Shown piece after piece: positions 1-44,842 of a stretch of 44,842 nt of DNA. This DNA comes from an uncultured Clostridia bacterium. GTDB taxonomy: Bacteria > Bacillota > Clostridia > Oscillospirales > Ruminococcaceae. The notes beneath the pieces were generated by a model. The model did not search any database. It was not told the origin of the DNA and worked only from the letters and a program-made list of their open reading frames with translations. The position numbers and the translations under genes were made by a program. Within the stretch, counting starts at the first letter, position 1. Each line of letters begins with the position of its first letter. Where the stretch lies: the NCBI GenBank assembly GCA_947627455.1, contig CANQWC010000016.1:1-44842 (forward strand), in the 5' to 3' direction.

Positions 1-368
<368 letters not shown>

Positions 369-550
369 AGTTGTATCCTAAAAGCTTTCGCTTCTAAAAT
401 CTCAGTTCATTACTGACTTCGCAATTTTTTTCTTAGGTCCTTGCGTGTGACCTTCGCTTCTCTCAAAGCAATTTACAAGGGTTTGTATTCTCGTTCTGCT
501 GTTCAATTTTCAAGCTGCTGATTTGACGCCCTCTCAAGGGGTGCCCGACT
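369..550 (-). other. 16S rRNA leader
   Basis: This transcribed leader lies between the proximal rrn promoter and the mature 16S 5' end. It contains the phrase CTTGAAAATTGAACAGC that is common in rRNA operon leaders and spacers of Clostridia, and short self-complementary stretches that could form the processing stem. No ORF is credible here. Confidence 0.6.
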
Positions 551-579
551 ATTTTATCACAACAAAAAGCGTTTGTCAA
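551..579 (-). promoter_or_regulatory. rrn promoter P2 (proximal)
   Basis: On the reverse strand, -35 TTGACA (574-579) and -10 TAAAAT (551-556) are separated by exactly 17 bp. It lies about 180 bp upstream of the 16S 5' end, in an AT-rich stretch. Confidence 0.85.
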
Positions 580-654
580 TACCTTTTCAAAAAATATTTT
601 CAAAAATTTCTTGCTGTAAAGCTTTCGGGCTTGTCTTTGAGGGACAGCTTTGTT

Positions 655-683
655 AATATACCACTTTTCTTCCGCCCTGTCAA
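655..683 (-). promoter_or_regulatory. rrn promoter P1 (distal)
   Basis: On the reverse strand, -35 TTGACA (678-683) and -10 TATATT (655-660) are separated by 17 bp. With P2 it forms a tandem promoter pair, the usual arrangement for a growth-rate-controlled rRNA operon. The distal -35 box lies only about 30 bp after the stop of the DHHW gene. Confidence 0.85.
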
Positions 684-714
684 GAGGAAAATCGAAATTT
701 TTTCAAAAAATTTT

Positions 715-1890
715 TTATTCTCGGATTTCGGGCGTTTTTTCGCCAAAATCCGCCTCTAATTTGACAAGGTTCCCGTCGGAAGCGAAATTGCTCGCGTTAT
801 AAAGCACCAGCACGCGGTCAAAGCTGCTCGGGTCGACATAATCCGAGAGCTTCATCATATACCTCATATCGGCGAGAACCACCTTTGAAAAGTGCTTCGC
901 AAGCAGAGGCGCAAAGCAGTTCGCGTAGGAATCCTTGATGATCAGCACCGAGCCGCCGCCCGCGTTTGAATCGATCTCGACAAGCGGAGCGTTCGGGCCC
1001 AAAAAGCTGAGGTACTTGTCTTTTTTCGCGAGATATTCGCGGAAATACACGCCTTCGTGCTCGGCCGTGCTGCCGTCGGCCGAGGTTATTTTTACCGATG
1101 TCACCTCTGCCCCGCCCGATGAGTAAAAATCGACCGTGTCGGGCTCAACCTCGTCGGTCAGAACCTTAGAGTGATACGAGCCCAAAAAGCTATGGTCTGC
1201 GTGTTCGATGTCTATTTTGTCGAGGGTCACGGGGTTATACCCGAGCCGCCGCATATACTCCGAGTACGCGATATAAGCCCCGTAGGCCGTCCAGTGGTGG
1301 TCGGTGCGGTAGTAGATATAATTTTCACGCTCGCGATATAAAACGTCGTACACATCGATCGCCTGAATCCCCTCGCCGAGCCCCGAGTAGACATAGTTTA
1401 TAAGCCGCCTCTGCTCCTGATCTGGGGTATAGGACGGCAGCCTGTCCGAGTATATCTGCGCCGAGGTCGGGACTATCATCACGCCCAACTTTCCGCCGAG
1501 GGTCTTCCCGAGCGAGTTTATCGCCGCGACCGAGCGGTCGACCTTATCATAATCAATTGGTTCTGCGACCTCAAAGAGCCTGCCGTCAGAGAAATAAACG
1601 CCGCTGATCTCATCGTGGCCCAAAAGCCTCTCAAGCTTTGTGCGAAGCGATATCCACCCGTTTCTGAGCACAAAATGCTCGCGTGAATATTCCGAGAGCC
1701 CCTCAGAATATCCGCCAGAAAACCACGAAGATGCCGAAAGCTTCGGCGCCTCGGCAAGATATCTGTTCTCCTCTTCCGAGAAGTCCGCCTTTTTGCTGAT
1801 GATAGTTGAAACCGCCATCACCGCTATCAGCGCGAAAAACAGCGCGGTATTGAATATCGCGGAGAGCTTTTTTACGTTCAGCCCGCTCAC
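715..1890 (-). CDS. DHHW family protein (AlgJ/AlgX-like SGNH acetyl-transfer partner)
   Basis: A 391-aa protein with one N-terminal membrane anchor (about residues 11-31) and an extracytoplasmic domain. The family-defining DHHW motif is at residues 197-200 (RTDHHWTAYGAY), and a KDSYANCFAPLL stretch nearer the C-terminus resembles the GDSx nucleophile block of the AlgJ/AlgX SGNH hydrolase fold. Such proteins act outside the membrane, receiving acyl groups from an MBOAT partner and placing them on exported polysaccharide or cell-wall polymer. The gene starts with GTG, 21 bp after the MBOAT gene ends, so the two are almost certainly one transcription unit. The substrate cannot be told from sequence. 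Confidence 0.85.
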   Translation of the reverse strand: MSGLNVKKLSAIFNTALFFALIAVMAVSTIISKKADFSEEENRYLAEAPKLSASSWFSGGYSEGLSEYSREHFVLRNGWISLRTKLERLLGHDEISGVYFSDGRLFEVAEPIDYDKVDRSVAAINSLGKTLGGKLGVMIVPTSAQIYSDRLPSYTPDQEQRRLINYVYSGLGEGIQAIDVYDVLYRERENYIYYRTDHHWTAYGAYIAYSEYMRRLGYNPVTLDKIDIEHADHSFLGSYHSKVLTDEVEPDTVDFYSSGGAEVTSVKITSADGSTAEHEGVYFREYLAKKDKYLSFLGPNAPLVEIDSNAGGGSVLIIKDSYANCFAPLLAKHFSKVVLADMRYMMKLSDYVDPSSFDRVLVLYNASNFASDGNLVKLEADFGEKTPEIRE

Positions 1891-1911
1891 CCCCTACTAT
1901 TATAATATATA

Positions 1912-3384
1912 CTAAAAGTTGAAATACAGGAAAGGATTATACCCTTCGTTTACAAGATAAGCCGTCGAGGCTATCAGCAGGCAGAGCGTCACCGTCGGCC
2001 TGACTATATCGAAGATGTTTATTTTCACCCCTGCGGCCGAGAGCTTGCTGTCTATCTTTTCGCGGAAATTCCCCGAAGCGTCCGACGCGAAGAATATGCA
2101 AAGCGACATGGTAAGCGAATATTCGCAGATAAGCCTGAAGCTCTCCCTGTCGGCGAAAGCCCCGCCCCCGCCGAACATCGCGGAATAAAACCCGCCTGCC
2201 GATGAAAGCGTCGGCGTGTCGAAGAGCACCCAGCCGAATATCACCGCAAGAATCGTGTAAAGCCAGCGGAAGAAGTCAGGCAGCTTCTCAAGCGCCTTTC
2301 CCAAAAAGAGTTTTTCCGCGATGATGAGCACCCCGAACCACGCTCCCCAAAGCACAAAGTTGAGGCTTGCCCCGTGCCAAAGCCCCGTCAGAAGCCAGAC
2401 TATCGCCAGATTTCTGACCGTTTTAAGCGTGCCCTCTCTGCTCCCGCCGAGGGGGATATAGACATAGCTTTTAAACCACCCGCCGAGGGTCATATGCCAC
2501 CGCCGCCAGAATTCGCGGACGCTCTTTGAGGTATACGGCAGGTCGAAGTTCTCGGGGAATTCAAACCCGAGCATCTTCCCGAGGCCGATTGCCATATCCG
2601 AATACCCCGAGAAGTCAAAGTAAAGCTGAAGCGCAAACGCGACTATCCCGAGCCAAGCCGTAAGCGCGGCCATCTCGCTGAAATCTTCGGCCTTGACCTC
2701 TGCCCAAAGCCTGCCGATGCCGTTCGCCAAAAGAACCTTTTTCGCGAGCCCCCTCGTGAACCTTGTGACCCCCTCCGAAAGCCCCGAGGCGCTCACCGAC
2801 CTGTTTTCAAGCCGCTCCGAGACCTCGCTGTAACGAACGATAGGCCCCGCGACTATCTGCGGGAACATCGTAACATAAGCCCCGAAATTCACAAAGCTCC
2901 TCTGAACGCTTATTTTTCTGAGGTATAGGTCGATGGTGTATGACATGCTCTGGAACGTGAAGAACGAAATACCTATCGGCAGAACTATCGCCGAGAGCGA
3001 AAAACGCGTCCCGAAGAGCGCGTTTGATATCCCCGCCCAGATGTTTGCGGGCAGCGCGGTTCTGAATACCGAGTTTATGATCTCGGCAAAAAACGCCGTA
3101 TACTTGAACACTCCCAAAAGCCCGAGGTTCATTATCACCGAGGCGCAGAGGCAGAGCTTTCTTATCTTCGGCTCGGCGTCGTGCTTCGTCATCAAAAGCC
3201 CCGCGAAATAATCAATCGCGCAGGAGGCGAGCAGCACAAAGACGTAAATCGGCTCACCGAAGGCATAAAAAACCAGCCCCGAGGCAAAAAGCGCGGCGTT
3301 TCTGAATTTTTTCGGCGCAAGCGTGCAAAGCAGCAGCGCCGCGGGAAGATAGAAATACAAAAATTCAACCGATGAAAAAACCAA
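1912..3384 (-). CDS. MBOAT family O-acyltransferase (AlgI-like)
   Basis: A 490-aa polytopic membrane protein of normal AlgI/DltB/PatA length. It shows the MBOAT hallmarks: EFWRRWHMTL around residue 297 and the catalytic-histidine segment TGLWHGASLNFVLWG (His about 337), plus a PQIVAGPIVRY segment. The family moves acyl groups from the cytoplasm to periplasmic or surface polymers. A TTG start is chosen because AAGGAGGGG lies 7 nt upstream and the N-terminus MVFSSVEFLYFYLP is the family's usual one. It pairs with the DHHW gene downstream; the upstream toprim gene ends 37 bp away. Confidence 0.92.
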   Translation of the reverse strand: MVFSSVEFLYFYLPAALLLCTLAPKKFRNAALFASGLVFYAFGEPIYVFVLLASCAIDYFAGLLMTKHDAEPKIRKLCLCASVIMNLGLLGVFKYTAFFAEIINSVFRTALPANIWAGISNALFGTRFSLSAIVLPIGISFFTFQSMSYTIDLYLRKISVQRSFVNFGAYVTMFPQIVAGPIVRYSEVSERLENRSVSASGLSEGVTRFTRGLAKKVLLANGIGRLWAEVKAEDFSEMAALTAWLGIVAFALQLYFDFSGYSDMAIGLGKMLGFEFPENFDLPYTSKSVREFWRRWHMTLGGWFKSYVYIPLGGSREGTLKTVRNLAIVWLLTGLWHGASLNFVLWGAWFGVLIIAEKLFLGKALEKLPDFFRWLYTILAVIFGWVLFDTPTLSSAGGFYSAMFGGGGAFADRESFRLICEYSLTMSLCIFFASDASGNFREKIDSKLSAAGVKINIFDIVRPTVTLCLLIASTAYLVNEGYNPFLYFNF

Positions 3385-3421
3385 CCCGCGCCCCTCCTTA
3401 AAATTATTTTCCTGCGGAAAA

Positions 3422-3997
3422 TTATTTTCCTACGGCTTTTTTATACTCCTCAAAGCTCATCGAGCTGTTTAAAACGTCCAACAGCCCCGAGACCGAAAGC
3501 CTCTCGGGCAGCCCGAGCCTTTTTAAGAGCTCGGCCCGCTTTTTTGAGGCGTCGCCGCCCCCGAAAAGCCCGTCGTCATAAAGGTCTGTCCTTGTGATCT
3601 TTCTTCTGTCCTCGGCCCTTTCGCCGATAACTCCCGCTCTTTCAAGCGCCTCGGCGATAACCCGCTCCGAGACCCCCTCGACGCCCAGCTTTCCCTCTGC
3701 CGATGGCTTTTGCTTGCGCTTTTCTTTGCCGAAGATGTCGGGAATATAGGCGCTTTTGACCTCGCCGCTGTTTACTATCCCCTTGATATAGCCGCGAATG
3801 CGAAAGCCCGCCGAGTCGCTGTCGGTGAGAATTATTATCCCGCCGTGCTCGGCATACCACCGAAGAAGCGCCTTTGTCTCATCGCTTTTAAAAACCCCGA
3901 AGCCGCCCGTCGTGATTATCGGGCAGTCGACCATACGCGAGAGCTTGATTTTGTCATATTTTCCCTCGACCACGATGGCGCCGTCAATGTGTATCAT
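3422..3997 (-). CDS. Toprim domain protein, RNase M5-like
   Basis: A 191-aa protein with an N-terminal toprim domain: the catalytic Glu in VVEGKYDKIKL (E11) and the DxD acid pair in LTDSDSAG (D59, D61). The C-terminal half resembles the DUF4093 extension of ribonuclease M5, which matures the 5S rRNA 5' end. Length fits RnmV. RNase M5 genes usually sit by the rsmA (ksgA) dimethyltransferase; here the gene follows holA and overlaps it by 4 bp (ATGA), so expression is probably coupled. A different toprim nuclease or primase-like role cannot be excluded. Confidence 0.75.
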   Translation of the reverse strand: MIHIDGAIVVEGKYDKIKLSRMVDCPIITTGGFGVFKSDETKALLRWYAEHGGIIILTDSDSAGFRIRGYIKGIVNSGEVKSAYIPDIFGKEKRKQKPSAEGKLGVEGVSERVIAEALERAGVIGERAEDRRKITRTDLYDDGLFGGGDASKKRAELLKRLGLPERLSVSGLLDVLNSSMSFEEYKKAVGK

Positions 3998-5058
3998 ATT
4001 CCACCGCCGTAGTTGAGCATTCTTGTTACCGCCTCTTCAAGAAGAATTCTGCGGTCTGTCTTTTTCGATTTCATGTCGATGTCGCAGTCTGATATCACCC
4101 TGAGACAGTACCGAAGCTTTTCAACGGGTATCGCCTGACAGTCTCTGAGCGCGTTTCTCACGGCGAATTCCCTGCCCCGATATGAAAAGTCCGAGAGTAT
4201 ATCCGCCTCGCCCCGCCCGCTTATAAGCGCAAGCTTAGCGCGGTAGAGGTCTGTAAAAGCCCCGCCGATGACCGCCAAAAGCGAAATGCTCTCCTGCTGC
4301 TTCGAGCAGAGGTCTGAAAGAATGCTGAAAACCGCCGCCCTGTTCCCCGAAGTCACCGCTCGGGCAAGCTTATAGGCGTCGGTGTCAAGCTGACCCGCGA
4401 CAAGCTCGCGAACGTCGGCGTCGTCTATCTCTCCTCCCGATTTATACGCGCAGAGCTTTTCAAGCTCGTTATTTATCATCAAAAGGTTGCAAAGGCAGGC
4501 CTCGGCAAGGCTCAGCGAAGCCGAGCGGGTTATCGAAGCGCCGCCCTTTTCCGCCCTCGCCTGAATATACTTCACAAGCTCCTGCGGGCGCTTATATGAA
4601 AACTCGACCGCCGCCCCGCCGCACTTCACAACATGCTCGGCGAGCTTTGAATTCTTCGCGGTGAGGGTCTTTTTCCCGCCGCAGAGGTCCACCCCCGTGG
4701 CATAGAATATAACCGTCACGGTCTCGCCGTCAAGGTCTGAAAGCGCGCCCTGAACAAGCTTCAGATCCTCGGCGCTGACGCTGTCGGCGTTGAAGTCGTT
4801 GACCGAGGCGACCACCCTCTCGGCGAACATCGGAAGCGAGGCGCAGACGTCTGAAAATTCCGACGCGTCAAACTCGCTCCCCGCAAAAAAGTGAAAGTTA
4901 AGGTCCTTGGCGTCGTCGGGCACAAGCTTCGCGACAAGCTTTTTAACGACGCTCTCAAGCGTTGCCACGTCCTTTCCGAAGAAGAAATAGCAGGGCTTAA
5001 TATCGCCCGAACGTATTTGTTTATAGAGCTCCTGCTCGCCCAAAAGCTTAACCGCCAC
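3994..5058 (-). CDS. holA: DNA polymerase III subunit delta
   Basis: A 354-aa protein matching HolA in length and pattern: an N-terminal AAA+-like domain beginning with CYFFFGKD and a C-terminal helical collar containing LAEACLCNLLMINNELEKL, the typical delta-subunit signature region. The subunit belongs to the clamp loader that opens the beta ring and puts it on DNA. The gene overlaps the end of comEC by 11 bp and the toprim gene by 4 bp; comEC-holA adjacency is very common in Firmicutes. Confidence 0.9.
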   Translation of the reverse strand: MAVKLLGEQELYKQIRSGDIKPCYFFFGKDVATLESVVKKLVAKLVPDDAKDLNFHFFAGSEFDASEFSDVCASLPMFAERVVASVNDFNADSVSAEDLKLVQGALSDLDGETVTVIFYATGVDLCGGKKTLTAKNSKLAEHVVKCGGAAVEFSYKRPQELVKYIQARAEKGGASITRSASLSLAEACLCNLLMINNELEKLCAYKSGGEIDDADVRELVAGQLDTDAYKLARAVTSGNRAAVFSILSDLCSKQQESISLLAVIGGAFTDLYRAKLALISGRGEADILSDFSYRGREFAVRNALRDCQAIPVEKLRYCLRVISDCDIDMKSKKTDRRILLEEAVTRMLNYGGGI

Positions 5059-7033
5059 TTCCGATCTCCTCCAATCTTATCTCCCTGATGACGTCTCCCT
5101 TAAAAACCTTTTCGCCCTTTCCGAAAACGGTCAGCCCGTCGAGCAGGCTGATGTCGCCCTCGCCGTCCTGCGATATCACAACGCTTCTGCCGCCCGAGCT
5201 CACCCTTGCGCCGCCGCCGAAAAATTCAATGTCAAGCCCGAGCGCTTCAATTTTCGTTCCCTCGCCGATATTCCCGACGGGTATCGCCCCGCCGAAGACA
5301 TATTCATCGCCGAAGAGAAAAATATTATCGGGCCTCACGCTCAGCGAAGAATAACCCGAGTATGCCGACGCGCCGTTTTCGAGTATCGCCGCAAAGCTCA
5401 CTCTTCTCACGCCGCTTCTCTCCAGAACCCCGCCGATGCCCTCGGCCGAGCCGTCAAAGTCAATTATAATACATTCCGCGCCTTTTCGCAATACCGCAGA
5501 GTGAGAATCCCCGCGAGAAAGCGCGGTTATCACAACGTCGTTTCCTGTCGCGATGCCGATAACGCCGTAAATCGCCATCACCGCGGCGGCGGAGAACACC
5601 GCGAATTTGGCGGGTTTTCTTGTGTTTTTCGTGATGAGCGCCAAAAACACGGTCATCTCCGCGAATATTGCCGCGCTCACCGCCACGGACCTTATCCCTA
5701 AGGGTATGTACGCAAACGGCAGCTTTGAGATCGCCCCGCAGAGAAAAATCACCGCCCTGCAAAGTATTCCCGCAAGCTTTATCGGCCAAACAAACGCGCA
5801 GCCGCTCAGCGCAAAGACCATTCCGAGCACCACCGCAAGCGTGCAGAGCGGCACCGCGAAAAGGTTTGTAAGCGGCGCTGCCACCGAGAGCTCGTCGAAA
5901 AAGAGCATACAAAACGGCGCAGTCGCGAGCGACGCGCAGGCCGAAGCCGTCACCGCCCGAAGAATTCTGCCCCTGATGCCGAACTCGCGCCAAACCGCGG
6001 GCGCCGCCACCCCTACCCCGAAAACTCCCGCCAGCGACAGCAAAAGCGAGCTGTCCGCGGCGGCATAGGGGTTCGCGAGGGTCATCAAAAACCCGCATAG
6101 ACAAAGGGTGTTGAGCGTGTCGGTCCGCCTCAGCGCCACCGATGATATTATCGCGACGCTCATCATTATCCCCGCGCGAATCGCCGAGACCCTCAGCCCC
6201 GAAAATATCACAAACGCTACCACCGCCGCCTCGGTCAGAACCGCCCGAAGCAGCCTCGGCGCCCTTAATTTTCTCATCAAAACCGCTGCCGCGAGCGCCG
6301 CCGCCGAGACGTGAAGCCCCGACACCGCCGCGATATGCCCTGCGCCCGCGCGGTTTAGTTTAAGCCGAAGCCCGTCCGAAAATGCGGTTCTGTCGCCCGT
6401 CACCGTCGCCGCCAAAAGCTCGCCCGCCTCACCCGAGACCTGCCGCCGAATGTTCTGCGAGACCTTTCGCGAATACCCCCTCAGAACCGCCGACAAAGAG
6501 CCCTCGGACGGCGTGATTTCCGCTTCCGATGCGCTCGCCGTGATGGTTATTCCGTCGGGAAGATAATACTCCCTCGACCTGAAAAAATCGCTGTCAGAAA
6601 GCGCCGAAGCCCTCGCGCGAACAGCTACCTCATCGCCGTAGCCGCCGTTGAAATCCCGAATATAAACGAGCGCCTTTGTCCCGATGCCGCCGACGCTGCC
6701 CTTTACCGTGACGGCGGGGCGATCGCCCGAGGTGAAATCCAAAACTCTTCCCGTGATGACCGTTTCGGCGCCGTCGAGGGCCTCAAGGGGCAGAAGCTTC
6801 ATCGCGGTATAGGCAGAGGAATAGGCTACGGCCGCCGCAAAAGCGCAGAAAAACACCGCGGCGCGTGCCCGAAACCGAAGCCGCGAAAAAATCGCCGCTG
6901 CGCAAAGTAAGCCCGAGGCCGCGCATAAAACTGCCGCCCCGCCAAGCCCGAGCGGCCCGCTCACGCATAGATAAAAGGCCAAAAACAGCCCCGAAAGCCA
7001 CCCCGCCGAAAGCGGTATCATTTTCCGCATCAC
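5048..7033 (-). CDS. comEC: ComEC/Rec2 family DNA-uptake channel protein
   Basis: A 661-aa membrane protein. The central competence domain carries GAGHIAAVSGLHVS, the conserved ComEC motif, followed by many membrane helices. Canonical ComEC imports single-stranded DNA during transformation. The C-terminal part corresponding to the metallo-beta-lactamase domain begins VVITALSRGDSHSAVLRKG but has no HxHxDH metal-binding motif, so it looks degenerate. Start is GTG 7033 or ATG 7030, about 7-9 nt after a GGGGG Shine-Dalgarno. It is the first gene of the comEC-holA-toprim run. Confidence 0.88.
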   Translation of the reverse strand: MMRKMIPLSAGWLSGLFLAFYLCVSGPLGLGGAAVLCAASGLLCAAAIFSRLRFRARAAVFFCAFAAAVAYSSAYTAMKLLPLEALDGAETVITGRVLDFTSGDRPAVTVKGSVGGIGTKALVYIRDFNGGYGDEVAVRARASALSDSDFFRSREYYLPDGITITASASEAEITPSEGSLSAVLRGYSRKVSQNIRRQVSGEAGELLAATVTGDRTAFSDGLRLKLNRAGAGHIAAVSGLHVSAAALAAAVLMRKLRAPRLLRAVLTEAAVVAFVIFSGLRVSAIRAGIMMSVAIISSVALRRTDTLNTLCLCGFLMTLANPYAAADSSLLLSLAGVFGVGVAAPAVWREFGIRGRILRAVTASACASLATAPFCMLFFDELSVAAPLTNLFAVPLCTLAVVLGMVFALSGCAFVWPIKLAGILCRAVIFLCGAISKLPFAYIPLGIRSVAVSAAIFAEMTVFLALITKNTRKPAKFAVFSAAAVMAIYGVIGIATGNDVVITALSRGDSHSAVLRKGAECIIIDFDGSAEGIGGVLERSGVRRVSFAAILENGASAYSGYSSLSVRPDNIFLFGDEYVFGGAIPVGNIGEGTKIEALGLDIEFFGGGARVSSGGRSVVISQDGEGDISLLDGLTVFGKGEKVFKGDVIREIRLEEIGSGG

Positions 7034-7365
7034 GTCTCATGCCCCCTTTGCACATATATGGGTATTATACTACTTCTGCGCGAAAAGGTCAACAAAAGAT
7101 GCGGCCTTGATGTGGCCTAAACGGCCACATCAAGAAGTTAGAAGTTAGAAATTAGAAGTTAGAGGGCAGAAATCAGACCTCTATCCTCTATCCTCTATCC
7201 TCTATTTCTCTATCATCTAACTTCTATCTTCTATCCTTTTGATGCAGCCCAATCGGCCGCAGCAAAGCAGGGTATAAATCCCCCGCACCTCTTTTAGCTT
7301 TTCAACCCTCTTTCAACATCTTTTTCAACTGCCCCGTTTTCCCCGTTGTTGAAAACCTGCGAAAA
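7034..7365. repeat. Intergenic repeat region: palindromes and inverted 7-bp tandem arrays
   Basis: No gene is visible. A perfect palindrome at 7106-7134 has 12-bp arms (CTTGATGTGGCC) and a 5-nt loop. It is followed by purine-type 7-mers (GAAGTTA, GAAATTA) at 7134-7165, then pyrimidine-type 7-mers (CCTCTAT several times, then CTTCTAT) at 7181-7237. A degenerate copy of the palindrome (TTGATGCAGCC...GGCCGCAGCAA) lies at 7239-7265. The two 7-mer arrays are in opposite polarity and could pair. Related pieces occur at 11345-11406 and 16950-17013. Confidence 0.8.
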
Positions 7366-7397
7366 GCCCGCCGAGACAGCGCTCAGCGGGCCTTTTT
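7366..7397 (-). terminator. Terminator after the phosphoribosyltransferase gene (bidirectional form)
   Basis: GCCCGC pairs with GCGGGC at the ends of 7366-7391; the stem is flanked by TTTTC on the reverse strand and CCTTTTT on the forward strand. It lies just after the stop of the phosphoribosyltransferase gene at 7408 and can serve the alaS-HIT-phosphoribosyltransferase unit. Confidence 0.7.
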
Positions 7398-7407
7398 ACT
7401 TCGCTTT

Positions 7408-7953
7408 TTACTTAAAGAACAGCGGCAGCTCCTCAAGGAAGATGAGGTCATCGCGCTTGGCGGCGTCGCCCTCGGCGAGAACGGCCGCCTGCCCGACGAT
7501 GGTTCCGCCCGTGTGGCCGATCAGCTTGTGAAGCGCCTCAAGGCTCTCGCCCGTCGAGACAACGTCGTCGACAATGAGAATCCTCTTGCCGTTCATATAA
7601 TCCGCCTCGTTCCTGTCGAGCCAGAGCTTCTGGTCGGCGGCGGTGGTTATCGAGCGAACATCGACCGAGATCGGGTCATGCATATAAAGCTTCGCCATTT
7701 TTCTCGCAACGATGTACTTCATGCCGTTGCCCTTCTGCCTCGCCATTTCATAGGCAAGCGGAATGCCCTTCGACTCGGCGGTGACGATAACGTCGAAGTC
7801 GGGAACCTTTTTAAGCAGCGCCTCGGCGCACGCGACGGTGAGCTCGACGTCGGAAAACATGATGAATCCCGCGATGCTCAGGTGCTCGTTTACGGGGCAT
7901 ATCGCAAGCTTTCTCTCAAGCCCCGCGACCTTTAAATTGTAATATTCAGCCAT
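7408..7953 (-). CDS. Purine-type phosphoribosyltransferase (adenine phosphoribosyltransferase-like)
   Basis: A 181-aa protein with the PRPP-binding signature RILIVDDVVSTGES at about residues 124-137 and the flanking pattern of the APRT/xanthine PRTase group (VTAESKGIPLAYEMAR; VARKMAKLY). Such enzymes join a purine base to PRPP to make the nucleotide (salvage). Exact base preference cannot be read from sequence; adenine is the best guess. It starts 15 bp after the HIT gene and is last in the alaS-HIT-PRT unit, followed by a hairpin terminator. Confidence 0.8.
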   Translation of the reverse strand: MAEYYNLKVAGLERKLAICPVNEHLSIAGFIMFSDVELTVACAEALLKKVPDFDVIVTAESKGIPLAYEMARQKGNGMKYIVARKMAKLYMHDPISVDVRSITTAADQKLWLDRNEADYMNGKRILIVDDVVSTGESLEALHKLIGHTGGTIVGQAAVLAEGDAAKRDDLIFLEELPLFFK

Positions 7954-7968
7954 TGATTTATCCTCCTG

Positions 7969-8316
7969 TCAGATATTGTCACACATAACGCCGAGCGCCC
8001 TTCCGCCAAGAAGGTGGAAATGCAGGTGAAAAACCGTCTGACCCGCGTCGGGACCGCAGTTTGAAACCACTCGCCAGCCGTTTTCAAGATTTTTTTCTTT
8101 TGCGATCTTCGCGATCGCCTCATAGATTTTGCCCACAACCGCCGAATTTTCGGGGGTTATCGCCGCGGCAGAGGGAATATGCGTCTTCGGCACGAATAAA
8201 ATGTGCGTCGGCGCAACGGGCGCGATGTCCTCAAAAGCATAGCAATACTCGTCCTCGTATACCTTTTTCGAGGGTATCTCCCCGCTGATGATTTTGCAGA
8301 ATAAGCAGTCGTTCAT
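7969..8316 (-). CDS. HIT family nucleotide hydrolase (HinT-like)
   Basis: A 115-aa protein of normal HinT length. The histidine triad HLHFHLL is at residues 97-103 (H97, H99, H101), with an N-terminal zinc-type CLFC pair (C4, C7). The family hydrolyses adenosine phosphoramidates and related nucleotide conjugates; in bacteria HinT can remove AMP from lysyl-AMP type adducts. It lies 14 bp after alaS, which fits a housekeeping role near aminoacyl-adenylate chemistry, though that link is inference. Confidence 0.93.
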   Translation of the reverse strand: MNDCLFCKIISGEIPSKKVYEDEYCYAFEDIAPVAPTHILFVPKTHIPSAAAITPENSAVVGKIYEAIAKIAKEKNLENGWRVVSNCGPDAGQTVFHLHFHLLGGRALGVMCDNI

Positions 8317-8330
8317 AAAGCTCTACCTCC

Positions 8331-10979
8331 TCAGTCTTTGATGAATTCTCCGATTATATCGGGCGCGGCCGCAAGGGCCTCGTCTATCTTGAATATATCC
8401 CCGATGCCCGCCATGGCGCTGTCGGGGCGTCCGCCGCCTCTGCCGCCGGTGATCGCGGCGATCTTTCCGACCGCCTTGCCCGACATAAAGCCTCTCGCGA
8501 CGGCCTCCTTGCCTGCGGTGACAACAAGGTTGCCCGCCTTGCCGTTCACCCCCGCGATAACGCAGACGATCTCGGGGTGCTTATCCCGAATCGCCTCGGC
8601 CATGAGCCGAATTTCATCGGGCTTCATCGGGTTGAACATCGCGGTGATGACCTTGACCCCCTTGACGTCGATGGTGCGGTCAAGAAGCGACTTCGAGCGC
8701 ATATCGGCGATGGCGGCCGAAAGCTCGTTCTTTTCCTTTTCGAGCGCCCTGATCTCCTCCATAAGCCCCTTGACCCTCGCGACAAGCTCGTTCTGGTTGG
8801 TGAGTTTGAGCAGCCCCGAGGCCTCGTTGAGGGTCTCAATCTGCCTGCCCATGACCTCTAAAACGCCCTTGCCCGTTACGGCTTCGATTCTTCTTACCCC
8901 TGCCGCGACCGAGCTCTCGGATACTATTTTAAACAGCCCCGCCTTTGAGGTGTTGTCAAGGTGCGTGCCCCCGCAGAACTCCATCGAGGCGTCGCCCATC
9001 GAGACGACCCTGACGGTCTCGCCGTATTTCTCGCCGAAGAGCGCCATCGCGCCAAGCTTTTTCGCCTCGTCGATAGGCAGAACCTGCGTCTTGATGTCAA
9101 GAGCACGAAGAATATAGCTGTTGACAAGCATCTCGACCCGCTGAATTTCGTCGAGGGTCATCGCGCTGAAGTGCGAAAAGTCGAACCTGAGCCTCTCGCT
9201 GTCGACGAGCTGGCCCGCCTGATGAACGTGATCGCCCAAAACGGTTCTCAGCGCCGCCTGCAAGAGGTGCGCGCAGGAGTGGTTTCTCATCACCGCGAGG
9301 CGGAACTCGGCGTCGACCTTGAAGCTTGCGCTCTGGCCGACCTCGATAGCTCCCTCGACGACCTTTACCTTGTGGGCGACCTTTCCGCCGACGGCTTTCT
9401 GCGTGTCGATGACTTCGCATCTGCCCGTCTTTGTGGTGATCTCGCCGCGGTCTCCGACCTGTCCGCCGCTCTCGGCATAGAACGGCGTGAGCTTTGAAAC
9501 GATATAAACCTCATCGCCCGCGCCCGCGGCCTCGATAAGCTCGTCGTCGGTCGCGATAAAGTCGATTACCGCCTCGGCCTCAAGCTTTTCATAGCCGACA
9601 AACTCGGTCGAATATTCCTTCGCGATCTTGTGGAAGACGGTTTCGTCGGCGCCCATATACTTCGAGTCGCCGCGAGCCGCCCTCGCGGTGTCCTTCTGAA
9701 CCTGAAGCGCCTCTTTGAAGCCCTCCTCGTCGCACTCAAAGCCGCGCTCCTCCAAAATCTCCCTCGTGAGGTCGATCGGGAAGCCGTAGGTATCGGAGAG
9801 GAAGAAGCACTTCTTTCCGTCGAGGACCTTTTCGCCCTTTGCGGCCATCTCGTCGATATAGCCGTTAAGCATCACAAGCCCGCGGTCGATGGTGTCGTTG
9901 AAGTTTCTCTCCTCGTTGGTGAGAAGTTTAACTATATAATCATATTTTTCGTCGAGCTCGCTATATTCGCCTTTTGAGCAGTCAACGACCGTTCTGACAA
10001 GGTCTTTGAGGAAGAGCCCCTCGATTCCGAGGAGCTTTCCGTGGCGGACAGCCCGCCTCAGAAGCCTTCTCATGACATAGCCCCTGCCCTCGTTCGAGGG
10101 AAGAACGCCGTCGGAGGCGAGGAATGTCACCGCCCTGATGTGGTCGGTGATGACGCGTATAGAGACGTCCTTTTTATGCTCTTTTCCGTACTCGCAGCCC
10201 GCAATCCTGCAAACGTGGTCTCTTATCGCCTTTACGGTGTCGACGTCGAAGATTGAATCGACGCCCTGCATAACCGTCGCGAGGCGCTCAAGGCCCATAC
10301 CCGTGTCGATATTCTTCTGCTTGAGCTCGGTATAGGTGCCGTCCTCGTGGCGCTCAAACTGGGTGAAAACAAGGTTCCAGACCTCCATATAGCGGTCGCA
10401 GTCGCAGCCGACGGTGCAGTCGGGCTTGCCGCAGCCGTATTCGGGGCCTCGGTCGTAATAAATCTCAGAGCAAGGGCCGCAGGGGCCGTCGATGCCCGCT
10501 TCCCAGAAGTTGTCCTCCTTTCCGAAGCGGAAAATCTTCTCCGTCGGAAGCCCGACCACCTCGTGCCAGATGTTCGCCGCCTCGTCGTCGTCCTCATAGA
10601 CGGTGACATAAAGCTTCTCCTCGGGAATTTCGAGGACCTTGGTGAAGTATTCCCATGCCCACGGAATAGCCTCTTTCTTGAAATAATCGCCGAAAGAGAA
10701 GTTGCCGAGCATCTCAAAGAAAGTGCCGTGGCGAGCGGTCTTGCCGACGTTTTCGATGTCGTTTGTCCTGATGCACTTCTGGCAGGTGGTCATTCTCGTC
10801 CTCGGCGGAACCTCCTGACCCGTGAAGTAAGGCTTTAAGGGCGCCATTCCCGCGATGGTGAGCAGAGCGCTCTTGTCGTTTTGGGGCACAAGGGGATAGC
10901 TTTTATGCCTCAGGCACCCCTTTGACTCCATGAACGTAAGAAAGCTCTCGCGAAGCTCATTAAGTCCTGTCCATTTCAT
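8331..10979 (-). CDS. alaS: Alanyl-tRNA synthetase
   Basis: An 882-aa protein, full AlaRS length. It begins LRESFLTFMESKGCLRHKSYPLVP, has the class II catalytic core with TCQKCIRTNDIENVGKTARH, the editing-domain zinc motifs HSCAHLLQ and CGGTH, and a C-terminal DHH-type domain. It charges tRNA-Ala and clears mischarged Ser or Gly. It is preceded by a T-box leader and a consensus promoter (10991-11265), so expression should rise when tRNA-Ala is uncharged. HIT and PRT genes follow in the same unit. Confidence 0.98.
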   Translation of the reverse strand: MKWTGLNELRESFLTFMESKGCLRHKSYPLVPQNDKSALLTIAGMAPLKPYFTGQEVPPRTRMTTCQKCIRTNDIENVGKTARHGTFFEMLGNFSFGDYFKKEAIPWAWEYFTKVLEIPEEKLYVTVYEDDDEAANIWHEVVGLPTEKIFRFGKEDNFWEAGIDGPCGPCSEIYYDRGPEYGCGKPDCTVGCDCDRYMEVWNLVFTQFERHEDGTYTELKQKNIDTGMGLERLATVMQGVDSIFDVDTVKAIRDHVCRIAGCEYGKEHKKDVSIRVITDHIRAVTFLASDGVLPSNEGRGYVMRRLLRRAVRHGKLLGIEGLFLKDLVRTVVDCSKGEYSELDEKYDYIVKLLTNEERNFNDTIDRGLVMLNGYIDEMAAKGEKVLDGKKCFFLSDTYGFPIDLTREILEERGFECDEEGFKEALQVQKDTARAARGDSKYMGADETVFHKIAKEYSTEFVGYEKLEAEAVIDFIATDDELIEAAGAGDEVYIVSKLTPFYAESGGQVGDRGEITTKTGRCEVIDTQKAVGGKVAHKVKVVEGAIEVGQSASFKVDAEFRLAVMRNHSCAHLLQAALRTVLGDHVHQAGQLVDSERLRFDFSHFSAMTLDEIQRVEMLVNSYILRALDIKTQVLPIDEAKKLGAMALFGEKYGETVRVVSMGDASMEFCGGTHLDNTSKAGLFKIVSESSVAAGVRRIEAVTGKGVLEVMGRQIETLNEASGLLKLTNQNELVARVKGLMEEIRALEKEKNELSAAIADMRSKSLLDRTIDVKGVKVITAMFNPMKPDEIRLMAEAIRDKHPEIVCVIAGVNGKAGNLVVTAGKEAVARGFMSGKAVGKIAAITGGRGGGRPDSAMAGIGDIFKIDEALAAAPDIIGEFIKD

Positions 10980-10990
10980 AATCTTTCAGA

Positions 10991-11230
10991 TCCTTTCAAA
11001 GTTCTTCCGAAAAAATAAAACACTCGTCCCAAAAAATTGGGGCGAGGTCAATCGCTGTACCACCCAAATTCGCGGGAAAAACCCGCCTCATCAGCCCTTT
11101 AACGCAGGGAAAACGCCGCGGTTTTCCGCGGGGCTCGGGGGTAGCACCCGCACGCCCTCCCGCGCTCGCACCGTCCGCGCGGTCTCTTAAGAAAGCATTT
11201 GCGGTCATTCCCGTCATCGCCTGTCATCAC
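10991..11230 (-). promoter_or_regulatory. T-box leader, alanine type, upstream of alaS
   Basis: The reverse strand carries the T-box core GGGTGGTACAGCG at 11053-11065. Just downstream is a terminator hairpin (CTCGCCCC pairing with GGGACGAG, 11023-11046) followed by a U-rich run. The stem I region contains GGTGCGAGC, like a T-box stem I distal loop, and a GCT triplet in GGTGCTACC that would be the alanine specifier. Uncharged tRNA-Ala should stabilise the antiterminator and allow alaS transcription. The T-box core is certain by motif; the specifier position is inferred. Confidence 0.88.
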
Positions 11231-11236
11231 CATATG

Positions 11237-11265
11237 ATTATATCGGGGAAAATCCGATTTGTCAA
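11237..11265 (-). promoter_or_regulatory. Promoter of the T-box/alaS unit
   Basis: On the reverse strand, -35 TTGACA (11260-11265) and -10 TATAAT (11237-11242) are separated by 17 bp, a perfect consensus. It places the transcription start near 11230, at the beginning of the T-box leader. Confidence 0.9.
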
Positions 11266-11269
11266 GAGG

Positions 11270-11416
11270 GTTTTACAGAGTGGGAGTGCCCATTCCGCAC
11301 ACATTATCCTCAGCATTTGAAAACGTCGCCATAGGCGACACCTTGAAATTCTGACATCTGACCTCTAATTTCTGTCTTCTTGATGTGGCCGCATCGGCCA
11401 CATCAATTTTTCTCCC
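11270..11416. repeat. Intergenic hairpins and copy of the 7-mer/palindrome repeat
   Basis: No gene. A hairpin GTCGCC-ATA-GGCGAC is at 11325-11339. Pyrimidine-rich 7-mer-like text (CTGACATCTGACCTCTAATTT) is followed at 11380-11406 by a perfect palindrome with 12-bp arms (TTGATGTGGCCG) and CAT loop, the same family as at 7106-7134. It lies between rlmH and the alaS promoter and may act as a terminator-like separator. Confidence 0.75.
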
Positions 11417-11902
11417 TCACTTGTGATATTTTCCGCCGCCCAGAATCGAGAACGCGCGGTAGATCTGTTCATGCAGCACCACCCTCGCGAGCTGGTGCGG
11501 CAGGGTCATTTTTGAAAGCCCGAGCCTCATATCCGCCGATTTTTTAATCTCCTCATCGAGGCCGAACGAGCTTCCGATGATAAAATTGATGACGCTCGAA
11601 CCGCTCACCGCCGTCCTCTCGATTTTTTCGGCGAGCTCCTCGCTTGAAATCTGCGGCGCTTCAACGCATAGCGCGATGTTATACGCGCCCTTCTGCGAAA
11701 GATAGGGTTTCATCGCCCCTGCCTCGGCCGAAAGTGCCGCTTTTATCTCGTTTTGCGAGGGCTTCTGGCCGAGGCGAGCCTCCGCAAGCTCGACCACGCC
11801 GAACCTGCAATACCCCCCAAGCCGCTTCGCGTATTCCTCGCAGGCCTCGCGCCAGTAGCTTTCCTTGAGCTTTCCGACGCAGATAATATTCACCGCCGTC
11901 AT
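11417..11902 (-). CDS. rlmH: 23S rRNA (pseudouridine1915-N3)-methyltransferase
   Basis: A 161-aa SPOUT methyltransferase with the hallmark C-terminus LPHQLARVVLHEQIYRAF...YHK and the glycine-rich knot segment FIIGSSFGLDEE. RlmH methylates pseudouridine 1915 in helix 69 of 23S rRNA in assembled ribosomes. Length is normal. It overlaps the end of the WalJ-like gene by 1 bp, an arrangement seen in many Firmicutes. Confidence 0.95.
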   Translation of the reverse strand: MTAVNIICVGKLKESYWREACEEYAKRLGGYCRFGVVELAEARLGQKPSQNEIKAALSAEAGAMKPYLSQKGAYNIALCVEAPQISSEELAEKIERTAVSGSSVINFIIGSSFGLDEEIKKSADMRLGLSKMTLPHQLARVVLHEQIYRAFSILGGGKYHK

Positions 11903-12681
11903 CAGAACACCACCCCAAGCCCCTCGGTCTCAACGGGGGCGATATTGAGCATATAGTCGCGGTTGCGGACGAAATCGCCGCCAAGCTCGCGAAGAAGCGT
12001 GTTTTCGGCGACCCTCGGCGTGTTGTTTTCGCGGCTGAGGTGCCCGAGTATTATCCTCTGCGTGCCGCTCTCGATTAGCCGCCTGACCTCTTTTGCGCTG
12101 TCGGCGTTTGAAAGGTGCCCGAGCCGTGAGGCTATCCTCTGCTTCAAAATATAGGGGTAATGCCCGTTTCTGAGCATCGATTCATCATAATTCGACTCTA
12201 AAAGAACGAGATCAGAGCCCAAAAGCGCCGAGTCTACCTCCTCGCTGATATAGCCGAGGTCGGTGCATACGCAGCAGACCTTCCCGTCGGGGGTATGTAT
12301 CTTATAGCCGACGCTTTCAACGGCGTCGTGGGGGGTTCTGAACGCGGCGACAAAATAGCCCCCGACCTCTTTTCCGCCGCCGATCTCCTCGGCCTCGCCG
12401 CAAAGATCGCCGTGTTCTTCAAGATAGTTAAGCGTTCCTGCCGAGGCGAAAACGGGCGTGTTAAAGGTCTTCGTGAAGATTTTCAGCCCGCCGATGTGGT
12501 CCGAGTGGTCATGGGTGATGAACACCGCGCGAACCGCTTCGGGCGGGATATCGTTTTGCCTGAGCGCGCAGACAAGCTTTTTGCAGCTCGCGCCCGCGTC
12601 AATTAAAATTCCGCCCTCGGGGGTGCCGATGAAGTGAGAATTTCCCGAGCTCGACGAAAAAAGCGGGTATATCCTTGCCAA
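11902..12681 (-). CDS. MBL fold metallo-hydrolase (WalJ/YycJ-like)
   Basis: A 259-aa metallo-beta-lactamase fold protein. The metal site THDHSDHIGG is at residues 56-65, with the N-terminal FSSSSGNSHFI typical of YycJ/WalJ, a 5'-3' exonuclease-type family linked to mismatch repair and chromosome maintenance. It starts with TTG at 12681 behind GGAAG. rlmH follows directly with a 1-bp overlap. Exact substrate is not established from sequence. Confidence 0.88.
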   Translation of the reverse strand: MARIYPLFSSSSGNSHFIGTPEGGILIDAGASCKKLVCALRQNDIPPEAVRAVFITHDHSDHIGGLKIFTKTFNTPVFASAGTLNYLEEHGDLCGEAEEIGGGKEVGGYFVAAFRTPHDAVESVGYKIHTPDGKVCCVCTDLGYISEEVDSALLGSDLVLLESNYDESMLRNGHYPYILKQRIASRLGHLSNADSAKEVRRLIESGTQRIILGHLSRENNTPRVAENTLLRELGGDFVRNRDYMLNIAPVETEGLGVVF

Positions 12682-12709
12682 ATCAGTCTTCCTTTCAAAA
12701 AGAAAGCTG

Positions 12710-12871
12710 TCAGAGAGACAGCTTATGCTCTGTTATACAGTTTAAAATAATTGCGATGTTTTCCTCGACGGGTTTCTCGCCGTCAAGCTCATAAAACGGC
12801 CTTTTCGCGAGCCTTGCGCGGGCCTTCCGCATACCGCGATTCCGCTCATCCGACCCTGCGGGCGCTGTCAT
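12710..12871 (-). CDS. Possible small ORF after murA (53 aa)
   Basis: This reverse-strand ORF runs from an ATG inside the last codons of murA (ATGACAGCGCCC, start 12871) to TGA at 12710-12712, giving 53 aa with a basic N-terminal half (RKARARLAKRPF) and a C-terminal half EENIAIILNCITEHKLSL. It overlaps murA by about 26 bp and fills most of the gap before the WalJ-like gene. An internal ATG gives a 40-aa version. No recognisable family; Shine-Dalgarno is weak. It may be an uncharacterised small protein or chance. Confidence 0.35.
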   Translation of the reverse strand: MTAPAGSDERNRGMRKARARLAKRPFYELDGEKPVEENIAIILNCITEHKLSL

Positions 12872-14126
12872 AGTCGTTCACCCTCGTGATATCAGCCCCG
12901 AGAGCGCGAAGCTTATCGTCGATGTTCTCATATCCGCGCTCGATGTGATATATCTCCTCGACTACCGTCGTGCCGCTCGCCATAAGCCCCGCGATGACAA
13001 GGGCCGCGCCTGCTCTGAGGTCGGTCGCCTTGACGGTCGCTCCCGAAAGCTCTGAAACTCCCTGAATTACGGCGGTCGTGCCCTCAACGGTTATATCCGC
13101 GCCGAAGCGCCGAAGCTCGTTGACATATCTGAATCGGTTGTCGAATATATTGTCGGTGACGACGCTTGTCCCCTCCGCGGTGGTGAGCATGGTTGAAAAC
13201 TGGGGCTGCATATCCGTCGGGAACCCGGGGTGGGGCATCGTTTTGATGCTTGCCTTCATCATTCTCTCGTCGCAGCGAACGTGAATGCTGTCGTCGAATT
13301 CCTCGACAAAAGCGCCCGACTTGCGAAGCTTGTCGGTGATGGACTCAAGGTGCTTCGGAATTACGTTCTTGATGAGAACGTCGCCCCTCGTCGCCGCCGC
13401 GGCAACCATATATGTCCCCGCTTCGATCGGGTCGGGAATTACGCCGTAGGTCGCGCCGTGGAGGAATTTAACGCCTCTTATCTTGATGACGTCGGTGCCC
13501 GCGCCCATTATGTCGGCGCCCATCGAGTTCAAAAAGTTAGCAAGGTCAACTATCTGCGGCTCCTTCGCGGCGTTTTCGATGACGGTGAGGCCCTCGGCCT
13601 TTACCGCCGCGAACATCGCGTTGATAGTGCCGCCGACGGTCACGATGTCAAAGTAAATCTGGCTGCCGATGAGGCTGTCGGCCCGAAGGCTTACAACGCC
13701 GCCGTCGATAGCGTGCCTTGCGCCCAAAAGGTTGAACGCCTTAAGGTGCTGGTCAATCGGCCTGTCGCCGAGGTCGCAGCCCCCGGGCATGGGAACGTCC
13801 GCCTTGAGGAACCTTCCCAAAAGGGTACCGAGAAAATAGCTCGATGCGCGGCAGGCCCTCGCGAGTTCATAGGGAACAACGGGGTCTGAGATGCCGCGGG
13901 TGTCAATGCGGATCGTGTTTTTGTCGATTATCTTGATGCTTGCGCCCATCTCATAAAGAATTTTTATGCAGACGCTTATATCCTGAATCTCAGGGACGTT
14001 TTCAAGCACGCAGGGCTCGTCCGAAAGAATTGTCGCCGCAACTATCGCGACTGCGGCGTTCTTTGCTCCGCTGATCGAGACCTCGCCTCTTAAAGGCTTG
14101 CCGCCCTTGATTACAAACTTTTCCAT
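12846..14126 (-). CDS. murA: UDP-N-acetylglucosamine 1-carboxyvinyltransferase
   Basis: A 426-aa protein of normal MurA length. SGAKNAAV (Lys22, Asn23) binds UDP-GlcNAc, and the active-site loop is PGGCDLGDRPID with catalytic Cys117, the fosfomycin target. MurA transfers enolpyruvate from PEP to UDP-GlcNAc, the first committed step of peptidoglycan synthesis. Several residues (ACRASSYFLGTLLGRF) resemble the second Firmicutes paralogue group, so this could be MurA2 (MurZ). A promoter lies at 14174-14202. It is divergent from the sugar kinase. Confidence 0.93.
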   Translation of the reverse strand: MEKFVIKGGKPLRGEVSISGAKNAAVAIVAATILSDEPCVLENVPEIQDISVCIKILYEMGASIKIIDKNTIRIDTRGISDPVVPYELARACRASSYFLGTLLGRFLKADVPMPGGCDLGDRPIDQHLKAFNLLGARHAIDGGVVSLRADSLIGSQIYFDIVTVGGTINAMFAAVKAEGLTVIENAAKEPQIVDLANFLNSMGADIMGAGTDVIKIRGVKFLHGATYGVIPDPIEAGTYMVAAAATRGDVLIKNVIPKHLESITDKLRKSGAFVEEFDDSIHVRCDERMMKASIKTMPHPGFPTDMQPQFSTMLTTAEGTSVVTDNIFDNRFRYVNELRRFGADITVEGTTAVIQGVSELSGATVKATDLRAGAALVIAGLMASGTTVVEEIYHIERGYENIDDKLRALGADITRVNDYDSARRVG

Positions 14127-14173
14127 ACAATCTCTATCTCCAAACGGGATCGCCCGAATATTTCAATAACTAT

Positions 14174-14202
14174 ATTCTACCACCGATTTGAAAAAATAGC
14201 AA
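14174..14202 (-). promoter_or_regulatory. Putative murA promoter
   Basis: On the reverse strand, -35-like TTGCTA (14197-14202), 17-bp spacer and -10 TAGAAT (14174-14179) lie about 50 bp upstream of the murA start. Confidence 0.5.
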
Positions 14203-14247
14203 TTACAAAACAGTAACAAATTTTTTCGTCGGGTCTTTACTATATTA

Positions 14248-14268
14248 GCACATATTTTTATTATGTGC
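14248..14268. promoter_or_regulatory. Inverted repeat between murA and the kinase gene
   Basis: GCACATA (14248-14254) and TATGTGC (14262-14268) form a perfect 7-bp inverted repeat with a 7-nt AT spacer. It sits in the divergent intergenic region, about 20 bp upstream of the kinase -35 box. It could be an operator for a sugar-responsive regulator or a small hairpin; no regulator is encoded nearby. Confidence 0.4.
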
Positions 14269-14289
14269 AACCCCTTTTTTTCAGTTTTC

Positions 14290-14318
14290 TTGACTTATTT
14301 TGAAATTCAGGGTATAAT
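14290..14318 (+). promoter_or_regulatory. Promoter of the FGGY kinase gene
   Basis: -35 TTGACT (14290-14295), 17-bp spacer, -10 TATAAT (14313-14318), about 54 bp upstream of the chosen ATG at 14372. Confidence 0.8.
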
Positions 14319-14371
14319 TGAAGCGTCATTATAACTCGGCAAACATTATAAATGAATCGGAGGACAGAAAA

Positions 14372-15928
14372 ATGACTTCATTTCTCGGAATTGAATTCGG
14401 CTCGACGAGGATAAAGGCTATTCTCATCGACGAAAAGGCAAATGTCATCGCTTCGGGCGCCCACGACTGGGAAAACCGCCTCGAAAACGGCGTATGGACC
14501 TACAGCCTCGACGATATCCGCGAGGGGCTTCAGGACGCCTACGCAAACGTCGCAAAGGATTATAAGGAGAAGACGGGCGAGACACTTACGGCCGTCGGCT
14601 CAATGGGCATCAGCGCGATGATGCACGGCTATATGCCGTTTGACGCCGAGGGCAGGCTTCTGACGCCCTTCCGCACATGGCGCAACACCATCACGGCGGA
14701 GGCTTCGGAGAAGCTTTCAGAGCTCTTCGGGTTCAATATTCCTCAGCGCTGGTCGATAGCTCACCTCTATCAGGCTATTCTCAACGGCGAGGAGCATGTC
14801 TCTGAAATCAAGAGCGTACTGACCCTCGCGGGATATATTCAGTGGGTGCTCACGGGAAGAAAGATCGTCGGCGTCGGCGAGGCCTCGGGAATGTTCCCGA
14901 TCGACTCGAAGACCTGCGGCTATGATGAGGAAATGCTCGATAAGTTTGACGAGCTCATCGCGAAAAAGGGCTTCGGTTGGAAGATTCGCGACGTTCTGCC
15001 CGAGGTCGCCGTCGCGGGTGAGACCGCGGGAATGCTCACCGAAGAGGGCGCAAGGTTCCTCGACCCGACGGGGGCGCTTAAGGCGGGAATACCCCTTTGC
15101 CCGCCCGAGGGCGACGCAGGCACGGGAATGGTCGCGACGGACAGCGTTAGAGCGCGCACGGGCAACGTCTCGGCGGGCACGTCGGTGTTCGCGATGATAG
15201 TTCTCGAAAAGGCGCTTTCAAAGCTCTACCCCGAAATAGACATGGTGACCACCCCGAGCGGCGCACCCGTCGCGATGGTGCACTGCAACAACTGCTGCAC
15301 CGACCTCGACGCGTGGATGAAGATATTCATGGAATTTGCCGAGCTCTCGGGCCACCCGATGCGCAAGCCCGACCTCTATGACCTGCTGCTCAAGAACGCT
15401 ATGAACGGCGACCCCGACTGCGGCGGCCTCACGAGCTGTAACTATTTCTCGGGCGAGCCGATAACCCACCTCGACGAGGGCAGACCGATGCTTTTAAGGC
15501 GCCCCGACTCGGAATTCAACATCGCAAACCTCATCAGAAACAACCTGTTTTCGGCCCTCGCGACGCTTAAAATCGGGCTTGATATTCTTCTTGCCGAGAA
15601 CGTAGGGATCGACAAGATCCTCGGCCACGGGGGGTACTTCAAGACCAAGGGAGTCGGCCAGAAGCTTTTGGCGGCCGCGATGAAAACGCCCGTCTCGACG
15701 ATGGAGACCGCGGGCGAGGGCGGCGCATGGGGCATGGCTATTCTCGCGAAGTTTGCCGTCGACGGCGGCGGAATGAGCCTCGAGGATTACCTCGACGAAA
15801 AGGTCTTCGCGGGCATGAAAGCCGTCACCGAGCAGCCCGACCCGCGCGATGTTGCGGGCTTCGAGGCGTATATGAAGAATTACGCGAAGATGCTCAGGGC
15901 GGAAGAAGCAGCGGTGAAGAGCTACTGA
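14372..15928 (+). CDS. FGGY family carbohydrate kinase
   Basis: A 518-aa protein starting [20 protein letters not shown], with the FGGY phosphate-1 loop [10 protein letters not shown], a [12 protein letters not shown] phosphate-2 segment and [19 protein letters not shown] near the C-terminus. FGGY kinases phosphorylate sugars such as xylulose, ribulose, gluconate or rhamnulose; the substrate cannot be fixed here. The start is the ATG at 14372 because GGAGG lies 9 nt upstream; the in-frame extension upstream begins beyond the promoter -10 box. It is monocistronic, with a bidirectional terminator downstream. Confidence 0.9.
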
Positions 15929-15975
15929 AAACTGAGGGGTCAACGCATAATTTATCAGTATAACAAATAAAAATT

Positions 15976-16005
15976 ACCCGCCGTGCTCTTTGGGGTGCGG
16001 CGGGT
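15976..16005. terminator. Bidirectional terminator between kinase and lipid kinase genes
   Basis: Perfect 8-bp arms ACCCGCCG (15976-15983) and CGGCGGGT (15998-16005) with a 14-nt loop, followed by GTTTTTCT on the forward strand and AATTTTTATT on the reverse strand. It serves the convergent kinase (forward) and lipid kinase (reverse) genes. Confidence 0.85.
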
Positions 16006-16011
16006 GTTTTT

Positions 16012-16902
16012 CTATTTCTGCGGGATTATGATGCTCAGGGCGCGGGAGCGGCAGGTTATGCGGGTCTCGGTGAACGAGCCGCCGCTCTCGCCGTCGAGGG
16101 TCCACGCGAGGGGCTTTTCGCTTCGGAAGGTGATGTCGGCGGTCTTGAAATACTCAAAACAGTCGGCGTAGAAGTCCTTCTTCATGACCGCGGTGAGAAT
16201 TTTGTTAAGGTCGATGGGGTTGCGCGGGTTCTTCACGAGAAGAACCTCGAAGAGGCCGTCGTCAAGGGCGATGTCCTTCGGCAGAAGATTTTTCATTCCC
16301 GCGACCTGCAGGGTATTCGTCACGAGGCCGAGGATATATTCGCCCTCGCCCGAACGCTCATCGGAAGAAAAACTCACATGATAGGGCGTTATATTCGGCA
16401 GAGAGGCCGCGCCCGAGATGAGATAGGCAAAGTAGCCGACGGCGTTTTTGGTGTTCTGGGGAGTGGCGTATGTGACCTCGGTGAAAGCGCCGAAGCCCGC
16501 GACATAGGTGAAGTATCTGCCGTTCATGCAGCCGATGTCATAGGCGAACGGCACGCCGTCTGAGGCGACCCTTGCGGCGGCGAGCGCCTGCATCGGCAGG
16601 CCCATCGAGTGGGAGAAATCGTTTGTCGAGCCGCAGGGGATATAGCCGAACGGGCGGTCGCTTCCGCCCGAGATAAAGCCGTTTATCGCGCAGTTGAGGG
16701 TTCCGTCTCCGCCCGCGACGACAACCCTGTCGACCTTTTGGCAGAGCCTCTTCGCGGTCGCCATGATGTCTTCGCCCGATTGAGACGGGTGGGCGATGAC
16801 GTCCCAGCCCTTTGAGGTATACAGGTTAAGGATCTTGCCCAGATTTCGCCCGACGGTCTGCATGCCCGAGTGGGGGTTATATAATAATAGTAGAGTTTTC
16901 AT
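16012..16902 (-). CDS. YegS/BmrU-type lipid kinase (diacylglycerol kinase family)
   Basis: A 296-aa protein with the diacylglycerol-kinase catalytic signature GGDGT at residues 64-68 and GSTNDF shortly after. It begins LLLLYNPHSG, as in the DagK/YegS/BmrU family. The family phosphorylates diacylglycerol or related lipids for phospholipid turnover. Length is typical. It is convergent with the FGGY kinase, and its promoter region abuts the GC-hairpin element at 17023-17116. Confidence 0.9.
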   Translation of the reverse strand: MKTLLLLYNPHSGMQTVGRNLGKILNLYTSKGWDVIAHPSQSGEDIMATAKRLCQKVDRVVVAGGDGTLNCAINGFISGGSDRPFGYIPCGSTNDFSHSMGLPMQALAAARVASDGVPFAYDIGCMNGRYFTYVAGFGAFTEVTYATPQNTKNAVGYFAYLISGAASLPNITPYHVSFSSDERSGEGEYILGLVTNTLQVAGMKNLLPKDIALDDGLFEVLLVKNPRNPIDLNKILTAVMKKDFYADCFEYFKTADITFRSEKPLAWTLDGESGGSFTETRITCRSRALSIIIPQK

Positions 16903-16949
16903 TCTGCACCTCGGTGGGAGTATTAGCTGAATTTTAATCGTCGCATTTG

Positions 16950-17013
16950 TATTCTGATATCTAACTTCTAATTTCTAATTTCTAACTTCTCGATGTGGCC
17001 TTTCGGCCGCATC
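16950..17013. repeat. 7-bp tandem repeat plus palindrome (third copy)
   Basis: TCTAACT/TCTAATT units repeat with a 7-bp period at about 16960-16989, followed by GATGTGGCC-TTTC-GGCCGCATC (16992-17013). It belongs to the same family as 7106-7265 and 11345-11406, and directly precedes the four-helix element. Confidence 0.75.
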
Positions 17014-17022
17014 GGCCGCAGC

Positions 17023-17116
17023 GGGCGGAGCCCGCGCGCCCCGAAGGGGCGCGCCCCCGAGGCGCCCGAAGGGCGCCTCGGGCCGCCGCCGCGAAGCGGC
17101 GGCGGGGGCTCCGCCC
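17023..17116. repeat. Contiguous four-helix GC hairpin element A
   Basis: Outer arms GGGCGGAGCCC (17023-17033) and GGGCTCCGCCC (17106-17116) are exact complements. Between them are three perfect hairpins with almost no spacers: 17034-17054 (9-bp stem), 17056-17082 (12-bp stem) and 17083-17105 (10-bp stem), each closed by a GAA triloop. Only one base (17055) is unpaired between helices. It lies between the lipid kinase start and the end of the malic enzyme gene. See element B at 19834-19922. Confidence 0.9.
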
Positions 17117-17147
17117 TTGCTTTGTTACCTGCCTCAGCTCTGTTATT

Positions 17148-18317
17148 TCATATTCTTGCCGCGCCGCATTCCCTTGCCGCCTTTACGGCAGCTTCGGCGA
17201 CCGCCTTTGCTACCCTTTTGTCCGTCGCTGAGGGTATTATATAATCCGCTGAAAGCTCATCTTCGCCGACGAGCCCCGCGAGCGCATAGGAAGCCGCAGC
17301 TTTCATCTCTTCGGTTATCTGCTTCGCTCGGCAGTCAAGCGCTCCCCTGAAAATCCCCGGGAATGCAAGAACGTTGTTTATCTGGTTCTTGAAGTCCGAG
17401 CGGCCCGTGCCGACGACCTCTGCACCCGCTTTGAGGGCAAGGTCGGGCATGATCTCGGGAACGGGGTTAGCCATCGGGAAGACGATGGCGCGGGGGGCCA
17501 TCGAGCGGATCATATCTTCGCTGACGATGTTCGGCGCAGACACCCCGATGAATATATCCGCGCCCCTTACGGCGTCGGCCAGAGAGCCTTTCAGGCGTCT
17601 GCGGTTGGTGAGCTTTGAAAGCCGCTCTGTTTCGGGGTTGAGCCAGTCCTCGCCCTCGCAGACAATGCCCTTGATATCGACGAGGGTGACGTCGGTGAAG
17701 CCGATATTCAACAGATGTTGGGCGATCGAGCAGCCCGCCGAGCCCGCGCCGCATATGGTTATTCTTGCGCCGAGGTCTTTGCCGACGACCTTGACCGCGT
17801 TGAGAAGCGCGGCTGCAACAACGATGGCGGTGCCGTGCTGGTCATCGTGAAAAACGGGAATATCGCAGATCTCCTTGAGGCGGCGCTCGACCTCAAAACA
17901 GCGGGGCGCCGAAATATCCTCAAGATTTATTCCGCCGAAGCTGCCCGAAATGAGATAGACCGTTCTGACTATCTCGTCGACGTCCTTCGAGCGGACGCAT
18001 ATCGGGAAAGCGTCGACGTCGGCAAAGGTCTTGAAAAGGGCGCACTTGCCCTCCATGACGGGCATTCCCGCCTCGGGGCCGATGTCGCCGAGGCCCAGAA
18101 CCGCCGTGCCGTCGGTGACAACGGCGATTAGGTTTCCGCGCCGAGTGAGCTCGAACGACTTCTGATAATCCTTCTGAATCTCGAGGCAGGGTTGGGCGAC
18201 CCCCGGGGTATACGCCACCGAGAGGTCGTGTTTATCCTCGATTTTGCACCTCGGCACGACCTCGATTTTGCCGCGCCAGTCGTAATGCTTCTGGAGGGAT
18301 TCTTCGCTGATGGTCAT
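17148..18317 (-). CDS. NAD(P)-dependent malic enzyme
   Basis: A 389-aa protein, the short bacterial malic enzyme. It begins LQKHYDWRGKIEV and has AYTPGVAQPC, VTDGTAVLGLGDIGPEAG, the metal-site region FGGINLEDISAP with VFHDDQHGTA, and a Rossmann ICGAGSAG. It decarboxylates malate to pyruvate. The C-terminal phosphotransacetylase-like domain of long forms is absent, as usual for this class. A promoter is visible at 18356-18383. It follows fumarase on the same strand, so fumarate to malate to pyruvate is encoded side by side. Confidence 0.93.
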   Translation of the reverse strand: MTISEESLQKHYDWRGKIEVVPRCKIEDKHDLSVAYTPGVAQPCLEIQKDYQKSFELTRRGNLIAVVTDGTAVLGLGDIGPEAGMPVMEGKCALFKTFADVDAFPICVRSKDVDEIVRTVYLISGSFGGINLEDISAPRCFEVERRLKEICDIPVFHDDQHGTAIVVAAALLNAVKVVGKDLGARITICGAGSAGCSIAQHLLNIGFTDVTLVDIKGIVCEGEDWLNPETERLSKLTNRRRLKGSLADAVRGADIFIGVSAPNIVSEDMIRSMAPRAIVFPMANPVPEIMPDLALKAGAEVVGTGRSDFKNQINNVLAFPGIFRGALDCRAKQITEEMKAAASYALAGLVGEDELSADYIIPSATDKRVAKAVAEAAVKAARECGAARI

Positions 18318-18355
18318 AGTTCAACTTCCTTTTATGTAAAAATTTGTGAAATTTT

Positions 18356-18383
18356 GTATACTCAGAGTATTATTTGAGACAAA
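18356..18383 (-). promoter_or_regulatory. Putative malic enzyme promoter
   Basis: On the reverse strand, -35-like TTGTCT (18378-18383), 16-bp spacer and -10 TATACA (18356-18361) lie in the 100-bp AT-rich gap after fumC. Confidence 0.5.
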
Positions 18384-18400
18384 ATATACTTTTAGTGGGG

Positions 18401-18417
18401 CAAAAAGCATGCTTTTT
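18401..18417 (-). terminator. Weak terminator-like palindrome after fumC
   Basis: AAAAAGCATGCTTTTT directly follows the fumC stop codon (18418-18420). It is a self-complementary hexamer stem with a T-run but is short, so readthrough into the malic enzyme gene is possible. Confidence 0.4.
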
Positions 18418-19791
18418 TCAGGTCATCTCCTCGGGCCTGAATACCCTGTCGAATTCTTCGGGGGTCAAAAAGCCGAGCTCGACAGCCGCCTCTTTGAGGG
18501 TGATGTCTTTCTCAAACGCAAGCTTGACCGTCTTTGCGGCGTTCTCATAGCCGATAGACGGGTTCAGCGCCGCCGCAAGCATCAGCGACTTATTTACATT
18601 TTCTGTCATCTTCCCGACGTTCGGCTTTATTCCCGAAACGCAGTTTTTGCGGAAGCTCTCGATGACATCGCCCAAAAGACGGACAGACTGTAAATAATTG
18701 TAAGCGATCACGGGCAGGAATACGTTGAGCTGGAAGTTGCCCTGAGAGGCCGCGAAGCCGATTGCGGCGTCGTTGCCCATCACCTCGACCGCGACCATTG
18801 TCACCGCCTCGCACTGGGTCGGGTTGACCTTGCCCGGCATTATCGAGCTGCCCGGCTCGTTCGCGGGAATGGTTATCTCGCCGAGGCCCGTTCTCGGCCC
18901 AGAGGCAAGCCAGCGGACATCGTTCGCGATCTTCATGAGGTCGGCCGCGAGCGCCTTTAGTGCGCCATGGGCAAAAACCGCCTCGTCCTGAGAGCTCAGC
19001 GAGTGGAATTTATTCGGGTCGGTTTTGAAGTTATGCCCCGTCGCGAGGGAGATTTTTTCGGCGACGAGCTCGTCAAAGCCTTTCGGAGCGTTGAGGCCCG
19101 TGCCGACCGCCGTTCCGCCGAGTGAGAGGTTTGAAAGCGTTTCAAACGAGAGGATTATCTGCTCGCGGGAGCGGTCAAGGAGCGCTCGCCAGCCGCTTAT
19201 CTCCTGAGAAAAACGGATCGGTACGGCGTCCTGCAAATGGGTTCGGCCGCACTTGAGAACCCCGTCGTTTTCGCTCTCGAGGCGAGAGAACTCATCAATA
19301 AGCCCCAAAAGCGCGGGGAGAAGCCGCTCCTTTGTTTCGCACACGGCGGCGATATGTATCGCGGCGGGGAAGGTGTCGTTCGACGACTGGGACATGTTCA
19401 CGTCGTCGTTCGGGTGGAGAAGCTTTTTGCCGGCGATTTGGTTTCCCCTGTTCGCGATGACCTCGTTTAAATTCATGTTGGTCTGGGTGCCCGAGCCCGT
19501 CTGCCAGATCGCGAGGGGGAACTCGTTCGGCAGCTTGCCCGCGATTATCTCGTCGCAGGCGGCGGATATCGCCCTGAGCTTTTCTTCGGTCATGCGCTCG
19601 GGCAGGAGCTCGCGGTTGGCCTCGGCGCAGGATTTTTTCAGCACCGCGAACGCGCGTATAAGCTCGGGCGGCATTTTTTCAACGCCGATTTTAAAATTTT
19701 CAAAGCTGCGCTGGGTCTGAGCGCCCCAGAGGTGCTCGGCGGGGACTTTTACCTCGCCCATTGAGTCGTGTTCGATGCGGTAGTTGGCCAT
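18418..19791 (-). CDS. fumC: Class II fumarate hydratase
   Basis: A 457-aa protein of normal FumC length. It carries the superfamily signature GSSIMPGKVNPTQCE and the active-site regions GSGTQTNMNLNEV and GRTHLQDAVPI. It interconverts fumarate and malate without an iron-sulfur cluster. The malic enzyme follows downstream. Upstream lies the four-helix GC element B (19834-19922), inside the 162-bp gap to the next gene. Product could be aspartase or another superfamily member in principle, but SGPRTGLGEI and the overall pattern favour fumarase. Confidence 0.95.
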   Translation of the reverse strand: MANYRIEHDSMGEVKVPAEHLWGAQTQRSFENFKIGVEKMPPELIRAFAVLKKSCAEANRELLPERMTEEKLRAISAACDEIIAGKLPNEFPLAIWQTGSGTQTNMNLNEVIANRGNQIAGKKLLHPNDDVNMSQSSNDTFPAAIHIAAVCETKERLLPALLGLIDEFSRLESENDGVLKCGRTHLQDAVPIRFSQEISGWRALLDRSREQIILSFETLSNLSLGGTAVGTGLNAPKGFDELVAEKISLATGHNFKTDPNKFHSLSSQDEAVFAHGALKALAADLMKIANDVRWLASGPRTGLGEITIPANEPGSSIMPGKVNPTQCEAVTMVAVEVMGNDAAIGFAASQGNFQLNVFLPVIAYNYLQSVRLLGDVIESFRKNCVSGIKPNVGKMTENVNKSLMLAAALNPSIGYENAAKTVKLAFEKDITLKEAAVELGFLTPEEFDRVFRPEEMT

Positions 19792-19833
19792 TTGGATACC
19801 TCGCTTTGTATTTTTGGTCGGGAGGGGGAACGC

Positions 19834-19922
19834 GGGCGAAGCCCGCGGCCGCCCGCAGGGCGGCCGCGCCCCGCAGCGGAGCTGCGGGGCCGCCGACCCT
19901 TCGGGTCGGCGGGGCTTCGCCC
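19834..19922. repeat. Contiguous four-helix GC hairpin element B
   Basis: Outer arms GGGCGAAGCCC (19834-19844) and GGGCTTCGCCC (19912-19922) are exact complements. Three perfect hairpins fill the interior with no spacer bases: 19845-19867 (10 bp, GCA loop), 19868-19890 (10 bp, GGA loop) and 19891-19911 (9 bp, TTC loop). The architecture matches element A at 17023-17116 while the stem sequences differ. It lies 43 bp upstream of the fumC start. Confidence 0.9.
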
Positions 19923-19953
19923 CTTGGCAATTTTCCCTCGCTCAGCCTTGTAG

Positions 19954-20271
19954 TTAAACCTTTCTGTAATAAGAATAATGCGCAACAACGTAGCGCTTCT
20001 CGCCCGTGTAGGCGTCGAAGCCGCTTATTTCAACGCCGTTGCCCGACAAAAGCTCGGCGACGGTGGCACCCTTTATTTTGCAGCGGAAAACCTCGTGAGC
20101 CTCGCACATCACAACTATAACATCGTCAAGAATGATTATTCCGCCCTCTTTGCCGAGCATCTGCTCTTGGCCGTCGACACGCTCGACAGCGTAGATTATC
20201 GACTTTCCGTTGAAGCGCTCAAGCTCCTTGCGGGAAAGCGCGTATTTGTCCTTTTTTCCGAAAAGCCCCAT
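19954..20271 (-). CDS. Hypothetical protein, 105 aa
   Basis: I do not recognise the family. The protein begins MGLFGKKDKYALSRKELERFNGKSI, then shows alternating beta-type segments (IIILDDVIVVMCEAHEVFRCKIKGATVAELLSG) and ends VVAHYSYYRKV. No signal peptide or membrane helix is visible; it looks like a small beta-rich cytoplasmic domain. AGGAGG sits 5 nt before the ATG, a strong start. It is 9 bp downstream of the Nudix gene and is probably the end of a maf-Nudix unit. Confidence 0.8.
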   Translation of the reverse strand: MGLFGKKDKYALSRKELERFNGKSIIYAVERVDGQEQMLGKEGGIIILDDVIVVMCEAHEVFRCKIKGATVAELLSGNGVEISGFDAYTGEKRYVVAHYSYYRKV

Positions 20272-20280
20272 TGGTTCCTC

Positions 20281-20730
20281 CTATCTCAGCCTGACAAGCC
20301 ACTCGCCGTTTATAACTTCATACTGAAATTCACTGAGGGTCGGGTCGAGCATCATGTCGATGAGCGTTTCAAGGTCTGATACGGTTTTCAGCGATTTGAG
20401 CTCGTCGCGGCTCACCCAACGCATTTCACCCTCTTCGGATGAGCGGAGCTCGCCCGAAAATTCTGTCGCCTCAAAGAGAAAAACTATGTACCTTCCGACG
20501 CCCTTGGGAAACTGCTTTATTCCGCAGAGGCGGGGATTCTTTATTTCGAGGCCCGTCTCTTCGCGCATTTCGCGAATCACCGATTCGACTATCGACTCGT
20601 TCGGCTCGACATGGCCGCCCGGAAGAGCATAGCCGCCCCAGTCGCTTGCGGCGCGGTTTTGTAAGAGATAGCTGTCGCCGCGGTGCAAGAGGCATAAATT
20701 TGTGAGCTCGGTCTGTTCAAATCTCGGCAA
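20281..20730 (-). CDS. Nudix hydrolase (MutT-like)
   Basis: A 149-aa protein with a complete Nudix box starting GGHVEPNES and ending REMREETGLEI (residues 38-63), including the REuxEE metal-binding core. Substrate is not determinable; MutT-type 8-oxo-dGTP or other nucleoside diphosphate derivatives are possible. It starts with TTG one base after the maf stop, behind GGGGGCGAG, so the two genes are translationally close. Both are nucleotide-pool hydrolases, which fits a shared house-cleaning role. Confidence 0.9.
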   Translation of the reverse strand: MPRFEQTELTNLCLLHRGDSYLLQNRAASDWGGYALPGGHVEPNESIVESVIREMREETGLEIKNPRLCGIKQFPKGVGRYIVFLFEATEFSGELRSSEEGEMRWVSRDELKSLKTVSDLETLIDMMLDPTLSEFQYEVINGEWLVRLR

Positions 20731-20731
20731 A

Positions 20732-21316
20732 TCACTCGCCCCCTATAATCTTTTCAAACCTTTTGAGCTCGGCCTTTATCCTCGCGATGGGGAAGCCGAT
20801 CACGTTGTAGTGGTCGCCGCTTATCCTCTCGACAAAAAGACCGCCTCTGTCCTGAATTCCGTAGGAGCCCGCCTTGTCGAGCGGCGAGCTTTCGGCGATG
20901 TAGCCGATTATATCTTCGGCGGAAAGAGGATAGAACGTGACCTCGGTGACCTGAGAAAACGACATCGTTCTGCCCTTGCAGCAAAAGCATACGCCGCTGA
21001 CCACCTTATGGGTTCGGCCCGAGAGCGCAGTCAGCATATCGGCAGCCTCGGCAAGATTACGGGGCTTGCCGAAGATTTTACCGTCAAGAATAACCACCGT
21101 GTCGCAGCCGATGACAAGGGCATCGGAATTATTTATCGCGACATCGCGGGCCTTTCTTACCGAGAGAACCTCGGGAACGCTTTCGGCGGGAATGCCCTCG
21201 GGCGGGGTCTCGTCGGCGTTCGACGGGATAACATCAAAAGAATCGAAAAGATATTTCAGAAGCTCCTGCCTTCGCGGAGACTTTGACGCAAGTATTATTC
21301 TGCAGCCATCAAACAT
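20732..21316 (-). CDS. maf: Maf family nucleoside triphosphate pyrophosphatase
   Basis: A 194-aa protein with the Maf signatures IILASKSPRRQELL at the N-terminus, VIGCDTVV and GKP in the middle, and SYGIQDRGG with GDHYNVIGFP near the end. Maf proteins hydrolyse non-canonical or modified dTTP/UTP/CTP. It is divergent from the metal exporter, with back-to-back promoters in 118 bp. Nudix and the 105-aa gene follow. Confidence 0.95.
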   Translation of the reverse strand: MFDGCRIILASKSPRRQELLKYLFDSFDVIPSNADETPPEGIPAESVPEVLSVRKARDVAINNSDALVIGCDTVVILDGKIFGKPRNLAEAADMLTALSGRTHKVVSGVCFCCKGRTMSFSQVTEVTFYPLSAEDIIGYIAESSPLDKAGSYGIQDRGGLFVERISGDHYNVIGFPIARIKAELKRFEKIIGGE

Positions 21317-21346
21317 ATGAACCTCCGATAATCATTATTCAGAGAC

Positions 21347-21375
21347 ATTATAACACAATAATTCCCGAAAATCAA
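21347..21375 (-). promoter_or_regulatory. maf promoter
   Basis: On the reverse strand, -35 TTGATT (21370-21375), 17-bp spacer, -10 TATAAT (21347-21352), 31 bp upstream of the maf ATG. Confidence 0.8.
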
Positions 21376-21376
21376 C

Positions 21377-21405
21377 TTGACGGCAGCGAAAAAAGGCACT
21401 ATAAT
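21377..21405 (+). promoter_or_regulatory. Promoter of the metal/arsenic exporter gene
   Basis: -35 TTGACG (21377-21382), 17-bp spacer, -10 TATAAT (21400-21405), 29 bp upstream of the ATG. Its -35 box is one base away from the divergent maf -35 box, so polymerase binding may compete. Confidence 0.85.
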
Positions 21406-21433
21406 AAAATAATGCCGCAGAAAGGAAAATATT

Positions 21434-22288
21434 ATGGAGCTTGTTATCGGCGTTCTTGAGGAAACACTGCTCGATACCCTCAAAATGCTGCCGTTTTTGT
21501 TCGGAGTTTATCTCCTTATCGAATATTTCGAGCACAAGGCGTCGGATCGGCTTCCGAGGCTTTTGAGAAAAATGGGGCCGTTCGGGCCGATCGGTGGGGC
21601 AGCTCTGGGCTGCCTGCCGCAATGCGGGTTCTCGGTTGCGGCGTCAAATCTCTATTCGGGGCGGCTTATAAGCCTCGGGACCCTTATCGCGGTTTTCATC
21701 GCGACCTCGGACGAGGCGGTCCCTATTCTGATCGCAAGCCCCGACGGAGCGGGGAAAATTCTTCCGCTTATCATCGCGAAAGTTGCAGTGGCAATTATCG
21801 CGGGGCTTTGCACCGACCTCGTGATCAGGCTGATTCGCGGCAGAAAAAATGAAGAGGAAGAACCTTTTCATGACCTCTGCGAGGACTGCGGCTGCGACGA
21901 ACACGGGATTATCTACTCGGCGCTTAAACACACCGTTCAGATCACGGCGTTTGTCTTTGCCGTTTCGTTCGTGCTCGGGCTGGCGATGGAATTTGCGGGG
22001 GAAGAAAGCATCGGCAAAATTCTCATGGCAGACAGCCCCTTTCAGCCCTTTGTGACCGCGCTCATCGGCCTTATTCCCAACTGCGCGGCTTCGGTGCTGC
22101 TCACCGACCTTTACGCCGCGGGCAGCCTCAGCTTCGGCTCGGTCATCGCGGGGCTTTCAACAGGCGCTGGCTTCGGGCTCGCGGTGCTCTTTAAAACAAA
22201 CAAAAACCTCAGAGAAAACCTTATCATCGCGGGGATACTTTATCTCGCGGGGGCGCTCGCGGGGTCGGCGCTTAATTTGATTTTTTAA
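21434..22288 (+). CDS. ArsP-like putative metal/arsenic efflux permease
   Basis: A 284-aa polytopic protein with internally similar halves: LGCLPQCGFSVAASNLYSG (residues 58-76) and LIPNCAASVLLTDLYAAG in the second half, each a Pro-Gln/Asn-Cys motif within a helix. A charged, metal-ligand-rich loop (EEEEPFHDLCEDCGCDEHG, residues 140-158) lies between the halves and could bind a soft or transition metal. It resembles the 10-TM putative heavy-metal exporter (ArsP_2/manganese transporter-like) family of Firmicutes. Substrate is inferred. A strong terminator follows. Confidence 0.75.
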   Translation: MELVIGVLEETLLDTLKMLPFLFGVYLLIEYFEHKASDRLPRLLRKMGPFGPIGGAALGCLPQCGFSVAASNLYSGRLISLGTLIAVFIATSDEAVPILIASPDGAGKILPLIIAKVAVAIIAGLCTDLVIRLIRGRKNEEEEPFHDLCEDCGCDEHGIIYSALKHTVQITAFVFAVSFVLGLAMEFAGEESIGKILMADSPFQPFVTALIGLIPNCAASVLLTDLYAAGSLSFGSVIAGLSTGAGFGLAVLFKTNKNLRENLIIAGILYLAGALAGSALNLIF

Positions 22289-22318
22289 TGCTGTCGTTCT
22301 GATTTTCGGAATGATTCG

Positions 22319-22343
22319 GATCCGCTCGGGCGGATCTTTTTTT
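22319..22343 (+). terminator. Rho-independent terminator after the exporter gene
   Basis: GATCCGC (22319-22325), TCGG loop, GCGGATC (22330-22336), then seven T. Perfect 7-bp stem. Confidence 0.92.
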
Positions 22344-22470
22344 GCGCAAAATTTGAATCACTTTGAAAGCTTCGTAAAATGTCCTTTCACTAATACCCCC
22401 GAAACGGGCAAAAATTGCACGCAAACGTGCAACAAAGAGAAAAAATTAACAAAAAATTTACAATTGGGGG

Positions 22471-23139
22471 TTATAGGCAGGCGATGTATACGTCCATAGC
22501 GTCGCCGTCAGTTTCAAACAGCGGGATCACATCTTTGTCGGTGCGCTCCAAACCGTTGATGCGCATGTATTCCGCCAACATTTTATATGCGTTGGGAATG
22601 ATCACAAAGGGATTTTTGAAAGGCTCGGGAATGTGGATTGCGGCATATTTGTGGGCTTTCTGCTCTGAAATTTCCACTCCTTTCGGCGTTACGCCCTCGG
22701 GCAGAATCCATGCAGCCACATAGCCGTGCATACGGTGAACATTTATCTGCTCCTGAGAAACATACGGAAAATCCCACCCGATCACCCGCGGGTGCTCAAC
22801 ACCGTTTTCTCGGGCGATTTTTAATACCCTATCGATGGCGTCGCCCTCGGGATTATTGCTGATCACTGCGTGCGCTACATAACGAAAACTCGGAACAGTC
22901 TCAACACGAAGATTTGTGTATGCGTCGTCATAGCTGCCCATCTCCTCGCGAAACAGATTGTCAAGAGAACAGTTGAACAGCCCGCAAAGCTCAATGGCCT
23001 TATCCATTTCGGGCGTTGATTCGTCAAGCTCCCACTTTGAAACGGTCTGTCGGCTGACTTTGAGCTTTTCCGCCAAAGCCTCCTGAGTGATTCCTCCGCA
23101 TATGCGCCTAAGATGCTGCAAATTTTTGCCGAAACTCAT
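22471..23139 (-). CDS. XRE-family regulator with GyrI-like effector-binding domain
   Basis: A 222-aa protein. The N-terminal helix-turn-helix (residues about 1-60) includes ITQEALAEKLKVSRQTVSKWELDESTPE. The C-terminal domain, from about residue 75, resembles the AraC/GyrI effector-binding fold (RYVAHAVISNNPEGDAI; YAAIHIPEPFKNPFVIIPNAYKML). XRE-GyrI fusions are usually ligand-responsive, self-controlled regulators. Start ATG is behind AAGGAGG. A -10 TATAAT (23183-23188) and a palindrome TTCGGCCGAA (23195-23204) lie upstream. Confidence 0.85.
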   Translation of the reverse strand: MSFGKNLQHLRRICGGITQEALAEKLKVSRQTVSKWELDESTPEMDKAIELCGLFNCSLDNLFREEMGSYDDAYTNLRVETVPSFRYVAHAVISNNPEGDAIDRVLKIARENGVEHPRVIGWDFPYVSQEQINVHRMHGYVAAWILPEGVTPKGVEISEQKAHKYAAIHIPEPFKNPFVIIPNAYKMLAEYMRINGLERTDKDVIPLFETDGDAMDVYIACL

Positions 23140-23182
23140 AAAACTTCCTCCTTGTCATTTTGCACGGCCATGCATTGATAAT

Positions 23183-23204
23183 ATTATAGCTCCGTTCGGC
23201 CGAA
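23183..23204 (-). promoter_or_regulatory. Promoter -10 and palindromic operator candidate of the XRE-GyrI gene
   Basis: On the reverse strand, TATAAT (23183-23188) has no good -35; a perfect palindrome TTCGGCCGAA (23195-23204) lies within the spacer. This position suits autorepression. Confidence 0.5.
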
Positions 23205-23799
23205 AGGTCTACCACTTGACGTGCGCTTTTTTGCTTGGTTTCGCAACTGAGGGGTGCGGGGGCAAATAATTAAGTGGAGAAAGGGATAAGAAATACCTGT
23301 TCGTGAGCCGATGTTAGCCACACTAAAAAGGTATTCGGCTGCGCCGAATGATATTTTTAAATATCCAAAAACCACCCATAGAAACCCCGCCCATAGCCAC
23401 GCTCCCCTTATTAAAAGGTGCTCGCTACGCGAGGGATATTTTTAGCCAAGGATTTATGCCAAAACCCGCCCGTTGGCCGCTGTACACCCCCTTTAAAAAG
23501 GTATATCCCGACCTCGCTGTCGCGAGCTCGGGGTATGCTGTTTTTAACCACCCTGCCCCCGTCGAGCTTTTGCGCAAACTGTAAGATAGCAACGCCCCCG
23601 CCCCTCGAGGGGCGGAGTTCCCCACACTTAAAGACCCGCAACCCATTCCTACGCTTACAATTCAAACTTTCATCAATCGTAGCAGTCTGCACTAAAATCA
23701 TAGCTTAAGAGCGCAAAGATAGGATATAGATTTTCATTCTTTGTGCTCCTCTTTTTAAATTTAAAAAGCTCAAGATTAAAAAATTAACACAATATCATA
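23205..23799. repeat. Intergenic repeat region with three copies of the GGTA-hairpin-TATTTTTA family
   Basis: No credible gene. Three hairpin repeats share AAAAGGT(A/G) before and TATTTTTA or TGTTTTTA after a variable stem: 23324-23359 (stem ATTCGG/CCGAAT), 23412-23445 (stem CTCGC/GCGAG) and 23493-23552 (stem about 15 bp, around CGACCTCGC-TGTC-GCGAGCTCG). The last 100 bp before the next gene is AT-rich and marks the start of the accessory block. Confidence 0.7.
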
Positions 23800-24843
23800 T
23801 CAGTCTATCGTAGCCTTTATTCTGTTTTTCAGCTTTTCCGGTATATCATTTTCAGTTTCCCACATAATCGTGTTCTTTTGCGCAATATCGAAGTGCAGAT
23901 GTGTTTTTGTGCTGCATAGCTGAATGACAGTCTTTCCCAAACCCATTGCATAGCCCTCTTCAAAATATGCACCTCTATTTTCTTGAGTTAAATCCACAAC
24001 GACAAATTTGCTGTCACGGATATGCTTCAATATTTCCGGTGTAATAAAATCATTGTGTTGGACCTCGTCAATAAAAATCGCAATATACCCGGCGTCAGTG
24101 ATTCCTTTTCGGATAGCCTCTCTCAACACTGCTGTTTCATTTCCAAATTGCATAGCTACAAATGCGTTTTTACCATGTACCGTTGTATTCTTTTGAAGTT
24201 CATCAACCCTTGCATATCCGTCAGGCAACAGCGAAATTAAAATGCTATCTTCGTCGTCTACGCAAGTAATATGCTTTATATAATTGCAATCGTTCAAATA
24301 ATCTAAAATGTACTTAAGCTCGTCCGCGCACTCATCGCTGTCACGCTCTTTCCAATCAGGACTATACATAGAATACTCTTCAAGCTCTTTTCTATCGATG
24401 AAGAACGCGCTTAATGCTTCCTGATAGCTCAGCAAAACTTGCTGCCCTATATGCTTTGTTTGAGAACTCAGATACAGAAGAATTTTATCAACTCTCTCCG
24501 AAAAAGACTTTGGGTACCAGTTTTCGACGATTTCAGCGTCAATATGAACAGGCAGACCGTTAGATTTGTTACCATTATTAAATTTTTCTTTATATGTATC
24601 GCAAATATCCTTATCTAAAAAAGTATGATAACGATACTCAAAATTCTTTTTTGCAAACTTATTATGGCACAGATAAGCCGCAAGATGATTTAAATTTATT
24701 CTGTTTCCGGCAAAATCAGCGGTTAATTCATATCTGCCGCACACAGGGCAGGTATAAAATACTTTATCCTTATCATAGTCGGGATAAGCGTTGCACTCTG
24801 AATTGCAAATTTTGCATTTTTTCTTATTTTCTGATTCGTTCAT
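23800..24843 (-). CDS. Zn-ribbon protein with nucleoside 2-deoxyribosyltransferase-like domain (putative defence effector)
   Basis: A 347-aa protein. The N-terminus has a four-cysteine ribbon (CKICNSEC...CPVCG, residues 9-36). The middle is helical. The C-terminal ~120 residues (from AFVAMQFGNE) have the Rossmann-like pattern of nucleoside 2-deoxyribosyltransferase-like domains: FIDEVQHND, KFVVVDLTQENRGAYFEEGYAMGLGK with an E-x-G-x-A block like the NDT catalytic glutamate, then HFDIAQKNTIMW. Such domains occur as nucleotide/NAD-attacking effectors in bacterial conflict systems; that role is inference. It is the last gene of the AT-rich run behind hsdS, with SD GAGGTG 5 nt before ATG. Confidence 0.65.
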   Translation of the reverse strand: MNESENKKKCKICNSECNAYPDYDKDKVFYTCPVCGRYELTADFAGNRINLNHLAAYLCHNKFAKKNFEYRYHTFLDKDICDTYKEKFNNGNKSNGLPVHIDAEIVENWYPKSFSERVDKILLYLSSQTKHIGQQVLLSYQEALSAFFIDRKELEEYSMYSPDWKERDSDECADELKYILDYLNDCNYIKHITCVDDEDSILISLLPDGYARVDELQKNTTVHGKNAFVAMQFGNETAVLREAIRKGITDAGYIAIFIDEVQHNDFITPEILKHIRDSKFVVVDLTQENRGAYFEEGYAMGLGKTVIQLCSTKTHLHFDIAQKNTIMWETENDIPEKLKNRIKATID

Positions 24844-24880
24844 TTAATCACCTCATTTTACATTCTTTGCTTTCAAATTA

Positions 24881-25111
24881 TCATTTATGTTGATAATAAG
24901 CTTCTATCTCCTGCGAAAAAGATTCTTTTAATATTGCCAATTCCCGCTTCATAGCCGCTTTATCTAAGCAGTCGCTATTATCAACATATGTTTCACAAAG
25001 CCTATGGATAATTTCATTTGCCGTTTTGCAGTTTTGATAGCCGAAGTTAGTAACTAATCCGAACTGAATTGCGGAGGCATAACTTTTTTTAAGATTGTCA
25101 AACTCCGTCAT
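24881..25111 (-). CDS. Small hypothetical protein, 76 aa
   Basis: Unrecognised. From the ATG at 25111 it reads MTEFDNLKKSYASAIQFGLV and ends SQEIEAYYQHK; it is helical, without signal or membrane segment. An in-frame GTG (25120) would add three residues, but AGGTGA lies 8 nt before the ATG, so the ATG is preferred. AT-rich like its neighbours. It sits between the helical unknown and the NDT-like gene and could be a partner or antitoxin-type protein, which is only a positional guess. Confidence 0.65.
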   Translation of the reverse strand: MTEFDNLKKSYASAIQFGLVTNFGYQNCKTANEIIHRLCETYVDNSDCLDKAAMKRELAILKESFSQEIEAYYQHK

Positions 25112-25118
25112 TCTTTTC

Positions 25119-25177
25119 ACCTCATTTCAACCTTATCGCAGAACAGCGGTATTTTTTCCAGTACTTTCGGCGATAGG
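25119..25177 (-). repeat. hsdS 3'-end echo 2 (overlaps the end of the 25133-25819 gene)
   Basis: The reverse strand contains TGCGATAAGGTTGAAATGAGGTG, matching the true hsdS end (TGCGAAAGGTTGAAATGAGGTG at 26582-26603) except for one inserted base. Weaker similarity continues upstream (ATCGCCGAAAGT... against ATCGTCGCAAAGT...). One frame still ends ...RLK-stop as hsdS does. It overlaps the last codons of the upstream gene in another frame. Confidence 0.75.
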
Positions 25178-25819
25178 CTTTTGTTCATCCAACGCAGCAT
25201 CAAGTCGTTCTTTGCTTTCGGCTACCGCTCTCAGCATATCAAGATGAAGATTTACAAAATGTATAAATGCATCGGTTGCTTCTATTAAAGCGGGATTGTG
25301 CCGTTCCAGCAGATTAGATCTGGTGTAAAGAGTTATTTTATTGTCTTCACACGAATCAATCATTTGATAAAATGCCTTTTCGGATAAATGGACATATCCG
25401 CTGGCTTGGTCGTATACATCAGCGAATACAGAATCCATTTTTGAGATTTCATATTTCAGATATCTGTCTGACATTTTCTTTCCGTTTTTATCTTTGTAGT
25501 CGCTGACTTTGCCGCCTTGTATAATGCAGTCAACAACAGCATCACGATTTTCTGCAATAAATGCTGCATACGTCCGTATACAATTATCCATTTGCATCCG
25601 CAAGAGAACCCCGGCACATGTTAGGTTTCGGGATTTCAGCATATCGGCAAAACCTGCAATAAGATTGATACATCGATTGGCTGATGCAGAAAAATAGAAA
25701 TCTTCCTTTGTAAGGTTTCTTCCGATGATGCCCTGACATAACGAAATGGTTTCGGAGCTTAACTCGGTTAGCGTTGCTACTTTTGGAGCAATTTCATGTA
25801 AATATTCATCATTAGTCAT
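25133..25819 (-). CDS. Hypothetical helical protein, 228 aa
   Basis: No confident family. The protein is largely alpha-helical and includes LRMQMDNCIRTYAAFI, YLKYEISKMDSVFADVYDQASGYVHLSEKAFYQMI and IHFVNLHLDMLRAVAESKERLD. The pattern of long helices with a GYVHLS stretch recalls DUF5677/HEPN-like proteins, but I see no clean RX4-6H motif. The last ~15 codons overlap, in another frame, a copy of the hsdS 3' end. AT-rich. It sits between the HEPN gene and the 76-aa gene, probably co-transcribed. SD AAAGG before the ATG comes from another hsdS tail copy. Confidence 0.6.
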   Translation of the reverse strand: MTNDEYLHEIAPKVATLTELSSETISLCQGIIGRNLTKEDFYFSASANRCINLIAGFADMLKSRNLTCAGVLLRMQMDNCIRTYAAFIAENRDAVVDCIIQGGKVSDYKDKNGKKMSDRYLKYEISKMDSVFADVYDQASGYVHLSEKAFYQMIDSCEDNKITLYTRSNLLERHNPALIEATDAFIHFVNLHLDMLRAVAESKERLDAALDEQKPIAESTGKNTAVLR

Positions 25820-25860
25820 TGACTTAACCTTTCAAACAGCTGCAGGATTTCTTTCGGCTG
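25816..25860 (-). repeat. hsdS 3'-end echo 1 (between the HEPN gene and the helical gene)
   Basis: The reverse strand reads GAAATCCTGCAGCTGTTTGA followed by AAGGTTAA, about 23 of 29 bases identical to the hsdS end, and translates to EILQLFERLSQ-stop, matching the HsdS C-terminus EILPLCERLK-stop. It occupies the whole gap between two add-on genes and looks like the remnant C-terminus of another hsdS. Confidence 0.75.
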
Positions 25861-25867
25861 GGATACG

Positions 25868-26575
25868 TCAGTTCTTTTTCTTTAAATATCGAGCACGTTT
25901 CTTTAACAGGTGTATCAGTCTCCAGCGATCAATTCTCTTGGGCATCTTTTGATAAATCTCCTGATAATCTGCCTTTTTCGGAATCCAACGTCCGTTTTGG
26001 GTGATACTATGACCGTCAAGCAGATGAAGAAAGAAGGATGCTTCAATGATTACAGAAATAGAATTACTTGCACCGGATCCAATATGATTATGTTGGTATA
26101 GATTTCGGGGACCTTGAAAAAAGCCCATGAGCATATACCTAATTCCATCCTGCTCATTGCGTTTGGATTCATTCCTCAGATCATTGATTGCAATAAGTGG
26201 AGCTCTTTTTAATTCGCCGCTTTGCTTGTCTATTTCAAAAGAAAGTGCTTTTGCCGCCAAATCGAACCCGTGCAAATCCAATCCCGACTTTTTCTTGAGA
26301 TAATTCTCTACCGTTACAAAAGCTTCCCGTGCTGCCGACTCAAACTCTGATTTATATATGAGCTTTACTGCATCCGCTAATGCTGGGTGGAGGTCGTATA
26401 CCTCAAAAAACTCTTTGAGCTTCTTAAGAGAATATGGCATTAAGCTTCCGCAACAGGGGCAAAATGTAAAATCATTAAAATCGAATCCGTATGTCCCATC
26501 GCTAAATTGTTTAAGTTCCTTTCTTCTCGGTGGAAGTGAGCAGCCATTTGGGCAAGAGTATTCTTTTTTCCTCAT
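25868..26575 (-). CDS. HEPN-type protein of the TIGR02391 (Ymh) kind with N-terminal zinc ribbon
   Basis: A 235-aa protein from the ATG at 26575; SD AGGTGG lies 6 nt upstream (the longer frame uses GTG 26584). The N-terminus has cysteine pairs (CPNGC, CPCCGSL) of a zinc ribbon. The C-terminal helical domain includes KSEFESAAREAFVTVENYLKK and FFQGPRNLYQHNH, whose R-NLYQ-H fits the HEPN RX4-6H ribonuclease motif (about R157, H162). HEPN proteins are commonly RNases in toxin-antitoxin and abortive-infection systems. It starts right behind hsdS, so it likely rides on the restriction-modification transcript. Confidence 0.75.
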   Translation of the reverse strand: MRKKEYSCPNGCSLPPRRKELKQFSDGTYGFDFNDFTFCPCCGSLMPYSLKKLKEFFEVYDLHPALADAVKLIYKSEFESAAREAFVTVENYLKKKSGLDLHGFDLAAKALSFEIDKQSGELKRAPLIAINDLRNESKRNEQDGIRYMLMGFFQGPRNLYQHNHIGSGASNSISVIIEASFFLHLLDGHSITQNGRWIPKKADYQEIYQKMPKRIDRWRLIHLLKKRARYLKKKN

Positions 26576-26585
26576 TACTGCCACC

Positions 26586-28055
26586 TCATTTCAACCTTTC
26601 GCACAGCGGCAGGATCTCCTCTAACTTTGCGACGATTCGCTTCTGCTCGGCGAGGGGCGGGAGGGGGAAAATGTATTCTACCATCCTAACCATAGTCAAA
26701 GTAGCTACTGTTGTGCCGCTCGAATTACTTCTGATTTGGTTTAGCAACAAATCAGATTCCATTAGAAATTTTATATATTCAGCGCATACCTGACTGTAAT
26801 TTTCCAAGCATATAACACTTGCATCTTTATAGTAGAAACAATCATTTTCCTTAACTATATAGGTTTTGCCCAATGTTCCAACTGCCGTTACCATTAAATC
26901 GCCAGATTTGGGAATACCAGATTTTGAAAATTCATTATATAGTTCTTGCGTAATAAATAGTTCATTATCAACGATGCCATCTGTTGCAAGTTTAGCAATC
27001 TCTCTTGCGCGGTAAAACGAAATTCCTGATGTTTTCCAATCGGATTGATGTACTCTTCGGGCAGATACAATGTTGAAAATATCGCCAAATCTCACCCACC
27101 TCCAGCTCTCGGGAATATCAAGCGGCTTTTCATCGTCCGAAATTTCGGGCAGGGGTTTCTCCTTTTTTATCTTCCCCGCCTTGATGAGCGACTGCTTTTC
27201 CGATTGAATTTTGCGGTAAAGCTCCTCGCCCGTGCCTTCGTCGGGGAGCTGCGGGACGAGCTTGCCCTGAATCGCGAGCTGAAGCAGGGATTTTTTCAGG
27301 TCATCGGGGAATCGCTTGTTAAGGGTTTCGAGCCGATTCCACGCCTCGGCGTAGCGGTCGACGAGCGGCAGCAGCTCCTCGATTTTTGCGACGATTCGCT
27401 TCTGCTCGGCGAGTGGCGGGAGGGGGACTAATAAATTTATCATGGTATCCGTCCCGACTCTTGGCATTTTAACGCCATATGTTACCGAATTTATAGTAAA
27501 ATCAACATAAGGAGATTTTAAATAATTTACTATAAAATCTGAATCGATATTTCCGTATGTACTAAACGGAACAATTTCAGATGAGCATATACCGTCGCCT
27601 GTCGCAGTCAGTATCTTTTTTAAATATGGGCGCAATTTGCTATATAAAATCTGCCCTTTGTAGAATTTGACTTTATCTCCTGCGATTTTTCTTTCCGAGG
27701 TTAAACAAATATTTAATATTTTTCCCGTGTCTTTTTCAATATCTTCCAAGTCAAGACACCACATAGAATTTGTGATTTGGTTTGCGCTGATTTTTTCTTT
27801 AGTGTGGGAATAAGTTGATATTTCCCCGAGCCTTACCCAAGCCCAACTCTCGGGAATATCAAACGGCTTTTCGTCGTCCGAAATTTCGGGCAGGGGCTTT
27901 TCCTTTTTAATCTTCCCCGCTTTGATAAGCGCCTGCTTTTCCGACTGAATTTTGCGGTAAAGCTCCTCACCCGTGCCTTCGTCGGGTCGCTGCTCCACCA
28001 GCTTGCCTTGAATCGCAAGCTGCAAAATGCTGTTTTTAAGCTCCGAAGGTGTCAT
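26586..28055 (-). CDS. hsdS: Type I restriction-modification specificity subunit
   Basis: A 489-aa HsdS with two target-recognition halves. Each half has a near-identical conserved block: LQLAIQGKLV...PDEGTGEEL...KPLPEISDDEKP, then a variable recognition domain, then PLPPLAEQKRIVAK. The ~190-bp DNA repeats lie at about 27113-27300 and 27850-28040. The ATG overlaps the hsdM stop (ATGA). The ORF is intact and ends EEILPLCERLK. Its partner methylase is truncated here, so it can only function with an HsdM encoded elsewhere or is now unused. Copies of its 3' end recur at 25816 and 25119. Confidence 0.95.
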   Translation of the reverse strand: MTPSELKNSILQLAIQGKLVEQRPDEGTGEELYRKIQSEKQALIKAGKIKKEKPLPEISDDEKPFDIPESWAWVRLGEISTYSHTKEKISANQITNSMWCLDLEDIEKDTGKILNICLTSERKIAGDKVKFYKGQILYSKLRPYLKKILTATGDGICSSEIVPFSTYGNIDSDFIVNYLKSPYVDFTINSVTYGVKMPRVGTDTMINLLVPLPPLAEQKRIVAKIEELLPLVDRYAEAWNRLETLNKRFPDDLKKSLLQLAIQGKLVPQLPDEGTGEELYRKIQSEKQSLIKAGKIKKEKPLPEISDDEKPLDIPESWRWVRFGDIFNIVSARRVHQSDWKTSGISFYRAREIAKLATDGIVDNELFITQELYNEFSKSGIPKSGDLMVTAVGTLGKTYIVKENDCFYYKDASVICLENYSQVCAEYIKFLMESDLLLNQIRSNSSGTTVATLTMVRMVEYIFPLPPLAEQKRIVAKLEEILPLCERLK

Positions 28056-28816
28056 TTGCCGCCTCCCAAAATCGCCGCGATGTCCGAAAGCACCCTATCT
28101 ATCTCCGCGTTGAGCGAGGCACACTCCTCCTGATAACGCTGAATCAAATCGGTCGGGTCGAGTATCTCCTCCTCGGCGTGAGGGTAGCCGCAGAGGTCGA
28201 AATTATAGCCGAACGCCTCCGAAAGCTGCTCGCGGGAATATTTTTTCGCCTTGTCCGAGCCGTCCTCGGCGATTTCCCGGCGGTTATCCCACCACTCGAT
28301 GACCGGCGCGAAATGCTCGGGTTTCATCGGCTTTGTCTTTGAAAAATGCTTGTAGCCCTCGGGCATATCGAGGCGGTAGAACCACGTTTCCTCGGTGGGT
28401 TTTGTGCGGTCAAAGAACAAAATATTCGTCGTGATTGACGTATACGGCGAGAACACGCTGCCCGGCATACGCACAATGGTGTGAAGATTGAATTCCGAAA
28501 GCAGTTTTTTCTTGATGTTTATTTTTGCATTGTCGGTGCCGAACAAAAATCCGTCGGGCAAAATCACCGCCGCCCTGCCGTTTTCTTTGAGGCGATACAT
28601 TATCACGGACATGAAAAGGTCGGCAGTCTCGCTCGATGCGAGATCGTCGGGGAAATGATTCTTGACCTCCGCCTTTTCGCTCCCGCCGTAAGGGGGATTC
28701 ATCAGAATGACCTCAAACTTGTCCTTTTCGGTGTAGTCCAAAACGTCGCGCAGCAGTGAGTTGTCGTGATAAATTTTCGGCACGTCGAGGTCGTGCAGCA
28801 GCATATTCGTTAGCAA
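28052..28816 (-). pseudogene. hsdM: Type I DNA methyltransferase, C-terminal fragment
   Basis: About 254 residues of the HsdM C-terminal part, beginning at LTNMLLHDLDVPKI. It keeps the catalytic NPPYGGSEKAEVK motif (motif IV) and the region VRMPGSVFSPYTSITTNILFF, but the N-terminal bundle and the S-adenosylmethionine motif I are missing, so it should be inactive as a methylase. The break coincides with a 92-bp inverted-repeat-bounded segment (28811-28902). A TTG start is possible but probably meaningless. Confidence 0.9.
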
Positions 28817-28902
28817 CGTGCGATTTGTGAGTATTTTTATTGCAAATATAATTCCGAAACCCCGCTGCGGTTGAACGGCGGGGTTCCGGAGAATGTTGCT
28901 AA
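28811..28902. repeat. 92-bp segment with 8-bp terminal inverted repeats at the hsdM breakpoint
   Basis: TTAGCAAC (28811-28818) and GTTGCTAA (28895-28902) are perfect inverted repeats. Inside lies a GC hairpin (AACCCCGC and GCGGGGTT, about 28857-28886). One end falls at the broken hsdM start. It has the shape of a small non-autonomous insertion or a recombination scar; no transposase is present. Confidence 0.6.
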
Positions 28903-28963
28903 ATAAGCTTGATTAGGGGCTTACTTTTAAGCGCTTCTAAGGCAAAAAGCTGAGAATGAGTCT

Positions 28964-30123
28964 TTATATCGCCTCACCGTTTTTGTTTCTTTTAATCTTA
29001 AGTCTTTCTGTAAAGATTTCCTTAATTTGTGTCTTGCCCTGTTCCGTTGACAGTTCTTCCAGACTTAATTCGCCTTTACAAATCATTACCATTATTACTA
29101 TGTAGGCCTCACCAAGCGCAGCGGTCAGTGCGGCAGCAGTAGCGGCTGAAATCATTCCTCCTACTACAGTTCCGGGCCCCGGTATAAGCTTAATTAAGTT
29201 AGCCACTATCGTTTTCCCGAGAACAGTAGCTCCCGCAGTTCCTATTGTAGAAGATATTATTGCCGTAATTGTGCCTTTTTCAATCGGTATTCCGAAGACA
29301 GCGGTAATTCCCGCTAACATAGCAATCTGTTCAGGGACGAGAGCGATGGCGTCTGAAAATGAAAGAGGAATGAAACCCGTCCCTGCTGCTGTCGTTGCTG
29401 CCGCTGCGACCACTGCTTGCGCCCTTCCTTTTTTAATTCTAAACTCGCTTTCTGTACCGCAATAAAAGTTTTTCGCACGGCATCGGGAATAACGCTATTC
29501 ATAATCTCCGATAGTGTATCTAATCCGTAGGCTTTTGCGGTATATTCATCATCAATAATGTAATCCTCTGCCAATACCGGAACAATATTTATTATAGGAA
29601 TATTTTCTTTTTCTATTTCTTTTTTCAAGGACTGCACATCGTTTTTTGAATATGATTGTGTCAACACTATAATAACAGGTACATCATACGCGCTTGTTTT
29701 GCCGAGAAATTTTTTCAGAAAATCAATTTCTGCCTGCTCAAAGCGGTGCGAAGGTGTACTGATGCAGTACCAGATGCAATGAATGGCCTGACCGACATCT
29801 CCGCTTTTGAAGCCTTTGTCTATTTCACCCATAACCTCATCTAACAAGGCATCAATCGCATTATATCCGCCAAGCTCAAGTCCCGGGGTATCATATATAG
29901 CAAGCGGGAAATCCGGTTTGGTGATTTTTCTTATCGCTTGAGTGACCGGCTTTCCAACACCGGTATCCGAAAGCTTTTGATTAAACATATTGTTGATAAG
30001 TGTGCTTTTTCCAACGCCCGTCTTTCCGAGAATCATAACATTCAAAGTTTTCAATGCTTTATACTCTTTGTGTATAGCCTCCATTACTTTTTCTGCCATT
30101 TCTTGAACCTCATACATTTCCAT
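28964..30123 (-). pseudogene. Dynamin/IRG-type GTPase with hydrophobic C-terminal domain, split by a -1 frameshift
   Basis: The first frame (30123 to the shift) encodes a GTPase: P-loop GKTGVGKS (residues 33-40), DTPG (about 88-91), VLTQS as the G4-like strand. The second frame, down to 28964, encodes an alanine/glycine-rich hydrophobic domain (AAAATTAAGTGFIPLSFSDA...) like the DUF697-type membrane-associating tail of such GTPases. The frames join exactly at A AAA AAG (29428-29434), read in the zero frame as TTA AAA AAG. A -1 slip there gives one ~385-aa protein. Either programmed frameshifting, a one-base loss, or a homopolymer miscall explains this. It is inserted between hsdR and hsdM remnants. 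Confidence 0.8.
29428..29434 (-). promoter_or_regulatory. Slippery heptamer A AAA AAG in the GTPase gene
   Basis: The reverse-strand sequence TTA AAA AAG GAA GGG places the canonical -1 slippery heptamer in the correct phase (X XXY YYZ), the same heptamer used by E. coli dnaX. A slip moves reading to GGA AGG GCG CAA, which enters the C-terminal domain. No strong stimulatory stem or upstream internal Shine-Dalgarno is obvious. Confidence 0.5.
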
Positions 30124-30124
30124 C

Positions 30125-30352
30125 CTAAATATCCTCCGATAAATTTTTTCTTATGATTTTAGGACCCCGGTCGTTGAAGTCATCTTTTTTGTGCTTATTT
30201 TTAGACAGAATGCTGTTGTAAAAATATTCTGACCCTTTCTCTATAAAAATTTGTGAAATCACGCACATACCCACAACAAAAGCAAATCCGCCAAAGACGC
30301 GCAAAATACTTTTTCTTTTTTCGGGTCTCTGTTCTTGACGCATATAAATCAC
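30125..30352 (-). CDS. Small single-pass membrane protein, 75 aa
   Basis: Unrecognised. A basic N-terminus (RQEQRPEKRKS) is followed by one membrane helix (about residues 20-38, LRVFGGFAFVVGMCVISQIFI) and a charged tail ending RKNLSEDI. Start is GTG 30352 (AAAGG 5 nt upstream) or ATG 30343. It ends one base before the GTPase ATG, so the two are translationally linked; a membrane partner for the GTPase is a reasonable guess. Confidence 0.7.
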   Translation of the reverse strand: MIYMRQEQRPEKRKSILRVFGGFAFVVGMCVISQIFIEKGSEYFYNSILSKNKHKKDDFNDRGPKIIRKNLSEDI

Positions 30353-30503
30353 TTTTCCTTTTCGGCTTATGTTAAAGCCATCATAACGATAGTTATAAAA
30401 TCCAGAAAGAATCCTTTTGCATCTTAATTGTTAAGATACATATATTAAAAGCTCTCCCCCCGAACCTACGGCAAGCTTCTGAATCCACAGCTATAGCAAA
30501 AAA

Positions 30504-30926
30504 TTACATAAGTTTATTATATTCGACAGCAATGCAGAAGTCAACCCCTAAAAGCGAAATTTCTCGCTCCTTGCCTGTTAAAAAATCATGCTCATAAAAA
30601 CCGTCGCCGTTTGAGCTGTATGCAAAGGGAATATCCATCATCGCGGCGTAGGTCATAGCCTGTTGAAGTCCGAACGAAACAGCGTGGTTGTTGTCCTTGG
30701 CTTCGACGATGGCAATAGGTTTGTTTTTGTTGAGATAGAGGACATAATCAGCCTTTTTCGGCTTTTCCCTGACCGTGATATTACCCCGAAGATTTATCCG
30801 CCCGTCGGTGATTTTTGTTTCCATAGTGACGAGCCCGAGATTCCACTTCGCAGCGATAGCGGGAGTGATGTATTGGAGCTTTATATCTTCTTCTGACATA
30901 TCTTTTTTGGAAAAAACAGTGCTCAC
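30504..30926 (-). pseudogene. hsdR: Type I restriction endonuclease, N-terminal fragment
   Basis: About 140 residues matching the HsdR N-terminal nuclease domain: EEDIKLQYITPAIAAKWN and the PD-(D/E)XK core KKADYVLYLNKNKPIAIVEAKD (Asp, then E-A-K). The helicase and C-terminal domains are missing; the frame stops after EREISLLGVDFCIAVEYNKLM. Start is GTG 30926, 7 nt after GGAGG. The original promoter is intact upstream. With the hsdM fragment it shows that the middle of an R-M-S operon was replaced. Confidence 0.9.
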
Positions 30927-30972
30927 AAACAAACCTCCTAAAATTTAATAAATAATGAGATACTTTTTTGTA

Positions 30973-31001
30973 ATTATATCACATTTATTGTCGCATTTCA
31001 A
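30973..31001 (-). promoter_or_regulatory. Promoter of the hsd/GTPase operon
   Basis: On the reverse strand, -35 TTGAAA (30996-31001), 17-bp spacer, -10 TATAAT (30973-30978), about 47 bp before the hsdR remnant start. It would drive the GTPase, hsdS and the add-on genes. Confidence 0.85.
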
Positions 31002-31180
31002 GAGGAAAAAGTGTTATATATAATAGCTGAAATTTAGTGAAGTTAAACGAAAAACGATGATTAACAGTTATTATGAGCATAAATAATGAGAAAATTTGAA
31101 GAACGGAATGGCTTTGGATAGGAAGAGATAAGAAAAAAAGAAGTTGAAGAAATCTTAGAGCAAGATTCTACCGCGGGACC
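31002..31180. other. AT-rich junction between the hsd locus and the mobile element
   Basis: I see no gene, repeat or hairpin of note here; only AT-rich sequence with short purine runs. Confidence 0.5.
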
Positions 31181-31445
31181 AAATTTCGCGTATGCACGCG
31201 GGGTTTTGTCTGCGCGACAACCGAGACGGTCGTTCTTGTCGAGGGCGGTCGCGCAGCAACAAAACCAGCTTGCATTATGCTCAATTTTGTCTTGTGCGGA
31301 ATCTTGTTGGGGAGTGCCTTCCCCAAGCCCTGCACGTCGTCGCAAGCTCCGTATCGCTCGCCCTGCCGAAATCGTCAGGGCTCGCTCATTTTGCTGCTCC
31401 TCCTTTTTCCTACAAAGTCTTGGGACTTTGTGGAAGCCCCTAATG
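31181..31445 (+). other. oriT-like hairpin region of the mobilizable element
   Basis: It contains a long interrupted inverted repeat: GGTTTTGT..GCGCGAC (31202-31218) against GTCGCGC..ACAAAACC (31248-31266). Next come a hairpin TTGGGGA/TCCCCAA (31307-31326) and a hairpin ACAAAGTC-TTGG-GACTTTGT (31412-31431). GC content is higher than the surroundings. Placement on the outer side of mobC and the relaxase is typical for an origin of transfer; nic site not identified. Short ORFs here look like chance. Confidence 0.45.
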
Positions 31446-31485
31446 AAAAATGCCAATGTATCAAATCTGGTACATTGGCATTTTT
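31446..31485. terminator. Perfect 15-bp inverted repeat, bidirectional terminator-like
   Basis: AAAAATGCCAATGTA (31446-31460), 10-nt loop, TACATTGGCATTTTT (31471-31485). The T-run on both strands suits a bidirectional terminator; it could also be a protein-binding palindrome of the mobile element. Confidence 0.75.
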
Positions 31486-31639
31486 ATATTCAAATCTTGT
31501 TCACGTCAGTTGCTTTTTCTCAAATTCAAGTGTTATTGAAACAAAAGCAGTCGCTAAAATTGCACAACAAACTTACCATAAAGTCCTTGTGATTTGTGCC
31601 AAACGAAGAAATTTTGCGTTTTAGGCAAACTTTTTTAGA

Positions 31640-32395
31640 TAGTACCCTGATTTTTGCGAAAAAAATGTACGTTGTATCGTGAGAGGGGGGATACGACATT
31701 GTTAATAGGAATTTTACAATCGTGGGGGTGTCCATTCGCCCGAGAAATGTCCGTTTAGTGTGAAAACAAAAATTTTTTAATCGGATACCTGCTTTTTGAA
31801 GAAAAAATGTACGTTGTAATATGAGAGGGAAATTTTTTCGGGCGAGGGTTAAAATTTTACAAAAATTTGTCCGTTGTAAAGTGAGATAGATAAAAAACGC
31901 GATGAAAATTACAGAAAATTTACATTTGCTACCCCATATTTTTTCAGAAAAATGTCCGTTGTAAAGTGGGAGGAATCAATAAAACTTTGTTTGGCATTTC
32001 ATGGAACGAGAAAAATTAACAAAAAGTTTACATTCGCCTACCCGATCATTTGGCGAAAATTTGTCCGTTTAGGGTGAGAGGGAAAATAATTTTGCAGCAT
32101 TAGTGGACAAACCCGCCCTGAGATGTCCGTTATAAAGCAGAAAGATTTTTCTGATGAGATTGGCAAAAAATCATTTTTCGGTGTGGAAGGAGCTGAAGGT
32201 TTGGCAGAATTGAAAAAATTGCGTTGAAGGTAATGCAGAAGAAATACAGTTCACAAAAAATTTACAATCGGATACCTGCTTTTCGTTTGAAAAATGTACG
32301 TTATAAGATGGGGAGGATAAATCATGTTCATATAAAATTCACTTTTCAGGTGTCACAATTTATGTAAAAAATGTCCGTTAAAGATAAAAGGAGGC
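31640..32395 (+). repeat. Nine-copy degenerate direct-repeat array before mobC
   Basis: A core close to AATGTCCGTTGTAAAGTGAG recurs with cores starting near 31665, 31745, 31807, 31866, 31952, 32060, 32123, 32294 and 32371. Spacing is irregular (59-171 bp). Several copies also share an upstream segment like TTTACAATCGGATACCTGC, so the ancestral unit was about 60-70 bp. All copies are in one orientation, and the last ends at the mobC ribosome binding site. No gene is inside. Confidence 0.85.
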
Positions 32396-32401
32396 TTTAA
32401 T

Positions 32402-32800
32402 ATGCCAAAGAAATACAACACACCAAAACGCAGTGTTGTCGTCAAAACTCGTATGACCGATGAGGAGTACGCAGACTTCACCGAGCGAGCTAAATTTTGT
32501 GGAGTTAGTCAGTCTGAATTTATCCGTCAGGCAATCGAAAATGCTATCATCAAGCCAGTCATCACCGTCTCGCCCGTCAATGAAAAACTACTGTCAACTG
32601 TCGGTCAGCTAATCGCGCAGCTTGGCAAAATCGGCGGCAACCTAAACCAGATTGCTCGGTTTTTGAATGAGCACGGCACGCCGTACAATTCGCTATCAAA
32701 TGAGGTTCGAACCGCCATTGCCGACCTCGCCGATCTGAAATTTGAAATCTTGCGAAAGGTAGGCGATTCGGTTGGCGACGTTCAAACACTTAAGCTCTAA
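32402..32800 (+). CDS. mobC: Plasmid mobilization relaxosome protein, MobC-like
   Basis: A 132-aa protein. The N-terminal ribbon-helix-helix (VVVKTRMTDEEYADFTERAKFCGVSQSEFIRQAI) is followed by the MobC signature GGNLNQIARFLNEHG. MobC binds oriT and helps the relaxase. AAAGGAGG lies 7 nt before ATG. The relaxase reading frame starts inside its last codons (29-bp overlap). The leader holds the nine-copy repeat array. Confidence 0.9.
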   Translation: MPKKYNTPKRSVVVKTRMTDEEYADFTERAKFCGVSQSEFIRQAIENAIIKPVITVSPVNEKLLSTVGQLIAQLGKIGGNLNQIARFLNEHGTPYNSLSNEVRTAIADLADLKFEILRKVGDSVGDVQTLKL

Positions 32801-33300
32801 AAATGCCGACTATGGTGCGGCTGAAAAATATCTGTTGTTTGAACACGACGAGTTTACAAACAAACCTGTTTTCGACGAAAGTGGAAGGCTGCTCCCTCGC
32901 GAAAACTGCCGCTTTGCAACCTTAAATTGCGGAGAAGATGACTTCGCAATCGCATGCATGAAGTCGAATCTGCATTACGGCAAAAACCGCAGTCAGAACG
33001 ACGTCAAATCACACCACTACATAATCAGTTTTGACCCGCGAGATGGTGTTGAGAACGGCTTGACGGTTGATCGAGCGCACAAGTTCTCGGCGAACAGTTT
33101 TGCCGCGAACATTTCGCAGGACATCAGGCAATCGTTTGCACACACGCCGACGGTCACAACCACTCGAGCAATATCCATTGCCATATCATTATCAATTCCC
33201 TGCGAATTGCAGACGTACCACTTCTGCCGTATATGGACAGACAAGCCGATACAAAAGCCGGCTGCAAGCATCGTTGCGCCGAGGCAACGATGGATTATTT
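32772..33300 (+). pseudogene. Relaxase (MOBP-type), frameshifted and truncated
   Basis: From TTG 32772 the frame reads ATFKHLSSKNADYGAAEKYL...KSHHYIISFDPRD...LTVDRA, the N-terminus of a clostridial mobilization relaxase. A frameshift near 33080 (GCGCACAAG, probably a CA duplication) moves the continuation to another frame, which encodes FAGHQAIVCTHADGHNHSSN then IHCHIIINSLRI (the HxDxxxx...HxHxxxN metal/His motif) and PYMDRQADTKAGCKHRC. Coding ends abruptly near 33300, at the 3' end of the convergent XRE gene; the remaining two thirds are gone. Confidence 0.88.
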
Positions 33301-34398
33301 CCTGTCCTCCAACTCCCCCACAATCCTCCTAAACCACCCCTCCTCGCGAAACCTATCAAACACCCCGCAGGAGCACTCCTCATCCGTCAGCCTTTTGAGA
33401 TAATGCTCACTCCATTTCCTTGACGGCGGGACCTCTTTATAGCGCTTCAAGCCGTTTAAAATCGGCGATTTGAACATAAACTCCTGCGGCAGGGTCTCAT
33501 ACTGCTTCGCAAACCTAACCATGCCTTCAAGATGCTCCCGCGTTTTCTTTTCATCGCCGCGCTCGGCGTAAATTCTTGCGCAGTGGTAATGGCTGTTCGC
33601 CGCCCGCCGCGCCGCCTCGCCGTAGAAGCCGTCGCTGTATAAAAGCTTAAGCATATTAAGCGTAAACTCATGCCGAGTCAGCCGATCGACGGTGTTTGTA
33701 TAGTCAAGTACATGAACCAAAATTTCAACGAATTCCGCAATCGCCGACTTTCGCCACTGGTCGCCGGTGATTTTTTCGCCCGTGAAATAGTGCGCGTAGA
33801 TCACCTCGTCATCATAGGCGGCTTCAGATACCAAAAAGTCTCTTGAATGGTATATCGATCCACCCATCTCGGCAAACTCCATCGATTTTTTGTGATCTCC
33901 CAAAGCCTTATAGAAGGCAGTGAGATAGTTTATCGCGAAGTTTCTCATCTCCTGATCTGTAGATTTTGCAAGGATTTTCTCGCAAAGACGTATCGCCTCG
34001 TTGAGGCTTTCCGGCTGTTTTGTCTTTGTGAATTCTTCGTATAGGTACCGCGCAAGCTCCGACATGACCTCATGATCTTCGGGAAATTCCGCGAGCGCCT
34101 CCCGCCAGACTTGAACGGCATCAGGTACCATGCCGAGCCCATGAAGCTCGATCGCCCGCGTGCGATAATTTTTGATTAAATCCCGCTTACGAAGCTCGCC
34201 TACGCCCAGCAGATCGTCCACTGTAACGCCGTAAAACGCCGCAATTTTGGGCAAAAGCGTGATGTCGGGATATCCCTCGGCGCGCTCCCACTTCGAGACG
34301 GCTTGAATGCTGATCGAGAGATAATTCGCGAGTTCCTCCTGAGTGTTGCCCTTTTCGCGCCTTAAAACCTGCAAGCTTTTTGAAATGTTAATATCCAT
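33295..34398 (-). CDS. XRE-family regulator with TPR-like helical domain
   Basis: A 367-aa protein. The N-terminal HTH (residues 1-65) includes NTQEELANYLSISIQAVSKWER. The C-terminal region is made of helical repeats (ALAEFPEDHEVMSELARYLYEEF; NFAINYLTAFYKALGDHKKSMEFAE) of TPR type, as in Firmicutes regulators of the Rgg/PlcR-like layout, though that grouping is uncertain. It is GC-richer than the surrounding mobile-element genes. Its end abuts the relaxase truncation. SD AAGGAG before ATG; an inverted repeat near +1 suggests self-control. Confidence 0.82.
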   Translation of the reverse strand: MDINISKSLQVLRREKGNTQEELANYLSISIQAVSKWERAEGYPDITLLPKIAAFYGVTVDDLLGVGELRKRDLIKNYRTRAIELHGLGMVPDAVQVWREALAEFPEDHEVMSELARYLYEEFTKTKQPESLNEAIRLCEKILAKSTDQEMRNFAINYLTAFYKALGDHKKSMEFAEMGGSIYHSRDFLVSEAAYDDEVIYAHYFTGEKITGDQWRKSAIAEFVEILVHVLDYTNTVDRLTRHEFTLNMLKLLYSDGFYGEAARRAANSHYHCARIYAERGDEKKTREHLEGMVRFAKQYETLPQEFMFKSPILNGLKRYKEVPPSRKWSEHYLKRLTDEECSCGVFDRFREEGWFRRIVGELEDRK

Positions 34399-34419
34399 AA
34401 TAATCTCCTTAATTATTGT

Positions 34420-34448
34420 AACAAAGCGCTTCGTTCAATTAAATTATA
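34420..34448 (-). promoter_or_regulatory. XRE-TPR promoter -10 with operator-like inverted repeat
   Basis: On the reverse strand, TATAAT (34443-34448) is followed by AACGAAGCGCTTTGTT (34420-34435), a near-perfect 16-bp palindrome at the expected transcription start. This position suits autoregulation. Confidence 0.55.
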
Positions 34449-34642
34449 GCATATTTTCCGGCGGATTCAATGAGCGAAAGGTGGATTTTGAGGGGAAAAT
34501 TAAACGGGGAGGTGAATAATAAACAATGTTATCCATAGTTTTGCCTGCTTCAAGACGTCGGATTTTTTTTAGCGGCTGCAAGCCGTTAGAAGATCTGCTC
34601 GAAGATGTCATAAAATATTCTGTAAAATCATCGCTTTAAAGC
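34449..34642. other. Intergenic region between XRE-TPR and recombinase genes
   Basis: Non-coding as far as I can see. It contains a hairpin-like TAGCGGCTGCAAGCCGTTAG (about 34571-34590). If the recombinase still marks an element end, an attachment core might be here, but no matching copy was found in the window. Confidence 0.4.
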
Positions 34643-34671
34643 TTGAAATTGCGCCGCGCTTATGATATAAT
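34643..34671 (+). promoter_or_regulatory. Promoter of the serine recombinase gene
   Basis: -35 TTGAAA (34643-34648), 17-bp spacer, -10 TATAAT (34666-34671), 45 bp before the ATG. Confidence 0.85.
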
Positions 34672-34716
34672 TAAACCGTATTGTAAGCGTGGGCTGTTTC
34701 CGAAAAGGAGGTATAT

Positions 34717-36344
34717 ATGAAACAACCCAACAATACAAAATATAACACTGCTCTTTATATGCGGCTTTCCAGAGATGACGAAAATTTTGGGGATAGCGTT
34801 TCAATAGAAACGCAAAGAATAGTCCTGCAAAAATTCGCGCAGGAAAACGGTCTGATTATTTATGACGAGTACGTCGATGACGGTTGGAGCGGCACTAACT
34901 TTGAAAGACCTGCGTTTCAAAGAATGATGTCGGATATTGAAACGGGCAAAGTCAACTGCGTTTTGACAAAAGACCTTTCACGTTTTGGGCGTGAACACGT
35001 CATGATGGATTACTATTTGGAGTTTGTTTTCCCTGAAAAGCAGATTCGCTACATAGCCGTCACAGAAGGCGAGGATACCGAAAAAGGGTTGAGCGACTTC
35101 GTTCCGTTTCGTAACTTGTTTAACGAATGGCTTGCCAAGGATACCAGCCGCAAGGTGAAAATCGCGCTCCACGCCAAGTTTGCAGCAGGCGAGCGAACAT
35201 TCACGACCGCACCTTTGGGCTATATGCGCCACTCGGAGAACAAGAACAAGCCCGCTATCGACCCCGACACCTCTTGGATAATCAAAAAGATTTTCAATCT
35301 TGCAGTACATGGCACAGGAACAGGGAAAATTACAAAAATCCTTATTCAAGAGAGAGTGCCGACGGCGGGTTACATCAACTACAAAAAGACCGTCAATTTG
35401 CCAAAATCTATGGGAACGCTCCTGCGGAAAAGGCTTATTCGTGGAATATCCGAGCTGTCAGCGATATTCTGAAAGACGAGACTTATATAGGGAATTCTGT
35501 TCACGGCAAACAGACGAATGTTTCATACAAAAATAAAAAGAGCATTCGCCGTCCCGAAAGCGAGTGGTTCCGCGTCGAGAATATCCTTGAGCCTATCATC
35601 TCGAAAGATGTTTTTGACCAAGTTCAAAAGCAGATTGCCAGTCGCAGACGAACTATGAAGTCAGACAAAACGCAGATTTTTGCAGGACTTGTGAAGTGCG
35701 CGGATTGCGGTTGGTCGATGAGTTATGCTGAAAGGCGGTACAAAACTTGCACGACAGGATTCTTTAACTGCTCGCAGTTTCGGAAGCTCGGTAAGGTCGG
35801 AGGACGGTGTTCTGCACCCTACATCAGGTATGATACGCTTTATGCTTATGTTCTCGCAAGATTGCAGGACTGGATTTATCAGGCACATACAGATGAGAAA
35901 GAGCTTCTGAACAGACTGCTTAAGACAAGCGATAAAGAATCTGCAAAGTCACATAAAAAGCAGTCTGCCGAACTCTCCAAAGCCGAAAAGCGAAAGGTAG
36001 AAGTAGACAGACTGTTCGCGAAAATGTATGAGGACTGGTCGAGCGGACGCATTACGGAGTATAACTTCAAGATGCTATCACAGAAGTATCAGACGGAGCA
36101 ACAGGATTTGGTCGAGAAGATTAACAGGCTTAAAACAGAGCTTGCAGCTGAAAAGCAGACCACAGTCGATGCTGAAAAGTGGATTGCCTTAATCAAGCAA
36201 TACTCCGAGCCCACGGAGCTGACTGCTGAAATGCCCAACACGCTGATTGAAAAGATTGTCGTACACGAAGCTACAAAAGATTCTGACGGCACCAGAAATC
36301 AAGAAATTGAAATATTTTACCGATTCGTAGGTAAAATTGATTAA
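34717..36344 (+). pseudogene. Large serine recombinase, split by a frameshift at an A-run
   Basis: The N-terminal frame has the resolvase catalytic domain ALYMRLSRDDE (nucleophile Ser18), DSVSIETQ, DGWSGTNFERPAF and LTKDLSRFGREH. It reads into a wrong frame after INYKK. The continuing frame (DRQFAKIYGNAPAEKAYSWN...) carries the recombinase domain ILKDETYIGN, the zinc ribbon CADCGWSMSYAERR...CSQ and the C-terminal coiled coil, ending at 36344. The break is at A5 (35383-35387, TAC AAA AAG ACC); one more A restores a protein of about 540 residues of TnpX/TndX type. AAAGGAGG precedes the ATG. Confidence 0.88.
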
Positions 36345-36607
36345 AACCCATATGCACGTCTTTAAGTTTGTTAAACGGGGGGCTGGGGGTGGGGTGAGAG
36401 CGGAGCACATGCGGATGAGATAGAGAGCGGGGGTGGAGGGATGCTTTTTTAAAGCTGTTGAGCGCGGCTGACGCATGTGCGGAGCGGTAAAGATAGTATC
36501 CCCTGAGCTCGCGGGCGCGAGGTCGGGGGATACCTTGTAAGCAATTTTCGGCTTTCGCCTGTTTTAAGATACTCCGCAGCGACGCGGACGCACGGGCGCT
36601 TTTGCGC
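36345..36607. repeat. Intergenic region with one GGTA-hairpin repeat
   Basis: A reverse-orientation copy of the dispersed hairpin repeat lies at 36490-36541 (stem about TATCCCC..GAGCTCGCG / CGCGAGGTCGGGGGATA). The stretch CACATGCGGATGAG...GACGCATGTG (36405-36480) contains a loose inverted repeat. GC rises back to backbone level here, marking the right end of the accessory block. Confidence 0.6.
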
Positions 36608-37387
36608 TTACTTCATCGGCTCGATATACTGAATCGGGTCGATCCACTCGCTTTGATATTTCAGCGCGAAGTGCAGGTGAGAATCGCTGTCAGATTCAAT
36701 ATCGGCAGTGTTGCCGACCTTACCGATGCTGTCGCCCGCGTTGAGCTTTTGGCCGACTGCGACCTCAAGATCGGGTGCAAGCCCGTAATAGTGCCCGACG
36801 AGGGTGTTGCCGTGATCGACGACGACGCAGCAGCCCCAGAGCGGGTCGTCATAGACCTCGCTTACTGTTCCAGAGGTCATCGCCCTGACATCGGTGCCCT
36901 CTGCCGCGGCGATGTCAATTCCGTCATGAGTTCTCCATACACCGCCCGTCGACTTGACAAGCTCGCCGTCCGAATATGCCGCGATTATCTCGCCGTTTAT
37001 CGGCATCATTATCGCCTGCTCATAATAAAGCGCTTCAAGCTCATCGGTTATGTCGACAATCGCCTCGCTGCTGCCGTTCACATCAGGAACAGTAGCCTCG
37101 GGACCGTTCGGCGCAAACCCAAGCCCCGTGTCGGGCGTGAAGCCCATGTTGAGACCTGTCTCGGCATCCTGCCTGTCCATCTCGATATCGCTGAGAATCG
37201 CATCGACCTCAGAATAATCAATATCTGGGATTTCTGCCTCGTCTTTTGTCGTGATGAGCCCGTCGGTGACAGAGTTTACCGCCGCGCGATAACCCGCTAC
37301 CGATGCCGCACCGACCGCGAGAATTCCGACGCAGAGCATCAAATAAAGCGCTCTTCCGCCTGATTTTCTGAATTTTACCTTTTTCAT
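36608..37387 (-). CDS. M23 family metallopeptidase-like membrane protein (SpoIIQ-like)
   Basis: A 259-aa protein. A basic N-terminus and one membrane helix (about residues 10-32) are followed by an acidic linker and a C-terminal LytM/M23 domain: HDGIDIAA (HxxxD zinc ligands), VVVDHGNTLVGHYYG, GKVGNTADIESDSDSHLHF (HxH). All expected zinc ligands appear present, as in clostridial SpoIIQ, which acts at the forespore membrane during engulfment. The role is inferred; a vegetative cell-wall hydrolase is possible. The ATG at 37387 is chosen because GGAGG lies 5 nt upstream; a longer TTG frame would overlap that site. Confidence 0.82.
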   Translation of the reverse strand: MKKVKFRKSGGRALYLMLCVGILAVGAASVAGYRAAVNSVTDGLITTKDEAEIPDIDYSEVDAILSDIEMDRQDAETGLNMGFTPDTGLGFAPNGPEATVPDVNGSSEAIVDITDELEALYYEQAIMMPINGEIIAAYSDGELVKSTGGVWRTHDGIDIAAAEGTDVRAMTSGTVSEVYDDPLWGCCVVVDHGNTLVGHYYGLAPDLEVAVGQKLNAGDSIGKVGNTADIESDSDSHLHFALKYQSEWIDPIQYIEPMK

Positions 37388-37945
37388 AGCTACCTCCAAG
37401 GAAAATCTCGGGCAGCCCCGCGACCAACGGCGTTGCCCTCAAGAAAAATCAACAGACTTGCTGTTCAAGTTAAGTATTAGCCATAAATCGGAAAATATTC
37501 AGAAAGGGGGAAAATTAGTGGGGGCAATAGCCCTTTAAATATTTAATCGGGGGAACCCTGAGACGATATCCCACTATATTTTTAAATTGGGGGCACCCTG
37601 CGGGTTCCCCCGAGCCCCTTCCGCTACTGGCCGCCTCGCAAGCTCGGCTACATGGCAAAAAAGGCGATAAGATGTCTACGGTTTGAATAAGAGCGGGGGA
37701 TAAATCCCCCGCACCCCTTTAAAAGGTATACCCCGATCTCGCTCACGCGAGCTCGAGGTATACTATTTTTAGCCACCTCTCCCCCAGCCCCCTCCCCTTC
37801 AAGGGGAGGGGGCGTTGCTACCTTTCCTTTTGCACTATGTTTCGGCGGGGGCGGGGTGACTAAAAATAGCACGAGCGGAGCGAGTACCTTATAATGAGGG
37901 TGCGCGGCTTGGGCGGGGAAATTTTCTCGCTGACGCTCGAAAATC

Positions 37946-38060
37946 GGGGGCACCCCTGTTGTTTTAGCATGATAGTTGGGCAAAGGCGCAAGCCTTTGCA
38001 GAGCGACGCTGACGAATGCGACCTTTTGCACTTTGGAGAGGGCGTCGTTTGTTCCCCCGC
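37946..38060. repeat. GNRA-hairpin repeat, copy 1
   Basis: It starts GGGGGCACCCCTGTTG and contains the hairpin GCAAAGGC-GCAA-GCCTTTGC (perfect 8-bp stem, GNRA-type GCAA loop), then a CGACGC...GCGTCG stem enclosing CCTTTTGCACTTTGGAGAGG. Copies 2 and 3 are at 44241-44371 and 44403-44530; this copy is the more diverged. Confidence 0.88.
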
Positions 38061-38119
38061 GTCGCAACAGCCCACCGGGCTGATTGCTCCTCCCCTTCCT
38101 GCGTTTCGCTTACGCTTTT

Positions 38120-38151
38120 AAAAAGAGCACGCTCGGCCGCGTGCTCTTTTT
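38120..38151. terminator. Bidirectional terminator-like hairpin
   Basis: AAAAAGAGCACG (38120-38131) and CGTGCTCTTTTT (38140-38151) are perfect 12-bp arms with an 8-nt loop and T/A-runs on both sides. No gene ends nearby. Confidence 0.7.
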
Positions 38152-38427
38152 TGGAGATTTCGCGCTCTGCGGAGCGCGACCAAAGGGCGCTGCTCTTTGG
38201 AAATCTGCAAGCCGAGATACGCGATTATTTCTCCGTGAGCTCCACGAGCCAAGCCGTTTAACAACGCGGCTAAAACTCTTTGAGCCAACCGAGGCAATCG
38301 TTTTCGCCGAGGGCAGGCGAAAAGATAGTTTTAACGCTTTGTTTGGCGAGCGAGAGCGAACGGATAGAAATAACGCTTATCTTTTTGAGAAAGGCTTGAG
38401 CGAAAACTTTCACACCCATCCCCCGCC

Positions 38428-38456
38428 TTGACACCCCACCTTCAATGTGCTATAAT
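38428..38456 (+). promoter_or_regulatory. Promoter of the GNAT gene
   Basis: -35 TTGACA (38428-38433), 17-bp spacer, -10 TATAAT (38451-38456); perfect consensus, 23 bp before the ATG. Confidence 0.9.
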
Positions 38457-38479
38457 ACCCATAGAAAGGAAGGCTTCGC

Positions 38480-39043
38480 ATGGAATTTTTCCCGATCACG
38501 CCGTCGGCGTTGGCGGATTTTCTCAATTTCTTCGACCGCGCGGCGTTTGAGCCCGACGACGAATGGGCGGGGTGCTACTGCCTTGAGGGCAGTTGTGACC
38601 GCCACTTTGAGATTTCCTTCACCGACCGCGAGACCCGCCGCGAAATCGCTTCTCAGCTTGTTTCGGAGGGCAAGCTCGGCGGCTACATTCTTCGCGAAAA
38701 CGGCCGCGATGTCGGCTGGGTGAAGCTCGTTGACAAGCTCGATCTCGAGGCGTTTCGGGATTGGTACCACGGCGAAATGCCGAAAAACCGCGGCGAGGTC
38801 GCGTCGCTTTATTGCATCGACCTGATACCGCAGTATCGCGGCAGAGGCATCGCGAGGGAGATTCTTGATTTTGCGATGCGCACCTCAAAAGCCAAGGGGT
38901 TTAAGTATCTCGAGGCTTACCCCGCCGCAGATTTGAACGAAAAGCGAAACTATCGCGGGCATTCGGGAATGTATAAAGCCGCAGGGTTCAAGGTTATCGG
39001 CTCGTCGGAGGATTTTCTCATCATGCGAAAAAAGCTTGGCTGA
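38480..39043 (+). CDS. GNAT family N-acetyltransferase
   Basis: A 187-aa protein. The acetyl-CoA binding motif A is YCIDLIPQYRGRGIAREILDFAM (Q/R-x-x-G-x-G/A as QYRGRGIA), followed by KGFKYLEAYP and GMYKAAGFKVI, the usual GNAT C-terminal strands. The N-terminal region (EWAGCYCLEGSCDRHFE) is cysteine-rich and may shape the acceptor site. Substrate unknown. SD AAAGGAAGG before ATG. queT follows 106 bp later, behind its own riboswitch. Confidence 0.88.
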   Translation: MEFFPITPSALADFLNFFDRAAFEPDDEWAGCYCLEGSCDRHFEISFTDRETRREIASQLVSEGKLGGYILRENGRDVGWVKLVDKLDLEAFRDWYHGEMPKNRGEVASLYCIDLIPQYRGRGIAREILDFAMRTSKAKGFKYLEAYPAADLNEKRNYRGHSGMYKAAGFKVIGSSEDFLIMRKKLG

Positions 39044-39098
39044 CCCTTCGCGCGTCGGGCGTATCCCGACAAAATTTACATGAGCGCCTAACGGCGTC

Positions 39099-39142
39099 GG
39101 GGGTGTTACCTTGAAAAACCACCCCTAATAAAAAACAAGGAG
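39099..39142 (+). promoter_or_regulatory. preQ1-I riboswitch upstream of queT
   Basis: P1 stem GGGGTG (39100-39105) pairs with CACCCC (39120-39125). Loop bases CCTTG (39109-39113) pair with CAAGG (39136-39140) in the A-rich tail TAATAAAAAACAAGGAG, forming the H-type pseudoknot of preQ1-I aptamers. CAAGG overlaps the Shine-Dalgarno AAGGAG (39137-39142), so preQ1 binding should hide it and stop translation of queT. Gene context (QueT transporter) agrees. Confidence 0.88.
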
Positions 39143-39149
39143 TTTTTTT

Positions 39150-39647
39150 ATGTCTGAAAAAATGAATCGCGAAAAATTTTCGCCCAAAAGAATCGCAAAG
39201 CTTGCGACCGTCGCGGCGATTTACGTCGCCCTGACCTATGCGCTCGGCTTCATGTCCTACGGGAGCATTCAGTTCCGCGTCGCCGAGGCGCTGATGCTTC
39301 TCTGCTTTTACAGGAAGGACTACGGAATTTCGCTGACGCTCGGCTGTTTTATCGCGAATATCTTCAGCCCGATGATGCTACCGGATATGATCTTCGGGAC
39401 CCTCGCGACGCTGCTTGCGGTGCTTCTCATCTTCATAAGCCCGAACATTTATATCGCGTCGCTCGCGCCCGTTTTAACCAACGCGATAATCGTCGGGCTC
39501 GAGCTCACGATAAGCTTTGAGACGCCGTTTTGGCTCAACGCGGTAGAGGTCGCCGTCGGCGAGTTTGTCTGCGTGAGCGTTGTCGGGGTGATACTCTTCA
39601 AAATCCTCGAAAAGAACGCGAGGTTCATGAGGCTTGTGAACGAATAA
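39150..39647 (+). CDS. queT: QueT-type queuosine precursor transporter (ECF S component)
   Basis: A 165-aa protein with about five or six membrane helices, the QueT-family N-terminal region KLATVAAIYVALTYALGF, and IQFRVAEALMLLCFYRKDYGISLTLGCFIANIFSP, the conserved QueT core. It is the substrate-binding subunit of an energy-coupling-factor importer for preQ1 or a related queuosine precursor. The preQ1-I riboswitch directly over its Shine-Dalgarno supports this. Strong terminator at 39745-39782. Confidence 0.93.
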   Translation: MSEKMNREKFSPKRIAKLATVAAIYVALTYALGFMSYGSIQFRVAEALMLLCFYRKDYGISLTLGCFIANIFSPMMLPDMIFGTLATLLAVLLIFISPNIYIASLAPVLTNAIIVGLELTISFETPFWLNAVEVAVGEFVCVSVVGVILFKILEKNARFMRLVNE

Positions 39648-39657
39648 AAAAATTTTA

Positions 39658-39686
39658 CGGGAGTGCAATATTTTTGCGCTCCCGTG
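39658..39686 (+). terminator. Hairpin after queT
   Basis: ACGGGAGTGC (39658-39667) pairs with GCGCTCCCGT (39677-39686), one G-T wobble. It lacks a T-run; may be a processing or 3'-protecting hairpin. Confidence 0.5.
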
Positions 39687-39744
39687 CGTATTATAGGTGA
39701 GGACAAACGGAAAGCGTTTTTCCCGCCAATCCTTTATACGTTTC

Positions 39745-39782
39745 ACCGCAGGCCGACAGAAATGTCGGCTTTGCGGTTTTTT
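39745..39782 (+). terminator. Rho-independent terminator between queT and the RadC-like gene
   Basis: ACCGCA..CCGACA and TGTCGG..TGCGGT form a 12-pair stem (39745-39777) with GAAA loop, followed by six T. It overlaps the end of the convergent RadC-like gene (stop at 39782). Confidence 0.88.
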
Positions 39783-40465
39783 CAGTCGGTTTTTTGATAA
39801 ATCGCGGTGATCTCGTTATCATATATCGCGCAGTAGCCCTCGGCTTCTATCCCCGAGGCCGCGAGAATAGAGAAAATTTGGCCCGCAAAGCCGCGCTCAT
39901 CGTCGGATATAACGCCCTTGTCGGGCGAAAAGTGAACGATCATACATCTGCGGCCGCCCGCGCCCAAGACCGTTTCGATGATCTTTTGACTGAGAAATTC
40001 GCTGTCGAAGCGCTCGCTCGGCATCGGCAGCCCTTCGGTGAAAAGAACCGTATGGTCGGTGTCGGTGACGGTCACGCCGAATTGCTCGCCGTCGGCGCTG
40101 TCAAACGCCGCGTGATAGTAGAGGTCGGCGCAGAAGACGTTTCCGACCGTGATTTTTCCGTTCGAGTCGTTGTTGCCGTAGAACGCGTAGATGTCGAATA
40201 CCGCCTTGAGAAATATCGCGGTGTGCTCGCCGACGCCCGAGACGCTCATAAGCTCGTCGATATCGGCGGTTAAAACGCCGCTAAGCTTGCCGAAGCGGTT
40301 TAAAAGCTTGTGCGCAAGCTCGTTCGTGTCGCGCCGAGGAACGGCATAAAAGAGCAGGAGCTCGAGCACCTGATGCTGCTGAAAGCTGTTTATTCCGTGC
40401 TTTATAAACTGTTCGCGAAGCCTTGCGCGATGACCCGCGTGATCGTTTTTGCGAATTTCCGACAT
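39782..40465 (-). CDS. RadC-like protein with degenerate JAB (JAMM) domain
   Basis: A 227-aa protein. The N-terminal helix-hairpin-helix part reads GHRARLREQFIKHGINSF...LELLLFYAVPRRDT and LMSVSGVGEHTAIFLKAV, typical of RadC. The C-terminal domain keeps the fold pattern (EQFGVTVTDTDHTVLFTEGL) but replaces the JAMM metal motif (normally VHNHPSGxxxPSxxD) with VHFSPDKGVISDDE, so metallo-isopeptidase chemistry is unlikely. Function of RadC proteins is unsettled. It starts 10 bp after the MATE gene ends, same transcription unit. Confidence 0.85.
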   Translation of the reverse strand: MSEIRKNDHAGHRARLREQFIKHGINSFQQHQVLELLLFYAVPRRDTNELAHKLLNRFGKLSGVLTADIDELMSVSGVGEHTAIFLKAVFDIYAFYGNNDSNGKITVGNVFCADLYYHAAFDSADGEQFGVTVTDTDHTVLFTEGLPMPSERFDSEFLSQKIIETVLGAGGRRCMIVHFSPDKGVISDDERGFAGQIFSILAASGIEAEGYCAIYDNEITAIYQKTD

Positions 40466-40475
40466 AGCGCCTCCG

Positions 40476-41867
40476 TCAGGCGGGGCTTTCGCTCAGGGCG
40501 CCGCCGCTTTCTTTCATCGCCCGCTTTTTCGCGATCGCGAAGAAAATAAGGAAGCATACCCCGTGGGCGATAATGGCCAACACCCAAGAGATCGGGTATG
40601 AGATATAAAGCGTTCTGAGGCAGGAGTTTGTATCCGCCCCCGTGGCCTTGTATTGGGCAAAATATGTGTATATCCAGAGTATTCTGAAGCCGCAGACAAA
40701 GAGAATCGAGTCTATCGTCGGAATCACCGAGCGGCCGATGCCCCTCAGCAGGCCGACCATGACGTCCATCAGGCCGCAGGTGAAATACGTCAGGCAGATG
40801 ACGTTCATTCTCACCATTCCGAAGGCTATCTCCTCGGCCTTGTTGGTATAGATTCCGAGAAGCGTCGGGCCTATCGCCTTCGCTATCGCGCCGAGCCCGA
40901 AGCCGACCGTGAATACGATCGCGAGGCACTCAAACGCGACGGTTTTGATTCGCTTGAATTTTCTTGCGCCGTAGTTCTGCCCCGTGAAGGTGACGGCTGC
41001 CTGATAAAGCGAGTTCATCGCGTTATAGATAAAGCCCTCGATGTTCGCGGCGGCGCCGTTTCCGCCCATTACCGCCGAGCCGAAAGCGTTTATCGAGCTC
41101 TGGATTATGACGTTCGAGATAGAGAATACAGAGCCCTGAATGCCCGCGGGCAGGCCCACGCCGACTATTCTCTTGAACTTTGACCAGTGGATTCTTATCT
41201 TCTTGATGTGAAGCCGAACGTCGCCGTCGGTGCGAACAAGGCATATCACAATTAAAACCGCCGAGACGAGCTGAGAGATTATCGTTGCGATGGCCACGCC
41301 CGCGACATCAAGATTGAAGCCGATGACGAATACAAGGTTCAGAATAACGTTCACGACGCCCGAGAGCATCAGATAGTAGAGCGGGCGCTTTGTGTCGCCG
41401 ACAGCGCGAAGTATCGCCGCGCCGAAGTTATATATCATGTTCGCGGGTGCGCCGATGAAGTAGATCTTCACATAAAGCGCCGAGAGGTCGATTACGTCGT
41501 CGGGCGAATCCATCAGCTCGAGCATTCCCCGCGAGGCAAAAAAGCCGAACAGACCGACGACAATTCCGCTTATTATCGCGGTTGCCATCGAGGTGTGAAC
41601 GGCCTCGGACACGTCTTTTGACTGACCCGCGCCGAAGCATTGGGCGACGAGCACGCTTGAGCCTATCGAGAGGCCCATAAAGACGTTTACTATAAGATTT
41701 ATCAGCGCTCCTGTCGAGCTTACGGCGGCAAGCGATGTGTCGCTTCCGTATTTTCCGACGACGACAATATCCGCCGCGTTGTAGAGAAGCTGGAGGGTAC
41801 CCGTCAGCATCAGCGGAATTGTGAATCGGATTATGTTCGCAAAAATCGGGCCGACGGTCATGTCCAT
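40476..41867 (-). CDS. MATE family efflux transporter
   Basis: A 12-helix MATE-type protein (about 463 aa from the ATG at 41867). It opens MDMTVGPIFANIIRFTIPLMLTG and has repeats such as YNAADIVVVGKYG in the first half and YQAAVTFTGQNYGARKFKRI in the second. MATE proteins export drugs or metabolites using Na+ or H+ gradients. A longer frame from TTG 41939 is unlikely, because the promoter (41945-41973) puts the transcript start at about that base; AAGGAG precedes the ATG at 41867. RadC-like gene follows. Confidence 0.9.
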   Translation of the reverse strand: MDMTVGPIFANIIRFTIPLMLTGTLQLLYNAADIVVVGKYGSDTSLAAVSSTGALINLIVNVFMGLSIGSSVLVAQCFGAGQSKDVSEAVHTSMATAIISGIVVGLFGFFASRGMLELMDSPDDVIDLSALYVKIYFIGAPANMIYNFGAAILRAVGDTKRPLYYLMLSGVVNVILNLVFVIGFNLDVAGVAIATIISQLVSAVLIVICLVRTDGDVRLHIKKIRIHWSKFKRIVGVGLPAGIQGSVFSISNVIIQSSINAFGSAVMGGNGAAANIEGFIYNAMNSLYQAAVTFTGQNYGARKFKRIKTVAFECLAIVFTVGFGLGAIAKAIGPTLLGIYTNKAEEIAFGMVRMNVICLTYFTCGLMDVMVGLLRGIGRSVIPTIDSILFVCGFRILWIYTYFAQYKATGADTNSCLRTLYISYPISWVLAIIAHGVCFLIFFAIAKKRAMKESGGALSESPA

Positions 41868-41944
41868 CGTGACCGAAGAGCTCCTTTTGGATAAGGGTTT
41901 CAAAAAATCAACCTTCTTTGAAGCTGTAAAGTGTGACAAAAGGT

Positions 41945-41973
41945 ATGATACTCCATTTTTCTGCGCTTTTCAA
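41945..41973 (-). promoter_or_regulatory. Promoter of the MATE gene
   Basis: On the reverse strand, -35 TTGAAA (41968-41973), 17-bp spacer, -10 TATCAT (41945-41950). It decides against the TTG start at 41939. Confidence 0.65.
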
Positions 41974-42050
41974 TAGGTTTTCCGACATTCTCCGAATATG
42001 TCAAACGGACGGGCTTTTTGCGCTCGGTTTTAGTGCAATAGGCGAATATG

Positions 42051-43295
42051 TCAAAGAAGCCTTATCTTTCTCATAACATCGGCGTGCTCTGAAAGAAGGG
42101 CAAGCTTGCGGTCGATCTGGTATTCCTCGATCTCGGGGGTGATGAACGCGAGCTCGGAGGAGGAGCGCTGCTTTCTCGGAATAAAGTCGACAAACCCGAA
42201 GAGGGTGGTGATGAAGCTTTTCAGCGAATCGGCGTCGCGGGCGCTTATTCTCACATATACCCTGACGTTCGCGGACTTGTAGGGAAGAATGAAGTCGCGG
42301 TTTTCGCTGTCCTCCCATGTGAGAGAAGCGATGTCGGCGTTCTCATGCTTTACCGCGTCGATTATATCGGCCACTACCGCCGAGGCGGTTGCCTCTTTCC
42401 CCGCGCCCCTGCCGTAAAACAGCGTGTCGCCGACGCTGTCGCCGCGAATCATTATCGCGTTATAAACGCCGTTCACGCCCGAGAGCGGGTTGTTCACGCT
42501 CACAAGCCTCGGGCAGACCGTCGCGACAAGGCCCTTGTCGGTCCTGTCGATGAGGCCGATGAGCTTTACAGCATAGCCAGCGTTGGCGACGTATTCAACG
42601 TCGTCGAGGGTTATATTTCTTATTCCCGAGCGGTGAACGTATTCGGGGTAGATGTGTTTTCCGAACGCGAGCGAGCCGAGAATGCAAAGCTTTCGGCAGG
42701 CGTCGTCGCCGTCGATATCGGCGGAGGGGTCGCGTTCGGCATAGCCGAGGCGCTGAGCGTCGGCAAGGGCCTGCTCGAACGAGACCTGATCGTAGATCAT
42801 CTTGGTGAGGATATAATTTGTGGTGCCGTTGAGGATTCCCGCGATGCGCTCGATCCTGTTTGCGGCGAGGCACTGGTGAAGCGGGCGGATTATCGGAATT
42901 CCGCCGCCGACCGACGCCTCGAAGAAATAGTTGCATTTGTTTTCCTTCGCGAGCTTTATGAGCTCGGCGCCGTGGGTGGCGACAAGCTCTTTGTTAGAGG
43001 TCACGACGCTCACCCCTCGCGAGAGAAGCTTTTTGGTGTAGTCGTAGGCAAGAGTCTTTCCGCCGATCATCTCGGCCGCGACGGAGATCTCGGGGTCTTC
43101 GAGGATATCGTTGAAATTCTTCGTGAACTTGTCGGCAAACGGGCTCCCCGGGAACTCGCGGAGGTCGCATATGCGCTTGATATCCATCTTGCGGCCGCTG
43201 CGCTTTTCGATGAGCTCCTTATTCTTATAGAACAGCTCGACGGTGCCGCTTCCGACGACGCCGAAGCCGATTATCGCGATTTTTGATACTTTCAT
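42051..43295 (-). CDS. hom: Homoserine dehydrogenase
   Basis: A 414-aa protein. The N-terminal Rossmann fold is IAIIGFGVVGSGTVEL, followed by VVTSNKELVATHG, and the signature AGILNGTTNYILTKM with GYAERDPSADIDGDDA in the catalytic domain. The C-terminal ~80 residues (VRVYVRISARDADSLKSFITTLFG) are an ACT-like regulatory domain, as in Gram-positive Hom under threonine control. It reduces aspartate semialdehyde to homoserine. It lies 20 bp after an ACT-domain gene, with AAAGGA before the ATG. Confidence 0.96.
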   Translation of the reverse strand: MKVSKIAIIGFGVVGSGTVELFYKNKELIEKRSGRKMDIKRICDLREFPGSPFADKFTKNFNDILEDPEISVAAEMIGGKTLAYDYTKKLLSRGVSVVTSNKELVATHGAELIKLAKENKCNYFFEASVGGGIPIIRPLHQCLAANRIERIAGILNGTTNYILTKMIYDQVSFEQALADAQRLGYAERDPSADIDGDDACRKLCILGSLAFGKHIYPEYVHRSGIRNITLDDVEYVANAGYAVKLIGLIDRTDKGLVATVCPRLVSVNNPLSGVNGVYNAIMIRGDSVGDTLFYGRGAGKEATASAVVADIIDAVKHENADIASLTWEDSENRDFILPYKSANVRVYVRISARDADSLKSFITTLFGFVDFIPRKQRSSSELAFITPEIEEYQIDRKLALLSEHADVMRKIRLL

Positions 43296-43315
43296 AAGCC
43301 GATTCCTTTCAATGG

Positions 43316-43762
43316 TTATTTTCCCGAGATTATTCTTGCGTGCGAAACGCCGTTCACCGAAGATATCGCCGAAAGAACGTCGGTCGGGTCGGCATCGCGG
43401 CCGTTGAACCGAACGGTTATCATCACCGTTGCGGCCGAGTCGATCGGGATATTCTGATTTATCGTGAGAATGTTAGCATCAAGACGGTAGAACACGCTCA
43501 GCACCTCAGCAAGAATGCCCGCGCGGTCGGTGAGAACAAAGCAGTAGGTGACGATTCGCTCGTTCATCTTTTCAGAGTAAATGAACGCGGTGTCTTTGTA
43601 TTTATAGTAAGCGCTCCGCGAAACGCCGACCTCTCGGCAGGCCTCGGTTGAAGTGCGGCAGATGCCCTGAGCCAGAAGGCGCTTGGCTTCCAAAACCTTG
43701 AGAACGACCTCTGGCAGGACCTCTGAGCTTACGACGACAAACTCTGTATTCGTGAAAAACAT
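43316..43762 (-). CDS. ACT domain protein (UPF0735/PheB-like)
   Basis: A 148-aa protein. The N-terminal part (EVLPEVVLKVLEAKRLLAQG then TSTEACREVGVSRSAYYKYKD) resembles a helix-turn-helix. The C-terminal ACT domain reads YCFVLTDRAGILAEVLSVFYRLDANILTINQNIP. This pairing upstream of hom is common in Firmicutes and suggests amino-acid-sensing control of homoserine/threonine synthesis. GAGGAG abuts the ATG with no spacer, so the annotated start may be imperfect. Promoter at 43811-43838. Confidence 0.88.
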   Translation of the reverse strand: MFFTNTEFVVVSSEVLPEVVLKVLEAKRLLAQGICRTSTEACREVGVSRSAYYKYKDTAFIYSEKMNERIVTYCFVLTDRAGILAEVLSVFYRLDANILTINQNIPIDSAATVMITVRFNGRDADPTDVLSAISSVNGVSHARIISGK

Positions 43763-43782
43763 CTCCTCGGGGTGTCCGATTC

Positions 43783-43838
43783 AAATACATTTGTATTTTA
43801 CCCAAGAACAATTATACACGACGTGCGAAATTTGTCAA
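43783..43838 (-). promoter_or_regulatory. Promoter and operator-like palindrome of the ACT-hom operon
   Basis: On the reverse strand, -35 TTGACA (43833-43838), 16-bp spacer, -10 TATAAT (43811-43816). Downstream of the start site lies a perfect palindrome AAATACA-TT-TGTATTT (43783-43798), a candidate operator, perhaps for the ACT/HTH protein itself. Confidence 0.75.
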
Positions 43839-44240
43839 GGAAAAATAGCAGCGCAAAAAGGGGCTCTTTTCGGCGATGTTGAACAAAATGAAATGGAAAT
43901 CGGTTTTGCTGCCAATCGCGCTTCGCAATCGTGAACGATTGATTGCTCGCGCTCTTGGGCAAAGCCCGATGTCCATAGGAGCCCGCTTACGCGGTCTCCG
44001 CAGAGTTGGGGGACTTGGGAGAGTGCGTATCGTGTCCATTTCGGATTGGCGGCTTGCGTTCTTGGGCAAAAACTGCGTTCATATGGGCAAGTTGGGGCGG
44101 GCTCCGCAGAGATGGAGGAATTGGGTTGGCGGGCAAGCGGACTTTGCAATCGTTAAAGGCGGACTAAGAGCACCGACAAGTTAAATACAGTCGGGGGCAC
44201 CCTGCGGGCAATCACATGCCACCTTGAGATTAGATAAGTC

Positions 44241-44371
44241 GGGGGCACCCATGTTGTTTCAGAAAGGCTGTTGGGCAAAGGCGCAAGCCTTTGCAGAACG
44301 ACGCTGACAAATGTGACCTTTTGCACTTTGGAGCGGGCGTCGTTTGTTTCCCCACGCCCTTTCCCGCAATC
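44241..44371. repeat. GNRA-hairpin repeat, copy 2
   Basis: GGGGGCACCCATGTTG, then GCAAAGGC-GCAA-GCCTTTGC, then an ACGACGC...GCGTCGT stem, ending TTTCCCCACGCCCTTTCCCG. It differs from copy 3 at only a handful of positions over about 125 bp. Confidence 0.92.
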
Positions 44372-44402
44372 ACTAATATAACGACGCTACGATTTTTATT
44401 GG

Positions 44403-44530
44403 CGGGGGCACCCATGTAGTTTCAGAAAGATTGTCGGGCAAAGGCGCAAGCCTTTGCAGAACGACGCTGACAAATGTGACCTTTTGCACTTTGGAGAGGG
44501 CGTCGTTTGTTTCCCCACGCCCTTTCCCGC
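44403..44530. repeat. GNRA-hairpin repeat, copy 3
   Basis: Same order of elements as copy 2, with small differences mainly in the linker before the first hairpin (GATTGTCGGG for GGCTGTTGGG). Both hairpin stems are unchanged. Confidence 0.92.
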
Positions 44531-44842
44531 ACTGGCCGCCTCGTAAACTCGGCGGCGTGTGCTCTTGGACAAAAACCGCGTTCATGGGAGCCAGCTGAGG
44601 CGGGCTCCGCGGAGAGGGGGAATTGGGTTTTGCGGCCGTTTGTTTGCTGGGACGCTGAGCTGCCAAATATTTTAATTATGGGGGCACCCTGCGGGCAATC
44701 ACATGCCACCTTGAGATTAGATAAGTCGGGGGCACCCTGCGGGTTCCCCGAACCCCTCCGCAATCACTAAGGCACCACCGCATAATTCCGCTTATAAGCA
44801 GTTTTGTAGTAGCAAAGCTGTGTATACGGCATATCGCTTCAT

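What the first reader, a model, noticed from the sequence alone, without database searches (positions are those of the whole stretch)
17023..19922. Two spacer-free four-helix DNA/RNA crosses with conserved architecture but different sequence
Elements 17023-17116 and 19834-19922 each consist of an 11-base outer arm, three perfect hairpins of 9-12 bp with 3-nt loops, and the exact complement of the outer arm, with zero or one unpaired base between helices. Each outer arm is itself nearly self-complementary, so the element can also fold as five hairpins in a row. Stem sequences differ between the two while pairing and layout are kept, as expected if structure is selected. Both lie in gaps around fumC/malic enzyme. 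It could be a transposable hairpin unit, a cruciform protein-binding site, or a structured RNA.
Basis: seen in the sequence. Interest (0 to 1): 0.75.

Follow-up and report, generated by a model that had tools for sequence, protein, structure and literature searches.

The report
Dispersed four-way-junction DNA repeats
These two spots belong to a family of about 90-base repeats scattered through gaps between genes in some gut Clostridia; the copies can fold into the same four-armed cross although their letters differ widely, which suggests that shape rather than sequence is what is kept.

Summary
E1 (17023-17116) and E2 (19834-19922) fold into a four-helix cross and belong to a large dispersed family. 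A structure-only scan (two or more inner hairpins) found 191 unique crosses with three hairpins, 3 with two, 1 with four, 2 with five. A rumen Ruminococcaceae with AT-rich stems has 71 in 478 kb; a control congener has none in 400 kb, Markov sequence none in 259 kb. Between the anchor genes, 9 of 12 genomes (E1) and 9 of 10 (E2) carry a cross, mostly with different stems. Pairing covaries: 394 double-change cells, 7 one-sided. Along transcripts G.T mismatches do not exceed A.C (10:13), so no RNA-wobble signature. Gene context is near background and no target-site duplication is seen. Y1 transposase domains occur in 7 of 15 cross-bearing genus genomes, 1 of 16 others, not in the window's own. 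Best reading: non-autonomous, probably mobile DNA repeats defined by a folded four-way junction, their stems re-matched by templated DNA correction. The mobilising enzyme is unknown.

The parts
17023..17116 (.). E1, complete four-helix cross (94 nt)
   Evidence: covariance-model hit 83.2 bits, but the model was built from it
17023..17033 (.). E1 outer arm, 5' side (GGGCGGAGCCC)
   Evidence: I4; commonest arm type in the family is GGCGNAGCC
17034..17054 (.). E1 hairpin 1, 9 bp, loop GAA
17056..17082 (.). E1 hairpin 2, 12 bp, loop GAA
17083..17105 (.). E1 hairpin 3, 10 bp, loop GAA
17106..17116 (.). E1 outer arm, 3' side (GGGCTCCGCCC)
   Evidence: I4
19834..19922 (.). E2, complete four-helix cross (89 nt)
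   Evidence: found by the E1-built covariance model at 47.4 bits on the minus strand
19834..19844 (.). E2 outer arm, 5' side (GGGCGAAGCCC)
   Evidence: I10
19844..19868 (.). E2 hairpin 1, up to 11 bp, loop GCA (shares its end bases with its neighbours)
19868..19890 (.). E2 hairpin 2, up to 10 bp, loop GGA
19890..19912 (.). E2 hairpin 3, up to 10 bp, loop TTC
19912..19922 (.). E2 outer arm, 3' side (GGGCTTCGCCC)
   Evidence: I10

Best explanation
E1 and E2 are copies of a short (about 70-110 nt), non-coding, dispersed DNA repeat whose identity lies in its fold: an outer stem of about 11 bp enclosing almost always exactly three short-loop hairpins of about 9-10 bp, joined with few unpaired bases, i.e. 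one strand folded into a Holliday-junction-like four-way junction. Shown here: high copy number, dispersal, presence/absence differences between congeners, conserved architecture with free sequence, and Watson-Crick covariation at orthologous gaps. Inferred: the copies are non-autonomous mobile elements that act as folded single strands (or cruciforms) during replication; a junction- or hairpin-specific enzyme, not identified, moves them without target-site duplication; polymerase template switching within the hairpins re-matches the arms and sometimes inverts the loops, so sequence drifts while pairing stays near perfect.
For: Copy number: 11 pattern places in the own genome, control 0; 0 to 219 per genome within one genus; 71 per 478 kb in the rumen species. 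Strict layout: 191 unique crosses with three hairpins against 6 with two, four or five (one-hairpin forms are not counted by that scan); of 283, 88 with no unpaired junction base and 159 with at most one, after choosing the outer-stem length that minimises it. Free sequence: GC-rich stems in the window's genus, AT-rich stems with the same type of outer arm in RUG14213. Orthologous gaps: cross in 9 of 12 (E1) and 9 of 10 (E2) genomes, absent in the others. Covariation: 97.9% of cells paired, against 43-50% when partners are slid by 1-3 columns; 394 double-change cells, 7 one-sided. No RNA-wobble tolerance: G.T 10, A.C 13 over 129 co-directional elements. Exact loop inversions in 7 of 37 comparable stems, e.g. 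TTC against GAA at the E1 site of G003 and G011. Sequence-similar copies on many different contigs in G010 and G015. Sites in related repeats without a cross: one with only a single arm palindrome, one empty. Template switching homogenises inverted-repeat arms and inverts spacers (PMC8604942, passages).
Against: No transposition was observed and no mobilising enzyme found. No target-site duplication, so insertion boundaries rest on few sites. Loop inversions are only moderately enriched: 28 of 89 changed loops against 18% expected by random draw, with non-independent pairs; per stem, 7 of 37 show an inversion and 14 a single substitution. Strong selection on shape could give the same covariation. 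In RUG14213 hairpin order is biased relative to co-directional genes (24:10, p=0.024, one of three tests; 13:5 by an earlier, partly overlapping count), which a purely DNA-level reading does not predict. Convergent gaps outnumber divergent ones 50:30. My scanner favours perfect pairs, so the low G.T share is biased; one search uses a structure-fitted alignment.
Confidence: 0.48

Rival explanations
1. Structured RNA element: each cross is transcribed and acts in untranslated regions, for example as a terminator, stability element or regulator, and selection on the RNA fold keeps the pairing.
For: Very stable RNA folds; strong covariation; polarity bias 24:10 in RUG14213; mild excess of convergent gaps, 50:30 over divergent and 15 of 67 against 33 of 219 gaps.
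Against: G.T 10 against A.C 13 along the transcript; 9 G.U cells and 33 unpaired cells of 1548 against 394 double-change cells, while tRNA acceptor stems in the held DNA have 12 G.U of 294. In RUG14213 the gene context is 40 co-directional, 15 convergent, 12 divergent against 145/33/41 for gaps of 100 bp or more. No Rfam family reaches its gathering score at E1 or E2. Congeners without crosses keep the same genes.
Confidence: 0.17
2. Selection for a cruciform or junction site bound by a chromosomal protein (nucleoid, replication or recombination factor), with copies maintained for that function.
For: Nearly always four arms and few unpaired junction bases, as a junction-binding protein would demand; found in gaps of each orientation.
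Against: Thirteen of 31 genus members show no arm-pattern match and a 400-kb stretch of one of them has none by structure, so it is dispensable in the genus; copy number varies from 0 to 219 among congeners.
Confidence: 0.13
3. REP/BIME-type palindromes moved by a REP-associated tyrosine (Y1, IS200/IS605-like) transposase.
For: Intergenic, palindromic, high copy, no target duplication. Y1 domains were found in 7 of 15 cross-bearing genus genomes and 1 of 16 others, an association that may reflect shared ancestry; some of the seven are fragments or carry stops.
Against: No Y1 domain found in 8 of the 15 cross-bearing genus genomes, including the window's own, which is 99.4% complete; RUG14213 was not searched for it. 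No GTAG or CGTC tag enrichment at edges: GTAG 13, CGTC 6 of 281 against 8 and 16 at random sites.
Confidence: 0.11
4. No mobility: local palindromes grow in place by template switching and look like a family because the mutational process favours this shape.
For: Arm re-matching and loop inversion are what template switching does (PMC8604942, PMC8794818, passages); arms other than GGCGNAGCC occur.
Against: Does not explain three hairpins, shared arm sequence between the window's genus and RUG14213, or similar copies on different contigs.
Confidence: 0.1

Closest known systems
Repetitive hairpin-forming elements / double-hairpin elements of mitochondrial DNA (sponges, Allomyces)
   Same: Short dispersed hairpin repeats in gaps; stems differ by few complementary substitutions; no flanking duplications reported for Allomyces (PMC2800124, passages).
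   Different: Hairpins, double hairpins or more elaborate forms in organelles; here bacteria, an outer stem closing three hairpins, and up to hundreds of copies.
Yeast mitochondrial GC clusters (GC42)
   Same: Palindromic, mostly intergenic, presence/absence between strains, merging of units (PMC4478555, passages).
   Different: [quoted passage not shown] here sequence is free and no duplication is seen.
REP / BIME / REPIN with RAYT transposases
   Same: High-copy intergenic palindromes in bacteria.
   Different: REPs are sequence families tagged GTAG or CGTC, and G-T stem pairs are often seen (PMC3733652, passages); here no tag enrichment, no Y1 domain in the own genome, few G-T pairs.
Bacterial MITEs
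   Same: Small non-autonomous intergenic units with terminal inverted repeats.
   Different: MITEs share sequence and usually duplicate their target (recalled); here neither holds in general.
Integron attC sites (recalled, no call)
   Same: Recognised as folded single-stranded DNA with little sequence conservation.
   Different: One imperfect hairpin beside cassettes, not a four-way junction scattered through gaps.

Membership tests
REP/RAYT | GTAG or CGTC tag at the edge | tested here: not met
   281 crosses: GTAG within 8 nt in 13, CGTC in 6; random sites 8 and 16
REP/RAYT | Y1 transposase in the host genome | tested here: not met
   PF01797 in 8 of 31 genus genomes, 7 of them among the 15 with crosses; none in the window's genome
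MITE | target-site duplication | tested here: not met
   179 elements: direct repeats of 2-8 nt at the edges no more frequent than in permuted pairs
MITE | conserved terminal inverted repeats | tested here: inconclusive
   GGCGNAGCC-type arms in 165 of 191, other in 26 by that script's test, many of which still contain a shortened arm of that type
RHE/DHE-like hairpin elements | dispersed hairpins with complementary stem changes | tested here: met
RHE/DHE-like hairpin elements | organelle genome | tested here: not met
   bacterial genomes
IS110-associated repeat | DEDD transposase in host | tested here: not met
   PF01548 over cut-off in 5 of 28 genomes, not in G000, G019 or RUG14213
Known RNA family | Rfam match at gathering score | tested here: not met
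   only 16S rRNA in the window
Intrinsic terminator | position at 3' ends / convergent gaps | tested here: inconclusive
   15 of 67 convergent against 33 of 219 gaps in RUG14213; 50 convergent, 30 divergent, 129 co-directional overall
Integron attC | recombined by IntI as folded bottom strand | not tested
   no integrase search was run

The most novel reading that the evidence does not exclude
A mobile DNA element recognised by shape alone: a single strand folded into a perfect four-way (Holliday-junction-like) cross is the substrate of a junction-specific recombinase or resolvase, so its sequence is free to drift and is continually re-matched by template switching, giving hundreds of copies that ordinary homology searches cannot link.
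Probability: 0.27. Interest if true: 0.92.

Novelty: new variant of a known kind. Interest (0 to 1): 0.78.

Why it matters
Repeat families are normally found by sequence. This one is defined by a fold, reaches about one copy per 7-10 kb in the sampled part of one genome, and would largely be missed by sequence clustering. It offers natural, replicated material for asking how perfect palindromes survive, how fast template switching rewrites DNA, and whether a four-way junction can itself be a transposition signal. I saw no description of it in the listings of eight library searches, which cover open-licence PMC papers only.

Tried and rejected
MAFFT alignments of divergent copies misaligned hairpins and were not used for pair counts.

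IS110 as mobiliser: over cut-off in 5 of 28 genomes only. Y1: associated (7 of 15 against 1 of 16) but absent from the own genome. Target-site duplication: none. Replication-strand orientation by GC skew in RUG14213: 25:25. Arms alone as evidence: in 22 loci from other bacteria with the exact arm pair, the first match of each was parsed and none has an interior filled at 85% or more by three hairpins. Phages: 3 viral contigs matched the arm pattern; the two I read do not look like crosses, the third was not examined on its own. Loop inversion is not strongly above random draw, so I do not lean on it. First ORF-context counts were spoiled by spurious ORFs or small samples and were replaced. Order-wide scan with exact 11-nt arms: 3 of 394 genomes, the 3 being among the 5 genus members drawn, 0 of 389 others. 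Relatives of RUG14213: 11 of 97 matched, with 1-3 matches each; no cross in the 14 loci scanned.

Limits of counts: one search uses 42 rows, some of which are the two strands of one element. The strict scan misses crosses with an imperfect arm: the own-genome cross at C2:74115 lies in a scanned stretch and was not reported; the G016 E1 cross and a second G018 cross were seen by the covariance model and by eye only. Stretches for searches were taken by contig, not by cross, but several contigs were chosen because they were known to hold matches. Solo arm palindromes in G010/G026 were mixed: some crosses with a changed arm, some simple hairpins, some apparently in coding sequence (by eye).

Full report
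Observation. The four-helix cross is the predicted minimum-energy fold of both strands as DNA (z -8.0 to -9.8, 0 of 200 shuffles as good) and as RNA. E1 lies between malic enzyme (17148-18317, minus) and a diacylglycerol-kinase-like gene (16012-16902, minus). E2 lies between a 105-aa ORF without a Pfam match (19954-20271, minus) and fumarase C (18418-19791, minus).

A family in the own genome. A pattern made from the outer arms only gives 11 places in the 1.99-Mb genome and none for the reversed control. Ten of them parse as three hairpins between the arms; C4:72020 parses with two. Two more crosses, C2:74115 and C5 near 40600, have arms outside the pattern, and C35:12265 is a one-hairpin form. 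In 400 kb of own-genome stretches the strict structural scan reports two, one of them at C2:72202 with arm GGCGCCCCGC; it misses C2:74115, whose arm has a mismatch. That makes at least 13 three-hairpin crosses.

A family in the genus. The same pattern over 60 relatives: 25 match. Among 31 genus members counts run 0 (13 genomes), 1 or 2 (3 genomes; the one hit of each that was parsed is not a cross) and 4 to 219 (15 genomes); controls in these are 0-2. In another genus of the family, G031 has one match, which parses as a cross. By the locus list, 93 are uncultured Clostridia from rabbit gut (Lapin MAGs), 2 a rumen Ruminococcaceae (RUG14213), 2 a roe-deer Oscillospiraceae (RGIG4672) and 22 other bacteria; in the first match of each of those 22 the arms occur without three filling hairpins. 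Contig lengths tie G019 to Lapin-025 bin54 and G018 to Lapin-015 bin65.

Layout. With no sequence requirement, 1.34 Mb of held DNA (chosen mostly because it held arm matches) contains 191 unique outer stems filled by three hairpins, against 3 with two, 1 with four and 2 with five; forms with a single hairpin are not counted by that scan. Stretches taken by contig rather than by cross agree: RUG14213 has 71 with three, 6 with two, 1 with four and 1 with five in 478 kb, of which 37 with three lie in the first 140 kb, on two contigs known to hold matches, and 34 in the other 338 kb; G018 15 in 159 kb; G019 2 in 100 kb; congener G014, without pattern matches, 0 in 400 kb; Markov sequence 0 in 259 kb. 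Over 283 unique crosses in all held DNA, outer stems average 11.2 bp and hairpins 8.7, 9.7 and 8.8 bp; 88 have no unpaired base at the junction and 159 at most one, with the outer-stem length chosen to minimise it. In 166 crosses, nearly all from the window's genus, loops are mostly GNA or its complement closed by C-G; in RUG14213 AAA or its complement is the commonest (79 of 213 loops). That a DNA GNA triloop closed by C-G is unusually stable is recalled, not tested.

Sequence is free. RUG14213 (35% GC in the first 140 kb) uses arms such as GGCGGCGAGCC and GGGCGAAGCCC, but A/T-rich hairpins in a recurring order: AAAGCCC-type, GCAAAAGC-type, CCAAAAACA-type, up to orientation, assignable with confidence in 62 of 71. 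Arm GC is 0.69 and inner stem GC 0.41. In the window's genus, some genomes hold many similar copies (G010, G015), while the 11 listed in the own genome look different from one another.

Orthologous gaps. At the E1 gap, both anchor genes were found in 11 relatives. Counting the window, 9 of 12 have a cross, one (G016) with arm GGGCAAATCCCC and one (G021) with an arm of about 19 bp; G028, G018 and G007 have none. Between the E2 anchors 9 of 10 have one, G018 and G019 two each; G005 has none. In several genomes the E2 interval also holds extra genes. Stems differ widely; in G003, G005 and G011 the E1 crosses are recognisable as homologous, with the same GCGGAAGC stem and loops TTC, GCA and GAA. 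Other orthologous sets show the same (L098/L132/L149, L109/L133, L032/L052).

Covariation and DNA or RNA. On a structure-fitted alignment of 42 rows, 97.9% of cells pair, against 43-50% when partners are slid; 38 of 42 pairs have double changes; 394 cells changed on both sides, 7 on one side, 33 unpaired; 9 cells are G.U. The fit leans to the structure, and some rows are opposite strands of one element. If RNA were selected, G.U should be tolerated on the transcript strand and A.C not: over 129 elements between co-directional genes I count 10 and 13. tRNA acceptor stems in the held DNA have 12 G.U of 294; hairpin stems of crosses 22 G.T and 31 A.C of 7738, with a scanner that favours perfect pairs. 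Gene context in RUG14213 is 40 co-directional, 15 convergent, 12 divergent against 145, 33, 41 gaps of 100 bp or more; 1 of 71 crosses lies within an ORF. Overall 129 co-directional, 50 convergent, 30 divergent. Against a pure DNA reading: hairpin order relative to co-directional genes is 10:24 (p=0.024), although by GC skew it is 25:25 and by coding-strand bias 19:25.

How it may move and change. No target duplication was detected in 179 elements. Within larger repeats of G019, three related copies carry a cross where one site (L150:4015-4119) has only a single GGGCTTCGCCC palindrome, and one pair shows a site with no palindrome at all. Deletion between the short repeats in the two arms could leave such a solo, or an element could enter such a palindrome; I cannot tell which. 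Y1 transposase domains were found in 7 of 15 cross-bearing genus genomes and 1 of 16 others, but not in the own genome; IS110 domains pass the cut-off in 5 of 28. So the mobiliser is unknown, and a Y1 enzyme is not excluded elsewhere. Arm re-matching is explained most simply by polymerase template switching, which homogenises inverted-repeat arms and inverts spacers in yeast (PMC8604942, passages) and can create and maintain hairpins (PMC8794818, passages). Loop inversions occur here (7 of 37 comparable stems; 14 show a single substitution) but are only moderately above a random draw.

Comparison. The nearest known kinds are hairpin repeats of mitochondrial DNA (PMC2800124; yeast GC clusters, PMC4478555) and bacterial REPs (PMC3733652), all read as passages only. 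What differs is the four-way junction with three inner hairpins, in bacteria, without a sequence family, tag, target duplication or a transposase found in every carrier. I therefore call it a new variant of a known kind, with the shape-recognised mobile element as the bolder reading.

Noticed in passing
window 16952-17016; also 7106-7134 and 11380-11406: A second dispersed repeat lies directly beside E1: degenerate heptads followed by a GATGTGGCC...GGCC(A/G)CATC hairpin; further matches in G000, G028 and G010.
   Followed up: partly
window 16952-16995; L138, L142, L157 flanks: Arrays of degenerate 7-base units (such as TTCTGAT, ATCTGAC) often stop close to a cross in G019 and in Lapin-033 bin31 (by eye).
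   Followed up: no
L234:1480-2371: In G019 the malic enzyme-fumC gap holds three tandem units of about 400 bp, each with a cross; two have loop GAA and one TTC in the same hairpin.
   Followed up: partly
L112, L124, L129, L138 flanks: Several G019 crosses sit beside sequences like GATAGGAGCAG or CTGCTCCTATC, as if inside a larger inverted repeat (by eye).
   Followed up: no
L009:1494-1583 and L064: One own-genome cross lies in a region 93% identical to G018 over 800 bases on each side, against 79-80% at the malic enzyme-fumC genes: possible recent transfer.
   Followed up: no
L276, L279, L282, L286, L287: In G010, single GGGCTTCGCCC palindromes form part of a longer hairpin ahead of an AAAAGGCTTG-type repeat (by eye).
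   Followed up: no
window 1-368: Partial 16S rRNA gene on the minus strand at the contig end.
   Followed up: no
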